A program made the position numbers and the translations under genes. A stretch of DNA of 64,000 nucleotides from Gammaproteobacteria bacterium (GTDB taxonomy: Bacteria > Pseudomonadota > Gammaproteobacteria > S012-40). Under the pieces are notes generated by a model that saw nothing but the letters and a program-made list of their open reading frames with translations, was not told the DNA's origin and searched no databases. Shown here piece after piece: positions 1 through 64,000 of the stretch (positions are counted from its first letter, which is position 1; each line of letters begins with the position of its first letter). The stretch is taken from the NCBI GenBank assembly GCA_029881255.1, contig JAOUMY010000001.1:496001-560000 (forward strand). Reading direction: 5' to 3'.

Positions 1-828
1 CGGGGCATTCTTAAATAGAAGGTGCGCCTCATCAAAAAATATCGCCAGGCAAGGTTTGTCCTGGTCACCACGTTCAGGTAGCTGTTCAAACAACTCCGCC
101 AGTAACCACAATAGAAAACTCGCGTATAACCGAGGTCTTGGTAGTAGCGGCGTAGCGTCCAGCATACTGATTACGCCATTGCCAGAGAAATCGACCTGCA
201 TAAAATCTTTTAGCTGTAGTGCCGGTTCACCAAAAAACCTATCGGCACCCTGCTGCTCTAGTACCAGTAGGCCTCGTTGTATTGCTGCAATGCTGGCACT
301 GGAAATATTTCCATAAAGACTCTTTAGATCACGCGCATTGTCACCCACCCACGATAACATGCTGCGGAGATCCTTCAGATCCAGTAACAGCAAACCCTCA
401 TCATCGGCTATTTTGAAACAGGCGTATAACACAGCTGTTTGAGTGTCATTCAGTTCCAAGAGGTTGGCTAGCAGCAAAGGACCCAGTTCCGAGATAGTCG
501 TACGAACAGGATGTCCTGATTCTCCCATCAAGTCCCACAACACAACTGGCCAGGCCTGATTAGCGTACTCACTAAGCTTCAACTGTTCGAGCCGCTGTTT
601 AATACGCTCGCTGACCGAACCTGGACGCGCCAAACCAGACAAATCACCTTTGATATCGGTAACAAATACCGGCACGCCGTTTGAGCTAAACCCCTCGACC
701 AGGGTTTGTAAGGTAACCGTTTTACCCGTACCAGTTGCGCCCGTTATGAGTCCGTGACGATTGGCCATAGACAGACGCAGCCCTGATTCCGGATGTCTTT
801 CCCCTGCAAAATAAAGCTTTTCACTCAT
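1..828 (-). CDS. yjgR: HerA-like ATPase, DUF853/YjgR family (C-terminus cut off by window)
   Basis: The first 276 codons are present and the frame is open to base 1, so the C-terminal part lies outside the window. Walker A GATGTGKT is at residues 30-37, followed by the typical [18 protein letters not shown] strand. A Walker B-like stretch with IFFDEAH lies near the cut end. The start at 828 has a GGGGTG ribosome-binding site about 9 nt upstream. DUF853 proteins are FtsK/HerA-type cytosolic P-loop ATPases; the E. coli member YjgR has no settled role, so no reaction is claimed. It is transcribed away from the sensor kinase gene at 1112. Confidence 0.85.
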
Positions 829-1111
829 TGTTGTATACACCCCAAATATGGCGAGAATCTATAGCCACAATGTCGCGGAATATAGTGCCTTCCCCCCCTC
901 AATAACAAGTTTTTTCGATTTTGAAGAGGGTACGCCAGTAAAACAATAGGCAAGTTGTTTGCGGCTCCAATCACTCTAAGGACGCCTTCAATAACAATTA
1001 CTAAGCATGTTGTTTTTACAGCACTTATTCAAGATTTCACCGGAAATTCCGACACATATATACCTGGGTGACAATTCACTTTATACGCGCCAGTTATATA
1101 GATTCTGCACA

Positions 1112-3325
1112 ATGTCTGAAAGCAACCTGCTAACTCAAAGTTACTATTACTTATTGGTATTTCTTTCGATAGTTATTGCCTTTGTCACTGCATTCACCTG
1201 TTTTTTGATGGTGCACAACTTTAACCCCCGGAATAAAATCTGGCATATCATTGGTGGCACTGTGCTGGCTCTTGGCATATGGGCAACACACTATCTTGTT
1301 GTTGCCGCGCTTATCCTGCCAAATCCCATAAATTTTGAGCTCAATACCGTCTACTCGTCAGTGGTAGCTGTCGTTTTTGGTAGCGTCGCCTCATTCCTAT
1401 ACGCATTGTCAACCGGTGCAGAGATTTCAAGAACAGGTTATGCAGGTATTTCTCTGGGTACAGGCGTAGCACTTTCTCACTATCTGTTACTCGAAGCCAT
1501 GACCATCGAAGTACCCGTTGAATACGACCCGATTTGGCTGGCGATATCATTTTTCACCTCGGCATTCGCTGCGACATTTATTCTTAGCAAAAGTCGATCT
1601 GTTGTATTCGACCAATTTTCGCTGTCTGGGGACCAACTTCTTAAAGCATCTCTCGCCGTAACAGCCGGTATTGTCATCGTTCATTTTAGCGGTATGGGGG
1701 CGGTGGAAATCGCCGCACCGATCAAAAGCGGTACAAGCGAAAATTTGGCACACACTGCCACAACCGAGATGGATGATGCATCAAATACCATCTTTGGTGT
1801 TGTGGTTATGGTTCTGATGATTGTAATTGCGCTGCTATTACTGTACGCACTCAAAGCCAAAAACATAGCCACGAACGAACAAGAAGAAGAACAAGAAGCG
1901 CTCGAAAACATAGCTGCAAGCGTACCTACAGACAACGATTCCGACACAGAGGACAGTGACAACACAGAAACCCCTCAGTTAACGCAACTCAACAAGATGT
2001 CATCGAATCTAAAAAGGGCTCAGGAAGGTTTTTTTGAAAATGGTGAAACAGACAAATTTTACGAATCTGTAGTGGATAATGTTATCAAGGCGACCGACGC
2101 AGAATTTGGAACCATGGTATTTGTCGATAAAAATGGAAAGATAAAACGAATGGTTAGCCAGGGAAGCAACCAGAAATCAGCTGATTTAACCGGCCAAATC
2201 CTGGCCAACAATAAAATTCTTGATTTGGACAATGAATTCGCATCCAGGCACACTGACATCATAGACGACCCAGCCTTCTCTAAACTGAGAAAGATGTTTC
2301 CTGAAATGCACGATGTGATGATACAGGCGGTAAAGAATGAAAACGGTTTGCGCAGCTTTATCATCTTGGGAAAAGGAAAAAAGAAGACAGGAGAATTTTC
2401 ACAAAGTGATGCCGCGCTAACAACACATTACGCAAATGATGTTCTGCAATCGCTATACAATATGCACCTCATGAGTAAGCTCAAGGAAAACACTAAAGAA
2501 TTGCAGAAAGAGAAGCAGACCAGAAAGAAACTGGACAATGATTTGGTAAAAGCCAAACAGAAAATATCTAGAATCGAAAGAGAAAACCTCGCCAGCCAAC
2601 TTGCGACAGGCGTTGCAAACAACATATCAACGCCAGCGAAAATTCTAGACAAAAACATGAAGAACCTGCACGCCAAATTCAACAGTCTACTCAACACGCT
2701 AGAGACAGAGCAGGATGGAGCCAATGCGGTTGATGGAAAAAAGGTCAGAGAGATGGGGGCAGATATTCTTAAACTTGTACAAGAATCCAATACCAAGTCC
2801 TCTGCCATCAGTAGCTCTCTTGAGACTCTCAAAAACTATACACAAAACGTTGAGGCCCCATGGGAACAGGCTGATATTAACCTCATATTTGATGAGTCTC
2901 TTGAGGAATGCTCAGATGAAATTTCGAGCAAAATAAAAATTCGTAAGAAATACGGAAAACTATCACCAATTGAATGCCTACCAACCGACATGCGACAACT
3001 CGTCAACAATTTACTACTCAACGCCGCCCAATCCATTGAAAGAAACGGCATGATAGAGATCAGCAGTGGCGAAGAACAAAAGCAGATTTGGATAAAGATT
3101 ATGGATACCGGCAAAGGAATACGAAAAGAAGATATCGATAAGATTTTCGATCCATTCTATTCTACGAAATTGGACAGCAAAGGTACCGGATTGGGGCTGT
3201 CACAAGCGTACGACATAGTACAAAGACATCGCGGCACTATGGACATAGAGAGCCAGGTTGGAATTGGCACCGCCGTTGTCATTAAACTACCCATACTACA
3301 ACGAGAACAAGCGCTCGCCAGTTAA
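1112..3325 (+). CDS. MHYT-like/GAF sensor histidine kinase with degenerate H-box
   Basis: About 737 residues. The N-terminal ~230 residues form a multi-TM MHYT-like sensor with eroded motifs (THYLV, SHYLL, HFSGMGAV). An acidic linker, a GAF-like domain (roughly residues 300-460), a coiled coil and a DHp-like region follow. The C-terminal HATPase domain has an N-box (NNLLLNAAQSI), a G1-box (DTGKGI) and a G2-box (GTGLGL). Where related kinases read GVAHEINNP, this protein reads GVANNISTP (Asn503, codon 2618-2620), so the usual phospho-acceptor His is missing. I prefer the ATG at 1112, which places the first TM helix as in other MHYT proteins. An ATG at 1007 would add 35 residues; neither has a clear ribosome-binding site. 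No response regulator is adjacent. Its stop codon abuts the stop of the Sel1 gene. Confidence 0.85.
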   Translation: MSESNLLTQSYYYLLVFLSIVIAFVTAFTCFLMVHNFNPRNKIWHIIGGTVLALGIWATHYLVVAALILPNPINFELNTVYSSVVAVVFGSVASFLYALSTGAEISRTGYAGISLGTGVALSHYLLLEAMTIEVPVEYDPIWLAISFFTSAFAATFILSKSRSVVFDQFSLSGDQLLKASLAVTAGIVIVHFSGMGAVEIAAPIKSGTSENLAHTATTEMDDASNTIFGVVVMVLMIVIALLLLYALKAKNIATNEQEEEQEALENIAASVPTDNDSDTEDSDNTETPQLTQLNKMSSNLKRAQEGFFENGETDKFYESVVDNVIKATDAEFGTMVFVDKNGKIKRMVSQGSNQKSADLTGQILANNKILDLDNEFASRHTDIIDDPAFSKLRKMFPEMHDVMIQAVKNENGLRSFIILGKGKKKTGEFSQSDAALTTHYANDVLQSLYNMHLMSKLKENTKELQKEKQTRKKLDNDLVKAKQKISRIERENLASQLATGVANNISTPAKILDKNMKNLHAKFNSLLNTLETEQDGANAVDGKKVREMGADILKLVQESNTKSSAISSSLETLKNYTQNVEAPWEQADINLIFDESLEECSDEISSKIKIRKKYGKLSPIECLPTDMRQLVNNLLLNAAQSIERNGMIEISSGEEQKQIWIKIMDTGKGIRKEDIDKIFDPFYSTKLDSKGTGLGLSQAYDIVQRHRGTMDIESQVGIGTAVVIKLPILQREQALAS

Positions 3326-4996
3326 TTAGAGTTGCGCGTCAGAATAACCTGTTTTTATTTTACGTCGGTATGTTTCAACAAGCTCGTCTGCCACTCCATG
3401 TGAGACCTCATAAATTTCGTTAAACTTGTCGATTTGTTTGAGAGCGACAGGGTCATTGCTTTTAGCTACATTGTCTAGAAACGCCTTGCCTAATTCCAGA
3501 TCTTTTTCCACGCCTAGTCCAAACATATACATAATGCCAAGGTTTGCCTGTGCTGGCATTGAACCATTTTGAGCAGCCTGCTTGGACCAGTAATAGGCCA
3601 AGTCATAGTCAATATCTACGCCCGTTCCGTTAAGGTAGTAGGTGCCAATATCAGTTTGAAATTCCTGAATACCTAGAGATGCCAATTCCTCGCACCAATA
3701 CGCGGTTTCCGTCGACTCACTTTTCGCCAGATATGCATTATGTAGCTCCCATTGTGCGCGAAATTCTCCCTCATACGCGGCATTTAACAACCAGGCTTCG
3801 CTCATTTTTTCATTTTTTTCCACTACCACACCATCACGATAGGAAAACCCTATTATCATGTAAGCGATAGCCATACCTTCCGACGCCGCACTTTGCGCCC
3901 AAAATAGTGCCGCATCTAAATCTTTTTCCACACCCAGTCCATCGTAGTACATACGCGCCAAATGCGCTTGTGCGATTGCGACATCTTGTTTTGCAGCTGA
4001 TGTAAGTAGCTTAAGGGCACGCGCATAATCTTTTTCGACGCCAAGTCCCGTCAAGTACATAATACCCAGACCTGTTTTACCGGCGGAGTCGTCAGCAGAA
4101 GCGGCCTTTTCATACCAGTAGGCTGCTTTTAAAAAATCCTGTTTTACACCAAGACCTTCACGATAAAGCATAGCGAGAGAGGTTTGTGCTTCAATCTGCC
4201 CTTGCACAGCAGCCTTAGTGAACCAGTGAAAAGCCTGCTCAAGATTTTCCTCGGTGCCCAGACCGTGAAAATAGATATAAGCGAGATTTGTCTGCGCGAC
4301 GCTATAACCCTGGTCGGCAGATTGGTTCAGCCAGTAATAGGCTTGCTTGTAACTTTGCTCAACACCGTCACCATTCATGTAGGCAGTACCTAATGCGCCT
4401 TGTGCCTGAGCACTACCTTCATCTGCTGCCCTACGCGTCCAATACAATCCTTTCGAAACATCGGCGAGTGGATTACTTTTTACAAGATACAGACCGCCAA
4501 GTTCACTTTGTGCGGTTACGTCGCCGTCAAGTGCCAAAGGCTCAAACCAATCAATAGCCCTACCATAGTCAATATCAACCTCCTCGCCCTTAAGAAAAAT
4601 ATAACCTAAGGTCAGTTTCGCCTCTGTATTTCCTTTCGCCGCCACTTGTTCAAACAGCGCTATCGCTTTTTGCGGGTCTTTTTCGACCCCTAAACCTTTT
4701 AGATAAAGACCGGCAAGACGCACCACACTATCAGTTAAGCCCTGACTCGCCGATTGTTCATACCAGTAGGCGGCTAGCGAATAATTCTGTTCGATCTCAA
4801 TACCTCTTTCATAGTATAGGCCCAGATCGTACTGATACTCTTTGTCTCCCAGTTCAGCCAACGATTTAACAAAATCCACGGATCTTTTCGTCGATAGGTT
4901 TTTCTGAGTTATTGGCGGGTTAGAGATTTGTGCAGGAGGCAGAATGGTACATGCAACGAAGGAAAGCGGTATCAGCATTGTAGTTATCAATTTCAT
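3326..4996 (-). CDS. Sel1-repeat (SLR) lipoprotein
   Basis: 556 residues made almost wholly of about a dozen Sel1-like repeats of ~36 residues (A..WY..AA.QG...AQ..LG.MY..GLGVEKD). They fold as an alpha-solenoid and usually mediate protein-protein contacts. The N-terminus has a signal peptide with a lipobox-like FVAC at residues 13-16, suggesting export and lipidation; Phe at -3 is less usual than Leu. The binding partner cannot be inferred. The gene converges on the upstream sensor kinase with no intergenic base between the two stop codons. It appears monocistronic. Confidence 0.85.
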   Translation of the reverse strand: MKLITTMLIPLSFVACTILPPAQISNPPITQKNLSTKRSVDFVKSLAELGDKEYQYDLGLYYERGIEIEQNYSLAAYWYEQSASQGLTDSVVRLAGLYLKGLGVEKDPQKAIALFEQVAAKGNTEAKLTLGYIFLKGEEVDIDYGRAIDWFEPLALDGDVTAQSELGGLYLVKSNPLADVSKGLYWTRRAADEGSAQAQGALGTAYMNGDGVEQSYKQAYYWLNQSADQGYSVAQTNLAYIYFHGLGTEENLEQAFHWFTKAAVQGQIEAQTSLAMLYREGLGVKQDFLKAAYWYEKAASADDSAGKTGLGIMYLTGLGVEKDYARALKLLTSAAKQDVAIAQAHLARMYYDGLGVEKDLDAALFWAQSAASEGMAIAYMIIGFSYRDGVVVEKNEKMSEAWLLNAAYEGEFRAQWELHNAYLAKSESTETAYWCEELASLGIQEFQTDIGTYYLNGTGVDIDYDLAYYWSKQAAQNGSMPAQANLGIMYMFGLGVEKDLELGKAFLDNVAKSNDPVALKQIDKFNEIYEVSHGVADELVETYRRKIKTGYSDAQL

Positions 4997-5418
4997 TTTT
5001 ACATATACCTTGGTATGCCCTTGCCAAGCGGGCGGTTCAACGAATTTTAGATTATGTCTTCTCAGACAAATGTATGGGCGAGAAGCACGTTTGATAAATA
5101 CAGGAATGAAGTGAACAAACTCTTAACACGCGGGATTTGGGGTGATTTCGGGCTGCATTGTAGACCTGATTACTCTCATCACGGTGATGAGGGGCTCTGT
5201 CAGGCCTCAATAAAAGCCTGACAAGGCAAAAATAATTAATCTACTCGCACTCTGGCCACACCTTGAGCGCTATCCCCACCAACTCCCTTAACTTCTACCA
5301 CAAAGGCATCAAAAACCCCACCAGACAATCACGTATGGGGTGTATAGGAGACCAGATTACCACTCAGCAACAACTCACCAACGAGAGCTGACAGCCCAAA
5401 TGGTAATAAAGATAGTCA
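4997..5418. other. Intergenic spacer with two short hairpins
   Basis: No supported gene. It contains an inverted repeat around 5174-5190 (CTCATCAC facing GTGATGAG) and another at 5199-5222 (GTCAGGC, 10-nt loop, GCCTGAC). Neither has a U-tract, so they are not convincing intrinsic terminators. Part of the spacer must hold the promoter of the leftward Sel1 gene. Confidence 0.5.
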
Positions 5419-6060
5419 TTAGAAGTTAAAGGCGACGCCCCAGTAGACTTTGTTGTCCAGGACACTCCGTGAGGTCTTTCCATCCAGCAGCAAGCTGAAT
5501 TGAAATTTGTCCAACTGTCCACGTATACCTATACCGTATTCTTTTCCGTCGGTATCCAGTTGCATAAGCAGATATTTCGAAAATTGAACATTAGCGCCAA
5601 TGAACAACGGTTTTGGCGTTCCAGACAATTTTGATCCGACAGTTAATGAAATTGGGCGAATCTTATAAGAGGCAGCTAAATAAGAGTTACTGCGATAAAT
5701 CCCAAGCGCTATAACTGGAAAACCTTTAAACAAACGGTCCTGTGTTTCACTATTAATTTTGAATAAAAAATTAAAATTGTTTTGCGCCGGCAGATCGGAC
5801 ATCACACCAATTTCCAACCAATTTCTCACGCCATATAGAAAATAGAAATTGTCCCATCGCAAATCACGAAAATCCTCCCAGATTCCGATAGCGCCTTGAC
5901 CCTGTTTTAAACTGAACGCGGAAGGTGTTTTTACCTGGCCGACGGGCCCATACAGGGATGCACTATGTTGTGCGATATCTCCTGCATTCGCAAATGAAGT
6001 CTGGGCCAGGTAGAACAGCACCAGGCGTAACAATATTTTTTTAATTTGCGAATGCGTCAT
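5419..6060 (-). CDS. Putative outer-membrane beta-barrel protein
   Basis: About 213 residues. An N-terminal signal peptide (hydrophobic core LLRLVLFYLAQ, likely cleavage after FANA) precedes alternating amphipathic strands, and the protein ends in Phe (VAFNF), as many outer-membrane barrels do. The early segment GPVGQVKTPSAFSLKQGQGA resembles the first strands of YjbH/DUF-type barrels, but the family is not certain. The ATG at 6060 places the signal peptide at the N-terminus and has a weak CGGA upstream; an ATG at 6093 would add 11 residues. No substrate is known. A second barrel-like gene lies directly upstream on the same strand at 6393. Confidence 0.7.
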   Translation of the reverse strand: MTHSQIKKILLRLVLFYLAQTSFANAGDIAQHSASLYGPVGQVKTPSAFSLKQGQGAIGIWEDFRDLRWDNFYFLYGVRNWLEIGVMSDLPAQNNFNFLFKINSETQDRLFKGFPVIALGIYRSNSYLAASYKIRPISLTVGSKLSGTPKPLFIGANVQFSKYLLMQLDTDGKEYGIGIRGQLDKFQFSLLLDGKTSRSVLDNKVYWGVAFNF

Positions 6061-6392
6061 GATATCCGGCATATGTTGAGTCCACAGCGGCACAGCATAA
6101 TAGACTTTTTAGAACTTTCAAACATAGAATTTTCTGTATCAATATTCGTATTCACGTGTCCGGAATTGGCGACAATTTGTGTCGCAAATTTGAAATTTTA
6201 AAATGCACATTTTCGAAATGCAGTAACAGACGGCAAGCCTGTTCGCTGTCTTTTGAAGTCATTTTGGAAGAATCGAAAGTCCAGTGCCTGACTACTTGTC
6301 AAAGATCGTTTTACGACTGCCGGGCGAAATCACGTGGTCGCAAGAATCTCGTTGCCTAAGATACAGTACTCAACACTTTCATGGTTCATAGA
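6061..6392. other. AT-rich spacer between two barrel genes
   Basis: No coding region with a ribosome-binding site or recognisable product. A rightward open frame at 6156-6359 is Cys/Ser-rich and lacks family resemblance, so it is not called. Confidence 0.4.
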
Positions 6393-7022
6393 TCAAAACT
6401 GGTGATTCAAGCCGACACTAAACGATATATTCCCTCTTTGGTCATAAATCGAAAACAGCCGCGCAAGCGAATCTCGGTTGAGATAGCTTAATTCTGGCGT
6501 GACATGGACAGTTGGATTAATTTTTAGGCGTGTATTAATGAAAGCACCGAAAAAATACTGATTTTCGCCGCCTAGCAGACTGCGCATAATAATTTTCGGC
6601 CCCACCGTTACGGTATGCACCAGTCGGAAACGTGAACTGAAAAGCAATGTGCCGTATAGGTCTACGATGTTGGGTCTGTCGGTAATTCCATTTAATCCGA
6701 TTATCCCAATCGATGTTTCTGCCGCAGCCGAATATTTCGTATCCTGGAAGGTGGTATATTTTGCGCCCAACATCGGCCCCCAATGATAGCGGGCTTCAAC
6801 ATCTAGCTTATCGGATACGCCATAGATTACGTATGGCTCAAGCATGCTGAGCACCGGATAAACGCCTTTCTTGAGATACTGCTTGGTCGAAAAATTTATC
6901 CCTACGTTAATCTCGTCCTTCTTGCTGGACTCAGCCGACTTGGTCGTCGCCACACTGACGCAAGCTGTGCTCAAAATCAGACAGCACGACACCAGCGCAA
7001 GGAAAACGCTAAATCGAAGCAA
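6393..7022 (-). CDS. Putative outer-membrane beta-barrel (lipo)protein
   Basis: 209 residues. The signal sequence ends in LSTAC, a good lipobox at residues 17-21. About eight amphipathic beta-strand segments follow, with a C-terminal Phe (VGLNHQF). Charged, glycine- and tyrosine-rich strands (YVIYGVSDKLDVEARYHWG) suggest an outer-membrane barrel of unknown cargo. A barrel that is also lipidated would be unusual, so the Cys may simply lie in a type I signal peptide. It is on the same strand as the 5419 gene but about 330 bp away, so co-transcription is uncertain. Confidence 0.65.
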   Translation of the reverse strand: MLRFSVFLALVSCCLILSTACVSVATTKSAESSKKDEINVGINFSTKQYLKKGVYPVLSMLEPYVIYGVSDKLDVEARYHWGPMLGAKYTTFQDTKYSAAAETSIGIIGLNGITDRPNIVDLYGTLLFSSRFRLVHTVTVGPKIIMRSLLGGENQYFFGAFINTRLKINPTVHVTPELSYLNRDSLARLFSIYDQRGNISFSVGLNHQF

Positions 7023-7414
7023 TACTTTATCCTTTCTATTTGTGTAATTCGTTTAAGCAGCCTAAGGCAAATCACAATCAAAGGGGTACCATACACTCTG
7101 AAATTGCGAAGGCCTTAAGCTGATATACACACAACGTGCCGGGAGATGGGCACCAAAAAGGCGTACTAGGAAAATCATAAGCCATAGAGTCACGCAGTCG
7201 AATTAAATTTGACCTACCAGGCCTATACCTGTGACAGACTCAACACCAATAACTATTTTCAAACCCATCGACGACTGTCATTATTTCACGACACAATAGC
7301 GAATATATTCCCATGAAGACCTACGTATAGCGTTGGCCCTATTTGTGCTAGACTGGCCTACAAAATACATATGCCTAGACTACTCATCTACAAATATATA
7401 AAGGGCCGCACAAC
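7023..7414. other. Divergent intergenic region
   Basis: No gene was recognised between the leftward barrel gene and the rightward gene at 7415. Promoters for both must lie here, but no confident -35/-10 pair or operator could be assigned by eye. Confidence 0.4.
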
Positions 7415-8203
7415 ATGACTGAGTCTGAAAGCTTGCAAGTTTTTCTCAGATTTCTCGATCAACGATATTCGGAGTTCAAACTTCAACTTGAGATTGTGCT
7501 GGAAACCATGACCTCAAATGATCAGGAGTCCAAACTGTCCAACGCCAGACAACTATTAAGTTCTGGTTCTGCACTCGCCCTAACCCTTGCAGCTTCCGAT
7601 AGGCCATCTTGGCTAAGAGAAATTATTGATAATACCGAATGGTATGTGGGCAATTATGGTAACAATAGTGCAAACCATGCGTATCTGATGAAGATACTTG
7701 GCAACTTTGACACTGCACTGAATCATGAGTGGCTGTTCACTCAAACTGAGACTGCTCAGAGTTACAACCATGATAACCTGTATCAAAACCTTAATGGTGA
7801 AAGCAGAATCGTGGAGTTATTTGATCAAATGGCGGAAACGCTTAATCAAATGATAGATAGCTGTGAGATTGATAGCGTGTCTGCAATTAACAGCCTGGAT
7901 CAACTTATATTGCTCATTAAACAAAATAGACAAAGTTCTTTTTTTTCCGTCACGGCAACACAGGATTTCATTACACGTTTTATAAAGAACGCAACCTGGA
8001 TGCATATTCGCAAGATCCCTGGCGTCAAGACTCTAAAAGATAACTTTGAGAAAACAATAAAGGATATGGATACAGAGATAGACAGGGTTCAAAAGGAAAT
8101 TTCAAATGCTATTCAACAGCGTTATGACAATTCTGTAAAGCCCATCATGAATCGCAACCCGGTAAAAAAAGTTCAGGCGGAACCTGAGACAATAGAACAA
8201 TAG
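7415..8203 (+). CDS. Hypothetical alpha-helical cytoplasmic protein
   Basis: 262 residues with no signal peptide or TM helix. The protein is predominantly helical and Gln/Asn-rich, with a probable coiled coil near residues 205-235 (FEKTIKDMDTEIDRVQKEIS). I do not recognise a family. Its last five codons and stop (ETIEQ*) lie inside an octanucleotide tandem repeat, and the stop falls in the second repeat unit. Changes in copy number further downstream would therefore not alter the protein. It converges on the nitroreductase gene at 8340. Confidence 0.6.
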   Translation: MTESESLQVFLRFLDQRYSEFKLQLEIVLETMTSNDQESKLSNARQLLSSGSALALTLAASDRPSWLREIIDNTEWYVGNYGNNSANHAYLMKILGNFDTALNHEWLFTQTETAQSYNHDNLYQNLNGESRIVELFDQMAETLNQMIDSCEIDSVSAINSLDQLILLIKQNRQSSFFSVTATQDFITRFIKNATWMHIRKIPGVKTLKDNFEKTIKDMDTEIDRVQKEISNAIQQRYDNSVKPIMNRNPVKKVQAEPETIEQ

Positions 8204-8308
8204 AACAATAGAACAATAGAACAATAGAACAATAGAACAATAGAACAATAGAACAATAGAACAATAGAACAATGGAACAATGGAACAATGGAACAATAGA
8301 ACAATAGA
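8191..8308. repeat. Octanucleotide tandem repeat (AATAGAAC)n
   Basis: Fourteen complete 8-bp units (8191-8302) and a 6-base partial unit. Ten AATAGAAC copies are followed by three AATGGAAC copies and one more AATAGAAC. The shared variant in three adjacent units points to expansion by slippage. It sits between two convergent genes and includes the 3' end of the first. Read rightward, each frame hits TAG every 24 bp; leftward, all frames are open, which produces spurious reading frames. Confidence 0.95.
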
Positions 8309-8339
8309 CTGAGACCGGGATTTCTCCAGGTTTCAACGC

Positions 8340-8996
8340 CTAAATCCGAAGCAGTATTTCATTCATCGCCAGTCTGGACTTAGGCAGTTTATAATTAAAG
8401 TCCTCTTCAGGATGATGATAGCCAATAGCAAGCGCAACTTCGCAACGATACCCGGCAAGTTCTTTTTCGAATTCCAAATTGACTTTAACCGTATCGATTC
8501 CTTCCAAAGAAGTTGAATCAATCTTCAGACGAGCCAGTGTATGCAAGGTATTTCCCAGCGCAATATAGGTCTGCGCCTTTGTCCAGGCGCCGTTAAACCC
8601 GGTAGCATCGGTATTCCAGTCGGCAAATCGATATGAATTAAATGCCGACTCACGCGCCTCGGGCTTTATTCGGCCGTCTTCAATATATTTGTCTACAACT
8701 TTGGAAAAGTTTTCGCGCGTATAGTACGGATTGTGCGCGAAGAGAATAATCTGCGAACTATCGAAAACATGAGCCCGATTATATTGATGTTTTTCGGAAA
8801 AGGTTTCATACATACGCTTTTTGGCATCATCACTCTCGATAACGATAAATTTCCATGGTTGAGAATTTATCGAAGATGCAGAGAGACGCATCGCCTCGAA
8901 TAGGATATTGAGGTTTTCTTCAGATACCTTGCGCGCAGGATCATATTTTTTGCTTGTATAGCGCCACATTAAATCATCGATTACTGAATGTTTCAT
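8340..8996 (-). CDS. NAD(P)H-dependent nitroreductase, NfsB-like
   Basis: 218 residues, matching the ~217 of E. coli NfsB. The FMN-binding nitroreductase fold is recognisable from RYTSKKYD near the N-terminus, SINSQPWKFIVI (residues ~45-56), a central Gly/Asn segment (IALGNTL) and the C-terminal GYHHPEEDFN.KLPKSR. Such enzymes are cytosolic FMN flavoproteins that reduce nitroaromatics and quinones using NAD(P)H; the natural substrate is unknown. The ATG at 8996 is preceded by GGGGTGAG and is preferred over an ATG seven codons upstream. Confidence 0.88.
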   Translation of the reverse strand: MKHSVIDDLMWRYTSKKYDPARKVSEENLNILFEAMRLSASSINSQPWKFIVIESDDAKKRMYETFSEKHQYNRAHVFDSSQIILFAHNPYYTRENFSKVVDKYIEDGRIKPEARESAFNSYRFADWNTDATGFNGAWTKAQTYIALGNTLHTLARLKIDSTSLEGIDTVKVNLEFEKELAGYRCEVALAIGYHHPEEDFNYKLPKSRLAMNEILLRI

Positions 8997-9091
8997 ACTC
9001 ACCCCATTCTGTCGCAAGAAAAAGACGTATTCATATAATAATGTAAGACGTCATTCAATCGAACTTTTTATCGACAAGAATTCTCAAAACA

Positions 9092-9119
9092 AAAAGCCCC
9101 GAAGCAATTCGGGGCTTTT
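9092..9119 (-). terminator. Strong intrinsic terminator, effectively bidirectional
   Basis: A perfect 12-bp stem (AAAAGCCCCGAA / TTCGGGGCTTTT) with a GCAA tetraloop. It lies 20 bp beyond the stop of the leftward membrane-protein gene at 9139, ends that transcript and insulates the nitroreductase promoter. The A/T-symmetric ends make it usable in both directions. Confidence 0.9.
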
Positions 9120-9138
9120 CTGTCAAGTTAAAACCAGA

Positions 9139-9630
9139 CTATGCGGCTTTAGGAACACCGTGGCCATTGCTTCGTGTGGGTGAATTCATATAGAAATCCA
9201 CCACTTTCTTACCCTGAACCTGGTTCTGCTGTCTCAGCAGAACGTCATATCCCAGGATTGCCTGAATCACCAGCACAATTGCGACGGTATGTGCATAGAA
9301 TGCCCAAATTGTAGCTGCAGGAGGATGCGCAATCGCAAAAATTGACAATCCAAGTCCTAAAAGTAAACCCAGTGTGTTCGTTACCAGGCTTGGTTCGGGC
9401 AAATACCGAGACCCAACAGCTTTAGGCGTTAGCCTTTTTCCCAGTATCGCTAGTGATACTAGTAAGATCCCAAAAATATTGGCCGCGGCCATCCATTTCA
9501 TCAAAATCGGTGGATCTACCATAGCGGTCATGATGACACCAAAGCCCAGTGCTAAGTAGACACCGCGCTGTATCAGCGTAGTATCCACCTGCAAACTGGT
9601 ATTCGGTTGTAAGGTAATGATTTTTTCCAT
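9139..9630 (-). CDS. Hypothetical four-TM inner-membrane protein
   Basis: 163 residues with four probable TM helices: GVYLALGFGVIMTAMV, a helix within MKWMAAANIFGILLVSLAIL, LGLLLGLGLSIFAIA and a last one around AHTVAIVLVIQAIL. A hydrophilic C-terminal tail follows. No family is recognised with confidence. The ATG at 9630 has GGAG 7 nt upstream and is preferred over an ATG at 9753 that lacks one. It is transcribed in the same direction as the CbbR-like regulator and ends at the terminator at 9092-9119. Confidence 0.65.
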   Translation of the reverse strand: MEKIITLQPNTSLQVDTTLIQRGVYLALGFGVIMTAMVDPPILMKWMAAANIFGILLVSLAILGKRLTPKAVGSRYLPEPSLVTNTLGLLLGLGLSIFAIAHPPAATIWAFYAHTVAIVLVIQAILGYDVLLRQQNQVQGKKVVDFYMNSPTRSNGHGVPKAA

Positions 9631-9755
9631 CGTAATTCTCCAAACTCTAGGATTAAGGGGGCTAGCAAAATGCTTCGCCATGCGCTCACTATCTTCTAAT
9701 CCGGAAAATTTCGACAACGAGAATTCTGTAGTTGCTTGATTGAAGAAAATCAATA

Positions 9756-10712
9756 CTACGCGACTGCTGTCTGTTCGCGGTTTTCAAACGGCAAGCTTGG
9801 TGAAAGACAACTATAAGCGATTCTTCTGCCATCACTCTTGGCAAAGTCAACGAAGGCACGCGCAGCGGGAGACAGTCTTTTACCTGCCGCATAGGCCAGA
9901 TACCACTCTTTCATTATCGGAAAGCCTTCAACATCCAATTCAGTCAGCAGTCCAAGCTTTAACTCCAAGGGCACCGCAAAACGAGACAACACACTCAGGC
10001 CCAGCCCACCAATTACCGCTTGCTTAATTGCTTCATTGCCACCGAGCGTCATACGCGTGTTTAGACGGATATTTTTTTCTTCACAGAAACGTTGTATCTC
10101 TTTCAGTGTCGTGGAACCTGGCTCACGGACAATAAATGGCTCTTTCATCAGTCTTGCCAAAGAAATATTTTTTTCTTTTGCTAGCGGATGATCGCGCGGT
10201 GCGATTACTACCAATGGATTTTCGACAAGAGAGATTACCTTAACGTCTAAATCTGTAGGTATGCGCCCAAACACATAGAGATCATCGGCGTTGTTTTCCA
10301 GTCGCTCTGTAACAATCGGACGTCTTGCAACGGTTAAATTAATGTCGATATTCGGGTAGGCTTTGTAGAATTCTCCAAAAATTCGCGGCAGAAAATATTG
10401 CGAGGTGATATTTCCGGCAATACATAACATACCTTGCGGCTCATTCTTGTACTCGGCAACTTCCCGTTCAATTTCACCGAGATCTGTCAGCAGTTTGCGA
10501 CAATGCTCGTAAAAGAGTTTACCCGGCGCCGTGAGATACAATTTTTTGCCTACTTGCTCAAAAAGAGGAATACCGAGACTTTCGGAAAGATGTTTTATCT
10601 GTAGCGAGATCGTAGATTGAGTAACAAATAATTCCTCTGCCGCACGTGTAAAACTCAAATGCCGCGCGACAGAATCAAATGCCTGTAATTGGCGAACACT
10701 AACTCTCAACAT
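9756..10712 (-). CDS. LysR-family regulator, CbbR-like
   Basis: 318 residues. An N-terminal winged HTH (residues ~1-60: QLQAFDSVARHLSFTRAAEEL, TQSTISLQIKHL) precedes a LysR substrate-binding domain. The effector domain carries NEAIKQAVIGGLGLSVLSRFAVPLE-type and ...LDVEGFPI..WYL segments that resemble CbbR, the regulator of Calvin-cycle genes. No cbb or RuBisCO gene is in the window, so the target is not shown. The ATG at 10712 has GGAGG 8 nt upstream, which decides the start over 10733. It is co-directional with the small membrane protein gene downstream. Confidence 0.85.
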   Translation of the reverse strand: MLRVSVRQLQAFDSVARHLSFTRAAEELFVTQSTISLQIKHLSESLGIPLFEQVGKKLYLTAPGKLFYEHCRKLLTDLGEIEREVAEYKNEPQGMLCIAGNITSQYFLPRIFGEFYKAYPNIDINLTVARRPIVTERLENNADDLYVFGRIPTDLDVKVISLVENPLVVIAPRDHPLAKEKNISLARLMKEPFIVREPGSTTLKEIQRFCEEKNIRLNTRMTLGGNEAIKQAVIGGLGLSVLSRFAVPLELKLGLLTELDVEGFPIMKEWYLAYAAGKRLSPAARAFVDFAKSDGRRIAYSCLSPSLPFENREQTAVA

Positions 10713-10766
10713 TCCATTAACCTCCAATGCCAAGTTTCCTTAGATGGAGGGCAAGGCGTAATAATT

Positions 10767-11750
10767 TCAAGTATTAAAAGAAATATTTTTTGCCGGACGA
10801 CCTTTATTTAACAGTACGATCTCGGAAACAGAATTGTTGTCACCTGGAACACGTTCTACAAAACAGCTGGCTTTACGGCGGATCACCAATACATTGTCTG
10901 GCGGTAGCGTTGCATTGTAAGCATCTTGGAATTTCTTAACGGCTTGGCAGTAGAACGCGTTACAGGTGGCAGATCTGAGCTCGAAAGGGAGCACACAACC
11001 CATTTCTCCCTGGTTGATACAGGCGTTAGAAATAGACTCGCCTGGCAGAAAGGACAGGTAGAGGTTACAGACATCATTTACATCAAATTCTGGATTTTTA
11101 TCAATCAGCGTTTTTATACTATTTGCCGATAAGAAGGCATGTTCCGCACCATGCGTGCAGCAACCACCCTTGCAAATCGAGCAACATTGGTCACACCACT
11201 TTTTCAAACCAGCTTTTTTTGCAAACAGGTCGTAAACAGCTGATTGTCTTTGGATGGCATCTTGATATTGTCCATTCGGGACTTCAACGGCGCCCGTCAA
11301 CGCAAATGCCTCATTGGTAATTTTTAGCAAGTGCTCGACATATTTTTCACGTCGATTTTCCGCAAGTTTCTCTCGCCCTGTGTTTCCAGAAGGCAAGGAC
11401 ACTACCGTTAAATTTTCGTTCTTCAACAGATAATTACCGGACAGCACATGATCGCGAATCTGCGTATTTTCTCGTTTCTCTCTTTTTTTACACTTCGCCC
11501 GGTAAGTTTTTAGCTCCGCTTCCTTTATACGCCTATCCAGAATGAGTTTTCGTTTGAACGCTAGATGAGCGTCAAACAAGTGTGGCTCCATGAGCGACTT
11601 CTGATCAAATACTTGTTTGCATTCAAAAGCGGAACAAAGTACCGGTTGCTTATCATCTACAAACAAGGATTCGGTGGGGCTTAGCTGAGTGTCGCATACT
11701 GCGCATCGATAGGGCTGACCGATGCGCAACATTGTCTCCATGATTGTCAT
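10767..11750 (-). CDS. Cys-rich putative metal-binding protein, YkgJ-like
   Basis: 327 residues. The N-terminus has a zinc-ribbon-like C-x2-C (CAVC, residues ~16-19) with two more Cys (~39, 44). A highly charged helical segment follows (~65-95). The central CDQCCSICKGGCC cluster (residues ~185-197) and later Cys residues (NACINQGEMGCVLPFELRSATCNAFYC) resemble YkgJ/UPF0153 zinc- or iron-chelating domains. No signal peptide, so it is probably cytosolic. The function is unknown. Starts at codons 1, 4 or 7 are all possible. Confidence 0.65.
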   Translation of the reverse strand: MTIMETMLRIGQPYRCAVCDTQLSPTESLFVDDKQPVLCSAFECKQVFDQKSLMEPHLFDAHLAFKRKLILDRRIKEAELKTYRAKCKKREKRENTQIRDHVLSGNYLLKNENLTVVSLPSGNTGREKLAENRREKYVEHLLKITNEAFALTGAVEVPNGQYQDAIQRQSAVYDLFAKKAGLKKWCDQCCSICKGGCCTHGAEHAFLSANSIKTLIDKNPEFDVNDVCNLYLSFLPGESISNACINQGEMGCVLPFELRSATCNAFYCQAVKKFQDAYNATLPPDNVLVIRRKASCFVERVPGDNNSVSEIVLLNKGRPAKNISFNT

Positions 11751-12018
11751 TTCAACATCCGTATCCGCTTGGTATGTGCGTTAAACTAAATAATTGCCTA
11801 ATGTAATGAAATTCACATACGGCACTGACTTCAATAGGTCAATCGGCTGGTCTATTTCTGAGATGTTCAAAATAACAGTAAAGCGCACTTGGAACTATGC
11901 GCTGGTTAACAGTTTATCCTCATCATGTATATTCGAGACACAAAAAGGTGCTAGTCAAGACAGCGACGACGTTCGACAAAGCGGAACGAAGTCTGGTGCC
12001 GAGGAAAACGTTTGTTGC

Positions 12019-12594
12019 TTAGTGAAGATACTTCGTCACCAAGAAAATAATTGCTGTTGTAAACAAGGCGATAGCCAAGGTTCTCACGCCCGACCACAAC
12101 CAGAATGTGTTGCTTAATCTTCCGACAAATATTCCGAGAAAAAACAGTGAGATAAAACCTACCAACATAGATGCTAACAGGGCGTTTTGAACTGATAGTG
12201 TAGCTCCCTCCAAAAAGAGCGGCGAAAGTATCAGCATCGAAAGCAGAAAGGGGGAAGCTCCATTGACCAAGGCCACAAATAGCGGTACCCGACGCATTTG
12301 TTGCTCATGCTGTGATTCCCCCATGTCACGAATCATGGCATGTTCGAGGTCGGCTAATTCCTTTTTCCGCTCGGCGGTTTCGCTAATATATGCACTGGAA
12401 AATCCGCTTATACCCAACGCGACCGCCGCACCCAGACAGGCACTAATGACTGGTGCAACGGTGTCGGTTCCCCCGAAGTAAAACCCGACCATTATACCTA
12501 GCATGGTCAGTCCGCCATCGAAACCATTCACTACCATGTAACGCCGTGCAATCGCGAGTCCCGGCGTAAAAATTCGGCGTATACTTGTAATCAC
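12019..12594 (-). CDS. VIT/CCC1-type membrane transporter
   Basis: 191 residues with about five TM helices. The signature segments are NGFDGGLTMLGIMVG near the N-terminus, the cytoplasmic acidic helix SETAERKKELADLEHAMIRDM and the later LVNGASPFLLSMLIL. These match the VIT1/CCC1 family of Fe2+/Mn2+ transporters, though no substrate is shown. The start is a GTG (12592-12594) that overlaps the TGA of the upstream DUF211 gene (GTGA), which implies translational coupling. Confidence 0.75.
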   Translation of the reverse strand: MITSIRRIFTPGLAIARRYMVVNGFDGGLTMLGIMVGFYFGGTDTVAPVISACLGAAVALGISGFSSAYISETAERKKELADLEHAMIRDMGESQHEQQMRRVPLFVALVNGASPFLLSMLILSPLFLEGATLSVQNALLASMLVGFISLFFLGIFVGRLSNTFWLWSGVRTLAIALFTTAIIFLVTKYLH

Positions 12595-12851
12595 AAGCTA
12601 TTATGAATCTCTATTTCATCAACGCTATGGAGTGAACCGCCCATGGCGTGTATTGCGTCTTTAATCGGGTCCAGATCGATATTGTCGCCTTTGATCTCAA
12701 TAATCACAGACTCTGTCTTTTCATCTACCTCGTCGACTGCATAAATTACCTGATAACCGACGGACAACTCTGCAAGAGTTTTCGCAAAATCAATACCTTG
12801 CGGCTGATGCGGTTTGAGTACGTCCAGCACGATGCGTTTAATCGAAGACAC
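12591..12851 (-). CDS. DUF211 family protein
   Basis: 86 residues with a ferredoxin-like beta-alpha-beta pattern. It matches DUF211 throughout: IKRIVLDVLKPHQPQ at the N-terminus, a central VDEVDEKTESVIIEIKGDNID, and GGSLHSVDEIEI at the end. DUF211 proteins are better known from archaea and have no assigned function. The stop overlaps the GTG of the VIT-type gene by 4 nt, so the two are one operon and may act together, possibly as sensor and transporter (inference). Confidence 0.75.
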   Translation of the reverse strand: MSSIKRIVLDVLKPHQPQGIDFAKTLAELSVGYQVIYAVDEVDEKTESVIIEIKGDNIDLDPIKDAIHAMGGSLHSVDEIEIHNSL

Positions 12852-13081
12852 GCAGAAACCTCCACACTAATTCAGCCTTTTCTTATACACGCACACCTGC
12901 GCAATGACAACAATCGCCTTTTTAAGTAGCATGCATATTTAGTTTCAGAGGGAATATCTCCTATCTATTATTGGTGCTATATTTTGACAAGTAGTTGTTG
13001 CTGACAAGCAAGTTCAAGACATCCGCGCACGCATTTTCTAACATACGACTCAATTGTTTTTTTCGGAGACTTCATTAATAG

Positions 13082-15472
13082 ATGGCCATCACCCTAATAG
13101 AGGACAAACCCAAACAGCAACTATTCGAGGAGGCAGCCACAGATCCCTTATTGTCGGCGGTCAGCCAATATGACGAAGTAGAGGCATTTCTTTCTCGACT
13201 GCAACACTCAACCATTGAACTCTCCGACTTAATTCACAAGGAATTCGAAACACGTCGGGTACGCTCGCTTTCACGCCTATCCGCCCTAAAGCAAGCCATC
13301 CAGGAGACACATGACACCTTGGCAGGGCAGTTTGGAAAGCTTCTGGAAATGTCCACTGTGGATAAATATGTTTTACGCTCAACCTTTGCGCGCATGGAAA
13401 AAACGCTCATCCGACTATCGCGTGAAGTACATCCATACCTCACCAGCGTGTTGGAGCCTCTGGCACCTAATCACGGCGTTATCAATACGCTTATGTCCCA
13501 GGTTCTCGCAGCATATTATCGTGCAGTCTCGGATGCACCCGAAAACCTGGTATCCGTTGTCGATTATTATACTTTGGCTATTATTCGAGAGGGTAAATCC
13601 GTTGTAGAGGCCTTCATCGAGGAATTCGAATCAACGACGATAGATAGAACACACAGTCGATTTAATCTTTCAAGTTATCGCAGGCTACGCAAACATTTTT
13701 ATCACCGACTTCGAATCTTGGAACTTCCTCTTGCCCAAATGACCAAAAAGCAGTTTTTGGATCATCGCAACGATTTAACAGAGCAATTAACGCTGCAACA
13801 TGAACAAATACACCATCAGCTTAGTGGCAACCTTGATGTAACCTGGCGGACTATACGCTTCAGTCTGGAAGAGGTATTGGCCGAGCTCGATGATATTTTG
13901 GACGATACCATCGATATGACGACAACATCACTAAATTCCCGACTAAGTGAACCTCAACAGATTTTATTAGATGGCCTTCAAAAGGCTTACGACTCTTTCG
14001 AAGAAATTGGTGAACAGTATTTTAATTTTTTCAATCATGTAGAGGCCTTGCTGGAAGATGATAGCAACAGCTGCCTTCAGGCATTACGTGCGCAGGTACA
14101 AAGAATACTAACGTTCAGGGAATCTCCACCTAGCAGAAGCAACCCGCTTAGATTCAAGTCCGCGATATTGTGGGCCAAGATCAATCGCATTTTTGATCTA
14201 AACATTGATGACATTAATCGTGGAAATCGACATATATTTAGCGTTGCTCGTGGCGGTGTAAAACAAGCGTTAAGGCATTTGCAAAGAGAGTCATATGATC
14301 AAAACACTTTGCTGCGCATGTCCGAGTTGCCTCCCATTAGCGAAATATTTGGTGCTGAGCGAAACCTTCCGCCAATATACAGAAGACTATTTAGTTCAAA
14401 ACCACTTGTTACTCTCGACATGGTAGTTTGGAGAGAGGAGCCTATCAGTCAGTTCATGGAGATATTTTATCGCTGGGAGAGTGGTCATGAGTGCTCGATC
14501 AGTATATGTGGCCAGGAAGGTAGCGGGAGAAACACGTTACTCAACGTTCTAGAAGGTGAACTCGAGTCTCTGATTGTCCGCCAAAGGGTAGAGATTACTG
14601 AAAGATTGCGCTCGCAGGCCGATATCATCAGGATGTTTCAGAATTGGTTCAAGATTGAGGAAGATGTCGAGTCCTTGGATGAACTCATTAGCTTGTTACA
14701 CCAACAGCCCAAGCAAGTCGTATTTGTGGAAGGATCACACAATTTACTGTTACGTACTATTGGCCTGAGAAACGCACCTCATGCCATGATGTATGTTATT
14801 TTGGCGACCAGATCCCAATTTCTTTGGGTTATGAGCTTCAAGCAATATCCTTGGCAAAGATTATCCTATCTATTCGATATACAACGCTACTTTACGCACC
14901 GAATTTCTATTGATTTTGGTAGCGATGTAGAAATAAGAGACGCCATTTTACTTCGACAACGCTGTTCACAATATCCGGTAGTTTTTACTGCCGGCTCGGT
15001 TCGTAGAACAGTTATCAAAAGAACGGTTAGCAGGCTTGGTGAAGAGTCCGCTCGAGCACAGAAAATATTGACAGATCTGTATTTTGAAGAGCTCTTTCAG
15101 ATCAGCGGAAAAAACATGAAGGCGGCCATGTATTTTTGGCTCTACTCTATAAAATATGATGCCACCAACAAACGCATTCTTGTCATACGAAGTCCTAGAG
15201 TGGAATTTGGATTTATTCAGGATTTGGATCGCTTATACCTATTTACACTGGGCGAAATAATTTACCACGGCGAGTTGTCGGTAACTGAACACGCGGAAAT
15301 ATTTAATTTGAACACTTTTGTCAGCCGAAGCCGACTGGAATATCTACGCCACATTCGTCTGCTTGAAGCACTTCGCTACGGAAGAAACAAACTGCCTTCC
15401 TCATATGGCATAAATCCAGTTTTTTACCAGCCCTTAGTATCGATACTAAGCGCGCAGCACATTTTGTACTAG
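13082..15472 (+). CDS. Large protein with degenerate P-loop, paired with MscS channel
   Basis: 796 residues with no signal peptide or clear TM helix. Residues ~1-400 are strongly helical with long coiled-coil-like stretches. Around 476-486 lies CGQEGSGRNTLL, a Walker A-like loop with Arg where Lys is expected. VVFVEGSHN at ~545 could be a Walker B strand, and the ATRSQFLW segment near 580 could be sensor-like. The C-terminal ~120 residues look like a winged-helix module. I do not recognise a named family; an AAA/STAND-like regulator is a reasonable inference. The MscS gene starts 6 nt after its stop, so the two products are very likely made together. The upstream region is divergent with DUF211. 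Confidence 0.7.
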   Translation: MAITLIEDKPKQQLFEEAATDPLLSAVSQYDEVEAFLSRLQHSTIELSDLIHKEFETRRVRSLSRLSALKQAIQETHDTLAGQFGKLLEMSTVDKYVLRSTFARMEKTLIRLSREVHPYLTSVLEPLAPNHGVINTLMSQVLAAYYRAVSDAPENLVSVVDYYTLAIIREGKSVVEAFIEEFESTTIDRTHSRFNLSSYRRLRKHFYHRLRILELPLAQMTKKQFLDHRNDLTEQLTLQHEQIHHQLSGNLDVTWRTIRFSLEEVLAELDDILDDTIDMTTTSLNSRLSEPQQILLDGLQKAYDSFEEIGEQYFNFFNHVEALLEDDSNSCLQALRAQVQRILTFRESPPSRSNPLRFKSAILWAKINRIFDLNIDDINRGNRHIFSVARGGVKQALRHLQRESYDQNTLLRMSELPPISEIFGAERNLPPIYRRLFSSKPLVTLDMVVWREEPISQFMEIFYRWESGHECSISICGQEGSGRNTLLNVLEGELESLIVRQRVEITERLRSQADIIRMFQNWFKIEEDVESLDELISLLHQQPKQVVFVEGSHNLLLRTIGLRNAPHAMMYVILATRSQFLWVMSFKQYPWQRLSYLFDIQRYFTHRISIDFGSDVEIRDAILLRQRCSQYPVVFTAGSVRRTVIKRTVSRLGEESARAQKILTDLYFEELFQISGKNMKAAMYFWLYSIKYDATNKRILVIRSPRVEFGFIQDLDRLYLFTLGEIIYHGELSVTEHAEIFNLNTFVSRSRLEYLRHIRLLEALRYGRNKLPSSYGINPVFYQPLVSILSAQHILY

Positions 15473-15478
15473 GAGTAA

Positions 15479-16390
15479 ATGAGAGAGACAATGGATCAAA
15501 ATGCGATAAAAACATTAACCGATCTGCTTTCGTTCAATGTGATCGTCGTTGGCGTTTTACTGATCACTATGGCATGGCTGGTTGTACATGCGCTTGATTA
15601 CGCCTCTCTACGGCTTAGTACACGCTTTCCAAAATATCGCCTGCAAATCTCCCGAGTATTTCCTATCGCGCGTCTACTTACATGGGTAACAGCGTTTTAT
15701 ATTTTAGTAGTGGATATCATACATCCTCCTCAGAACACAGCACTGGCTATACTTGCATCGGCAGGTTTAGCCATTGGCTTGGCTGCGCAAGACCCAGTCA
15801 GAAATATATTGTCTGGCATATTGATACTTTTCGATCAACCGTTTCGCGTTGGGGATATGATTCGTGTGGGCGAATACTATGGTGAGGTCGTGCGTATCGA
15901 CACCCGCACAACTCGCGTTAGAACATTTGATGATAATATTGTCAGTTTCCCAAATTCCTTGGTTTTGACGCAGGCTGTCGCTAATTCGAACAGTGGCAAT
16001 CTCGACGAACTCGTAATGGTGACATTTCATCTACCAGCATATATTGACACCCAGTTGCTAAAAAATCTTTTTTGGGAAGCAGCCGCCGCTTCACCGTATG
16101 TCTATTTGCGCAAGGGCATTACCGTATTGGTTGAAGATCAGTTCAATCGATCCTTTTTGACACGCATAACAGTCAAATGCTACGTAATTGACGTACGCTA
16201 CGAAAGACTCATGCATAGCGATATTACAGAGAATATTAAATCCGAGTTGATTAAGCTCGGACTGATCAATAAGGAAACCGTCATTTTTATGGCTGACCAG
16301 CCTGTTGAGTTTCATTCGAAAAACTACGAAGAAGAATCGACACCTAAAGACAATGGCATTGAGAAACAGAATTCAAGAATAATTAGCTAA
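15479..16390 (+). CDS. MscS-family mechanosensitive ion channel
   Basis: 303 residues. Two or three TM helices at the N-terminus are followed by the pore-lining helix and beta-domain signature ASAGLAIGLAAQDPVRN, ILILFDQPFRVGDMIRVG and the TTRVRTFDDNIVSFPNS loop typical of MscS. The C-terminal alpha/beta domain has the usual length. The channel should sit in the inner membrane and release small solutes on hypo-osmotic stress or another signal. AGGAG lies just before the ATG at 15479; a second ATG at 15491 is possible. It is coupled to the P-loop-like gene upstream. Confidence 0.9.
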   Translation: MRETMDQNAIKTLTDLLSFNVIVVGVLLITMAWLVVHALDYASLRLSTRFPKYRLQISRVFPIARLLTWVTAFYILVVDIIHPPQNTALAILASAGLAIGLAAQDPVRNILSGILILFDQPFRVGDMIRVGEYYGEVVRIDTRTTRVRTFDDNIVSFPNSLVLTQAVANSNSGNLDELVMVTFHLPAYIDTQLLKNLFWEAAAASPYVYLRKGITVLVEDQFNRSFLTRITVKCYVIDVRYERLMHSDITENIKSELIKLGLINKETVIFMADQPVEFHSKNYEEESTPKDNGIEKQNSRIIS

Positions 16391-16420
16391 ACCGAGCGAT
16401 CCAGGAATACATTCATTGAA

Positions 16421-16906
16421 TTAAGATTCGTCCAGTGGCGCGACACGAAATTTTCCTGCATCAACTGAAACAACGGTTACACGTGTACCCGCACCTAGCT
16501 GTTTGTTCAAACTTCCTTCATCCAATTCTACTTTCCACTCAATACCAGAGTAACGTGTCTTCGATGTACTATTCGAACTTAAATCGGACTCAAGATTAAA
16601 AACCAAACCTACAAAGTCACTACTGGTATCGTGAACATCATTGTTTCGAGTCTTTTCCATACTTTTTAACGGTTTCCATAGTGCCGCTGATATCAAAGCT
16701 GAAGAGAGCGCGAAACTGCCGATACTCGCTAACCAAGTGTCTGAAAGTATGCCCGCCCATAGCAAGCCTCCTGTCAACAGGGCACCTAAACCGAGAAACA
16801 GTACAAATCCGGTAGAAAAGCCAAGCACTAGCAACTCAATAGCAAGTAGCAGGAAACCTGCGGTAAACCAGAACGCATGTAAGTGCGTATTAAAATACTC
16901 AATCAT
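16421..16906 (-). CDS. NfeD-family membrane protein
   Basis: 161 residues with three to four TM helices in the first ~85 residues (FWFTAGFLLLAIELLVLG, GFVLFLGLGALLTGGLLWAG, SIGSFALSSALISAALW). A C-terminal OB-fold domain follows (KTRYSGIEWKV, LGAGTRVTVVSVDAGKFRV). NfeD-like proteins partner with SPFH/stomatin proteins in the membrane. The start ATG overlaps the stop of the SPFH gene (16903-16906), which supports translational coupling and a joint complex. Confidence 0.88.
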   Translation of the reverse strand: MIEYFNTHLHAFWFTAGFLLLAIELLVLGFSTGFVLFLGLGALLTGGLLWAGILSDTWLASIGSFALSSALISAALWKPLKSMEKTRNNDVHDTSSDFVGLVFNLESDLSSNSTSKTRYSGIEWKVELDEGSLNKQLGAGTRVTVVSVDAGKFRVAPLDES

Positions 16907-17883
16907 TTTGAGTCACCAGGCTGAGAACCAAATGCCTTACTCTCATTCATAGCAGCAACGATCGCAACCGCCTCAGCGACTACCGGTGCTGCTTCGTTGG
17001 ATTTACCATCCATAAGTACTACTGTAGAACTCTTGGCAATGGCATGTTTCGCATCGATAGCCTTGGTCGCCAGATCAAGCTGCACCGCTTTTTGGCCTTG
17101 CGCTGTGGCAGCCGCTTCGCCTATGGTTAGCAATGCTCCAGCCTTGGCCACCGCTACCATTTCGATCGCGCGCGCTTCACCCTCTGCCTTCAATATCTGT
17201 TCAGATTTATCTGCCTCGGCAGCCAATACCCGTGCCTGTTTCTCTCCTTCGGCAATATTAATCGCCGACTGTCGTTCACCTTCTGATTCCAGAATTGCCG
17301 CACGCTTTTCCCGTTCAGCTTTCATTTGTCTTTCCATTGCTTCGAGTACGCTACGTGGTGGCTCTATATCTTTAATTTCGTAGCGTAACACCTGCACACC
17401 CCAAGGTTCGGACGCTTCGTTTATTGAGTTTACAATGGCGACGTTAAGCGTATCGCGCTCCTCAAAAGTTTTATCGAGGTCCATCTTTCCGATTTCCGAA
17501 CGCATCGTCGTTTGTGCCAATTGGGTTACTGCAAAGGCGTAGTCTTCGACACCGTAACTCGCCTTATAGGGATCAAGAACCTTAAGATACAACACGCCAT
17601 CTACAGTCAAGCCGATGTTATCCTTTGTTATCGCGCCTTGACTGGGGACATCAATGGCTTGTTCTTTGAGAGTGCGAATATAGGCGACTTTATCTATAAA
17701 AGGCACAATAAAATTCAGACCAGCCGTAAGCGTGGCGTTATAGCGACCAAATCGCTCGATCACATAGGCGTTGTTCTGCGGAACAAACTTTATAGAAGTC
17801 TTTAGAAGCAAGACAACCACCACAGCAAATCCCATCCAAAAACCGAACGCTAAATCCAAATAGCTTCCACTATCGTCTATCAT
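16903..17883 (-). CDS. SPFH/stomatin-like (paraslipin, QmcA-type) protein
   Basis: 326 residues. One N-terminal TM anchor (AFGFWMGFAVVVVLLL) precedes the SPFH/band-7 domain: VPQNNAYVIERFGRYNATL, FIVPFIDKVAYIRTLKEQAIDVPSQ and a QLAQTTMRSEIGKMDLDKTFEERDTLN segment. A long Ala/Glu-rich helical tail (ESEGERQSAINIAEGEKQ...) follows. Such proteins form ring- or cage-like membrane assemblies and often associate with proteases. The ATG at 17883 is preferred over 17895 because GGAGAGG precedes it. It forms an operon with the NfeD gene. Confidence 0.9.
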   Translation of the reverse strand: MIDDSGSYLDLAFGFWMGFAVVVVLLLKTSIKFVPQNNAYVIERFGRYNATLTAGLNFIVPFIDKVAYIRTLKEQAIDVPSQGAITKDNIGLTVDGVLYLKVLDPYKASYGVEDYAFAVTQLAQTTMRSEIGKMDLDKTFEERDTLNVAIVNSINEASEPWGVQVLRYEIKDIEPPRSVLEAMERQMKAEREKRAAILESEGERQSAINIAEGEKQARVLAAEADKSEQILKAEGEARAIEMVAVAKAGALLTIGEAAATAQGQKAVQLDLATKAIDAKHAIAKSSTVVLMDGKSNEAAPVVAEAVAIVAAMNESKAFGSQPGDSK

Positions 17884-17972
17884 TGGCCTCTCCATTTCTC
17901 TTTGAATGTGCGCCTAAAAGAATTACTTACTATTACCACTGTTTCGTGGAGTTAGACTACCACTGCTGATCG

Positions 17973-19094
17973 CTATTTCAAGCCATAAATCAGGATCTCC
18001 AAGGGGAGCATCAATATGTCACCGACAATTTTTGACGTCTTTTTGAAGTTTTCCTCGCGCGATTTCTTTTTCCATTCCGCTTCTGAAATGACTCTTCCAT
18101 CCTCGGCCCAACGTTGAATTGGACCGACGGGATTACCGTTTGAATCCGTATTCATACTCAGCATTGGCTGCCCATCTGGATACCAGAATCGCTTTATGCC
18201 ATGAGTCGTGGAATTCGCCGGTATAATCTCACTTTCGACGTAGCCCGATTCATACCAGGTTTTTTTATATGGCAGTCGTTCATCGAGCTTGTTCACACCG
18301 TTTTCATACCATTCTTTCCTAAAAACAAAACCTGCGCCCTCTTTCGGCTCCAGTTCAGACGTTAACTGTCCGTTTCGTGCCCAGGTTTTTCCCACGCCTT
18401 TGGCCTGACCATTTTCATAGAAACGATGGGATTGTTTAGCTCCATTGTCCCAATAGGTAGTCCAGCTTCCATGATTTTTTCCGTTTGTATAGTCAATTGT
18501 TGCAGAAACATTGCCGCATACATCAAAGACTGTCATCGTTCCATGCTCTACACCATTTTTGAACGGTCGCTCCGCCCATAAATGCCCGGCGTGATACTCG
18601 TACTCAGTCCCCTCTTTTTTGCCGTTCACAAAGTTTCCTTTAAGCAAACTTCTCGAGGCATACCACTTTTTGCCATCAATATGTTTTGAATATTTACTAT
18701 CGTAGTTTATTTTGTATGATCCATGTCGCACACCGCTGACCTCCTCACCAAAGAAATACTTTTTCTTGGCATCCAAATACTTTGGTTCTGGTATAAGCGT
18801 AAACAAGTAGGGATATTCCTCACTAGATTTCACAGTGTCGGGACGACAACTGGGGGAGGGTACATTCTTTTGGCTAACTGCGACGCTTTCCGGACGATGC
18901 TGTCTTTCGATTTCAGGCAACGTAGATAACTTCGTTTCTGTCGCTCTAGCCTCCGAGGTGTTTTTCTCCGCCTGATTTCTGTGAAAAGGGGTCTTAGTAA
19001 CAAGCTGTTGTGATTTATCTTTTACTATTTTCGTGTAGTCCTTTCCGCATGCGAAAAGGCAAAATAGAACAGTTACATATACCACACTTCTCAT
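17973..19094 (-). CDS. YwqK/MORN-repeat lipoprotein
   Basis: 373 residues. The lipoprotein signal has lipobox LFAC (Cys16). After a low-complexity linker come repeats of the MORN-variant/YwqK type: FVNGKKEGTEYEYHAG, FKNGVEHGTMTVFD, YTNGKNHGSWTTYWDNG, FYENGQAKGVGKTWARNG and WYESGYVESE, which form a beta-sheet stack. YwqK proteins are sometimes annotated as antitoxins, but nothing here supports that. The protein is probably anchored to a membrane and faces the periplasm or surface. AAGGGG lies ~8 nt upstream of the start. Confidence 0.8.
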   Translation of the reverse strand: MRSVVYVTVLFCLFACGKDYTKIVKDKSQQLVTKTPFHRNQAEKNTSEARATETKLSTLPEIERQHRPESVAVSQKNVPSPSCRPDTVKSSEEYPYLFTLIPEPKYLDAKKKYFFGEEVSGVRHGSYKINYDSKYSKHIDGKKWYASRSLLKGNFVNGKKEGTEYEYHAGHLWAERPFKNGVEHGTMTVFDVCGNVSATIDYTNGKNHGSWTTYWDNGAKQSHRFYENGQAKGVGKTWARNGQLTSELEPKEGAGFVFRKEWYENGVNKLDERLPYKKTWYESGYVESEIIPANSTTHGIKRFWYPDGQPMLSMNTDSNGNPVGPIQRWAEDGRVISEAEWKKKSREENFKKTSKIVGDILMLPLEILIYGLK

Positions 19095-19490
19095 ACCGGG
19101 ATCCCCTTGCGTGCTGGCGAAAGACGTAAAAACAGGAATGACAAATGCAAAATAGTCGCCGGTTTTAGGGGTAAATTTGAGAAATTGAATCTAAAATAGT
19201 TGTTATTAGCTATCTGAAGACATCTTGCTTTTTGAGACAGTGTTTGCCGCGCGGCAACAAACCACTTTCTCAGGCAGATAGTTGTCGTGTAAGAACACAA
19301 TTCAAAATCTCTCGTTGCACATATCGATCAAAGAGGACTGTTGCTTAAAATGGCGGGTTGTTTTCTCCTGCCGGTCTTAAATAATGCAATCGAAAATTAC
19401 CTATTCAAATGGCATTTTCAATAAAACAAGAAAATCTTTTCAATCATAGTTCTACAACTAGACGGCGTCGAATATCTGGCCTTAGATTTA
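19095..19490. other. Spacer; nothing assigned
   Basis: No gene supported. Immediately upstream of the YwqK-like start, around 19098-19140, is a G/C-rich patch that weakly resembles the imperfect inverted repeats of small dispersed elements. A single copy is not enough to call one. Confidence 0.3.
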
Positions 19491-20111
19491 TCAGACTTCA
19501 AACGCAGAATAGGAAAGGATCACTTTCAGGTACGGCGCATATGTCAGAATCGCCCCTTGGTATGCTCCAGAATTGTGATAGGCTTCCAGCATATGTTGAA
19601 AAGCAATCTCATTCTCTGGATTCTCTTTGAGAGCTTCAAGCGACTCAAGAAATGGCTTGATAGATTCTTCGTCAAGATAGGTTTTCAACATCACAATATC
19701 ATTGGCTACCCTGTTGGCACTAACTGGGCGGAACTGAACACTATCAATTTGGTCTTCTACATCATCGAACTCAGGCGGTTCCTCATACACATTCCAACCA
19801 GGTGCTTCCGGTCCTGGATCGCTTTCAATATCCAATTCTACGCCATCTATTTTGTATTTTAGTAACTCAATAAATCTACTAAAGCTTTCCTGACTCGGCT
19901 CGTTGCGGTACATGGAAAACACTACTCGGTTTCTACCGCTATCGTAGAAGTCCAGTTCATCTCCATTTTCTACGCCTTCAGAATTGAGCAAAGCAGTATT
20001 CAATGCCAATTTTTCGGATTTTAGAATCCCCTTAACCTGAACATATAAGATGTCATCAACAATTTCGAATTCTTTACTGCCCTTTAAGAAGCGCTTTTGC
20101 ACTAACTTCAT
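19491..20111 (-). CDS. Hypothetical protein
   Basis: 206 residues with no signal peptide or TM helix, acidic overall. The first ~95 residues (KRFLKGSKEFEIVDDILYVQVKG... to the segment ending FSMYRNEPSQESFSRFIELLK) look like a beta-rich domain. An acidic Pro-rich linker and a helical C-terminal domain (LKTYLDEESIKPFLESLEALKENPENEIAFQHMLEAYHNSG) follow. No family is recognised. Weak AGAGAG upstream. It precedes the acyltransferase gene at 20151 in the opposite spatial order, with 39 bp between them on the same strand, so co-transcription is likely. Confidence 0.6.
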   Translation of the reverse strand: MKLVQKRFLKGSKEFEIVDDILYVQVKGILKSEKLALNTALLNSEGVENGDELDFYDSGRNRVVFSMYRNEPSQESFSRFIELLKYKIDGVELDIESDPGPEAPGWNVYEEPPEFDDVEDQIDSVQFRPVSANRVANDIVMLKTYLDEESIKPFLESLEALKENPENEIAFQHMLEAYHNSGAYQGAILTYAPYLKVILSYSAFEV

Positions 20112-20150
20112 AATTTATTTCTCTCTTTGTATACGCAGGAAAGTCCATAG

Positions 20151-21176
20151 CTACTTCAACCAGTGTTGAAGTTTGTTAACAATGCGCCCAAATCCACTAC
20201 CAGAATTTTCTTGCTTGGCGAAACAGAATGCGAAAAACTCTCGTCGCTCTGACATCCAATCTTGCTTGTAGGCATCGTTTCCAGTTAAGAAATCGATTTC
20301 CGAAACCCTATCAACGTCGATCACATATTGCATCAAAAAACTGGTCAGAATGGATCCCGTGGAGTAGTGTTTCCACGCCTCATCGTAAGCCAAACGGAAT
20401 ATACTCGCCTTTCTATTATGTACAAACCATATTTGCGCGGCCACGGGTGTATTTTTGACATAAAGAATTGCTAGTCGAGTCCATCCCCGTTGAGAAAACG
20501 CATCAACAAAACGGTCTACAAAGTCCACTCTCTGTTCATTTGACTTCCAACTCGCGCTATAAACCCTATAGTAATCCTGCATCATCTCTAATACATCTCG
20601 TCCGGTAAAAAGACGTATTTCAAACGAGTGATCACGTTGTAATTTACGACTTTTACGGGTGATAGTATTACGCAGTTTGGCAGGACGGCCTTTCAAATAT
20701 TCTTCAAAACACGACTCTTCAACCTTGTGCCGCCAGTTATAGTGCCTAAAGTGGTGTTCAAATTGAAAACCTATTGACGTTAGCGCTTCTTTCAACGCAT
20801 GTATCTTATGGTCAGATTGCGTGACAGGTTCCAACAATAGCCCCGAAAGAGGTAGCGTACGCAGACCTTTGGCCAGACATTGCAAAACTTGAGTTGTACA
20901 GTCATCTGACAATAGAAGCCCGAAATTTGGCGAGTATTGGTGTTTAAGCGAATACCAGTTTTTACCCGCATTACTCGCAAGTGGAAGCAATGCCATCACT
21001 TGATTTTCGCGTACCACGCAAGCGAGAACCAACTGCTGCCCATCATCCAGGGGGGAGGCTGTCAGGCACTGAAACCATTCTCGGGAAAGAAAAACACTGT
21101 TTTCCTCGGCAATGCCGAACAATTCAGATGCGCTGTCAGGCACATGTAGCCAATTTGTGTAGCAAATAAACTGCAT
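20151..21176 (-). CDS. GNAT-type acyltransferase, BcsL/CelD-FemAB-like
   Basis: 341 residues. The C-terminal half has the GNAT_6/BcsL pattern: KLRNTITRKSRKLQRDH, a YYRVYSASWKSNEQ segment, FSQRGWTRLAILYVKNTPVAAQIWFVHNRKASIFRLAYDEA and YSTGSILTSFLM. The final DFLTGNDAYKQDWM is typical of the family. These enzymes transfer acyl groups from CoA (or aminoacyl groups in FemAB) in polysaccharide or lipid decoration, but the acceptor here is unknown because no biosynthesis cluster surrounds it. Cytosolic. Confidence 0.8.
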   Translation of the reverse strand: MQFICYTNWLHVPDSASELFGIAEENSVFLSREWFQCLTASPLDDGQQLVLACVVRENQVMALLPLASNAGKNWYSLKHQYSPNFGLLLSDDCTTQVLQCLAKGLRTLPLSGLLLEPVTQSDHKIHALKEALTSIGFQFEHHFRHYNWRHKVEESCFEEYLKGRPAKLRNTITRKSRKLQRDHSFEIRLFTGRDVLEMMQDYYRVYSASWKSNEQRVDFVDRFVDAFSQRGWTRLAILYVKNTPVAAQIWFVHNRKASIFRLAYDEAWKHYSTGSILTSFLMQYVIDVDRVSEIDFLTGNDAYKQDWMSERREFFAFCFAKQENSGSGFGRIVNKLQHWLK

Positions 21177-22048
21177 TTGTTCCAGGGTGTAAGAAAATCA
21201 ATTTTCGGTAGTATAACGCCAAAATGACTCTAGTGTCTTTGTAACGAAAAGGCTCTCGGTCACCGAATACTCGCCTACATATAGTTCTGTTGCATCCCAT
21301 AGACACTCATTTACAAGAAAATTTTGTCTATTAGAAAAATGGTCATTTGCTTTACACAAGCTTTGCTTATATCCCTATCACTCTGGTTGCGCACGACGTT
21401 TGGGGTAGCTCGCTTGCTGTGAAGTCAGAAGAAATTTGGCGGTTGGAGATCTTGTCATGGAGACCGTTGGTGTACCAAATCGTCCAGTTCCAGCTTTAGC
21501 ATTTCCTGTCGACTATAGCGGCAAGTCTTTTGTTTGACTGGGCGATACATTCTTACATCGGCAAAAGGCAACATGATACTTTTGTTGCAAGACTTCCGTT
21601 TGTTGATTTATGGCAAGGACATACTTGGTTCCACGCCGCCATCATTTTCAATTTGCCTCACACTCCTGGCCGCATCGGCGAAGTCGCGGCCGCAGCAAAT
21701 GCTCGCAAACTTTTTTCATTTGATGTCACAAACTGAGAGTAGACTTGATCTTGTGTAGACTGAAATCCGGGAACCAGGATACAGCGGCAGAATACAAGTC
21801 ACTAGTGACTTGTGTGTGCATAGACTACACGATGATTGTAAGACACGCGTCTGGAAAAGGCAGTTTTCACATTCATTAGGTATTGAGCAAAAAAAACATT
21901 TTGTGTTGTTGCCAATTACCGACAACTGTTTGCAAAAAAACAAACTATAGTTACATCAATTGGACTCTAAGCAATGCTTTTTGCTTTAGGGTACAAGACT
22001 TGCAGCAAACCAGCCTCGCAGGAAACAACATTCATTAAAGGAGTTGAT
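21177..22048. other. Long non-coding-looking spacer
   Basis: 872 bp with no frame showing both coding character and a ribosome-binding site. It contains one notable element, a perfect 20-bp palindrome at 21794-21813 (entered separately). Short frames near 21530 on the plus strand lack family resemblance. Confidence 0.4.
21794..21813. promoter_or_regulatory. Perfect 20-bp palindrome (possible operator)
   Basis: ACAAGTCACT followed directly by its reverse complement AGTGACTTGT. The perfect dyad without a loop resembles a dimeric regulator site more than a hairpin. It lies ~235 bp upstream of the small lipoprotein gene at 22049. No regulator can be assigned. Confidence 0.4.
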
Positions 22049-22258
22049 ATGAGAACCAAGCTGATTACCATTACCCTTACAACATTAGGTATTTTTGCGC
22101 TGTTAGGATGTGAAAAGCAGAGCAAAGAGACTGAAACCACTGCAGCAGAACCTGCTGTTCAAATGGGTACTATGAGCAACGACACAATGAACAACGAGTC
22201 AATGGCGCAGCCAGGTGGCGACTCAATGGAGTCAGACAACACCGCACAACCTCAGTAA
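22049..22258 (+). CDS. Small Met/Asn-rich lipoprotein
   Basis: 69 residues. Signal peptide with lipobox LLGC (Cys at residue 21), then a low-complexity tail rich in Thr, Glu, Met, Asn and Gln (GTMSNDTMNNESMAQPGGDSM). AAAGGAG lies ~6 nt upstream of the ATG at 22049, which fixes the start; a longer frame from 21974 is unlikely. A strong terminator follows immediately. The Met-rich tail hints at metal contact, but this is speculation. Confidence 0.75.
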   Translation: MRTKLITITLTTLGIFALLGCEKQSKETETTAAEPAVQMGTMSNDTMNNESMAQPGGDSMESDNTAQPQ

Positions 22259-22270
22259 AAATTTGCTAAG

Positions 22271-22297
22271 AAAAGCCGGCTTATGCCGGCTTTTTTC
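22271..22297 (+). terminator. Intrinsic terminator after the small lipoprotein gene
   Basis: A 10-bp stem AAAAGCCGGC / GCCGGCTTTT with a TTAT loop, followed by more T residues. It begins 13 bp after the lipoprotein stop codon. Confidence 0.92.
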
Positions 22298-22927
22298 TTT
22301 CGATTTGGGTTTATTTGTGCTGATATTTTATACACATGACAAAAACGAATACTACACACTTGGCACTTCCAGGTTATTTTAGACGAGTCACATTTAGTCA
22401 ACTGATCACCCGCGTATCTAAACAAAAAAGCTGAATTCAGTTAAATTCCCACTACCAGAAACAGACCTTCGTAATAGTCCACTCGAAATTGATCTTAATA
22501 TTCCAAACATACCTAGCTTTAACATCTCCTTAGTCTGAATACGCTACTTTGACCAATTCGCACCGACGAAATTGCACGAAGCAGTTCCATAATTTTCTTT
22601 GGCAATACGAATTAGTTAGTGCGGAGCATCTTTTTCTGTTGAGACGATTCCGTCAACTTAATGAAATCAGGGAGTAACTTATTGGCGTTTGTTTACACCG
22701 CATGTTCAACGAGGAATCTAATTCCCTTAATTGGGCATAAGTCAAAAGATTTTGATTATGAACAACTCGACATTACAATATCGAGTATTTATAAACCTAC
22801 TGAACGTGTGGCAGGATAGAAAAAGGTGATCTCTGTGAGAGATTCTTTTGTCGGCGGAACACAGCACTTTCTGTAAGATACGCATTTATACACATAGCTC
22901 GATTACGAGGCAGAAAATAAATTAGTT
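22298..22927. other. Spacer upstream of the second MscS gene
   Basis: 630 bp of AT-rich sequence. No supported gene, repeat or RNA structure was seen. It presumably includes the promoter of the MscS gene at 22928. Confidence 0.4.
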
Positions 22928-24013
22928 ATGAACATGCAAGTTTTAATCGAATGGCTCGAGCCGATATTGGAATTGTTTGGCAAACATCCCTATATGAAGT
23001 CCTTAGTTGTATTGGCATTGGCCTTCGCAGTTGCCAACCTGATTTCTTTTGTCGTTAGCCGAATTGTCGTTCGCATCACTATACATACTGGCACAGAGTT
23101 AGATGATCGTATAGTAAGACTGTTAAAAGGCCCTGTTTATTGGACGGTGATATTGGTAGGCGGTCTGGCGGCCATTTCCATGCTTGAGTTCTCTCCATCA
23201 CTAGATTTCGGATTAAGCGGAATTCTCTATAGCATACTTATAGTTCTCTGGTCGCTTTTTATCACTCGTCTATTGAGATCTATTTTGGTTTCGATTAGCA
23301 GCAAACCCGATTCGTACTCATTGGTTCGGCCGCAGACATTGCCACTGTTCAGCAACGCCTCTTTTTTAATCGTAACCGTATTAGCCATATATCTGTTCTT
23401 TGAGACATGGAATATCGATATGACTGCCTGGCTGGCTTCCGCTGGGATTATCGGTATTGCCGTCGGTTTCGCCGCCAAGGATACGCTTGCCAATCTGTTT
23501 GCCGGCGTCTTTATTCTTGCTGATGGTCCGTACAAAATTGGCGATTATATCGTGTTGGAAAATGCCGAGCGGGGCAAGGTAACGCACATCGGAATTCGAA
23601 GCACGCGTATACTTACTCGAGACGACGTAGAGGTCACCATTCCCAATTCCATCATGGGCAATTCGCGCATTACCAATGAGTCAGGCGGACCATATGAGAA
23701 GTTTCGCATCCGGGTGCCTGTTGGCGCAGCATATGGGAGTGATATTGATCAGGTCCGCGACACTTTGCTGAAAGTAGCCTTGGAAGAGCCTGGCGTATGT
23801 AACAATCCCGAGCCAAGAGTACGGTTTCGTCGATTTGGAAACTCAGCTTTGGACTTCGAACTGTTATGCTGGGTAGAGAATCCGGAACTCCGCGGTCGTG
23901 TTGTGGATGCGCTTAACTCAACCATCTATAAACAATTTAAACTTACTGGCATCGAGATCCCTTATTCAAAACACGATATCTACATCAAAGAGATGCCCGA
24001 TAAGTTTAAATAG
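22928..24013 (+). CDS. MscS-family mechanosensitive ion channel (YnaI/YbdG-like size)
   Basis: 361 residues with about four to five TM helices. The MscS core follows: LASAGIIGIAVGFAAKDTLANLFAG, FILADGPYKIGDYIVLE, GKVTHIGIRSTRILTRDDVEVTIPNS and the C-terminal alpha/beta domain. Inner-membrane solute-release channel. It is distinct in sequence and length from the 303-residue MscS at 15479 and appears monocistronic. ATGs at codons 1 and 3 are both possible. Confidence 0.92.
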   Translation: MNMQVLIEWLEPILELFGKHPYMKSLVVLALAFAVANLISFVVSRIVVRITIHTGTELDDRIVRLLKGPVYWTVILVGGLAAISMLEFSPSLDFGLSGILYSILIVLWSLFITRLLRSILVSISSKPDSYSLVRPQTLPLFSNASFLIVTVLAIYLFFETWNIDMTAWLASAGIIGIAVGFAAKDTLANLFAGVFILADGPYKIGDYIVLENAERGKVTHIGIRSTRILTRDDVEVTIPNSIMGNSRITNESGGPYEKFRIRVPVGAAYGSDIDQVRDTLLKVALEEPGVCNNPEPRVRFRRFGNSALDFELLCWVENPELRGRVVDALNSTIYKQFKLTGIEIPYSKHDIYIKEMPDKFK

Positions 24014-24332
24014 CCTGAAGACATCAAGTGTAGAGAATTGAGTTTCGAAGCATTCTAAACCTCTTTTTTCAGCATCGATCGTGTTAAACGGTGTAGAAGC
24101 AGGCTTACAAACAGCAAAAATGACGGCCATTTGTGTCAAAATACATGCATAATTCGCTTATAGCGCAGGAGTATAGCTTTACCTAACAGCCGCACGTTAT
24201 TTATAATCGAATTCAAATACATAGAAATAGTTAATATAAAAACACTAGTACTTTTGGGTGGTAGGGAGAGGCAATTCGGTGCTGTGGAGTTGCTGTGCTC
24301 ATAAAAATAAAAACTCGGCAATAGAGGCGTTC
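24014..24332. other. Spacer upstream of the subtilase gene
   Basis: No supported gene. A GTG at 24258 is in frame with the subtilase but would place 25 polar residues before a normal signal peptide, so this stretch is treated as leader and promoter. Confidence 0.45.
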
Positions 24333-27300
24333 ATGAGCTCTGTGTTCAAAATTCTTTTCTGTTTCACCTTTATCGTCCTAAGCACCACTACCTTTGCAAG
24401 CCCACCTGGACAGCCCGACACCGAAAAGCAACATCCGCATCGCCTACTCATAAAATATAAAGCTTCAAGTGTCGCTCAGTCTCAACGATTGCGAGCACGA
24501 AATCAAAACATACAGGATATTAAGCCTTTATTCGGCCGTTCAAAGAAAAATTTCTCTCGACAATTCACACATTCCGCAAAACATCACGGCTTAGACCGTT
24601 GGCACAGACTCAGTATTTCCGATAAGACTGAGATGGAAATGCTCCTTAAACAATTGAGCACAGATCCTGACATAGAAGTCATCGAGCCGGATTTTGTTCT
24701 TACAACCAGTACGGTACCGACAGATCCGTCCTTCGGTCAGCTATGGGGATTGGTAAATACGGGACAAGCAGGCGGAACTTCCGGAACTGATATAAGCGTC
24801 GAAAGTGTTTGGAATAGCTCTAACCACGGCAATGGCGTTGTTGTTGCGGTAGTCGACACTGGCGTCGATTATACGCATACAGATCTCTCCTCAAATATGT
24901 GGATCAATAACGACGAAATCGCCGACAACGGTGTTGATGACGATGGAAATGGTTACATAGACGATGTCTTCGGCTACGACTTCGCCAATAACGATGGTGA
25001 TCCCATTGATGACAACGAACACGGTACTCACGTCGCAGGCACAATAGCGGCAAGCGCAAACAATGGGGTTGGCGTCGCTGGCGTAGCCTGGTCGGCGAAG
25101 ATTATGAGCGTTAAGTTTCTAACTTCCCGCGGTGGGGGATATACAAGTGATGCAATACAATCGATTCAATACGCAATCGATATGGGTGCAAACATCATCA
25201 ATGCCAGTTGGGGTGGCAGCGGTTATTCTCAGCTTCTTTTTGATGCTGTATCTGCAGCAAACGATGCAGGCATCACCCTCGTCGCCGCTGCCGGCAATTC
25301 CTCAATAAATATCGACATGTCTAAACATTACCCCTCTTCATTTAATCTGCCAAACGTTATCTCCGTTGCGGCATTTGACCGCTATGGAAACCTGGCGGGC
25401 TTTTCTAACTGGGGGCCTGAATCTGTACATGTTGCGGCGCCAGGCAAAGCGATCTATTCGACCGTACTTGGCGACACGTATCGACTACTCAGTGGCACAT
25501 CAATGGCCGCCCCTCATGTTTCAGGCGCAGCGGCATTACTTCTTTCCGAGGATATGACGCGTACACCCGAACAAATCAAACAACTACTAATATCAACTTC
25601 TAGCTACTCTGATACCTTGAGTGAAAAGACCATCAGCAAAGGCAGAATAAATATTAGCGATGCATTTAGTTGTGTACCTGGGGACATGCGTATCGTTTCA
25701 ACATCTTTATCGAATAACTTTGATATTCGCACCGGTGACGAACAGGTCATAAGCGTCAAGGTATATAGTTGCGACCAACAAGTTAAGAACGCGCAATTAA
25801 GCGTCAAGTTAAATGGAGCGAATGTTAAATATTTAAATGATTCCGGTTTAAATGGAGATGAGCAAGCAGGTGACGGAAAGTATTCAATATCGTGGAAACC
25901 CGATGCTTATGGCGACGTCACATTAGAATTTACCGCTACTCACAATGTCTATTCAACTTCCTCAATAACGATTGTTGGTACGATAAGTCAGAGTCAGGAC
26001 TATCAAGTAGACGATACCATTCCTTTTAACTGGCAGGACGCTACCGGTGGAACGTCTCTAAGTTTGGGAGATGACCAATCTACGCAAGTTGACATGGGTT
26101 TTCCTTTCCGATTTTTCGGTAACGCATATGAAATTGCCTATGTCAGCTCAAACGGCATGCTAACGTTTGGAAAAGGGTCAGCACTCAGCGCCAACACCGC
26201 AATACCTTCACCTATCATTCCCAATAATTATATAGCGGTATTGTGGAGTGACTTGAATCCTTCACTGAACGGAAATATCTACTCGGCACAGTTTGGGGTC
26301 GCGCCCAATAGAAAACTGGTTATCAGCTGGAATGATGTCTCTGTATTCAATGGCTCGCTCAATGGTGGAACATTTCAGGCCATATTGCACGAAGGTAGCA
26401 ACGATATCGTACTGCAGTACCAGGACGTCCTCTTTGGAAGCCAAGCTGATAACGGTGGCCAGGCCACAGTAGGAATCGAAAATTCCGACGGCAGCCAGGG
26501 CGTACAGTATTCGTATAAAACGCCATCTTTGAACAACAATAAAGCGATACGTTTCAGGCCCGCTCTTCGGCCAGTCGCCAACCCTGGTGGCGCATATCAG
26601 AGTGAGATAAACCAACCCGTCAATTTTTTTGGTTCGGCAAGCTCAGATCGGTCCAATGCCGTATTTAGCTATGCATGGAATTTTGGCGACGGAACCATCA
26701 GTACAGAACACAATCCCGTACACACATACACGCAAAGAGGCGTATTTGAAGCAACGTTAAAAGTAAACGATGGATTTGAAGACTCTTTGCCTGCGACGAC
26801 ATCGGTTATTATTGGTCCCAACCAGTTACCCGCCGCCCGTGCAGGCGGACCCTATACGGGTTATGCAAATCAGATCATCACTCTCGATGGCAGCCAGTCT
26901 ACCGACCCGGATGGTGATGCTCTTGGCTACAATTGGGATTTTGGTGACGGCAATGTTGGATTCGGCATTTCACCCTCTTACACCTATAACGCTCCTGGTA
27001 TATACACCGTGTTTCTTTCAGTTAGTGACGGATATGGCACATCTACATCTACCGCAACGGTAACATTGGAAAATCGTTCTCCTGTGGCAGAAATTACGGC
27101 GCCACTTGTTGGCGCATTAGGTGTCCCAGTTAATCTTAGCGCCTTGGCTTCTCATGATCCGGATAATCAATCGATTAGCTATAGCTGGGATTTTGGTGAT
27201 GGACAAAGCTCAACCCTTGCCAATCCCGCTCATATTTTTGCAAGCACAGGTGTATTTAATGTCACGCTAACAGTTAGTGACGGAATACTTTCCAACAGCA

Positions 27301-30263
27301 CGCAACATTTCATAGAAATAATTGTAAATACAACACCGATTGCGAACCCAGGCGGACCCTATCAGGGATATGTCGGCAGTGAAATTGCCTTCGATGGATC
27401 CGGTTCTGTTGACGCAGATGGTGACATGCTTAGCTATATTTGGGACTTCGGCGACGGAAGTAGCGCAAACGGAATTTCTCCCACACATGTTTACACACAC
27501 AAGGGGAATTACACTGCTTCCTTGTTAGTCAACGATGGTTTTAGTGATTCTGTTATGGTTACTACTTCCGTCGTTATCCCCAATCGCGCACCTACTGCAG
27601 AAATATTGTCGAGCGAAAATAGCAGAGTTGTTCTTGGACACGAAGTGTCTTTTTCAGGTTCTGGCTCCTTTGATCCCGACGGTGATAACCTCAGTTACAA
27701 GTGGATCATTGATGACGTTGGAATACTAAATTCTATTTTATTTTTTCATGCGTTTTCTACGCCTGGAAACCACACTGTACAGCTGATAGTAAATGATGGA
27801 GAAGCAGACTCTCTGCCAGTCACAAAATCCTTTTTTGTCATTTCTCCTCCAATAGCTTTAGCAGGAGGCACACAGATTTATTCGTCTGGAGAGACTGCCA
27901 CGCTTGATGCCAACTACAGCTTTGATACTGACGGTTATCTAGTAGATTATCGGTGGCAACAAATTTCCGGCAACACGGTGGAAATACAGTCAGTGGATTC
28001 GCAACAGGCCAGCTTTGTTACTCCTCCTGCAAACGTACACTGGAAAATGGTTTCTGCCGGTGAGCACCATACTTGTGCGATCGACTCGATGCAATCTTTA
28101 TGGTGTTGGGGTAGTAATTATTTTCAGCAAATACCTTCATATGAATATCAACACAAAACACCAGTGGTAGTCGAATTTGCAGAACAAACCACCTGGCAAC
28201 AGGTTTCAACCGGCGCTAGACACACATGCGCAATATCGGCCGACAACAGACTCTATTGTTGGGGAGATAACTCCGAGGGCCAGCTAGGCGCTATTAGTGG
28301 TGGTAATGGAATATTAGCCTACGTGGCGGTACTGGATGGCACAAATTGGAGAATGGTGGATTCGAGCAGGTACCATTCTTGTGCCGTAGACGCAGACAGT
28401 CAGTTGTTTTGTTGGGGAAGAAATAGTTCAGGACAACTTGGCCTGGGAGACAACTCCAGTCGAGCTAGTCCAGGTCAGATTTATTCTCCAGTGACAAATG
28501 CCGTTTGGAAAACGGTAAAGACCGGGCTTTCACACACCTGTGCGCTAGATACCAGTAATAGCTTATGGTGCTGGGGAAGTAACGGCGAGGGACAGCTCGG
28601 AATTGGCGATACCATTGGCGAAGCAACACAACCCATGATTGTTCCCACACCGAACAATGCGACATCATGGTTGGATTTCATTGTAGGGGATAGCCATAGC
28701 TGTGGAATTGGAGACGACGGGAAGCTTTATTGTTGGGGAACGAACGGGCCAGGGTGGCTTGGTACGGAGGACAAAAATTACCTGGTGTTTTCTCCTTCCC
28801 TAGTCGTCACAGAACACGACTTTACACAGTTATCCGCCGGAACCCGATTTACTTGTGCATTGGCTACTGACAAACAAACCTATTGCTGGGGTAAATCTGA
28901 TACTGGGCAAACCGGTGCACGCGATTTTACAGAGGTTTATTCGCCTACATCGCCTATACAGTTCTACTCAAACATTGCGCAGATTAGCACAGGGGCTAAA
29001 CATTCCTGTCTACTTAACGAACAGGGTGCGATGGCGTGCTGGGGAGACAATACATATTACAATATCTCTCCTTCTTCTCAGGTCATGTATTTTGCACCTG
29101 CCTTATCCACAAAAAACGAAAACGTTTTGACATTCAGTGTAACGGTCACGGACAACGATGGCTTAACATCGACGAGTAAAACACCCGTCATCATTAATCA
29201 GCCTCCAACAGCGATGATACCTAACAGTGTTACAACCTTTCACAATACACCAGTAGAAATCGACGGCGCCTTGTCTCACGACGCAGAACTTGCGCAGCTT
29301 AATTATTCATGGAAACTAGACGGGGTTGAGATTTCGACTTCACCAATTCTCAGACGATCGTTTTCTGAGCCAGGGGAATATCTTGTTCAACTAACGGTAA
29401 ACGACGGATACGCCGAGTCTTTACCCGTCACTACTACTGTTTTCGTAAATGCTACTCCTACGGCACATGAAGGTCATATCAATTCAGTGCCGTCCATAGT
29501 AAAAATAGAGGTATATTCCGTTAACGATGCACCTGTTGCCGTTGATGATCACTACAAAACAACTAAAGGAACGGAATTGGTCACTGGAAATGCGCTTGAA
29601 AATGATTCTGACGCTGATGGTGATCAATTAATTGTTATGCAACTTAGCCAACCGGATCATGGCACAGTCTATTCCAATAATGACGGCACCTTTACCTATA
29701 CTCCACAAGCAGGATATGTTGGGACTGACAAATTTACCTATACTATAACCGATGGTCACCAAGGCATGGATGACGGTGTGGTTCGTATAACCGTAGAGGA
29801 ATTATTACCTGATACACAAAAATTCGCCGCATCGTTCAATATCGAAAAATTGCTATTGGACGCCAGCAGCGAAGAAATGGTATTCCGTATAAAACCTACT
29901 TCAGCACCACTATCAGGCGTTACGTTGCGTTACTATACGACAGATGGTACCGCATATCGTGATATAGACTTTGGCACAATCGAAGGAAGCGTACACTGGG
30001 ATAAAGGCGATGCAACTGAGCGCGAAATTGCAATCCCACTACTAGCAAAGGAATACGTCAACAACATCTATTTTAATCTCGTGTTTGTTGTTGAGGAAGG
30101 TAATGTAATTTTTGAAAATGGAAGCACAGCCATAGTTACCATTGCAAAAAACCTCAAGGCACGAAGAAAATTAGGTTCAATCGCATTTGAATTTCTACTA
30201 TTTACTATATTTTTCTTCTTCATTCGAGACAGGCACAACCGACAAGCTTTTATGAATGCATGA
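24333..30263 (+). CDS. Secreted S8 subtilisin-like protease with PKD, RCC1, cadherin-like and Calx-beta modules
   Basis: 1976 residues. Signal peptide (SVFKILFCFTFIVLSTTTFAS), an I9-like propeptide (HRLLIKYKASS...) and an S8 catalytic domain with triad Asp175 (VVDTGVD), His230 (HGTHVAG) and Ser390 (GTSMAAPH), plus oxyanion Asn322. Next come a beta-domain and about five PKD repeats (WDFGDG motifs). A sixth, REJ/PKD-like unit is interrupted by seven RCC1-type repeats (each ...HTCA...LWCWGSN.GQLG). After another PKD come a cadherin-like/VCBS-type domain (NDAPVAVDDHYKTTKGT), a Calx-beta-like domain and a C-terminal hydrophobic helix with Arg residues. The ATG at 24333 has GAGG 5 nt upstream. It is probably exported and surface-attached, degrading extracellular protein or binding polymers through its modules. 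Confidence 0.93.
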   Translation: MSSVFKILFCFTFIVLSTTTFASPPGQPDTEKQHPHRLLIKYKASSVAQSQRLRARNQNIQDIKPLFGRSKKNFSRQFTHSAKHHGLDRWHRLSISDKTEMEMLLKQLSTDPDIEVIEPDFVLTTSTVPTDPSFGQLWGLVNTGQAGGTSGTDISVESVWNSSNHGNGVVVAVVDTGVDYTHTDLSSNMWINNDEIADNGVDDDGNGYIDDVFGYDFANNDGDPIDDNEHGTHVAGTIAASANNGVGVAGVAWSAKIMSVKFLTSRGGGYTSDAIQSIQYAIDMGANIINASWGGSGYSQLLFDAVSAANDAGITLVAAAGNSSINIDMSKHYPSSFNLPNVISVAAFDRYGNLAGFSNWGPESVHVAAPGKAIYSTVLGDTYRLLSGTSMAAPHVSGAAALLLSEDMTRTPEQIKQLLISTSSYSDTLSEKTISKGRINISDAFSCVPGDMRIVSTSLSNNFDIRTGDEQVISVKVYSCDQQVKNAQLSVKLNGANVKYLNDSGLNGDEQAGDGKYSISWKPDAYGDVTLEFTATHNVYSTSSITIVGTISQSQDYQVDDTIPFNWQDATGGTSLSLGDDQSTQVDMGFPFRFFGNAYEIAYVSSNGMLTFGKGSALSANTAIPSPIIPNNYIAVLWSDLNPSLNGNIYSAQFGVAPNRKLVISWNDVSVFNGSLNGGTFQAILHEGSNDIVLQYQDVLFGSQADNGGQATVGIENSDGSQGVQYSYKTPSLNNNKAIRFRPALRPVANPGGAYQSEINQPVNFFGSASSDRSNAVFSYAWNFGDGTISTEHNPVHTYTQRGVFEATLKVNDGFEDSLPATTSVIIGPNQLPAARAGGPYTGYANQIITLDGSQSTDPDGDALGYNWDFGDGNVGFGISPSYTYNAPGIYTVFLSVSDGYGTSTSTATVTLENRSPVAEITAPLVGALGVPVNLSALASHDPDNQSISYSWDFGDGQSSTLANPAHIFASTGVFNVTLTVSDGILSNSTQHFIEIIVNTTPIANPGGPYQGYVGSEIAFDGSGSVDADGDMLSYIWDFGDGSSANGISPTHVYTHKGNYTASLLVNDGFSDSVMVTTSVVIPNRAPTAEILSSENSRVVLGHEVSFSGSGSFDPDGDNLSYKWIIDDVGILNSILFFHAFSTPGNHTVQLIVNDGEADSLPVTKSFFVISPPIALAGGTQIYSSGETATLDANYSFDTDGYLVDYRWQQISGNTVEIQSVDSQQASFVTPPANVHWKMVSAGEHHTCAIDSMQSLWCWGSNYFQQIPSYEYQHKTPVVVEFAEQTTWQQVSTGARHTCAISADNRLYCWGDNSEGQLGAISGGNGILAYVAVLDGTNWRMVDSSRYHSCAVDADSQLFCWGRNSSGQLGLGDNSSRASPGQIYSPVTNAVWKTVKTGLSHTCALDTSNSLWCWGSNGEGQLGIGDTIGEATQPMIVPTPNNATSWLDFIVGDSHSCGIGDDGKLYCWGTNGPGWLGTEDKNYLVFSPSLVVTEHDFTQLSAGTRFTCALATDKQTYCWGKSDTGQTGARDFTEVYSPTSPIQFYSNIAQISTGAKHSCLLNEQGAMACWGDNTYYNISPSSQVMYFAPALSTKNENVLTFSVTVTDNDGLTSTSKTPVIINQPPTAMIPNSVTTFHNTPVEIDGALSHDAELAQLNYSWKLDGVEISTSPILRRSFSEPGEYLVQLTVNDGYAESLPVTTTVFVNATPTAHEGHINSVPSIVKIEVYSVNDAPVAVDDHYKTTKGTELVTGNALENDSDADGDQLIVMQLSQPDHGTVYSNNDGTFTYTPQAGYVGTDKFTYTITDGHQGMDDGVVRITVEELLPDTQKFAASFNIEKLLLDASSEEMVFRIKPTSAPLSGVTLRYYTTDGTAYRDIDFGTIEGSVHWDKGDATEREIAIPLLAKEYVNNIYFNLVFVVEEGNVIFENGSTAIVTIAKNLKARRKLGSIAFEFLLFTIFFFFIRDRHNRQAFMNA

Positions 30264-30362
30264 TGATCGATCTTGCGTTTTGAGATACACAACATGCCAT
30301 AATTTCGCTGTTCGGAACCCAGCGGAATAATCCAAAATCAAGAATGTAATCAAGGACGATTT

Positions 30363-31187
30363 GTGAACGTTGATACCTACTTGCAGCAATATCTGGAATT
30401 CAGAGATGAACTTCGCGGATATTTGTTTCGACTGCTGGCGAATAGAGCGGATTGCGAAGACGTGTTGCAAGAAACCTATATTAAGTTCTCTGAAAATATG
30501 GATTCATTTCGTGGTGAGTCTTCGTTTAAAACCTGGGTATATTCCATAGCAACCAACCTCGCGAAGAATATTCTTTCACACCAGGCTCGGTGGAGAGAGG
30601 ATTTCCAGGATAAGGGCAAGGACCTGCACGTTCAGGACAGTACTATGTCAGAAAAGCTGTACGGAATCTGGGCATCTACACCGGATGCTAACTTTGAAGT
30701 TCGACAACATCTGGACTACTGTTTTACCTGTATCAGCAAAACCCTGCCGCTAATTCAACAGGTTTGCCTTCTACTCAAGGATGTTTACGGTTTCAAACAA
30801 GCTGAGATTGAAGCCACTACTGGCCTATCCGAAGGAAAGGTAAAACACGGCATCGTCGACGCACGCAAGACTATGATTAAACTGTTCGATAATCGCTGTG
30901 CTCTGATTAAGAAGCAAGGCGTCTGTAATCAATGTACTGCCTTGAAGGGGTTTCTAACCTCAGAACAAAGTGCTCACCAGGAAGCCAACCAACTCGCACT
31001 GGTGCAAGAGGCTGAAAGCTCAGACAGTGAACGACTACTAGAGCTTCGTCTCGATATTGTGCGTTCGACCGACCCCATCAACAATACACAACATGACATT
31101 CACATCTACTTTCTTGAAAATCTTCCTGAATGGGCCGAACGAATGTCATATTCCGACAAGGACAAAAAAAAAGACCCGGCTCAATGA
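30363..31187 (+). CDS. ECF-type sigma-70 factor with C-terminal CxxC extension
   Basis: 274 residues, longer than a minimal ECF sigma. Region 2 is seen in DELRGYLFRLLANRADCEDVLQETYIKF and SFKTWVYSIATNLAKN. Region 4 is seen in LPLIQQVCLLLKDVYGFKQAEIEATTGLSEGKVKHGIVDARK. The ~95-residue extension starts with NRCALIKKQGVCNQC, a Cys-bearing motif that could bind metal or sense redox. GTG start at 30363 with AAGGA ~6 nt upstream. No anti-sigma gene is adjacent. A GGAAC sequence at 30314 resembles ECF -35 elements, so autoregulation is possible. The last codons overlap a leftward terminator. Confidence 0.88.
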   Translation: MNVDTYLQQYLEFRDELRGYLFRLLANRADCEDVLQETYIKFSENMDSFRGESSFKTWVYSIATNLAKNILSHQARWREDFQDKGKDLHVQDSTMSEKLYGIWASTPDANFEVRQHLDYCFTCISKTLPLIQQVCLLLKDVYGFKQAEIEATTGLSEGKVKHGIVDARKTMIKLFDNRCALIKKQGVCNQCTALKGFLTSEQSAHQEANQLALVQEAESSDSERLLELRLDIVRSTDPINNTQHDIHIYFLENLPEWAERMSYSDKDKKKDPAQ

Positions 31188-31193
31188 GCCGGG
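31164..31193 (-). terminator. Intrinsic terminator for the leftward small gene, inside the sigma gene 3' end
   Basis: An 8-bp GC stem CCCGGCTC / GAGCCGGG with an AAT loop. Nine A residues on the plus strand (31164-31172) become the U-tract on leftward transcripts. It ends 27 bp before the stop of the gene at 31220. The stem contains the stop codon of the sigma gene (31185-31187). Confidence 0.85.
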
Positions 31194-31219
31194 CACATCG
31201 CTTCCTGCGGGTGACTAAT

Positions 31220-31438
31220 CTAGTTTGATGACATATCGTATTTGTTTTTCATATTGTCCTTAATAATGTTTCCAATCGAACCGGAGACTCCTTCACATTG
31301 CGTTCCTTCATCTAGCGTAATGTGATGAGTATCTGCATCCATCAGCGAATCGGCTGCGATACAAGATTTTAGATCGAGTCTTGTACCCAGACTCTCTGGT
31401 TCTTCCAAGCAATCTGTTACCTGATAAGTCAGCACCAC
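31220..31438 (-). CDS. Small Cys-containing hypothetical protein
   Basis: 72 residues, GTG start at 31436-31438 with AGGGGG about 6 nt upstream and a good terminator just downstream. These two signals together make it a credible gene. The acidic sequence has Cys at residues 10, 26 and 48 (TDCLEEPESL, LKSCIAADS, TQCEGVSG) and no signal peptide or TM helix. No family is recognised. It converges on the sigma factor gene and shares its 3' region. Confidence 0.6.
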   Translation of the reverse strand: MVLTYQVTDCLEEPESLGTRLDLKSCIAADSLMDADTHHITLDEGTQCEGVSGSIGNIIKDNMKNKYDMSSN

Positions 31439-31582
31439 GTTAGCCCCCTATGGGAGCTTTTTTCTCACGTTTCAAAAAACTTCCCCAAATCCCGTTCAAA
31501 AACCTCTGCCCATTTGTCCAAGTTCTGATTAGAGGCAAAACAGACTTTTAATCAGTTTTTTAATTGGACAAAGGAGAAAGAA

Positions 31583-31948
31583 ATGACTACCCCATCAACA
31601 CAGGTATGGCAGGCGTTCATGCAATCAATGCAGGCGGGAGACAATCATTGGCAGAGTTTGGTTTCAGATGATGTTGTTTTTACCGGACCGGTAGAACAGG
31701 TAAGGGGCAAAGACGACTTTATCAAATTGAACCTGGACTTCTTCAAGATGGTTGTTGCCTATGATCTACACCATCAAGCCGCAGGTGAAAATACAGTGGC
31801 TACAGAGGGAACCATCAAGATCAAATCACCCAAAGGCAATGAGCTAGCTTTTGATCTTGCCGAGTTCTACAACATCAAGGACGGCAAAATCCAATCCGTT
31901 TCCATTTATTACGATCCACGAGAATTCATACAAGAGTTTTCGATGTAG
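31583..31948 (+). CDS. NTF2-like/SnoaL-fold protein
   Basis: 121 residues. The pattern is that of an NTF2-like fold: N-terminal helix (TQVWQAFMQSMQAGD), DDVVFTGPVEQVRGKDDFIKLNLDFF, then paired strands ending in FYNIKDGKIQSVSIYYDPREF. Such proteins range from isomerases to ligand-binding accessory proteins, so no reaction is assigned. AAAGGAGA lies just upstream of the ATG. A 9-bp hairpin follows, then the EVE-like gene on the same strand. Confidence 0.8.
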   Translation: MTTPSTQVWQAFMQSMQAGDNHWQSLVSDDVVFTGPVEQVRGKDDFIKLNLDFFKMVVAYDLHHQAAGENTVATEGTIKIKSPKGNELAFDLAEFYNIKDGKIQSVSIYYDPREFIQEFSM

Positions 31949-31962
31949 CGTTCAACCAAACC

Positions 31963-31986
31963 GGGGTCTGCTTGAGTGCAGACCCC
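31963..31986 (+). other. GC-rich hairpin between NTF2-like and EVE-like genes
   Basis: GGGGTCTGC / GCAGACCCC, a 9-bp stem with a 6-nt TTGAGT loop, 14 bp after a stop codon. No T-tract follows, so it may be a weak terminator, an mRNA 3'-end stabiliser or an attenuator for the next gene. Confidence 0.6.
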
Positions 31987-32005
31987 AAACTATCTGGAGA
32001 TTTTT

Positions 32006-32422
32006 ATGGCAAACTGGCTATATCCCGCAAACACACAATATCACGATGTACTTGGCGCATTTTCTAAGAAGACGGTGTACTGGCCGGCAAAGACTAAGGT
32101 AAGCAAGGGTGACAAAATATATATTTACCTGGCTGCGCCCCACAAACAAATCGCCTTCATAGGCGAGGTTACACAAGTCGACATAACAGAAGAAAGCGTG
32201 ATCGAGGACATCAAAAGGTTTTTCAAACAACTCCCAAAGAAGAAAGGAGAGCCAACACCGTTTATGAAAATTGGTAAAATTCAACGCGTCGATATTGAGG
32301 CGGACTCACCTTTAGCCTTGTCTTCGCTCAAGACACACGGTCTTCGTGGCATGTTGATGGGACCACGCAATCTCGAAAACAATCAAACGCTCCTTAACTA
32401 CTTCCAGGAAGAACTAGAATGA
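32006..32422 (+). CDS. EVE/PUA-like domain protein
   Basis: 138 residues. The opening WLYPANTQYHDVLGAFSKKTVYWPAK and the following KGDKIYIYLAAPHKQIAFIGEVTQVDI resemble EVE/PUA-like domains, which can bind modified bases in nucleic acids. The ligand here is unknown. The ATG at 32006 has GGAG 7 nt upstream, preferred over an ATG ten codons earlier. The stop overlaps the start of the next gene (ATGA, 32419-32422), so the two proteins are translationally coupled. Confidence 0.7.
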   Translation: MANWLYPANTQYHDVLGAFSKKTVYWPAKTKVSKGDKIYIYLAAPHKQIAFIGEVTQVDITEESVIEDIKRFFKQLPKKKGEPTPFMKIGKIQRVDIEADSPLALSSLKTHGLRGMLMGPRNLENNQTLLNYFQEELE

Positions 32423-32721
32423 GTTATGAAAAAGTTGCCGCTAAACTTGTAAAAGAAGAGGGCGTTGAATACTCCACCATGATGAATTCGCCATGTCTGC
32501 GCTATCAAGGCACGTTCATGGCAATGATGTTTACACAGCAAGACGCGCTGATCGTGAAGGTATCGCCTCAAAGAGTTGATGAAATCATCGCTACTGGGGA
32601 GGGATTGGCGTTTAATCTGACCGGGAAAAAGTTCAAGGAGTGGGTATTGATTCCTTCGAAATTCGAGAAGAACTACGAGGGATATATGAAAGAGGCTTTG
32701 GAATATGCAAAGCACGGATAG
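32419..32721 (+). CDS. TfoX N-terminal-like small protein
   Basis: 100 residues. The sequence (SPCLRYQGTFMAMMFTQQDALIVKVSPQRVDEII, EGLAFNLTGKKFKEWVLIP) resembles the TfoX/Sxy N-terminal fold, or a related small domain, rather than the full competence regulator. No DNA-binding C-terminal domain is present. It overlaps the EVE-like gene by 4 nt and is probably expressed with it. The identity is moderate and a role in competence should not be assumed. Confidence 0.6.
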   Translation: MSYEKVAAKLVKEEGVEYSTMMNSPCLRYQGTFMAMMFTQQDALIVKVSPQRVDEIIATGEGLAFNLTGKKFKEWVLIPSKFEKNYEGYMKEALEYAKHG

Positions 32722-32773
32722 ATATATTGCGCATGCTTTTACAAATAGAGATCTCAGCGTTTTGACATGATGT

Positions 32774-33772
32774 TTACTTGAGTAGACCTGGCACGGGTAT
32801 ATCAAAGGCCCTGGAGTTGGTTAGCAGCTCTGACAACAGCCCTGTCCATTCCTGCTCATAGGTATCGTCATTATTTTCATCGACGCTTAATTGGTAAGAA
32901 TTACTCACTACCTCAAAATGGAGACTGCCGGCATCGCCAAAAAGCGTTGCCGCACCCCCCAAGGGCAACCCACCTATGTACCCCGGAAGTTTAGAAAACG
33001 GATTAGAGGTACTAAGCGTAAGAAGCCCAAATTCAGATAGGTAAATTTTTGATTGATACACCTGACTCGCAAGTATTTCGTTGTCAGTTACTTCAGAGGT
33101 TCTAACGATTTTTAGCCCTTCCAACAAGGTTTGCATAGAATCAGCAGTATTTTCCTTCAGAATATCTGCTTTCAGTGTGACAAGAAGTTTTGTCTCTTCG
33201 CTAAATGTCACGATGCCGTTTAGTTTTAAATCATTTTCAGAATCGGATACTGAAAGTTCAGTGAATTGCGTTACCGCTCGAAGGAGATCGTTCTCCCAAT
33301 TTGTATCAATATTTATTCGGCCGGAGATAGTGGCGTTTTCAAAACAATACTCATTAAATACAGAATTGACGGTATAGCCAATTTCCGTTCCAGATTGATT
33401 GGTTAGAGTAAGCAGGTTTGTTGACGCAGTACCGCCGCAATCACTTTGCAGTTCATAGATGATTGGTTCCTTCGTCGCCAACTGAAGTTTAAACGCAGAG
33501 ACTATTTCTGGTTTGCCTACCCAACTTATATCCCGGTCTCCGAAAATTGAAATCCACAACGCATATCGCGCTGCCTCTTGGGCAGCGTCTAAAGTCTCGT
33601 ATACCGAACTGAAATACAAAGTGAAATGCTCAACAGCATTTTCGGTTGTTAACATAACTGGAGCTTTGGCCCCTTTGTAAGATAGACCGGCTGGTGAATC
33701 CGTGTGGAAACACGAAATTGCCAAGAATATGACCACAAATAGGGTTAAAATTTTGAACAAATTTAACTCCAA
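32774..33772 (-). CDS. Hypothetical lipoprotein
   Basis: 332 residues. Lipoprotein signal with LAISC (Cys21). The body is beta-rich with many Thr/Ser/Asn residues and alternating hydrophobic strands (IIYELQSDCGGTASTNLLTLTN, YSEFGL-like segments). An acidic loop DENNDDTYEQEW lies near the C-terminus. No family is recognised. It is divergent to moeB with a 100-bp shared promoter region, and probably membrane-anchored in the periplasm. Confidence 0.65.
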   Translation of the reverse strand: MELNLFKILTLFVVIFLAISCFHTDSPAGLSYKGAKAPVMLTTENAVEHFTLYFSSVYETLDAAQEAARYALWISIFGDRDISWVGKPEIVSAFKLQLATKEPIIYELQSDCGGTASTNLLTLTNQSGTEIGYTVNSVFNEYCFENATISGRINIDTNWENDLLRAVTQFTELSVSDSENDLKLNGIVTFSEETKLLVTLKADILKENTADSMQTLLEGLKIVRTSEVTDNEILASQVYQSKIYLSEFGLLTLSTSNPFSKLPGYIGGLPLGGAATLFGDAGSLHFEVVSNSYQLSVDENNDDTYEQEWTGLLSELLTNSRAFDIPVPGLLK

Positions 33773-33872
33773 GATTTCGACATTAAGGCAGAAAACACAT
33801 TGCCATTTTAACCTTTGCTATAGGCGTTAATGCTACTATTATCGCTAAATTGACTACTTATGGGGATTAGTC

Positions 33873-34628
33873 ATGAATAATGAAGAATTGGTACGCTATA
33901 GCCGCCACATGATGCTGCCAAATTTTGACTATGATCGGCAGTATAAGTTAACTCAATCCCGTGCCCTGATCATTGGCGCAGGCGGGCTTGGCTCGCCAGT
34001 TGCCATGTATATGGCCAGTAGTGGGGTGGGGCACATTGTGCTATCGGACTTCGACGTGGTCGAACTGCACAATTTACAACGTCAAATTCTACACGGTAAT
34101 AACGACGTTGGCCGACCGAAGGTCGATTCGGCCAGAGAAAAACTTGAGAGCCTCAATTCCGAAATCAAGATTACGACATACAATGAAAAACTGAACGAGG
34201 AACAATTACGAGAGGAGGTTAGGCTGGCTGACGTGGTCTTGGAAACCACCGACAATTTTGACTCACGTTTTTTACTAAATCGTATATGCGTGGAAGAAAA
34301 AACACCCCTAGTGTCCGGCTCGGCCATTCGATTTGAAGGCCAGGTCACAACCTTCAGACCAGACATCGGAACCGGACCTTGCTACCGCTGCTTGTATAAA
34401 GAATCCGATGATGCCGCCGCAAGCCATTGGGAAACCTGCGCCGCCAGTGGCGTACTGGCGCCGGTTGTCGGCGTGATAGGTTCAATGCAGGTGATAGAGG
34501 CCATCAAGGTGCTTACCGACTTGGGGCAGGATCTTTCCGGACGGCTACTGATTTTTGATGGCATCTATATGGAATGGCGGGAGATGAAGTTAAAGAAGAA
34601 GCCGGATTGCCCGGTATGTTCGAAGTGA
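33873..34628 (+). CDS. moeB: MoeB/ThiF/HesA-family adenylyltransferase
   Basis: 251 residues, full length for MoeB. The ATP-binding GAGGLGSPVAMYMASSGVG (residues ~32-50) and SDFDVVELHNLQRQ are typical of E1-like enzymes. C-terminal CAASGVLAPVVGVIGSMQ, the two Cys pairs CYRC and CPVC (zinc) and the RLLIFDG strand fit MoeB, which adenylates the C-terminus of MoaD for molybdopterin synthesis. ThiF is a close relative, and no moaD or thiS is adjacent, so the exact partner is unproven. GGGGATTAG upstream. Confidence 0.85.
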   Translation: MNNEELVRYSRHMMLPNFDYDRQYKLTQSRALIIGAGGLGSPVAMYMASSGVGHIVLSDFDVVELHNLQRQILHGNNDVGRPKVDSAREKLESLNSEIKITTYNEKLNEEQLREEVRLADVVLETTDNFDSRFLLNRICVEEKTPLVSGSAIRFEGQVTTFRPDIGTGPCYRCLYKESDDAAASHWETCAASGVLAPVVGVIGSMQVIEAIKVLTDLGQDLSGRLLIFDGIYMEWREMKLKKKPDCPVCSK

Positions 34629-35062
34629 TAGCTAACGAATCACTTCCCGAAATAGGACGTGACAGAGTTAGCGCTTCTCAATATAAATCTCGTCCTCGTC
34701 ATACTAAGAACAGTTTTTTTGCGACTTTCTGCGGCGGGTAGTGTAACACTTGAAGTTCTACGCTCAGTTCAACGCCATCTAAGACATTTTATGGTAAGGA
34801 AGACCTTGAGAAATCGAGGTCTCCCAGGTCTTTTGAATGTTCAGCGATGTAGCGCTCTTACCTTTTAATCGTTTACTCAAACTGACAAGACCTTAATAAA
34901 GCTTTCTATATTCACAATCTTTTGTAGGCAAATGGAATAAGATGGACCTGTTAATTCTTATTCCTATACCTCTTGGAATTTCACCTATCAGACGCCATAA
35001 CCTCAGTTGTCCGTATACTAGTAACACTATTGGTTGTTTCAAAGCCAACTGCGGAGGCTACA
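34629..35062. other. Spacer between moeB and mtfA
   Basis: 434 bp without a supported gene. Imperfect repeats of AAGACCT / AGGTCTT near 34800-34835 can pair and may contribute to termination after moeB. GGAGG at 35053-35057 belongs to the mtfA start. Confidence 0.4.
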
Positions 35063-35887
35063 TTGTCAATTCCTTTATTTTTCGTCCTTCTGCTCGGTTT
35101 TACAGTTATTACCTATCTTCTCTACAAGCCGCGATGGCGTGCGCGACGTCGAAAACAGATTAAAGACGCAAGCTTTCCAGCGAAGTGGAAAAATGTTTTG
35201 TTAACCCAATGGCCGCTATACCGGGAAATTCCAGACCTGTTAAAAGAAGGGCTACACCAACGCATACAGCTCTTCATTCAAGAGAAACAGTTTGTTGGCT
35301 GCGATGGTTTTCAGATAACGGAAGAACATAGGTTATTAATAGCTGCACAGGCGTGCCTGCTCGTCATCAATAAACCGTATGAGTATTTCGACGAACTGAA
35401 AAGCATACTAGTTTATCCGTCTGCATTTATAGTCAAACACAATAGACAGCTTGCGAACGGCACTATTGCTGAAGAACAGAATGTAAATTCGGGCGAGGCC
35501 TGGGAGACCGGAAAGATAGTTCTGTCCTGGGATGATGCCTACGCAGGAATGATCAATATCAAAGACGGAGAGAACGTTGTAATTCATGAATTTGCTCATC
35601 TTTTAGATCATACCAATGGCACTGCCAATGGCGCCCCCTTACTTGAGCATGCAAAAAATTATGACGTATGGTCAAAAACGTTTCAGACGGCCTATAACCG
35701 ATTGCTTCACAATTTGCATACTGGCGAAAAGTCTGTGTTTAACCCCTACGGTGCTGCTAGCCCAGGTGAATTTTTTGCGGTTGCGAGTGAAATGTTTTTT
35801 GAAAGAAGTCGTTTGTTTCAGAGCGAGGAACCAGAACTCTATCAAGAATTGGTGAGATTTTATGCGGTTGATCCAACGTTGTGGTAA
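35063..35887 (+). CDS. mtfA: MtfA-like zinc metallopeptidase
   Basis: 274 residues. The zincin motif HEFAHLLDH (HExxH) lies in the C-terminal half with a second Glu downstream (GEFFAVASEMFFE), the MtfA pattern. An N-terminal TM helix (PLFFVLLLGFTVITYLLY) followed by RWRARRRK points to an inner-membrane anchor with the domain in the cytosol. In E. coli MtfA binds the regulator Mlc and is an aminopeptidase; here only the family is shown. The TTG at 35063 is preceded by GGAGG 5 nt upstream, better than a TTG at 34973 with no ribosome-binding site. Confidence 0.85.
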   Translation: MSIPLFFVLLLGFTVITYLLYKPRWRARRRKQIKDASFPAKWKNVLLTQWPLYREIPDLLKEGLHQRIQLFIQEKQFVGCDGFQITEEHRLLIAAQACLLVINKPYEYFDELKSILVYPSAFIVKHNRQLANGTIAEEQNVNSGEAWETGKIVLSWDDAYAGMINIKDGENVVIHEFAHLLDHTNGTANGAPLLEHAKNYDVWSKTFQTAYNRLLHNLHTGEKSVFNPYGAASPGEFFAVASEMFFERSRLFQSEEPELYQELVRFYAVDPTLW

Positions 35888-35913
35888 ATTTTACGGGCGT
35901 ATTTGAAATTAGA

Positions 35914-36447
35914 CTACATGAAGGCAAGGATCGATTTTACATTGTAGATATTACCACCCAATTTTAATTGACCGGCATCGATCTCATAATTAGCCAAAAG
36001 GCGAATATACTCTTGCCGCTTTTTTTACCTAATCGTAATTGGCGGTAATCCTGATTTGAGAACTGGCAGGTTAGCTAATAAACGAGCCATTCGTCCATTG
36101 CCATCGATGAAGGGGTGGATGTGCACAAACGACATATGCAGAGTTGAATACGCTTGAATTGCTTCGTTGCGATCATGTTCAACTGCGTTAAATTTGTTCA
36201 ACAAGTCAATCTACTGTTTCATTAAACCCGGCGTATCCTCCACTTTTGTGTATTCAATGCAGATCTACCTATCATTGTCATCAACGGAATACGTACCATT
36301 TGGCTCTCGCTTCCGAGCACCGACGGGCTTTTAGATATCGGGTATCTGTTCCTTTTGTATGGCAGTGTGTTGCCTTCCAATGAAGTTGAGGTGTGCGACC
36401 AAAGGTTCCTCAACTGAGCGAGTAGACTACGCTTTATATCACTATCA
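35914..36447 (-). pseudogene. Decayed Fic-family gene
   Basis: Leftward remnant of a Fic AMPylase-like gene. One frame encodes AIQKEQIPDI, KPVGARKREPNGTYSVDD, the segment EYTKVEDTPGLMKQ and the intact Fic motif [12 protein letters not shown], then [17 protein letters not shown] and KRQEYIRLLANYE. It carries in-frame stops at 36331-36333 (TAA), 36265-36267 (TAG), 36211-36213 (TAG) and 36025-36027 (TAA). Upstream, in a shifted frame, is LWSHTSTSLEGNTL with the inhibitory SxxxEG motif. The ~70 residues normally between are missing. So it has four nonsense codons, a deletion and a frameshift, and is surely inactive. Confidence 0.85.
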
Positions 36448-36707
36448 AGACCTTCCAGGAATTTCACGTATATGCTTACCTTTGAGAAAAATTCTATTAG
36501 GTAACAAAATACTGACATAAAGCCATTGCTGAGTCCAAAAATAGCGGTTTGGAGCGCTTTGGCAGGGGACACACCATCTTGCAACCAAGGCTGTTGGGGG
36601 CATGAGAAGATCCATTGCACCAAGCCAACTGTACGCTCCTACAACTTTTTCCTCTACTAACGGTATAATGCAAAACACTTACCCTGGCACAGGCTTCGAC
36701 AACCCAA

Positions 36708-37547
36708 ATGATTAAACTAGGCAGAGAATACGAACTGGACGTTGTGAAGGAAATGGACTTCGGGTTTTTCCTTGATGCGGAGAATCTAGGCGAGATTTTG
36801 CTGCCACGCAAGCTGGCGCCCAAGGGTTTACAAGTCGGCGACTTTATTGTGGTGTTTCTGTATCTGGACTCGGAAGACAGACCGGTTGCCACTCCACAAA
36901 AAGCCAAGGCCCGTGTGGGCGAGTTCGCCTATTTAAAGGTTAAGGATGTATCAAAAGTCGGCGCCTTTCTTGACTGGGGCCTGGACAAAGACCTTTTAGT
37001 CCCGTTCGGCGAACAACACCGCCCGATGGAGGTGGGTCACTCATATCTGGTGTACTTGTATATCAACGAAGCCGACGGGCGCATTGTTGCCTCGTCCAAA
37101 GTAGATAAATTCATCGATGAACAAAAGTCACACAATTTCAAACCGAAACAGGCCGTCGATTTAATCATAGCGAACAGCACCGAGCTTGGTTTCAAGGCCA
37201 TTATCAATCACAGCCATTGGGGGGTGTTGTACAAGGATGAAGTACAACAGCGTTTGAGCTTTGGGCAATACGTGAAAGGCTATATAAAGAATATTCGCCC
37301 GGATGGAAAAATTGATTTGATGTTGCATAGCAGCAAAGAGAAGCTCGACAAAAATGCCAGTATCATTAAGACCTATTTAGAAAAACACAGCGGTTATGCG
37401 AAGTTTCACGACAAGTCCGATCCTAGAGATATATACAAGGCCTTCGGCCTGAGCAAAGCGGCATTCAAAAAGGCAATTGGCAACCTGTACAAGCAACAGA
37501 TTATTTTGATTGAAAAAGAGGGCATTCGTTTAAAGGATCAAAAGTAG
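36708..37547 (+). CDS. cvfB: CvfB-like RNA-binding protein with S1 domains
   Basis: 279 residues, the usual CvfB/YitL length. Three S1-type/OB domains can be traced (residues ~3-60, 65-130 and 140-205; e.g. LKVKDVSKVGAFLDWGLDKDLLVPFGEQ). A C-terminal winged helix follows (DPRDIYKAFGLSKAAFKKAIGNLYKQQII). CvfB proteins bind RNA and affect virulence or ribosome-related functions in Firmicutes; in proteobacteria the role is unclear. Cytosolic. No clear ribosome-binding site. Confidence 0.88.
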   Translation: MIKLGREYELDVVKEMDFGFFLDAENLGEILLPRKLAPKGLQVGDFIVVFLYLDSEDRPVATPQKAKARVGEFAYLKVKDVSKVGAFLDWGLDKDLLVPFGEQHRPMEVGHSYLVYLYINEADGRIVASSKVDKFIDEQKSHNFKPKQAVDLIIANSTELGFKAIINHSHWGVLYKDEVQQRLSFGQYVKGYIKNIRPDGKIDLMLHSSKEKLDKNASIIKTYLEKHSGYAKFHDKSDPRDIYKAFGLSKAAFKKAIGNLYKQQIILIEKEGIRLKDQK

Positions 37548-37781
37548 TATAAATCAACTTTGTTCCTTTTTTTTCTGAAAAGTGTCGAGAAAATGTCTGC
37601 CTATTACAATGGAGTTGAGCTTAGTCTGTGGTAGAAGAACTAACAATGGGCGACTAATTTGAGTATTTGTTTCGAGCTTGCCTAACGATGTTTAAAAAAA
37701 ATCCGGGACAGAGCACAGCTCTAAAAAATTAAAAACCACTGAGCTCTAATCCCGAATTTCCGGAGGAAAAGCTTATTTCGC

Positions 37782-38084
37782 CTATGCCTCTGCAACTAAA
37801 CGAGTAACATTATCTTCCTCAATTTCCACTTCGCCCTGCACGACACCTAGTGAAGACAGGGCACTAACATTTCCTTTACACGCCTCGATCACCTGGTCTT
37901 TATTATTCGCGAGCAGGAGGCCGAATTGCTCCGCCTTCTGGCTATTTACACCAGGTATGTTTGCAATGAGCAGTTCGGTAAACTGTTCAGCCAGTTCTAA
38001 CACCTTGTCATGCGCCTCTGCGTCTTTCTTGCTGTCAAACATGCTTCCATCCCTATCACATAACCACTTTGCTAATACAGCCAT
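37782..38084 (-). CDS. yebG: YebG-like DNA-damage-inducible protein
   Basis: 100 residues. It aligns with E. coli YebG over its length: MAVLAKWLCDRDGSMFDSKKDAEAHDK and the segments FGLLLANNKDQVIEACK and EVEIEEDN. YebG is an SOS protein of unknown biochemical role. The ATG at 38084 has AAGGA ~5 nt upstream, preferred over 38150. A consensus LexA box lies 40 bp upstream at 38124-38139, so the gene should be induced by DNA damage. Confidence 0.85.
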   Translation of the reverse strand: MAVLAKWLCDRDGSMFDSKKDAEAHDKVLELAEQFTELLIANIPGVNSQKAEQFGLLLANNKDQVIEACKGNVSALSSLGVVQGEVEIEEDNVTRLVAEA

Positions 38085-38123
38085 TTTCGTCCTTACCTCT
38101 TGATTGCTGGAGATAGTAACAAC

Positions 38124-38139
38124 TGTACATACGTACAGC
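38124..38139. promoter_or_regulatory. LexA-binding SOS box
   Basis: CTGTACATACGTACAG is a perfect match to the gammaproteobacterial CTGT-N8-ACAG consensus and is fully palindromic at its core. It sits 40 bp upstream of the yebG-like start. It would also lie between yebG and the stop of the leftward gene at 38178, so it marks the yebG promoter rather than an internal site. Confidence 0.9.
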
Positions 38140-38177
38140 TTTAATTGCAAGCACTTGCGAGCTACGTATTCAGGACA

Positions 38178-38840
38178 CTAACCTCCAGATACTGCTACCT
38201 CACGCCTCCCCCGCGGAGATAAATCGTAAACACCGAGCGACACCCGATCGAACCAACCATACACATCGTTATACAAAATATTTCTAGCCTTTGGTTCCTG
38301 CAGGGACTTGGCAATGTTCGCTGCTTTGGTCGGTCCTTGTTGTTGCAGGAATTGGGCGATTGCCAGGGATTTTTGACGGTACGCTGTTATAGTGCCGATT
38401 TTCTTTTCGATGCCACCCAGGTTTGGATCACCTACTCGGTTAACAAACTCGCCAAGTAAGCGCTCCTGCCGTTGTTTTGATTTGCGGGGCTTGTATTCAG
38501 CGGGATCAAGCAACACCTCCACTTTTGCACGTTTGCTTTTTGGATCGATCAACAACAAACCCAGGCCCAGCATCTTGAGCAATTTTATAAGCTGCTTGCG
38601 TCGACGATTCAGGCTTTTGCATTGTCTAGGCACGCCGATGTAAACCTTGGATGTAAGCGCCAAGCGTTCAACCGACTGAAGAATGACATCAAGATTCAAA
38701 ATCAACTTTAGCTCTACGACAACGGGCTCCTCATTGTCGCGTACTGCAAGAACGTCGCAGTTATGGATTTCACCTTTGACATCGTAGTTTTGAGTTTCAA
38801 AAAATTTTTTCAGAGGCAGATATAGATCAGATTCCTTCAT
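38178..38840 (-). CDS. DUF2161-type putative PD-(D/E)XK nuclease
   Basis: 220 residues. The N-terminal region carries a nuclease-like core: EIHNCDVLAV and VVVELKL, i.e. D ... ExK (residues ~24-46), the pattern of the PD-(D/E)XK superfamily and of DUF2161. A basic middle and a C-terminal winged-helix-like segment (TAYRQKSLAIAQFLQQQGPTKAANIAKSL) follow. No activity is known. It ends 39 bp before the LexA box of yebG. The ATG at 38838-38840 lies 3 nt before the stop of the Spy-like gene. Confidence 0.75.
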   Translation of the reverse strand: MKESDLYLPLKKFFETQNYDVKGEIHNCDVLAVRDNEEPVVVELKLILNLDVILQSVERLALTSKVYIGVPRQCKSLNRRRKQLIKLLKMLGLGLLLIDPKSKRAKVEVLLDPAEYKPRKSKQRQERLLGEFVNRVGDPNLGGIEKKIGTITAYRQKSLAIAQFLQQQGPTKAANIAKSLQEPKARNILYNDVYGWFDRVSLGVYDLSPRGRREVAVSGG

Positions 38841-38843
38841 CGT

Positions 38844-39314
38844 TTATTTGATCTTATCTCGTTCCAACACCGAGGCATCATAAGAGGGGCGTTGCTCTTC
38901 GGTGAGTATGGCGCGCATCTCTACCAGGTGAGCATAGCGCAGACGCAGAATTTGATTCTTAGCGGCCATCAATTCGTCAATCTTGGCGTTAATCTGAGCA
39001 GGATCAGCATTGTCTTTCACCGTTAGCTCGTTGAGTGCATGCTGCAAATCCTTTTCCTGTTGTTTAAATGGCGCCTGATCCTTATCCAGCTTGTGGTGCA
39101 TCTCATCCACGGCTTTTTTCTGAGCTTTAGTTAAGGTTTTCGCCCAGGCCGGCATTTTGTGTTTTGATTTACCACCTTCATCATTGTGGTGATTATGACC
39201 AGATTTCTCCATGGAGTGGTTGCCATGGTTGTCCTGTTTTCCGTCTGCAACACTCCCTGTAGGCAGCAAACAGACTGAAAAAGCGAATATCGCGATTCCG
39301 ACACGTAGTTTCAT
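38844..39314 (-). CDS. Spy/CpxP-like periplasmic heavy-metal/stress protein
   Basis: 156 residues. Signal peptide (VGIAIFAFSVCLLPTGSVADG), then a His-rich stretch (HGNHSMEKSGHNHHND, residues ~30-45) and a helical domain with LTKAQKKAVDEMHHKLD and the ILTEEQRPSYD motif of the Spy/LTxxQ fold. Spy-like proteins act as ATP-independent periplasmic chaperones, and related CnrX/ZraP proteins bind metals. The His tail suggests Zn/Ni/Cu binding (inference). It is separated by 3 nt from the DUF2161 gene, so the two likely share a transcript. Confidence 0.78.
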   Translation of the reverse strand: MKLRVGIAIFAFSVCLLPTGSVADGKQDNHGNHSMEKSGHNHHNDEGGKSKHKMPAWAKTLTKAQKKAVDEMHHKLDKDQAPFKQQEKDLQHALNELTVKDNADPAQINAKIDELMAAKNQILRLRYAHLVEMRAILTEEQRPSYDASVLERDKIK

Positions 39315-39410
39315 ACCACACCTCTATTTTCGATTGATCGTCCCAAAATAGTAGAACGTCACTCTATAGAGTTTAGCCAGCGAAAACAATTTAGAGAGAT
39401 GCGGCTATTC

Positions 39411-39866
39411 CTAGCCGCGCTCCCAAATCAATGTTGCAAATTTGCGATCATTACCCCATTCAACTGGCGGAGTGCTGATACGAAGTGTGTTGTCTTTCAA
39501 TTTGAAAAAACGTTTTTGCGGCTTGCCTTCCCAATTGGGAAACATCGAACGTTCTACATGATGAATAACAAAGCCTTCCTCTTCATTTAACTCGAACGTT
39601 CCGTAGTATGAAACACAATTTCTGAAATTCTGTTCAAACTCTGCCGGCGTGCCAACTTGTTGGTCACCACTTTCGAACTGAGGACGATCAACACTCATCA
39701 GTTGTGCCGAAACCAGCCCACAACGTGAGTAGAGCAATACGCCCTGAGCCGACTCACCGAAAGGGTAGCTAATCTCCCCATTGGATGATTCAATCTGAAA
39801 GGTCTTGAGACGCCATGCCCCGATAAGGGCATGGAGTTCTGGTTTCATCGTATCTGCTGATCCCAT
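39411..39866 (-). CDS. Lipocalin-like domain protein (Lipocalin_5)
   Basis: 151 residues. LIGAWRLKTFQIESSNGEISYPFGESAQGVLLYSRCGLVSAQL is the start of the Lipocalin_5 beta-barrel, followed by DRPQFESGD, FRNCVSYYGTFELNEEEG and STPPVEWG. No signal peptide, so it may be cytosolic. Such proteins bind small hydrophobic ligands, unknown here. AAGGAGA precedes the ATG at 39866; an internal ATG at codon 7 is less likely. It is co-transcribed with the YdhR-like gene upstream (18 bp apart). Confidence 0.82.
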   Translation of the reverse strand: MGSADTMKPELHALIGAWRLKTFQIESSNGEISYPFGESAQGVLLYSRCGLVSAQLMSVDRPQFESGDQQVGTPAEFEQNFRNCVSYYGTFELNEEEGFVIHHVERSMFPNWEGKPQKRFFKLKDNTLRISTPPVEWGNDRKFATLIWERG

Positions 39867-39884
39867 AACAGTCGTCTCCTTCGA

Positions 39885-40172
39885 TTAACCACGCAGAGCC
39901 ATAGGCACGTTATTGACTTCGATTTGTGGCGCACCCTTGGCTTTATAAGCAGCGGGAATACTCTTGGCCAGATCCGATTCGCGATAGTTTTGCAAGGCCT
40001 CCATCGAATCCCAGATATATACACCGGTCCACACATGGGGCTGAGAATTCTTGACGTAGTACTTCTGGATCAGACCAGGGACTTCAAGAAATAAAGGCAG
40101 ACGCTCTTTTGCGATCTTCATAGCCTGCTCGTCTGTAAGTTCGGTTTCGAATTTTACGTTTGCGATAATCAT
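39885..40172 (-). CDS. YdhR-family putative monooxygenase
   Basis: 95 residues, ferredoxin-like alpha+beta fold. KFETELTDEQAMKIAKERLPLFLEVPGLIQKYYVKNSQP...VWTGVYIWDSMEALQNYRESDLAKSIPAAY is characteristic of YdhR/ABM-like small monooxygenases. The substrate is unknown. AAGGAGAGAACATC is directly upstream of the ATG. It forms an operon with the lipocalin-like gene. Confidence 0.8.
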   Translation of the reverse strand: MIIANVKFETELTDEQAMKIAKERLPLFLEVPGLIQKYYVKNSQPHVWTGVYIWDSMEALQNYRESDLAKSIPAAYKAKGAPQIEVNNVPMALRG

Positions 40173-40464
40173 GATGTTCTCTCCTTGGTTAAGTTAATGT
40201 GTTCGGTTTTTCCTAAGCACGGAGAAATTATCGGTCATGCGATGACGCAAAAGAATTCCCATAATAAGAAAACCATATTTGCGAAAACGCACAGCCCATG
40301 GTTGTGCAATCGCGCCAGGAGATACGCCCGCTACAGCATACCGCTTCTTAACAACACGTCCTAAAACCGGAAAATTTATATAAAACAATAAATTAGCATA
40401 TTATTTCTAAGAGGGGATACTTCTCTCTGCAGCAAACTCTACCGCGGTTGGAAATTATGTAGAG

Positions 40465-41370
40465 TCAGGCTTCCGCAGCAGGCAACTCTACCCAGAACCG
40501 GCTACCACGGCTCTGGCTGCTGTTTAAACCTATGCTTCCACCCATAGCCTCGATTAGGTTCTTGCACAACGCCAAACCAATTCCAGTACCTTCGACGGAA
40601 CTCAGTGGCGAATTTGCCCGTTCAAAGTACTCGAAGATAAGCTCCAGCCGATCGTCAGGTATACCCATGCCGTTATCTTCAACCGAGATCCTGACCAATT
40701 TTTTAGTTTTCTTTTGCGCGTGGATAAAGACACTACCACCTTTGCGATTGTACTTTATAGCGTTGGCAACCAAATTGAGTATGATCTGTCTCAGTCGATC
40801 GGCGTCTGCAATAACGCACTCATTCATAGATAAATCTCGTCCAAGGCTAATATCTTCTTTTAATACCAAGGGACGCAACGCTGAAAAGACATCGTCAATG
40901 ACGTCGGCTACCAGAACTTTTTCCGATCGAATGCGAAACTTACCCTCTTCCAGTGCGGCAAATTCCAATATATCGTTTACTAAGATCAAGAAGTTCTTAC
41001 TCGCCAGTTCAATCTCACTCACATAGTCACGCAGAACATCATTATTTTTAATATCATCTTCAAGCATTAACAGCTGTGCAAAGCCATTTATGGCATTAAG
41101 TGGGGTACGAAACTCATGGCTTACCGAGGTAAAAATTCGGCTGCGTGACTGAATAGAAAGTTTTAACTGAAGGCGGAGAACATTTGTCCATCCGATAAGA
41201 AATCCTGCTGTATTGCTGATAATAAGGGGGATAACAAACGATTTTGGTTCAATATTTTCCAGAACGATACTGAATTGGATAAACACTGGAACGGCAAAAA
41301 AACAAAGCGTTAGCAACCACCCCTTTAAGAAGGTTTTTAATTCTCGGCTATCCAAATTATGTTTGTTCAT
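40465..41370 (-). CDS. Membrane sensor histidine kinase
   Basis: 301 residues. Two N-terminal TM helices with a very short periplasmic loop (LLTLCFFAVPVFIQFSIV, FVIPLIISNTAGFLIG), then HisKA with H-box SVSHEFRTPLNAINGF, HATPase N-box IILNLVANAIKYN, G1 EDNGMGIPDD, F-box-like FEYFER and G2 GTGIGLALCKNL. All catalytic motifs are intact. No response regulator is adjacent, so it is orphan; the signal is probably membrane-derived or comes through a partner. Inner membrane. Confidence 0.9.
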   Translation of the reverse strand: MNKHNLDSRELKTFLKGWLLTLCFFAVPVFIQFSIVLENIEPKSFVIPLIISNTAGFLIGWTNVLRLQLKLSIQSRSRIFTSVSHEFRTPLNAINGFAQLLMLEDDIKNNDVLRDYVSEIELASKNFLILVNDILEFAALEEGKFRIRSEKVLVADVIDDVFSALRPLVLKEDISLGRDLSMNECVIADADRLRQIILNLVANAIKYNRKGGSVFIHAQKKTKKLVRISVEDNGMGIPDDRLELIFEYFERANSPLSSVEGTGIGLALCKNLIEAMGGSIGLNSSQSRGSRFWVELPAAEA

Positions 41371-41652
41371 TCACACAATAGTAACGACCACTGCCCGAGA
41401 TGCTAGTTACAATAAAATGCGGACAGAAATTGTATTACCTATAGAAGTTAAATCTTTAATCAGGCGCAAATCATGCCAGTTCGATTCACCGGATATGAAA
41501 GCTATCACCGTGGGGAAACTGTGCTTTTGGTACCTTACTGCCTTAAAGACAACTCCCTCGATCGATGAGCCATCCAGTCTGCGTAAGTCGCAACTAAGCT
41601 GGTTTTAATTGATTGCATGCGGGTCTTTCGGAACCCAGACATTGCAAATATA

Positions 41653-42357
41653 TTACTGCGGAAACATCTCCCGCAACTTATCGCGGTCGTACCACCATTC
41701 ATCACCTGGTACGAGAGCGTTAATGACTTTGCTCAGTCTCGGTAGAAAAATACTGGGATCTTTGAGTTCGAGTTTTTCCATCCAGAAGTCCATTACATCT
41801 TGCGTATCAACCTGACTGTGGCCACGTGCAACATGGGACAGCAAACTAGTACTAAGGAAATTCAAATTCTCGAATTCTTCATCGGAGGCACGGAGGCCGA
41901 CGAGATAATGCGCGGTAGCTGCAGCGACGGCGGCACCATCGGCGGTGGGTGGTGTTTCATCGACAAAATGTTCCAACAAGGAGATGCTAACTTCCGGATG
42001 CACCGGGAAAGAAACCGCCAACCAGATACCATGGATCAGCGCTTTGATTGGCTCTTCCTGCTCTGATTGGTACATGACATCGCAAATCTCAGCCGCCTGT
42101 TGCCAATGATTATTCTCTACTAACACATCGAATGCTGCGCGACCGTCTGGCCAGATATCCTTCTTTTTACCCAGAGCCAGTAGTACATGCGCCTTTTCCA
42201 GGGTGAGCAGAGCTTTATCCAATGGCGTGCCGTCTTCACCCAGGGATTCGATTCGATTGTTCACATCCTTGAGTTTCGCTTCCATTTCAAGGCGTTGATC
42301 TAAATCGCTTCCTACGAATTTGTCGTTGTTTGGGTTGAATCTTTTTATTTCGGCCAT
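41653..42357 (-). CDS. Hypothetical helical protein
   Basis: 234 residues, acidic, no signal peptide or TM helix. Predominantly alpha-helical, TPR-like in periodicity (KALLTLEKAHVLLALGKKK, NHWQQAAEICDVMYQSEQEEPIKALIHGIWLAVSF). No family is recognised. It ends near a stretch of helical residues at WWYDRDKLREMFPQ. The neighbours give no clue beyond being a short monocistronic unit. Confidence 0.6.
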   Translation of the reverse strand: MAEIKRFNPNNDKFVGSDLDQRLEMEAKLKDVNNRIESLGEDGTPLDKALLTLEKAHVLLALGKKKDIWPDGRAAFDVLVENNHWQQAAEICDVMYQSEQEEPIKALIHGIWLAVSFPVHPEVSISLLEHFVDETPPTADGAAVAAATAHYLVGLRASDEEFENLNFLSTSLLSHVARGHSQVDTQDVMDFWMEKLELKDPSIFLPRLSKVINALVPGDEWWYDRDKLREMFPQ

Positions 42358-42475
42358 GGTAATACTCTTTTTCTATGCGGTAATGTTTGCGTGATCGCCT
42401 ATGATACCGGCTCGTTTGGATAAAAACGACCATACTTTTTGCGAGACAAATAGGAAAGAGCGTTCCGTTATCTGT

Positions 42476-42970
42476 TTAATAAAATGCGTCTTTTACCACC
42501 CAACCAAGGTAAAGCCCGATACCGAAAACACTATGCATGGATAGGCTTATTAATCGAGAAACCATCGGTTTAGGCGCCAGCCTTGCAAAACAACCATATC
42601 CAAGACCGGGCTGTAGTATCAACCAAGGAACGGATACCGTAGCCAGACCAAACGTAATGGCTGACATTAGGCTCGGGCTATCTTGAACGATTATCAGGTA
42701 GACAAATGCGTAAGCCAAGCCAACGACATAATGGAATACCCAGCCTACAGCTAACTCATGATTTATCTTGCTGCTACTGGAAATTGGTCGATGCATGAAC
42801 CTTCCTTTAGGCAAATGGCCAAGCCATCGGCCAACCATGGCCCAGTTTGTTGTGGGTAACTTGAAGCTTTTACTTAAGAAGACGGCCCAAATATCCATGG
42901 TAATAGTTGCAACGACTCCCACTACTAATACTGTTGACACCATGTCCATATCGTTCAACATCGCTTCCAA
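42476..42970 (-). CDS. DUF2938 membrane protein
   Basis: 164 residues with four to five TM helices. It contains TITMDIWAVFLSKSFKLP, the WAMVGRWLGHLPKGRFMHRPI motif and GWVFHYVVGLAYAFVYL, which are characteristic of DUF2938. Function unknown. Codons 1, 4, 8 and 10 are all Met; no strong ribosome-binding site decides between them. Inner membrane. Confidence 0.78.
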   Translation of the reverse strand: MEAMLNDMDMVSTVLVVGVVATITMDIWAVFLSKSFKLPTTNWAMVGRWLGHLPKGRFMHRPISSSSKINHELAVGWVFHYVVGLAYAFVYLIIVQDSPSLMSAITFGLATVSVPWLILQPGLGYGCFARLAPKPMVSRLISLSMHSVFGIGLYLGWVVKDAFY

Positions 42971-43036
42971 CCGGATCCTTTGCGACCGCTATCGTTATGC
43001 AATAATACACATTACGTCTAACTTGAACACACATGT

Positions 43037-43213
43037 CTAGCGTTTTTCTGAATCAGAGACATTATCTTCATCATCTTTAAACATAAAAATAACTACCGAG
43101 TTTTGGAAGTCGATTTGATCAAACAATTCTTCCATACACTTTCTTGTATTTTCATCTGTAGGATACCCGCAAAACCTTGGCGCGGAGGTGGCATAATCGC
43201 CGATAATTTTCAC
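43037..43213 (-). CDS. Possible small ORF, 58 residues
   Basis: A GTG-start frame encoding VKIIGDYATSAPRFCGYPTD... and ending in the acidic KDDEDNVSDSEKR. The composition looks coding (few rare residues, a balanced strand/helix pattern) and an in-frame stop blocks extension upstream. There is no visible ribosome-binding site. It may be a real small gene or a fragment of one. Confidence 0.3.
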   Translation of the reverse strand: MKIIGDYATSAPRFCGYPTDENTRKCMEELFDQIDFQNSVVIFMFKDDEDNVSDSEKR

Positions 43214-43546
43214 ACGTTTGATAATGTGTGGAAACCGTCGTGAGAGTGAATTTGACTTTTAAATCCTGTTGAAAGATGCAAGGCCTCACATACCTCAGCT
43301 TCTTTATGTTTTTTCTTGTTTGTCGCGCAATATTCTCGTTTCGTTCACGAACAACTTGCTGCCTTGAATAACCTCAGTGTGGTAAATAATTTACGCATTG
43401 TTCTCCAATGACAGATATTCCTGGCATAACTATTTTTCAACCCCCCCAATATAAGCAGACTATAGCGCTCGGCAATAGTGTCCGCTACACTAGTAACGGC
43501 TCATTCAGAGCCATTTGAAATTCTGGTGAAGAGACAACGACTTAAG
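43214..43546. other. Intergenic region
   Basis: No supported gene or strong structure. A GTG at 43478 is in frame with the next gene but lacks a ribosome-binding site, so this region is treated as leader. Confidence 0.35.
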
Positions 43547-45115
43547 ATGGACAATGAGAATCTAACACCGGAATTTCAAGCAAATAGCACACCTCAGTCA
43601 TCGTTTGCCAGAATTTTCTCGCTTTTGATAAAAGCAGCGCTTGCTTCAGCGATTTTGCACTTTCTATTTATCTACTATTTCCCTTTAGATTTCTTTGATC
43701 GTCTCTTTTCTACTGAAACACCGTCCGGGCTGCATACACCGTCTGCGCCGGAAGCCATAAATATAAATCTTTCTGCTGGTACATCCTCACAGACAACAGA
43801 GCAAGAAATAGGCAATTCGAACGATTCACCAGAGGCGAGCCAGGCTGATTCTGGTGGATTAGATGGCATTGACAAAGACAAATGGGGTGAACTGCTAGAA
43901 CGACTGGAAAAGAATACGGGATTTCAGCAAGGCTTTCATCAGACCTATGAAAACTTTTTGCCTAATACGGAAGTGGGCAATGCCTACAAGTTTCGTGACC
44001 GCAAACACGAGGATATCGTGATCAAGGAGGTCTTTCCTACTATCCACGATATCGAAAAACCTTTTCACGAGATTCTGAAGCAAGCCAACAAGAAAATGAA
44101 AGACTATACCGAACGAAATGACATCATTGAGGCGTTTCGCGATCCGCTGACAGTAAAAAAGAGTTCACTCGAAATTCGATTTAAAGCTGAAGAGGAAGTC
44201 GAAGGTACTCCCGTTCTAAACTTTCCTCCCGCAGAACGGCAAGCATATTTCGACAAAACCCTGGCAGAGGACAAAACAAAGCAACTCGGCGACTTTATTC
44301 AAAAATATTTCAAATACGACCCAAACAAAGGTGATTTACCCATAGCAACCAGAGAACTTTATTATCAAAATCTGGAACGCTTGCTTTATTCATTTAGCAC
44401 CGACAATACCTATTTTTATTTGGACTATTATCTCGAAAATTTGAACAAAGAGGACTTTCTATTTAATGCCCTCGATCAAGTGTCCAAGCTAGACGGCAGC
44501 AAAACGGCGACCGAACTCTTGTTCATACTACAAGAACTATACGACATCCAACAGCGTGCCTGGAGAGTCTATTTTGACTTTGGTAAGACATATGAAAAAA
44601 TCTCCAAGGAAAAAGGAAACCGACTTCGCGTGGAAACCCTGCGAAGAGTTGATGAGCGTTACAAGCCGGTGTTGGAATCAAAGAATTTGACCAACTATGC
44701 TGAGCTTCAGAAAAAGTATCTCCAGAGACGACTCGAGATTACCGATCACATTATCAACAATACGCCAAATAGATACCGCATACATGATGCACAATTCGCA
44801 CAGGCTTCGGTTTTGTGGGAGATGGGCGTACTTGAAAATAATAGCGTAAAGATTAATCAAGCCATTCAAACCTGGAACTCACTCTTAAACCAGGCATCAC
44901 AAAATACACTTTCAGATATTGAAAAGGAAGAGTTTACAAACCTGCCCTTCTTATTTGAAATCGAAAAGCATTTGACTAATTATCAGAGATCACCTGATAG
45001 ATTCAAACCCGCTCTCGCACAAAACATAAGCGCGCTGCTCACGCGAAAGGACGCGAAACGGATTGCCGAAAAACATGCGCGTGAGATGAGGCTGTTGTGG
45101 TCGGATAATCGGTAA
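43547..45115 (+). CDS. Hypothetical single-TM, Asp/Glu/Lys-rich protein
   Basis: 522 residues. A TM segment (FSLLIKAALASAILHFLFIYYF) near residue 25 is followed by a low-complexity Ser/Thr/Glu linker (residues ~60-120) and a large soluble, mostly helical domain with many charged residues. It probably faces the periplasm or cytosol through the single anchor; orientation is unclear. No family is recognised. The ATG at 43547 is preferred over the GTG at 43478 because the latter adds 23 non-hydrophobic residues. It stands alone between convergent and divergent neighbours. Confidence 0.65.
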   Translation: MDNENLTPEFQANSTPQSSFARIFSLLIKAALASAILHFLFIYYFPLDFFDRLFSTETPSGLHTPSAPEAININLSAGTSSQTTEQEIGNSNDSPEASQADSGGLDGIDKDKWGELLERLEKNTGFQQGFHQTYENFLPNTEVGNAYKFRDRKHEDIVIKEVFPTIHDIEKPFHEILKQANKKMKDYTERNDIIEAFRDPLTVKKSSLEIRFKAEEEVEGTPVLNFPPAERQAYFDKTLAEDKTKQLGDFIQKYFKYDPNKGDLPIATRELYYQNLERLLYSFSTDNTYFYLDYYLENLNKEDFLFNALDQVSKLDGSKTATELLFILQELYDIQQRAWRVYFDFGKTYEKISKEKGNRLRVETLRRVDERYKPVLESKNLTNYAELQKKYLQRRLEITDHIINNTPNRYRIHDAQFAQASVLWEMGVLENNSVKINQAIQTWNSLLNQASQNTLSDIEKEEFTNLPFLFEIEKHLTNYQRSPDRFKPALAQNISALLTRKDAKRIAEKHAREMRLLWSDNR

Positions 45116-45140
45116 GATTGCTGGTGCTTGATTCGAGATT

Positions 45141-45551
45141 TTACCTTTCTATTGAACCCTGAAAACTTGGGATAGCATTTATATTATCTACCCAGGCAGC
45201 CTTAGTTGAGCAAAAGACATTTACCTGAGGATTAAAATCTGCTGGATTTCTCAACGCTCCGAAAAATATAAGACTCAATCCCGGCAGGCGAAAATTCTTG
45301 TTGTAGATTGGGCTTCCGCAATCAGAACAAAAGTACTTAATACCTACATTGTCAGCCTCATACTGTTTTAGCGAGTTTTCACCTTTGGATAACTGAAGTT
45401 CGTTTTCAGCCACCGCAATATAGGTAGAAAACGCGGTGCCATTTCTCTTTTTACAATCATCACAATGGCAGTTGACCACCATTTTAGGCTTACCGGTTAG
45501 TTCAAAATGTATATTTTCACAATAACAGGAACCGCTGATTTTACTGCTCAT
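45141..45551 (-). CDS. GFA-family enzyme (CENP-V/glutathione-dependent formaldehyde-activating-like)
   Basis: 136 residues. The zinc-binding Cys pattern is complete: GSCYCENIHF, VVNCHCDDCKKRNGTAFSTY and FCSDCGSPIYN. GFA proteins bind zinc; only some catalyse S-hydroxymethylglutathione formation, so the reaction is not certain. ATGs at 45551 and 45569 are both possible. An 8+4+8 inverted repeat lies about 55 bp upstream. Confidence 0.85.
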   Translation of the reverse strand: MSSKISGSCYCENIHFELTGKPKMVVNCHCDDCKKRNGTAFSTYIAVAENELQLSKGENSLKQYEADNVGIKYFCSDCGSPIYNKNFRLPGLSLIFFGALRNPADFNPQVNVFCSTKAAWVDNINAIPSFQGSIER

Positions 45552-45889
45552 GATCCATTTCCCTTTCATTCGCCATTTCAGAATGTAATATGTTATGCAT
45601 AATTATGATATGTTCAACAACATATCAAAATTTTTAGGACTAAGACATGCCGCCGTACGGGCTTGATAAGATTGCTGATTGAGGCCTTTGAATAGCGCAG
45701 TGGCCACCATTCCTCAGCCAGCAAGTGCAAAAAATACCATTGGCGGATTAGCTACGCCGCGATTTTTGATCATAAATAGCTAACTCCATCTTGAATATCA
45801 TAAAAAATACCATCGGGATTCCCTACGGATCTTATATATTTATGGACATGAGCGAAAAACTCCCTTTTGCGACTCTTTCTTTTATCCAT
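45552..45889. other. Spacer between two leftward genes
   Basis: No gene seen. It contains the inverted repeat at 45607-45626 and AT-rich promoter-like sequence upstream of the GFA gene. Confidence 0.4.
45607..45626. promoter_or_regulatory. Inverted repeat upstream of the GFA gene (possible operator)
   Basis: GATATGTT - CAAC - AACATATC, an 8-bp perfect arm with a 4-base spacer, 56 bp upstream of the GFA start at 45551. The size and position fit a repressor or activator site, but no regulator is identifiable nearby. Confidence 0.4.
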
Positions 45890-46099
45890 TTACGATATCT
45901 TCAGGAATTTCGGGACCATCATCAACGCTAGCCCAATACCGAACAATGCGTAAGCACTGTCGACTGCATAAGGAAAAATCATCAAGGCTATGCCACATAT
46001 CAACACAACAAAATTCGCATTTCGTTTACCATATGCAAAATAGGCCATGCCGATCACGCCAAACATAAGACTAAAAAACAATGACCATGCATCGGACAT
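45890..46099 (-). CDS. Small two- or three-TM membrane protein
   Basis: 69 residues. SLFFSLMFGVIGMAYFAYGKRNANFVVLICGIALMIFPYAVDSAYALFGIGLALMMV gives three hydrophobic segments with a positively charged loop. It resembles a widespread family of ~70-residue proteins sometimes named 'amino acid transport protein', a name without functional evidence. AGGAG precedes the ATG at 46099 by ~10 nt; an ATG at 46108 is too close to it. It lies 18 bp after the kinase-like gene. Confidence 0.72.
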   Translation of the reverse strand: MSDAWSLFFSLMFGVIGMAYFAYGKRNANFVVLICGIALMIFPYAVDSAYALFGIGLALMMVPKFLKIS

Positions 46100-46116
46100 G
46101 ACAGACATTCTCCTAT

Positions 46117-47091
46117 TTAGGTGTTCTCAATATGTAGACACAACTCCCGCAAAACCACGATTTTCTGGTCCCAATATTCACTTTGTAGATGTTTGTAGCC
46201 GATGTACTCGGCATTCTCTGCATTGATCGCCATGACCCATATCACGGCAACGATTTCAAACAAAGGGATGGCGGCCAATTCATCCTCATCAAGTCTTCTT
46301 ATCTGCTGATATCCCTCCAGAAAGGATGCCCTGATGTCGGAGGCCTTTTTGTGTTTGTAAAGCGAAGAAAAGAGTTTTGCTATCTCGAAGGAACGGTAGC
46401 CATAGCCACACTGGTCGAAGTCAAAAAGGGTTATTCTATCGTCAAAGTTGATATGAAAGTTATTGGCGTTTATATCGCCGGCACATATTCCATATTTGCT
46501 GCCACTTCGATCGAGTCCGGAAAGTTTTGGATAAATTTCCTCACGCAATTCACACAGAAAATCATAGTCGCAGTCATCAAGAAAGGGTTTAATCAGACCT
46601 AAAGAGCGATCGACAAGGTAGGAGAAATCGAGTTCCTGCCCTTGGACAGAAGGAACAAATTTGTCGGCATGCAGATGCATTTGAGCAACCACAGTACCCA
46701 GCAGGTTTGACTCCTCAGCAGTCAGATCTTTTCCCGGCGCATTTCCTTCGGCATAACGAAACAAGGCGAAAAACCTTTCACCCTCGGACGTCTCTAAACG
46801 GAAGCAGGATTTATTATTGATCGTAGGGACGAGACGCGTTACCGATGCATTCTTCCCATTCAAGAATTTAACAAGCTCCAGTTCAAACTGAATTTCTATC
46901 TCGCTGCGCCAAGTATTTCGATAAACACGGAATATATACTGCTCAAAGTTACTGGTGAGTATGTAGTTGTCATGTAGCCCTGCGACATAGAAATGACAGT
47001 CGAGATCGCCATCAAGAGAGTAGTGGTCTTGTGCGAGTCGGATGACTGATTCAGAGGCAATCCTGGTATACGAATAGTGTAAGGATGTCAT
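46117..47091 (-). CDS. APH/choline-kinase-fold phosphotransferase
   Basis: 324 residues. The N-lobe has GLHDNYILTSN and FRVYRNTWRSEIEIQFELELVKFL; the C-lobe has CAGDINANNFHI (catalytic Asp; the usual HGD is AGD) and ITLFDFDQCGYGYRSFEIAK (metal-binding DFD). It looks like the homoserine-kinase/RdoA-SrkA group. The substrate is unknown. The missing His before Asp is a known variation, so activity is plausible. Co-directional with the small membrane gene downstream. Confidence 0.8.
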   Translation of the reverse strand: MTSLHYSYTRIASESVIRLAQDHYSLDGDLDCHFYVAGLHDNYILTSNFEQYIFRVYRNTWRSEIEIQFELELVKFLNGKNASVTRLVPTINNKSCFRLETSEGERFFALFRYAEGNAPGKDLTAEESNLLGTVVAQMHLHADKFVPSVQGQELDFSYLVDRSLGLIKPFLDDCDYDFLCELREEIYPKLSGLDRSGSKYGICAGDINANNFHINFDDRITLFDFDQCGYGYRSFEIAKLFSSLYKHKKASDIRASFLEGYQQIRRLDEDELAAIPLFEIVAVIWVMAINAENAEYIGYKHLQSEYWDQKIVVLRELCLHIENT

Positions 47092-47663
47092 CTAGTGAAT
47101 TCCGGCTTAGTGTGGACTTAATGTAGGATAAACAGAAAAAGGATTCTATTCCCGTTTTAGATCATAGAGCAAAATGCGGGGAAGTCCTCGCTTTTGGTTT
47201 CAATAGAGATTCGCTTTCTTTTAAATGTCTCGACAAATTCTAATCCCTTTTTGCTCTCTGACCCTGGCTTTCCCCGTAAAGCGCGTTAGTTCATGGGGAG
47301 AAATAATTCATGCATGGGTAGCGAGTAAGTGGCTCTGCAGAGGCAAACCGCCTCTTTTTATTCCACATAATTGGCAGGTGAATATTAAAATGTGTCTTGG
47401 ACAGGCGTGACGAATAACTTGGCTAGGGAGAACGCTCGCGCTTTCGACAAATAAACTTGCTATAACCTTCCATCTTCAATTCTGCGCTCTGTAAGTCAAA
47501 ATACCTTTGGAAAAGAGCGGATTGCATCGCAGTTAGCGCGTAAAACAATCAATACTACACCCCCATGGCGCTCGCTAAGCTCCGAATAAACCTAAAGATT
47601 TTCAGGCAATATCCGCCTAACTATATAGTGTCAGCGCGCATAGAAAACAAAACAGACTTGGTA
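47092..47663. other. Spacer with terminator-like hairpin
   Basis: No supported gene up to the cyclase start. At 47339-47359 is a 6-bp stem AGAGGC / GCCTCT with AAACC loop followed by five T residues, a plausible rightward terminator with no obvious gene in front of it. The sequence was inspected for a c-di-GMP riboswitch because a GGDEF gene follows, and the conserved GEMM elements were not found. Confidence 0.4.
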
Positions 47664-49007
47664 ATGCCTAAAACAAACAAATTACGCATATTTCATCTGG
47701 GTATACGCCAGAAAGTGTTAATGGTGCTGCTAACCGTTTTACTTTCAGCACTAACGGCTAGCGGCTGGTTTGCCCTGCAACAGGAAAAGGACAGTGCTCA
47801 GAAAGAGATCAATCAACGGGGTGTCGATATTGCCCGGTTCGTTGCGAAATCGCTAGCGTTTTCAGTGGTTGGCTATGACTATCACACGATTCAACTACTT
47901 CTTGAAGAAATTGTCAGTTCTGACGAGATCAGTTATGTCCGCGTCACTAATGCAAAAGGCAAGGTAATGAGCCAACAGGGCAAGAAACCTGATGCCAATG
48001 CAAAAAACACATTCAATTTTGAAGAAGACATCCTTTTGGACGACTCAGTTGTGGGCAAACTTGTCCTAAGTTTCAACTCTGAAAAAACGGCCCAACAACT
48101 TGAGTCGCGAAAATTTAGTTTAGTCACCCGTGAAGCTTTCATTATTCTCATGATTGCAATTGCCGAATTTGTGGCCTTGTCATTCCTCATCATACATCCC
48201 GTCAAAGTTATTTCCGAGTCTCTTGATAGAGGCGTTGATAACAGAGGAAATGTGGTCGCCGAAATTCCTCTGAATTCCAAAGATGAATTTGGTCAATTGG
48301 CGAACAAATTTAACGAGCTTGGAAAACAACTCAACCAAGCGAACTATCAACTACAGGAAAAAATCGACCTTTCTGACGCGCGACTTCGGGAAACCAATAT
48401 TGCATTACAAAAACAATCTGACGAACTCAAGCGTATGAATGAAGAGTTTCGCATCCTGTCGATAACCGATGCACTAACCGGCTTATATAATCGACGTCAT
48501 TTTGAAGAATTGATCGCAGTCGAAGTCAGTTTGACGGCGCGGCATGGAGACAATAACAGTCTCATGATCATAGACATTGACCATTTCAAACGAATCAATG
48601 ACACGTACGGCCATTTAACCGGAGATAGCGTTCTGAAAACGGTGGCGAATGTGCTAAAGACTGAGTTACGAAAAACCGATGTACTGTGTCGCATCGGTGG
48701 GGAGGAGTTTGCTGTTCTTTGCAAACGGGCCGGTAGAGAAGAGGCGATGATTGTGGCTGAAAAACTTAAGAAGGCGATCAATAGAGCCGTCATTGACGTA
48801 GGCGACCACATCGTCACAACCACTGTCAGCATAGGCGTGGCTACCATACCGGATGAGCAAGGAACGGATAACGTTGATGCCTTCTATCGGAATGCCGATG
48901 CAGCATTGTATTACTGTAAGGAAAATGGACGAAATCGCCATTTTCATTTTTACGACTTGCCTGTTTCGGAACAATTCAGACAAACCGGAAACATTTCACG
49001 AAGCTAA
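47664..49007 (+). CDS. Membrane diguanylate cyclase (sensor-HAMP-GGDEF)
   Basis: 447 residues. TM1 at residues ~10-32 (KVLMVLLTVLLSALTASGWFAL), a ~110-residue periplasmic sensor of CHASE8-like type (RFVAKSLAFSVVGYDYHTIQLLLEE), TM2 (IILMIAIAEFVALSFLIIHPV), HAMP-like linker and coiled coil. The GGDEF domain follows with GGEEF (345-349) and inhibitory I-site RKTD (336-339). It should make c-di-GMP and be feedback-inhibited. The start at 47664 is preferred over 47565, which adds 33 basic residues. The PhnD-like gene begins 12 nt after its stop, behind AAAGGAGAGG. Confidence 0.9.
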   Translation: MPKTNKLRIFHLGIRQKVLMVLLTVLLSALTASGWFALQQEKDSAQKEINQRGVDIARFVAKSLAFSVVGYDYHTIQLLLEEIVSSDEISYVRVTNAKGKVMSQQGKKPDANAKNTFNFEEDILLDDSVVGKLVLSFNSEKTAQQLESRKFSLVTREAFIILMIAIAEFVALSFLIIHPVKVISESLDRGVDNRGNVVAEIPLNSKDEFGQLANKFNELGKQLNQANYQLQEKIDLSDARLRETNIALQKQSDELKRMNEEFRILSITDALTGLYNRRHFEELIAVEVSLTARHGDNNSLMIIDIDHFKRINDTYGHLTGDSVLKTVANVLKTELRKTDVLCRIGGEEFAVLCKRAGREEAMIVAEKLKKAINRAVIDVGDHIVTTTVSIGVATIPDEQGTDNVDAFYRNADAALYYCKENGRNRHFHFYDLPVSEQFRQTGNISRS

Positions 49008-49019
49008 AGGAGAGGATTA

Positions 49020-49853
49020 ATGCTAATAGCTGCAAAACGACAGTGGATGGCCCTCATCGTAGGGCTTGTATTTTCCTCAATAGCAACTGCGGAAGCGAAG
49101 AAAGAAATCATTCTAGGATCTGTGGCAATGGATATTCCTGCGGTGATGTATAAAAGACTAACGCCATTAACCGACTATTTAAGCACTGAATTAGGTTTAC
49201 CTGTAACGCTCAAATTGTCTCCGAACATGGGCGCCGCCATTAATGAAATCGCAGATGACAAGGTGGACATTGCCTATCTCACACCGGTTGCCTATTTGAA
49301 GGCGCACAAAAAGGGTAAATCACAGATTATTGCGAAGACTGTAACCAACGGCAAGGCTTCGTTTCAGCTCATGATTGTGGTCAAGCACGACAGCCCAATA
49401 AAGATTGTAGAAGACTTGGCCGGTAAATCCTTTGCCTTTGGCGACAAAAAGGCCCTCTTGCAACGCGCTGCTGTAGTCGGGTCGGGTATTCAACTGGAAA
49501 AGCTGGGTTCTTATGAATTCATTGGACACTACGACAACATTGCGAATGCCGTATTGCATGGCGATTTTGATGCGGGAATATTAAAGGATACTACCGCCTT
49601 CAAATGGGAAAAAAAGGGATTAAGAATACTGTACGCTTCGCCCAATCTTCCGCCTTATAATATTGCCGTGAGCAAAAAAGTAGATCCGACAATGGCCGCC
49701 AAAATCAAAAAGGCCTTTTTGGCATTGAATAAGGAAGATGAAAACCACTTGTCGGTCATCAAGGCCTTGGACAAGAAGTACGACGGGTTCGCCGATACCA
49801 GCGATGAGGAATATGATGTCATCAGGCGCTTGATAAAGCCGTTTAACAAATAA
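49020..49853 (+). CDS. PhnD-like periplasmic phosphonate/phosphite-type binding protein
   Basis: 277 residues. Signal peptide (QWMALIVGLVFSSIATAEA), then a type 2 periplasmic-binding fold with the PhnD-like pattern: LTPLTDYLSTELGLPVTLKLSPNMGAAINEIADDKVDIAYLTPVAYLKA and FGDKKALLQRA. No permease or ATPase gene accompanies it, so it is unlikely to feed an ABC transporter. Because it is co-transcribed with a periplasmic-sensing cyclase, it may report ligand binding to the cyclase (inference). AAAGGAG upstream. Confidence 0.88.
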   Translation: MLIAAKRQWMALIVGLVFSSIATAEAKKEIILGSVAMDIPAVMYKRLTPLTDYLSTELGLPVTLKLSPNMGAAINEIADDKVDIAYLTPVAYLKAHKKGKSQIIAKTVTNGKASFQLMIVVKHDSPIKIVEDLAGKSFAFGDKKALLQRAAVVGSGIQLEKLGSYEFIGHYDNIANAVLHGDFDAGILKDTTAFKWEKKGLRILYASPNLPPYNIAVSKKVDPTMAAKIKKAFLALNKEDENHLSVIKALDKKYDGFADTSDEEYDVIRRLIKPFNK

Positions 49854-49999
49854 GTTTGGGTCGCCATACTGGAACGATTACGAGGACTTTGCAACCAACA
49901 GTGTTAGTATCGTTCTGGAGCAAGCCCTCGCGGGGTTCGACTTATGGGCGCAAGTGCAATAACCCAAGGAATTTCTGACGAAAACGCAACATACTGGAT

Positions 50000-51199
50000 T
50001 TAGCCCAATGCCTTCCGCAGTGTTCCCTCTACTTTTTTCGGTCTTATGCTTCCAACCAATATCGTTTCACAATTATTAAACACTGCCAAGCGATGGATAG
50101 CTTGGGTAAATGGCTTAACAAACCGATCATGGTCTAAGTCTTTTGCTTCGATGTGTAAGCTGATTAGCTCAAACTTCCCGGTGTTTCGATGTGCTTTGCA
50201 GTCTACCCGACCGACAAAATTCTCGTCATAAAGAATCGGAAGACAAAAATAGCCGAACTGGCGTTTTTCCTTGGCTACGTAACATTCCATTTTGTAGTCA
50301 AAATTAAACAGGCGCTGAATTCTGTCACGGTGAATGATGGCGTTGTCGAATGGCGAAAGCAGTTTGACGTTTGCCGCCGGGCGCTTGAGCTTGGCATCAA
50401 GATTCGTGGTGGTTGTGTACAATACAGGGCCACTGTCGGCTGAGATCTTAGTTAATGCCCCTTGCTCGATTTCATTTTGAATAAGATCAGTAAGCGCATT
50501 TCGCAGCGTCTTGCCCTGTCTCAAATGAGTTAATTGTTTGAGCGTCGTGAAACCGTAGGCGCGGATCGTCGTATCCAGCAGGTATTCAGCAAATTCGTGT
50601 AGCGTAGGCTCCGCGGTTTCGACCGTGTCTGGTAACACTCTCTCCCTCAGGTCGTAAACTTTTTCCATCCCCTCGCGGCCTGTAACCATAAGCTCGCCCT
50701 GCATGAACAGCGTCTCTAGCGCGAGTTTGCTAGGCTTCCAATTCCACCAGCTTCCGCTACCGCGCTTTACCACATCAAAATCTCGTGCCTTTAAGGGACC
50801 ATCCAGACGAATTCGTTCCATGACATGATTGAGATATTTCTTTTCTGCCTTTGCCAAATAGGGAAACTCACCACGCTTTACCGCCATCATCTGCGGCATG
50901 GCATATCGATAGTCTCTCATGGGTAAATACGATGCCGCGTGATACCAATACTCAAATGCCTGTCGTTCCGCGACTAAATCGTATAAGTGCGATGGTTGGT
51001 AGTCCGGAATACGCGTCCATAGTGTGTGGTGATGAGCGCGTTCAATCACGGCAAGGGTGTCGATTTGTATGTAACCCAGATGCTCCAGGGCATTAAGGGC
51101 CGCTTGCTTCCCCTTCCCGTAAGGACGAGCGGATGACAGTCCTTGCTGTTGCAGGGTTAAGCGACGTAGATGATTGAGCATAAGGTTGGTATGAAGCAA
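50000..51199 (-). CDS. YcaQ-type DNA glycosylase (winged-helix, HTH_42)
   Basis: 399 residues. The N-terminal winged-helix region reads GLSSARPYGKGKQAALNALEHLGYIQIDTLAVIERAHHHTLWTRIP with the catalytic Gln-x-Asp in IQIDT. The central FEYWYHAASYLPMRDY and the later FDNAIIHRDRIQRLFNFDYKMECYV also fit YcaQ/AlkX crosslink-repair glycosylases. These remove interstrand crosslink adducts in DNA. Starts at codons 1 or 7. It lies 15 bp downstream of the cytochrome gene on the same strand. Confidence 0.85.
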   Translation of the reverse strand: MLHTNLMLNHLRRLTLQQQGLSSARPYGKGKQAALNALEHLGYIQIDTLAVIERAHHHTLWTRIPDYQPSHLYDLVAERQAFEYWYHAASYLPMRDYRYAMPQMMAVKRGEFPYLAKAEKKYLNHVMERIRLDGPLKARDFDVVKRGSGSWWNWKPSKLALETLFMQGELMVTGREGMEKVYDLRERVLPDTVETAEPTLHEFAEYLLDTTIRAYGFTTLKQLTHLRQGKTLRNALTDLIQNEIEQGALTKISADSGPVLYTTTTNLDAKLKRPAANVKLLSPFDNAIIHRDRIQRLFNFDYKMECYVAKEKRQFGYFCLPILYDENFVGRVDCKAHRNTGKFELISLHIEAKDLDHDRFVKPFTQAIHRLAVFNNCETILVGSIRPKKVEGTLRKALG

Positions 51200-51214
51200 T
51201 TTACCAAAACAATA

Positions 51215-51613
51215 CTACTCCTTCAGATCAGCCCTGGTCTGCGTTCCAACATTCTCTATCGACAATATGTATGTCACCAGTCGTTCCAGGTGTTCCTGCG
51301 ACACTCGATTGCCGTGTGCAGGCATCTGTGCGCCGCCGGTAATGTCGTTCCAATTCCCATTTCCGCCACGTCTGATTTTATCGATGAGATATTCCTTCGC
51401 ATCCGGAGAATTACGGTAACGTTCCGCTACGAGTATCCACGCAGGTCCCACGATAGATGCCCCTAAATTGTGGCAATTGATGCATCCATTCACGTGGGCG
51501 ATCGTCAGTATGTCTGCCGACTCGTGACGTTGCGTTATTGAGTCGCGATCCTCACGATTTCCGCAGCCTGATAACAGCATAATCGTAATTATCACAATAA
51601 GCTTGTGCCGCAT
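51215..51613 (-). CDS. Class I c-type cytochrome, lipoprotein
   Basis: 132 residues. Lipoprotein signal with LLSGC. The heme-binding CINCH is at about residues 44-48, the axial Met in GGAQMPAHGN. The pattern fits a small periplasmic c5/c551-type electron carrier attached to a membrane by lipid. Donor and acceptor are unknown. The ATG at 51613 puts the signal at the N-terminus; an ATG at 51622 adds three residues. Confidence 0.85.
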   Translation of the reverse strand: MRHKLIVIITIMLLSGCGNREDRDSITQRHESADILTIAHVNGCINCHNLGASIVGPAWILVAERYRNSPDAKEYLIDKIRRGGNGNWNDITGGAQMPAHGNRVSQEHLERLVTYILSIENVGTQTRADLKE

Positions 51614-51703
51614 TGCTATCATCTATGTTTGTCCTTATGGTGTTTGCGTAGGAAAGGAAAAATTGACTATAAAGCGGGGTCAGATAACATCTTTATGTGG
51701 TTT

Positions 51704-51877
51704 TTATAATTTTTGATTCCTCGCGAACCAGGCAAGTTTTAACGCTTCTTCCAACCACGCCAGACGTTGAGCAGGCGTTGATTTGAGAGCGTCCTCTATC
51801 TGCGCACGCTCTGTTGCTGCCCGCGAACCGAAATCACTTGCCTGTGTGTTGGATTGACTATCGTTTTGCTTTTTCAT
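51704..51877 (-). CDS. Small helical protein (57 residues), antitoxin-like
   Basis: The protein has an N-terminal polar part rich in Asn/Ser/Gln and a C-terminal helix ALKSTPAQRLAWLEEALKLA. The (K/T)PAQRLAWLEE(A)L signature occurs in small proteins often found beside nucleotidyltransferase-like genes in other bacteria; no such partner is adjacent here. No ribosome-binding site is evident. It lies between the cytochrome gene and hicB. If real, it may be an orphan antitoxin-type protein (inference). Confidence 0.55.
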   Translation of the reverse strand: MKKQNDSQSNTQASDFGSRAATERAQIEDALKSTPAQRLAWLEEALKLAWFARNQKL

Positions 51878-51990
51878 TGGCTTTCTTGATCAGTTCCAGT
51901 TTCCCAATATCATCCTAATCTAACGGAAGACGAGAACATCGTATAATTGTTTCAAAAAATAAAAGCAAATTTTCTTTGAGCCCGCTTGCG

Positions 51991-52326
51991 CTATTTCGAA
52001 AGCTTTGCACTCGCAATGCGATTCAGGCTTATGCCGGATTCCGCTGCTTGAACCGCCAGTTGTCTATGGATCTCGGGGGGAACTCTCACCATGAACTTGC
52101 CGCTGAATGTTTTTGTCGATAGCGGCTCTGGCACGTGTTCGCCGTTGGTTTTTAATTCGTCAATGGTTTCGTTGACCAGCGTCATGATTCCTTTCAGGGC
52201 TTTTTCCTGGGTTGATTCAAGCCAACTCAGACCAGGAAACTCGGCACATAGTCCAACATATTCCTGATCTTCTTCCGACCATAATACGCGATAGGCATAT
52301 TTATCCTGGATTTGCTTAGCGGCCAT
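51991..52326 (-). CDS. hicB: HicB-family antitoxin
   Basis: 111 residues. The N-terminal part (YAYRVLWSEEDQEYVGLCAEFPGLSWLESTQEKALKG) is the RNase H-like HicB fold and the C-terminal part (FMVRVPPEIHRQLAVQAAESGISLNRIASAKL) is a ribbon-helix-helix DNA-binding module. HicB neutralises HicA and represses its own operon. It overlaps hicA by 11 nt. Confidence 0.9.
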   Translation of the reverse strand: MAAKQIQDKYAYRVLWSEEDQEYVGLCAEFPGLSWLESTQEKALKGIMTLVNETIDELKTNGEHVPEPLSTKTFSGKFMVRVPPEIHRQLAVQAAESGISLNRIASAKLSK

Positions 52327-52570
52327 CGCTCGCCTCTATCTTCTCTATTATTAACAATACCTGTTTCACCTGATATGCCTTGGCCTTACCCTTATGGTTT
52401 TGGATATTCACCCTCGGGTCGCCCGGCCACGGGGTCTTGAACACGCAGTGACTGCCTCCGCTTTGGCGCGGCTCACCGAAGTAGTGCACACATACCTTCT
52501 TCAAGTCTTTGAAAGTCTGCCCTTTTGGGCTGTTTTTCATAGACTTAAGGATTTCTTCGATATCCGCCAT
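52316..52570 (-). CDS. hicA: HicA-family mRNA interferase toxin
   Basis: 84 residues. dsRBD-like fold with EILKSMKNSPKGQTFKDLKKVC and the catalytic-His segment SGGSHCVFKTPWPGDPRVNIQNHKGKAKAYQVKQVL. HicA cleaves mRNA and is inhibited by the adjacent HicB. The gene order toxin-antitoxin with overlap is standard. The ATG lies 2 nt after the stop of a small upstream ORF. Confidence 0.9.
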   Translation of the reverse strand: MADIEEILKSMKNSPKGQTFKDLKKVCVHYFGEPRQSGGSHCVFKTPWPGDPRVNIQNHKGKAKAYQVKQVLLIIEKIEASDGR

Positions 52571-52572
52571 CG

Positions 52573-52803
52573 CTAGAATATAGTATCAATAATGATATCG
52601 TCAAGAAGGGGAGAGTCTTTAGGGGAAAACCCTGACGATGGGGAGACACCCGTTTCTTTTGGACTGCCAAATTCTGATGTCGAACCGGCTTTTCTCGAAT
52701 TTTTATCTGTCTCCAGAGCATCCCTGTCGACGTTGATGCTCAGCAGGATGAAATCGATGAAAGCAGAAAAACTTGGAACAGAACACTTCTGTTTTCCAGA
52801 CAT
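52573..52803 (-). CDS. Small ORF immediately upstream of hicAB
   Basis: 76 residues. A GGGAAG element lies about 5 nt upstream of the ATG and the stop is 2 nt before hicA, both typical of a real, coupled gene. The sequence (MSGKQKCSVPSFSAFIDFILL..., a central Ser/Gly-rich low-complexity part and ...PLLDDIIIDTIF) matches no family I recognise. The opposite strand is also open here, so doubt remains. Confidence 0.35.
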   Translation of the reverse strand: MSGKQKCSVPSFSAFIDFILLSINVDRDALETDKNSRKAGSTSEFGSPKETGVSPSSGFSPKDSPLLDDIIIDTIF

Positions 52804-53054
52804 AGCTACTTCCCTGTTATTTTTGTTTTGAAGTGGCGCTGACTATGAATCGTTTTGCTTAAGCTCAACTCTTTGGAATGCCGGAAGATTTGAATGCGAC
52901 TTTTTCATCAGTTGTAAATCACAGGCCTCGTATTTTGTGTACATGCGTTTGAAGGCTCTTCCTTCTTTTGTAGCATTGTCTTCCGCTTTAACTATTTTCC
53001 TAACTCCTCAAAAAGGCCCACAATGACTCATAAACCCAACCGAGCCCCTCCCCC

Positions 53055-54266
53055 ATGACCAACATCGAAACCAAACAACACCACCCCATCGCACTCCACC
53101 ACCTAGGCTTTCGCCCCTTCTTTCTCCTAGGCAGTTTATTCGCCCTAGTAAGTATTGCCCTCTGGACGCTTCAATATCATTTTTCAATCGCCATACCCGC
53201 CATTCCTCAGTACCCGGCTGTAGTCTGGCATGGGCACGAGATGGTTTTTGGTTACGCCATGGCGGTAGTTGGCGGTTTTTTATTAACCGCCGCGCGCAAC
53301 TGGACCAATGTACAAACCTTACACGGCGCACCTCTGCTCATACTGGCCGGTACCTGGCTGCTTGCCCGCCTGTGTGCCTTTATCGACAGCGCTTATGCCA
53401 TGCAGGCGATGATCCTGCTCGATATCGGTTTCGATTTCCTTTTATTCCTGTCGATACTCTACCCGATAGTCAAGGTACGCCAATGGAGCCAACTCGGCAT
53501 TTGCCTGCTGGTCTTGCTCATTGGTCTGTCCAATCTGCTTTTTTACAGCGGCCTGACCGGTTACACCATTGCCGGGATTGAAAGTGGACTGAAGGCAGGA
53601 TTGTATTTGATCGTCATCTTGATCCTGCTCATGGGCAGACGCGTCATCCCGTTTTTTATTGAGAAGGGCGTCGATGAGCCGGTGAAGCAAAAGAATTATT
53701 TGTGGTTAGACAATGTCGTCATCGTGTTGGCGATAGCCTTTGTCATCTTTCAGGTGTTCGCTTTTCAGGTATTCATTGGGGCAAAACACATCGCGAGTCT
53801 GTTGGCGATAGTCCTCGTGTTGTTACACAGCTGGCGTCTGAGACTCTGGCATACGCCGGGCATCTGGAAAAAACCGTTGTTGTGGGTACTTTATATCGCG
53901 TATGGCTTTATCGTGATCGGATTTTTATTGGTCGCGCTGGCTAACCAGGGTTATATCAGCCCAGCACTGACGACACATGCGTTTGCTTATGGTGGAATTG
54001 GTTTGATGACGATAGGCATGGCGGCGCGTGTTGCGCTCGGGCATACGGGGAGAAATGTTTTTCAGCCGCCGGGGATTTTGTTTTGGGTGTTTCTTGCTGC
54101 CGCTATCGGTGCGGTTGTCAGGGTGTTTTTGCCTTTGGTAAGGCCGGACATGATCAGCGTCTGGATCGGGCTATCGCAAGGGTGTTGGATGCTTGCTTTT
54201 GGGGTGTTTAGTTGGGTGTATGTGCCGATGTTGGTTAAGGGGAGGGTTGATGGGAGGTATGGGTAG
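53055..54266 (+). CDS. nnrS: NnrS-family membrane protein
   Basis: 403 residues with ~12 TM helices. Signature features are HHLGFRPFFLLGSL at the N-terminus, WHGHEMVFGYAMAVVGGFLLTAARNWT (metal/heme-ligand-like His and aromatic residues) and the C-terminal MAARVALGHTGR. NnrS is a heme- and copper-containing inner-membrane protein linked to nitric oxide stress and denitrification. No nor/nir genes are in the window. The last ~50 nt of the coding sequence recur at 55703-55753. Confidence 0.92.
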   Translation: MTNIETKQHHPIALHHLGFRPFFLLGSLFALVSIALWTLQYHFSIAIPAIPQYPAVVWHGHEMVFGYAMAVVGGFLLTAARNWTNVQTLHGAPLLILAGTWLLARLCAFIDSAYAMQAMILLDIGFDFLLFLSILYPIVKVRQWSQLGICLLVLLIGLSNLLFYSGLTGYTIAGIESGLKAGLYLIVILILLMGRRVIPFFIEKGVDEPVKQKNYLWLDNVVIVLAIAFVIFQVFAFQVFIGAKHIASLLAIVLVLLHSWRLRLWHTPGIWKKPLLWVLYIAYGFIVIGFLLVALANQGYISPALTTHAFAYGGIGLMTIGMAARVALGHTGRNVFQPPGILFWVFLAAAIGAVVRVFLPLVRPDMISVWIGLSQGCWMLAFGVFSWVYVPMLVKGRVDGRYG

Positions 54267-54333
54267 GGTGAGCCATGAGGGGTACCGTCGGAGTCTGTTC
54301 CCTTTTATCATCTTCTTATCCATTGACCATAGC

Positions 54334-54846
54334 TCAATCGCCAATATCAAAGACAGGATTAAACAACTTATTAGGACCGACCTCCATATCGCCCACAAAA
54401 CGTATTACATCAGCGTGTATTTTTTGCCAATCTTTTAGATAGGTTTTATGAAATCTATATTCCAATACCACGTTCCCCCACACCGGGAATTTTGTTTCGC
54501 AACTGGGAGAGAACGCTCTTCCCTCTTCAGGATTAGCATCGCATTCGTAGTAAATAAACTCATTTTCCTTTGTAGATATATACAGTTCCTTTTTCCAAAG
54601 ACTCCCCATATAGTTCAAATTGAATTTCGAAGAAATTGGTTTTTCCTCGGTGGTGAGACCAAGGAGACGTTTTTGACGTTGAATGTACTCTGCCTTGTTA
54701 CCACGATCACCGAACTTTCCTAACGAACTTTGATTCAGGTTTTCTACGATATCAAGCGTTATACGAATTCTTCTACCCATACCATTTTTGTTCGACGTAA
54801 ACTCTTCTTTATTTTCCATGGATCTTCCCTCAAAGTCGGGTAGCAA
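54334..54846 (-). CDS. C-terminal part of a hypothetical protein, split from 54895-55278 by one TGA
   Basis: About 170 residues from a TTG or internal ATG start; the best ATG is at codon 10. It lies in exactly the same frame as the upstream gene: 16 sense codons and one TGA (54895-54897) separate them. Sequence after the TGA (THRKGKNVTGIDFLALLPDFEG) reads like ordinary coding sequence with no new ribosome-binding site. So this is likely the second half of one ~314-residue protein. Globular, charged, no TM helix; family not recognised. Confidence 0.55.
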   Translation of the reverse strand: MLPDFEGRSMENKEEFTSNKNGMGRRIRITLDIVENLNQSSLGKFGDRGNKAEYIQRQKRLLGLTTEEKPISSKFNLNYMGSLWKKELYISTKENEFIYYECDANPEEGRAFSPSCETKFPVWGNVVLEYRFHKTYLKDWQKIHADVIRFVGDMEVGPNKLFNPVFDIGD

Positions 54847-54894
54847 TGCAAGGAAGTCTATACCGGTTACGTTCTTTCCTTTTCGATGTGTTGC

Positions 54895-55278
54895 TCACCA
54901 ATATTTCAACGGAACACTAAATTCCGCGCCGTCAATAGATACTGTCATTGTTTTTTTTAAATCTTCTTCGTCCCATCCATATCTCTGCTGGTCATTAAAG
55001 GCTATCGGTAATACGACTAACGCAAATATGATTGCCAGTTTAGTGCCTGCATGGGCCATTGATCTACGGTTTTCTCGGAAATTAAGCAAGCCCTTGAGTA
55101 GGGCATAAAGCGCAGCCAATGAAACGGAGATCAATATAAGGTATGAAATTAGAACTACTATGAATTTTCCGGTACGAAAAAGTGGTAAACCGCCACGGTC
55201 ATCAAGGAATACTACGTGATATAACAATGGCAGAACCAATGCGAAAGCAATCCAAAAATAAGAGCGATAAGTCTTCAT
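54895..55278 (-). CDS. N-terminal part of the split gene: membrane protein with two to three TM helices
   Basis: 127 residues. TM helices at FWIAFALVLPLLYHVVF, IVVLISYLILISVSLAALYALL and KLAIIFALVVLPIAF, ending ...VSIDGAEFSVPLKYW then TGA. In the same frame the coding sequence continues to 54334. The full protein would be TM-anchored with a ~180-residue soluble domain. It is not clear whether the TGA is a decay mutation, a sequencing error or a two-polypeptide arrangement. The segment is bounded by copies of the nnrS 3' end. Confidence 0.6.
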   Translation of the reverse strand: MKTYRSYFWIAFALVLPLLYHVVFLDDRGGLPLFRTGKFIVVLISYLILISVSLAALYALLKGLLNFRENRRSMAHAGTKLAIIFALVVLPIAFNDQQRYGWDEEDLKKTMTVSIDGAEFSVPLKYW

Positions 55279-55702
55279 ACTTTTTCTTTATTTAAGCGAA
55301 ACACCGGCTGACCACCAATAATTTCGCTTTTGCTAGAGCGACTTTTCTATTTCCCTCTACGTTCTATTTCCTGTTCGAGAACCACTCTCGTAGTTTCTCG
55401 CTTTCAGTAATTTTCTCCAACAACAGGAGATTCACATTCCATTCTTGGACCTAATCCAGCTTATCATTTCGTTCGTACGATTATTCCATGGTTCGCGTGT
55501 TCACGGGTTAGAGAAAACGTGTCTATATAGTGTCTTTATGTTTATCGAGTGACGAATCTAGAGGCTTTAGGTAAATTCAGGTATTTCCATACGTCAATCT
55601 ACAAGGACAGCTGGTTGAAAAGACCGTTTCCGAGTTGGAACCATTTGCCCATTCACTGACTGGCAACAGAGTGACCGAGTTTTCCACAGCGCGATGTCTG
55701 TC
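55279..55702. other. Spacer without assigned function
   Basis: 424 bp between the split gene and the nnrS 3'-end remnant. No coding frame or strong structure is supported. The promoter of the leftward split gene is presumably here. Confidence 0.35.
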
Positions 55703-55753
55703 GGATGCTTGCTTTTGGTGTGTTTAGTTGGGTGTTTGTACCGACGTTGCTTA
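55703..55753 (+). pseudogene. Second copy of the nnrS 3' end (remnant)
   Basis: 51 nt matching 54187-54237 inside nnrS with five mismatches (~90% identity). It encodes MLAFGVFSWVFVPTLL in the same reading register (nnrS has MLAFGVFSWVYVPML). No upstream nnrS sequence is retained. It shows an old duplication, or an insertion that displaced the original gene end by ~1.5 kb. Confidence 0.75.
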
Positions 55754-55807
55754 GGCGCTCGGGCCACGTTCATACCACAAAAACCCCAAACCCTGTAATA
55801 TCAAAGC

Positions 55808-56812
55808 ATGCATTCACTAGCCACCCTAATCACCGGATATTCAATTTTCGCTGCCCTGGTCATTGGTCTCACCCATTTCCGTTCAGAGAATTACTTTGAA
55901 AACCGATTATCACAACTTACTGGGATTGCCCTGGTAAGTGTCCTTGGCTTAATACAACTATTACACGCCGGCCTATTGCTTGGTGTCGCAGATCTCATTC
56001 ATTCGCTGATATACCTTGGCCTGCTTTTTTGTGTGGCGCCGCTATTCTATTTGTTCAGCATGCCCTTACTTCACGCGAAATCCGGCGCAGGAAGGTTTGC
56101 ATTCATGCATTTCTTGCCTATCTTCCTCGCTTTCCTTGTCGACCCTGAACTGGCACTTCCGCTCGCCTTTGCTTTCGGATCTGGTTATTTAGTCTGGTTG
56201 ATTAAAAGCATTTACGGCTTACGTATGCAGCGGAGTCGCTTCAGGATTGAAATAACGATTTTGGGCATGGTGATTTTGGTGGCATTCGGTGTAGTCACCC
56301 TGGTACTCACGCTTCCCAAATCAAACGAACAGCTTTTCTATGAACTCTATGCCATCGCCATTGGCCTGGGCTTTTTGTTAACGAGTATCTTGCTACATCT
56401 AAAGCCAAGCCTGGCGAGCGATGTCGCGGAAGTAGCGCGGGAAACCTATGCCGTATCAACACTCGGCCAGGTCGATTGTGGCAGGGCACTATCGCGGCTC
56501 GAGACCCTCATGCAGACCGAGCAAGTCTATACCTCACCGGAGTTGAAGCTGGAACAGCTGGCACAACAGCTCGATTTATCGGGTCACCAGCTTTCAGAAC
56601 TGATCAATACTCGCTTGGGCAAAAACTTTTCCCGCTATCTCCGGGAGGTCCGAGTAGAGGCCGCCAAGGCCATGCTCACCAATGAGCCCTCTGCCTCAGT
56701 ACTATCAGTCGCCTTGAGCGTAGGATTCGCCACCCAATCCAACTTTTATGATGCCTTTAATGAGATATGCGGCATGACGCCCGGCAAATATCGAAAAATC
56801 AAAAAGATATAG
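55808..56812 (+). CDS. Membrane-anchored AraC-family transcription regulator
   Basis: 334 residues. The first ~200 residues form six to seven TM helices (LIFAALVIGLTHF..., LIYLGLLFCVAPLFYLFSMPL, ITILGMVILVAFGVVTLVLTL, LYAIAIGLGFLLTSILLHL). The C-terminal ~110 residues are an AraC double HTH: LKLEQLAQQLDLSGHQLSELINTRLGKNFSRYLREVRVEAAKAML and VLSVALSVGFATQSNFYDAFNEICGMTPGKYRK. It should act at the inner membrane and may sense a membrane signal. It probably regulates the SDR-DUF2269-DUF4166 operon 113 bp downstream (inference). Confidence 0.88.
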   Translation: MHSLATLITGYSIFAALVIGLTHFRSENYFENRLSQLTGIALVSVLGLIQLLHAGLLLGVADLIHSLIYLGLLFCVAPLFYLFSMPLLHAKSGAGRFAFMHFLPIFLAFLVDPELALPLAFAFGSGYLVWLIKSIYGLRMQRSRFRIEITILGMVILVAFGVVTLVLTLPKSNEQLFYELYAIAIGLGFLLTSILLHLKPSLASDVAEVARETYAVSTLGQVDCGRALSRLETLMQTEQVYTSPELKLEQLAQQLDLSGHQLSELINTRLGKNFSRYLREVRVEAAKAMLTNEPSASVLSVALSVGFATQSNFYDAFNEICGMTPGKYRKIKKI

Positions 56813-56924
56813 TCTAGCTCGCCAGTCCAATTTCTTACCTTTTATTCCAGAATGATCAAATCGGAGGCTTAGTCCGACACCTTCACCTAGTCTGTGGACA
56901 TCAAACCCCGGATTTAGGTGATCT

Positions 56925-57746
56925 ATGAACATTTTGCTCACTGGCTCATCAGGCTTTATCGGTCAACACCTGACCAGGAAACTCACCGCCGCCGGTCATC
57001 ATGTGGTGGGGGTCAGTCGTCGTGACGGCGTCGACTTCAATAATATGCTCAGGCCAGCGGACTGGCATCCCAACCTGGACGGAATCGATGCCGTGATTAA
57101 TGCGGTAGGCATTATCGCAGAAAAGAAAGGGCAGTCTTTTCTAAACCTTCATCATCTCGCCCCTGTCGCCTTGTTCCAGGCCTGTGAACAAAAGGGAATT
57201 AGGCGTGTTATCCAGATTTCCGCTTTAGGTGCGGATGATAGTGCATTCAGCGCTTATCATTTGAGCAAAAAAGCGGCAGACGAGGCGCTCATCACGTCTT
57301 CGCTAGACTGGTTTATTCTTCGCCCCTCCCTTGTTTACGGTCCCGGCGGGGCCAGCACCGCCATGTTTGAAGCCATGGCATCGCTGCCGTTAATTCCGGT
57401 GGTGGCAAGGGGTCGGCAGATGATCCAGCCGGTGCATATCGATGATCTACTTGAGGTCGTACAGCTTTGTCTGTCATCCAATCCTACGCAACAAATCATT
57501 GATGTCGTTGGCCCTGAAGCCATTAGCTTTTTGCAGTGGCTACAGGCGCTACGAAACAAAAAAGGTAAACACAAAACGATATCGCTATCTGCGGCACTTT
57601 GGCTTGCCATGGCGGGCGCTCATCTATTGAAAGGGCTCATACCTATGCTGCACCCGGACAATCTCAGAATGCTGCAAAAGGGAAACACCGCTAGCCCGGA
57701 CAGAATGACACAGCTATTAGGAAGGACACCGAAGCATGTACCTTAG
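56925..57746 (+). CDS. NAD(P)-dependent SDR/epimerase-type protein (NDUFA9-like)
   Basis: 273 residues. Rossmann motif TGSSGFIGQHLTRKL at residues ~6-20 and the atypical SDR pattern, e.g. INAVGIIAEKKGQSF, AYHLSKKAADE (YxxxK) and LRPSLVYGPGG. The family resembles complex I NDUFA9-like or NAD(P)H-binding SDRs; substrate unknown. Its stop overlaps the start of the DUF2269 gene by 11 nt, so they form one operon. Confidence 0.85.
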   Translation: MNILLTGSSGFIGQHLTRKLTAAGHHVVGVSRRDGVDFNNMLRPADWHPNLDGIDAVINAVGIIAEKKGQSFLNLHHLAPVALFQACEQKGIRRVIQISALGADDSAFSAYHLSKKAADEALITSSLDWFILRPSLVYGPGGASTAMFEAMASLPLIPVVARGRQMIQPVHIDDLLEVVQLCLSSNPTQQIIDVVGPEAISFLQWLQALRNKKGKHKTISLSAALWLAMAGAHLLKGLIPMLHPDNLRMLQKGNTASPDRMTQLLGRTPKHVP

Positions 57747-58191
57747 TATCAAGTACTTTCATATCCTGAGTATGGTTCTGCTCTTTGGCACTGGCTTTGG
57801 CAGCGCCTTTTACAAATGGATGAGTGATAGAACGGGCAATATTGAGCATATCTATCATACCAACAGGCAAGTTGTACTTGCCGACTGGATATTCACCACG
57901 CCAACGGTCATTTTTCAACCACTGTCGGGTGTGCTCCTGGTTTATCTTCTGGACATCCCCATCACAACAGACTGGGTCATCACCAGCATCCTGTTGTTCC
58001 TGTTTGCCGGCATCTGCTGGTTACCCGTTGTTTGGCTACAAATAAAAATGCGCGCTCTGTCTCTTGTCGCATTGGAAACGAATACCCCACTTCCAGACCT
58101 CTACTGGCGTTACGCCCGGATCTGGTTTTGGCTAGGCATACCGGCCTTTAGCACCATGCTGGTTATCGTTTTTCTCATGGTTCATAAGTAG
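57736..58191 (+). CDS. DUF2269 membrane protein
   Basis: 151 residues, four TM helices. FHILSMVLLFGTGFGSAFYKW, the HTNRQVVLADWIFTTPTVIFQPLSG segment and RYARIWFWLGIPAF are typical of DUF2269, which usually lies next to SDR and DUF4166 genes. Function unknown. The start lies within the SDR gene (11-nt overlap), so translation is probably coupled. Confidence 0.85.
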   Translation: MYLSIKYFHILSMVLLFGTGFGSAFYKWMSDRTGNIEHIYHTNRQVVLADWIFTTPTVIFQPLSGVLLVYLLDIPITTDWVITSILLFLFAGICWLPVVWLQIKMRALSLVALETNTPLPDLYWRYARIWFWLGIPAFSTMLVIVFLMVHK

Positions 58192-58201
58192 GAGACGGTG
58201 A

Positions 58202-58795
58202 ATGAAGGCTCAGCACAATATCATGAAACTCGCACTCGGGGACCAATGGCAAGCCCTGCCCCCACCACTCAAGCGGCACTACCAGGATGGCAACAATCAG
58301 GACATTGGCCACCTTGATGTGGAATACCCGGGGTTCATGCAGCCCTATCTCAATCTGTTGAAACTGTTTGGTGCCCTGGTGAACAAGCGAGGCGTTGGTA
58401 TCAAGACCACCGTGAAAAAACAGTCCGGACATGACAGACAGTACTGGCGACGCACTCTACATTATCCCGATTCCCGACTGCGCACCTTTAATAGTCGTTG
58501 GATCTATGCCGGTGAAAACAAACTCATCGAATTCACTAATCCCATGCTTGGCCTAAAGATGGAGGTATGGGTGGAAGGAGAGGACCTCTATTACAGTGGA
58601 CTCTGTTACATCATCAAACTGGGAAAACTGCATATACCTGTTCCTGAATGGCTGGTTTTGGGTCACACAACCATTGTAGAAAGGGCTGTTGATGATAGGC
58701 ACTTTGAGATGGACTTTCGGCTGACGCATCCGTTGTTTGGACAGGTGTTTCGGTATTCGGGGAGGTTTAGGACGGAAAGGGAGGCAGGGGATTAG
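58202..58795 (+). CDS. DUF4166 protein
   Basis: 197 residues. It has the DUF4166 pattern: ALGDQWQALPPPLKRHYQDG near the N-terminus, then SGHDRQYWRRTLHYPD, WIYAGENKLIEFTNPMLGLKMEV and HPLFGQVFRYSGRF at the C-terminus. Soluble, beta-rich, function unknown. It lies 10 bp after DUF2269, and GGAGACGGTG precedes the ATG. Last gene of the operon that begins with the SDR at 56925. Confidence 0.85.
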   Translation: MKAQHNIMKLALGDQWQALPPPLKRHYQDGNNQDIGHLDVEYPGFMQPYLNLLKLFGALVNKRGVGIKTTVKKQSGHDRQYWRRTLHYPDSRLRTFNSRWIYAGENKLIEFTNPMLGLKMEVWVEGEDLYYSGLCYIIKLGKLHIPVPEWLVLGHTTIVERAVDDRHFEMDFRLTHPLFGQVFRYSGRFRTEREAGD

Positions 58796-59027
58796 CTTTG
58801 GCGTCATCCGGCTTTAACTGAACGAAAGGGGGACCATTGAGTAGGCCTCTCTAATATTAGAAATAGTTGTTCGCTGACCTCGGTTTTCCGTTACAACACC
58901 GCCTTGGGCAGTAAAGCTTTTGTGTATCTCCCACGATACACAAGCGGCAATTGCGTATCATTTAGCTTTGCATTGGATACACAAACTGGACTACTATAGG
59001 CCCTAGTCCAATAATCCGAACAAGGTC

Positions 59028-60134
59028 ATGGCTCAGCCGTACAATCCAGAACCTCTACCAATCAAAGAGTTAAGCAAAGATCAACTCTTTACGGCTGTTG
59101 GTGAGGCCAACGCTGCGCTTGCTCGTTACGACGGCTTGCTAATGGCCATGATTAACCCAGCGGTCATGCTCTCGCCTTTAACCACTCAAGAGGCCGTACT
59201 TTCCTCAAAGATCGAAGGAACACAGGCTACAGTCGAGGAAGTTCTCGAACATGAGGCCGGTCAGGAATATGACGAGGCAAAGAGCAACGATATCCAGGAG
59301 ATCGGCAACTACCGCAAAGCTCTAATGCTCGCCAAGGATAGTGTAATGGATCGTCCCATTCGGCTGAGTCTGATCCGCGAATTGCATCGCATCCTAATGA
59401 ATAGTGTACGTGGCGCAGACAAAGAACCCGGCGAATTCCGTAAGGACCAAAACTGGATCGGTGCGCCCGGCAGCAGCATTGACGAGGCCAGTTTTGTCCC
59501 ACCAAGCCCACTGCAACTCATGGATCATCTCCAGGCCTGGGAGGCCTATCTCGATAGTGTCGATATCGATCCCATTGTGCAAACTGCCATAGTGCACGCC
59601 CAATTTGAATTGCTACATCCCTTCAAGGATGGAAATGGGCGTATTGGGCGCCTCTTGATACCGCTGTTTTTATATAGCAAGGGCCGCCTGGCCAGTCCGA
59701 TGTTTTATCTGTCCGCCTATTTGGAACAACACCGCGAGGAATATTACGCACGTCTACGTGCGATTTCCCAAAAGGGTGACTGGACCGGTTGGTGCGCCTT
59801 TTTTCTGCGTGCGGTGACCGTCCAGGCAAACGAAAATGGCATCATCCTACGCGAGATTATGGCACTGCATGAAGCGACCAAAGTACAGATACGCGACATT
59901 ACCCACTCGCCCCATAGCGCGCAACTGGTCGATGCCCTGTTTGATCGCCCCATTTTCACCGCGGCCGATATTGCCCGTCGTGCCGAGGTACCCAAACCCA
60001 CCATGCACAAGCTGATCAATAGTTTGCTAGAAGAAGGGATCTTGCACACGGTGAGGCAGGCTGCTGGGCGTCGACCGGCGATACTGACCTTTGGCGAGTT
60101 GTTGAATACCCTTGAGCGTAAACAACTCGTGTAG
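59028..60134 (+). CDS. Fic-family protein with N-terminal inhibitory motif and C-terminal HTH
   Basis: 368 residues. N-terminal inhibitory helix with SSKIEG (Ser59-xxx-Glu63-Gly64, the SxxxE(G/N) autoinhibition motif), Fic active site HPFKDGNGRIGR (His197-Arg208) and a C-terminal winged helix (TAADIARRAEVPKPTMHKLINSL). Fic enzymes AMPylate or otherwise modify target proteins with nucleotides. This one should be active when the inhibition is relieved. It lies 67 bp upstream of mod on the same strand, so it may belong to the restriction-modification operon. Confidence 0.9.
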   Translation: MAQPYNPEPLPIKELSKDQLFTAVGEANAALARYDGLLMAMINPAVMLSPLTTQEAVLSSKIEGTQATVEEVLEHEAGQEYDEAKSNDIQEIGNYRKALMLAKDSVMDRPIRLSLIRELHRILMNSVRGADKEPGEFRKDQNWIGAPGSSIDEASFVPPSPLQLMDHLQAWEAYLDSVDIDPIVQTAIVHAQFELLHPFKDGNGRIGRLLIPLFLYSKGRLASPMFYLSAYLEQHREEYYARLRAISQKGDWTGWCAFFLRAVTVQANENGIILREIMALHEATKVQIRDITHSPHSAQLVDALFDRPIFTAADIARRAEVPKPTMHKLINSLLEEGILHTVRQAAGRRPAILTFGELLNTLERKQLV

Positions 60135-60201
60135 ATATATCTATGTAGGCCTGCACGAGCGATTGCGACTGCGAGCAATAAATTGAAAAAAAGAGAAACC
60201 C

Positions 60202-61809
60202 ATGCCCACGTTAGATTGGATAGGAAAAAAGGCCGTCGTCAAACACCACAAGGAGGTGCCGTATCGCTTATTGGAGCCGGTGAAGAAGTATTCATACGGC
60301 GATCCCGACAGCGGCAACCTCATTGTACAGGGTGACAACCTGCACGCCCTCAAGGCGCTGCTGCCTCGATATGCCGGACAGGTGAAGTGTATCTATATCG
60401 ATCCGCCGTATAACACAGGCAACGAAGGCTGGGTGTACAACGACAACGTCAACAGTCCTGAGATCAACAAGTGGCTGGGCGAGGTCGTGGGCAAGGAGGC
60501 CGAAGACCTGAGTCGGCATGACAAGTGGTTGTGTATGATGTATCCCCGTCTTGTGTTGCTCAAACAATTCTTGCGTGAGGATGGTGTTATATTTGTGTCC
60601 TTGGATGACAACGAGATATCTTCTTTACGCTTAATCATGGACGAGGTTCTTGGGCGCAAGAATTTCATAGCGACTGTGCTTTGGCAAAAGATATTTTCGC
60701 CGAAAAACTCGGCTAGACACTTGTCTGAAGATCACGACTATGTCGTTATCTATTCAAAGAACGCCGAAAAATGGAAGCCAAATTTGTTACCGCGTAGTGA
60801 CGAGGCAAAAGCACGCTATAAGAATACCGATAACGACCCACGTGGTCCATGGACTTCCGGAGATTTACAAGCTAGAAATTATTATTCAGAGGGAACATAT
60901 CCAGTGACGTGCCCATCTGGGAGAGTTATATCTGGCCCAGGTAAAGGGATGTATTGGCGGGTTTCCAAATTCAATTTCGAGCGAATGGATCAAGAGGGAA
61001 GAATTTGGTGGGGTGAAGATGGCAATAATATGCCTCGACAAAAAAGATATTTGTCTGACGTTAAAAGTGGAATCGTGCCACAAACCATGTGGTTCTATAA
61101 AGATGTTGGACACACGCAGGAGGCCAAAAAGGAACTTATAGAACTCGTGGATTTTGAAACCTCTGATGATGTCTTTATCACACCTAAACCCACTCGATTG
61201 ATTCAAAGAATTCTCCAAATAGCTACGGACAAAGATTCTATAATTCTGGATTCTTTTGCTGGCTCTGGCACAACCGGTCACGCGGTACTAAAACAAAACG
61301 CCGAGGACGGCGGCAATCGTAAATTCATCATGGTTGAGATGGATGATGGAATCGCCAAGGACGTGACCACACAACGAATGCGCAATGTCGTCTCAGGCTA
61401 TATCACCACAAAGGGAAAAGAAGTTGAAGGTTTAGACGGGGGTTTTCAATTTTGCAAACTCAGCTCCGAACCCCTGTTCGATCCCAACGGCCAGATCCGG
61501 GCCGATGTAACCTTCGAGCAACTCGCCGAGTTTGTGTGGTTCGCCGAGACCGGCAGTGGTTTTCATGGCAAGGCCAAGTCACCTCTGTTGGGCCTGCACC
61601 GAGGGCGAGCGGTGTATCTGTTGTACAACGGCATCCTCAAGGACAAGTCGGTGGATGGTGGTAACGTGTTGACCACACCGGTTTTGAATGTGTTACCGAA
61701 GCACCATGGGCAACGGGTGATATATGCTGCCGCCTGCCGTCTCGGCCAGAGTCGCCTGGACAAGTTGGGCATCGTGTTTAAACAAACCCCTTACGCGCTG
61801 GAGGTGTAA
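60202..61809 (+). CDS. mod: Type III restriction-modification DNA methyltransferase (Mod)
   Basis: 535 residues. Amino-methyltransferase of the beta class: motif IV DPPYNTGN (Asp67) precedes motif I FAGSGTTGHAV (352-362). The target-recognition region lies between them. N-terminal GNLIVQGDNLHALKALLP is typical of type III Mod. It should make N6-methyladenine at its recognition site. The res GTG follows one base after the stop, so the pair is co-translated. Confidence 0.92.
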   Translation: MPTLDWIGKKAVVKHHKEVPYRLLEPVKKYSYGDPDSGNLIVQGDNLHALKALLPRYAGQVKCIYIDPPYNTGNEGWVYNDNVNSPEINKWLGEVVGKEAEDLSRHDKWLCMMYPRLVLLKQFLREDGVIFVSLDDNEISSLRLIMDEVLGRKNFIATVLWQKIFSPKNSARHLSEDHDYVVIYSKNAEKWKPNLLPRSDEAKARYKNTDNDPRGPWTSGDLQARNYYSEGTYPVTCPSGRVISGPGKGMYWRVSKFNFERMDQEGRIWWGEDGNNMPRQKRYLSDVKSGIVPQTMWFYKDVGHTQEAKKELIELVDFETSDDVFITPKPTRLIQRILQIATDKDSIILDSFAGSGTTGHAVLKQNAEDGGNRKFIMVEMDDGIAKDVTTQRMRNVVSGYITTKGKEVEGLDGGFQFCKLSSEPLFDPNGQIRADVTFEQLAEFVWFAETGSGFHGKAKSPLLGLHRGRAVYLLYNGILKDKSVDGGNVLTTPVLNVLPKHHGQRVIYAAACRLGQSRLDKLGIVFKQTPYALEV

Positions 61810-61810
61810 C

Positions 61811-64000
61811 GTGACAGCCTTTACCCCGAAGAATTACCAGGCAGCGGTACTCGACAGCGTTCGGTTGTATTTTCAACACTGCCGTGAGTTGGCCAATGCC
61901 AACACCGCCTTTTATCAGACTACGCTTGAGTTGTGGGAGCGCGGTAGCAGCTATAATCCCATCGAGGGTTTTGCCAGCGATATGCCCTATTTTTGTCTGC
62001 GCGTACCGACCGGTGGCGGCAAAACCTGGCTAGCGGCCAAGTCGGTGTCGGCGATCAATACACACCTTTTGGGAACGGAACACAGCGTCATTTTATGGTT
62101 GGTACCCTCCAATGCCATTCGTGAACAGACGCTACGCGCACTCAAGGACAGACACCACCCCTATCACGAGGCGCTAAGAGAAGCCGGCACAGTGACGGTG
62201 CTTGATCTGGATGAGGCCAAGAATGTCACCCGCTCCACCCTGGATACCTCGACTACGATCATCGTCACCACGCGTCAGGCCTTTCAGGTGGACAATACCG
62301 AGATACGCAAGGTGTATGAATCCAGCGGTGCCTTGATGCACCACTTCGATAGTCTCAGCGGGGAACAGCGCGCCCATCTGGAAAAAGAAGATGGTGTGGT
62401 TCCCTATTCGCTTACCAACGTACTGCGCCTACGTAGGCCGTTTGTTATTGTCGATGAAGCCCATAATAGCCGCACCGATCTGTCCTTTGAAACGCTCGCC
62501 CGTTTTCAACCTAGTGGCATCATGGAACTAACCGCCACCCCGGACACCAAGACTCATCCCAGCAATGTACTACACAGCGTGTACGCCGCTGAGCTGAAGG
62601 GTGAACAGATGATCAAGCTTCCTATTCGGCTGGAAACAGAGCCAGACTGGCAGCGCTGTCTTGCCGATGCAATCGCCCGACGCGAGGAATTAAACAGCAT
62701 TGCTACTCAGGAGCAACGTCAGGGTGAAGCCTATCTAAGACCTATTGTTTTGATCCAGGCTCAGGCGCGTCGCAAAGACCTGGAAACCTTGGATGTGGAT
62801 ACCGTACGTGAGGAGCTCATTCGCAATCACAATATTCCAGAGGCAGAAATTATCATCGCCACTGGAGATGAGAAAGGACTAGAAAAAATTGAGGTCGAAT
62901 ACGAAGAAGGTATATTGTCCGAAAAATGCCCCGTCAAGTTTGTCATAACGCAGCAGGCGCTTGCCGAAGGCTGGGATTGTCCCTTTGCTTATATTCTAGT
63001 GAGCATGGCCGAGGTTCGATCCTCAACCGCAGTCGAGCAATTACTCGGTCGAATACTGCGTCAACCAAATGCAAAACACCGCAAGAATGAAGCACTCAAT
63101 CGCTCGTATGCTTTTGTTGTTTCCCGTGACTTTAATGCAACCGCTGAAGGTTTACGTGATCGACTGGTTGAGGGCGCCGGTTTTGATCGCAAAGAAGCAA
63201 ACGAATTTGTTAATTCTGGCCGGCCTGATCAGGCCGTTTTTGACTTAAATCATCGCCGCGCTGTGGTGCGTCCGGTGGTTGTTATTCTGCCCGAAACACC
63301 CGAGATAAAAAACATACCCAAAGCAACGCGCGACAAACTCAGCTGGGATAAGAAAACGAATACGCTGACCATTAACAAGCCGCTGAGCGAGGACGAGACT
63401 GAGGAAGTAAAGGCAACAGTAAAGCAAGCTTCAACCATAGAGGCAATTGAAACCGCCGCCTATGAAAGCCGAACGACAGCGGTTGAAATCTACCAGACAC
63501 CAGCACAACAGGGCATTCCTTTTCGGGTTCCACAATTCGCCTTAGTGGTCCAGGGTGAACTGGAATTGTTTGAGAACCCCGAACAACTTGATTACCCTTG
63601 GGATGTCACCCTCTATGACGCCCATCCCAATCAGGAAGAACTGGCAAGACTGGACTTGATTAGTAAAGTAGCTAGTGCCGGCGAACTTGATATTGATGAA
63701 AACGTCGGCGCTATGAAAGTCAATTTTTTTCGTGAGATGCAGCGTGATCTCGGCCTTGTCTATACGCCGGAACACTGGGATGAAGTAAGGCTTGCTACCT
63801 GGCTCTGCCGAAATCTTCCTGATCCTACATTGACACACGAGAGCAAACGAGCCTTCGTATTGGCCTGGCTGAACCATTTACTAGAACGTGAAGATATCGA
63901 TCTGGCACGAGCGAATCAGTATAAATTCGAGATTAGGCGCTTATTAGAATCACGAATTAGTACGCACCGCAAGGAGGCCGCGAAGGCCGCCTTCCAACAA
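61811..64000 (+). CDS. res: Type III restriction enzyme Res subunit (C-terminus cut off by window)
   Basis: 730 codons present, open to the window end. GTG start directly after mod. Superfamily 2 helicase motifs are present: Walker A PTGGGKT (residues 66-72), DEAH (215-218), the TATPD segment, QALAEGWDCPF and QLLGRILRQP. The endonuclease domain probably lies beyond the window. Res and Mod form the type III complex that translocates on and cuts unmodified DNA. Confidence 0.92.
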   Translation, partial: MTAFTPKNYQAAVLDSVRLYFQHCRELANANTAFYQTTLELWERGSSYNPIEGFASDMPYFCLRVPTGGGKTWLAAKSVSAINTHLLGTEHSVILWLVPSNAIREQTLRALKDRHHPYHEALREAGTVTVLDLDEAKNVTRSTLDTSTTIIVTTRQAFQVDNTEIRKVYESSGALMHHFDSLSGEQRAHLEKEDGVVPYSLTNVLRLRRPFVIVDEAHNSRTDLSFETLARFQPSGIMELTATPDTKTHPSNVLHSVYAAELKGEQMIKLPIRLETEPDWQRCLADAIARREELNSIATQEQRQGEAYLRPIVLIQAQARRKDLETLDVDTVREELIRNHNIPEAEIIIATGDEKGLEKIEVEYEEGILSEKCPVKFVITQQALAEGWDCPFAYILVSMAEVRSSTAVEQLLGRILRQPNAKHRKNEALNRSYAFVVSRDFNATAEGLRDRLVEGAGFDRKEANEFVNSGRPDQAVFDLNHRRAVVRPVVVILPETPEIKNIPKATRDKLSWDKKTNTLTINKPLSEDETEEVKATVKQASTIEAIETAAYESRTTAVEIYQTPAQQGIPFRVPQFALVVQGELELFENPEQLDYPWDVTLYDAHPNQEELARLDLISKVASAGELDIDENVGAMKVNFFREMQRDLGLVYTPEHWDEVRLATWLCRNLPDPTLTHESKRAFVLAWLNHLLEREDIDLARANQYKFEIRRLLESRISTHRKEAAKAAFQQ

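Follow-up and report, generated by a model that had tools for sequence, protein, structure and literature searches.

Bacterial MscS-type channels are regarded as stand-alone tension valves. At positions 13082-16390 of the window (the whole 64,000-nucleotide stretch of gammaproteobacterial DNA analyzed here), a gene for such a channel directly follows a gene for an ATPase-like protein, which raises the question of whether the channel works together with a dedicated cytoplasmic partner. The original prediction held that the two proteins may form a regulated channel. The features of the locus are as follows.

13082-15472, forward strand: partner gene, 796 amino acids, helical N terminus, predicted AAA+ domain (Orc/Cdc6-type fold, degenerate P-loop) and winged helix (ORF, homologues, fold)
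13082-14332, forward strand: N-terminal helical region, residues 1-417, predicted soluble, no transmembrane (TM) segment (TM prediction, model, relatives)
14333-15469, forward strand: AAA+/winged-helix module, residues 418-796, conserved and present in every homologue (alignments, models)
14507-14542, forward strand: degenerate Walker A CGQEGSGRNTLL, residues 476-487, Arg483 in place of Lys (alignment with relatives)
14714-14743, forward strand: degenerate Walker B strand QVVFVEGSHN, from residue 545 (alignment with relatives)
15251-15469, forward strand: C-terminal winged helix and conserved C-terminal tail (QHILY) (alignments, models, fold matches)
15473-15478, forward strand: intergenic spacer, 6 nt; the ribosome site AGGAG overlaps the partner-gene stop
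15479-16390, forward strand: MscS-type channel gene, 303 amino acids, three TM helices, member of the paired clade (PF00924, E 4.6e-22; tree; TM prediction)

The open reading frames agree exactly with the predicted 796-residue protein and the MscS gene 6 nt farther on, and a good ribosome site for the MscS start codon overlaps the stop of the partner gene (TAGGAGTAAATG). With a divergent gene on its upstream side and a convergent one on its downstream side, the pair stands by itself as a two-gene unit, as had been proposed; promoter and terminator scans at the pair did not exceed chance level. No Rfam elements were found in the window. The divergent neighbors upstream (12019-12851, minus strand) are a VIT1-family membrane protein (PF01988) and a small ORF (12591-12851). 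The convergent gene pair directly downstream (16421-17895, minus strand) encodes a small NfeD-like membrane protein, assigned by eye, and an SPFH/HflK-stomatin-like protein. The host genome has a single copy of the partner gene and four MscS genes besides the paired one.

An initial search within the same class found relatives of the partner in six other genomes. Five of these were clear and were aligned, and an MscS gene lies immediately 3' in all five, one of the pairs extending across two contigs with matching ends; a weak N-terminal match in the sixth genome (G077) was taken as a chance coiled-coil match and not used. Searching 369 class genomes and 299 genomes of the phylum with a profile built from the 355-residue C-terminal module gave full-length matches that were distinct from a background of generic AAA_22-like ATPases. 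These came from 15 genomes, that of the window included, and a same-strand MscS ORF adjoined the match in every one (15/15). One Gammaproteobacteria MAG and one Acidobacteria MAG emerged from a pattern scan of named genomes, and a plasmid collection, in which a first search with the soluble form of the partner had returned nothing, contributed Novosphingobium pentaromativorans US6-1, Novosphingobium sp. PP1Y and a Caulobacter, all with an MscS neighbor. Overall, an MscS ORF is located immediately 3' on the same strand in 20/20 relatives, a count that includes the pair split between contigs and one genome of a second class, with gaps of -11 to +28 nt. Existing annotations of the pairs read "AAA family ATPase" or "ATP-binding protein" followed by "mechanosensitive ion channel".

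The linkage holds equally when approached from the channel. In the 369 class genomes, searching with a profile built from paired MscS proteins produced 17 matches of at least 147 bits, separated by a gap from ordinary MscS proteins at 123 bits. Of these, eight belonged to pairs already known, and among the nine new channels eight have a partner homologue immediately 5' (E 1e-6 to 1e-15), the sole exception being a paired-clade MscS in genome G249 with no partner nearby. By comparison, none of 13 generic MscS loci has a partner homologue alongside. Across 230-240 genomes of a second class, independent searches with the ATPase and with the MscS protein led to the same single genome, in which the two genes are adjacent. 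Partner and MscS thus form a conserved genetic unit, which spans Gammaproteobacteria, Alphaproteobacteria and Acidobacteria and hence at least two phyla; its frequencies are lower bounds, as few candidates were scored per genome. The adjacency on which the original prediction turned is accordingly found from the ATPase side (20/20) and in reverse (8/9). No recurrent third gene was found near the pairs, the top Pfam families occurring in two to three loci each. A carbohydrate-phosphorylase neighbor at two loci was considered as a link to osmolyte synthesis, which we do not claim because both loci belong to one taxonomic family. At the locus of the only paired-clade MscS without a partner (L130, 5257-7025), a PIN/AbrB (VapBC-like) toxin-antitoxin pair, recognized by eye, is positioned just upstream on the opposite strand; the partner may have been lost or replaced there.

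The window partner falls into no family of Pfam, NCBIfam, PDB sequences or PADLOC, so that the profile search did not assign it to a known unrelated family; its match to AAA_22 (PF13401) reaches 13.4 bits (E 0.1) against a curated cut-off of 27. Several relatives pass the Pfam cut-offs for AAA_22/AAA_16, and relatives also have weak nSTAND1 matches below the cut-off. The best matches in a PDB-sequence profile search were Clp chaperones and were confined to the P-loop region. The predicted Walker A-like motif with Arg in place of Lys is borne out by Arg483: a GxxGxG[KR][STN] motif turns up in 0.04% of shuffles of the protein, and the P-loop is taken as real because GQEGSGRN aligns with the GEEGSGKK, GPEGSGKT and GDKGGGKT loops of relatives, as well as with an intact GxxGSGKTTLL. 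Likewise, the possible Walker B strand of the original prediction (QVVFVEGSH, residues 545-553) lines up with the IDEAH-type Walker B of relatives, for example, MIMVDEAH, although the window sequence VVFVEGSH does not fit the hhhhD[ED] pattern.

Structure models were built from alignments of five sequences and are of moderate quality. The model of the module (pLDDT 72.8) can be matched to Orc/Cdc6-type AAA+ proteins from end to end, with a VIA Z score of 12.6 to ORC4 at a large rmsd that results from different domain angles. Its AAA+ core superimposes on TnsC (Z 11.4, rmsd 3.5 over 152 residues), and its winged helix, anticipated in the original prediction, resembles those of CadC, CzrA and MarR (CzrA, rmsd 2.8 over 86). 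On these models, the partner module has an AAA+ core plus winged-helix fold. The full-length model (pLDDT 66.5) forms long helices at the N terminus, and the P-loop region is of low confidence in the models. As foreseen, the N-terminal ~410 residues are helical and devoid of TM segments; in a fold search with the full-length model, coiled coils made up most of the matches for the N terminus, which were not informative.

Three relatives have this N-terminal region too, at 23-31% identity; minimal forms lack it, and membrane forms have a multi-TM region in its place. Soluble partners are either minimal (about 390-430 amino acids) or, as in the window, carry a helical N terminus of about 410-430 amino acids. 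Membrane proteins with 4-8 predicted TM segments, mostly ahead of the module, account for 11 of the 29 partners, and several of them have a long, presumably periplasmic region. The partners without a P-loop are 307-416 amino acids long. Eight of these, found from the channel side, are true homologues according to a profile-profile comparison (probability 99.6%, E 3e-24, 317 columns). A ninth, encoded in two ORFs followed by an MscS gene, was seen on a megaplasmid of Halomonas sp. PA16-9 (L132, 2710-4746).

Of the 29 pairs, 12 retain the Walker A lysine (GxxGxGK[ST], most of them also with the Walker B Asp), nine have a substitution (R, R, R, I, L, V, T, T and A), and eight have lost it together with the loop, so the conserved job of the family cannot require ATP hydrolysis everywhere. 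The pair of the cultivable N. pentaromativorans US6-1 (JI59_RS21590/RS21595) is among those with the lysine. At least six changes of the Walker A motif map to the partner tree, with partner and linkage retained, which argues for a structural or regulatory conserved role. ATP turnover would thus be dispensable in many lineages and probably in the window copy as well. The ATPase-like character claimed by the original prediction must be qualified: the lysine is missing in 17 of 29 partners, that of the window included, which makes the window copy more likely a pseudo-ATPase.

The window channel has three hydrophobic segments (residues 21-39, 63-81 and 89-107), corresponding to three TM helices, and all 20 aligned paired channels match PF00924. 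The MscS C-terminal alpha/beta domain PF21082 gives no match in the window channel and matches five of the 20. In a PDB-sequence search, the paired channel family matches the solved MscS, MscK, MscM and YnaI sequences. Conserved residues specific to paired MscS proteins (R54, Y134, D152, N171, G173, F183, S205, Y235, D238 and R252) are all on the cytosolic side, in the TM1-TM2 loop and the cytosolic vestibule, where most MscS sequence outside the membrane lies anyway; that they sit where a cytoplasmic partner would dock is suggestive only.

In quick tree searches, paired MscS proteins fall on one side of a branch (SH-aLRT 95) against 19 generic MscS proteins, a separation that is partly by construction because the comparison set was picked in part with profiles built from the pairs. 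The groups among the partners and the mirror correlation are not by-products of this selection. Soluble, membrane and P-loop-less partners each occupy one side of a branch in the partner tree, and the MscS tree splits in the same manner. Patristic distances in the two trees correlate with r 0.93, compared to 0.21 for the best of 2000 permutations. By this measure, partner and channel co-evolve.

Genetic linkage, co-evolution, architecture and recurrent loss of catalytic residues are thus observed; a physical complex, a docking site and control of gating are what we infer. With somewhat better than even confidence, we consider that the two genes encode a single two-component channel, in which the 796-residue protein would be the dedicated cytoplasmic subunit that sets gating. 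The MscS protein would provide the pore, presumably heptameric, and the Orc/Cdc6-like AAA+ fold with its winged helix may serve for docking and regulation at the cytosolic vestibule. The variable N terminus is a candidate sensor, made of cytosolic helices in the window copy and of a periplasmic or TM region in other lineages. Input at the N terminus, and in some lineages nucleotide, would trigger a conformational change of the partner, and the conformation of the partner would determine if the pore opens or the tension needed for opening. Given that the window copy has lost the P-loop lysine and the Walker B acid pair, ATP hydrolysis is probably no part of its cycle, and nucleotide binding may persist. 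The membrane-anchored partners (4-8 TM), which place the module beside the membrane, count in favor of a two-component channel. Given linkage in 20/20 and 8/9 cases, the regulated channel of the original prediction is the best reading of the pair, and it is the ATPase-like label that needs qualifying. A conserved operon can also reflect co-regulation or assembly instead of a stable complex.

A different role for ATP has to be considered. The partner could be a true ATPase or ATP sensor that couples the energy state of the cell to opening of a solute channel, the window copy being a degenerate descendant. The 12 partners with GxxGxGK[ST], most of them with the Walker B Asp, and the relatives that reach the AAA_22/AAA_16 cut-offs are consistent with this, yet nine lysine substitutions (R, I, L, V, T or A) and eight full losses, on at least six occasions and with the pair kept, render it unlikely for the unit as a whole. 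The same losses bear on the possibility that the AAA+-like protein inserts, assembles or turns over this MscS subfamily from outside the mature channel. The AAA+ fold, the strict linkage and co-evolution, and the Clp chaperones at the top of the PDB-sequence matches, over the P-loop region only, would all fit such a factor. Chaperones of this kind, however, require ATP turnover, and 17 of 29 partners are without the Walker A lysine, eight of them without the loop altogether; generic MscS proteins do without such a factor, and the membrane-anchored forms with their large N termini resemble sensors. We therefore regard an assembly or quality-control factor as quite unlikely.

Matches of the fold to NB-ARC/NLR proteins, weak nSTAND similarity in Pfam, variable N termini and a patchy distribution are all features of a defense or conflict unit, in which a STAND/NLR-like sensor would open a killing MscS channel upon a phage or other trigger. 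Against this, no PADLOC family fits well (the best for the window partner are weak matches to BrxC over the P-loop and ZorA over the coiled coil), only a handful of 86 neighboring genes match defense models and no system recurs, and searches of phages and viral contigs for the partner gave no matches. P-loop loss is, moreover, unusual in switch-type STAND proteins, and such a unit appears very improbable to us. Finally, the winged helix might belong to a transcription regulator of the channel gene rather than to a channel subunit, given that the C-terminal domain folds like ArsR/MarR winged helices and that both genes share one operon. The winged helix is also a standard component of Orc/Cdc6-type proteins, however, 11 of the 29 partners span the membrane with 4-8 TM segments, and the partner follows the channel protein sequence (r 0.93), so that there is hardly any likelihood left for this explanation.

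A two-component channel resembles E. coli MscS and its superfamily (MscK, MscM/YjeP, YnaI and YbiO) in the three-TM MscS protein, the beta domain (PF00924) and the cytosolic vestibule. Known MscS subfamilies are distinguished by domains added within the same polypeptide (PMC4560390); by contrast, the addition in the paired system is a separate protein encoded upstream, and the paired channels form their own clade. In bacterial cyclic nucleotide-gated (bCNG) channels, the ligand-binding domain is fused to the channel. According to work cited in PMC4560390, these are MscS-superfamily channels with a non-mechanical input; they offer a precedent for such an input, whereas the paired system uses an AAA+-like protein in trans. 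With Orc/Cdc6-type AAA+ proteins, and also TnsC and ExeA/GspA-type AAA_22 proteins, the partner shares the AAA+ core, lid and C-terminal winged helix. It differs from them in that the window copy lacks sequence-level membership, the Walker A lysine and the Walker B acids, and in that the family is channel-linked with some membrane-anchored members. STAND/NLR NTPases (NB-ARC) likewise combine an NTPase with a winged helix, and NLR chains are among the fold matches, but the partner has no C-terminal repeat sensor, its variable part is N-terminal, and its P-loop is often lost.

In the open-access literature we found no description of an MscS/AAA+ pair, in line with the claim that the pair is not a standard one, and the consulted part of a study on Halomonas elongata channels, with four MS channels, does not mention such a partner. 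The two-gene unit is thus so far undescribed. Genomes carry many MscS paralogues, some with no detected mechanosensitivity, and other factors may be needed (PMC4560390); a conserved, co-evolving partner in at least two phyla is a concrete candidate for such an MscS-associated factor. Our results suggest that a channel of this type is opened or closed by a dedicated internal partner and not by membrane tension alone. We propose more tentatively, at a little under even chances, that the pair represents an unrecognized class of ion channel, an MscS pore with a separate AAA+-fold gating subunit that has repeatedly turned into a pseudo-ATPase, an ancient ATP-driven or ATP-sensing gate having become a nucleotide-independent regulatory cap. 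Nature itself supplies a built-in experiment on ATP in gating, from partners with an intact P-loop through single substitutions to complete loss of the loop.

Additional channel genes were noted near some pairs. In the window, a second, ordinary MscS-type gene (22928-24010, forward strand, 361 amino acids) is located ~7 kb downstream, is nearest to the MscK pore region, and falls on the generic side of the MscS tree. On the Caulobacter plasmid (L089, 7061-8904), the partner gene is followed by two tandem MscS genes, the second of which is very divergent. In G444 (L080, 8178-11981), the paired MscS lies near two more MscS-type ORFs (10117-10980, minus strand, and 10983-11981, forward strand), which makes this locus a local cluster of three channel genes.
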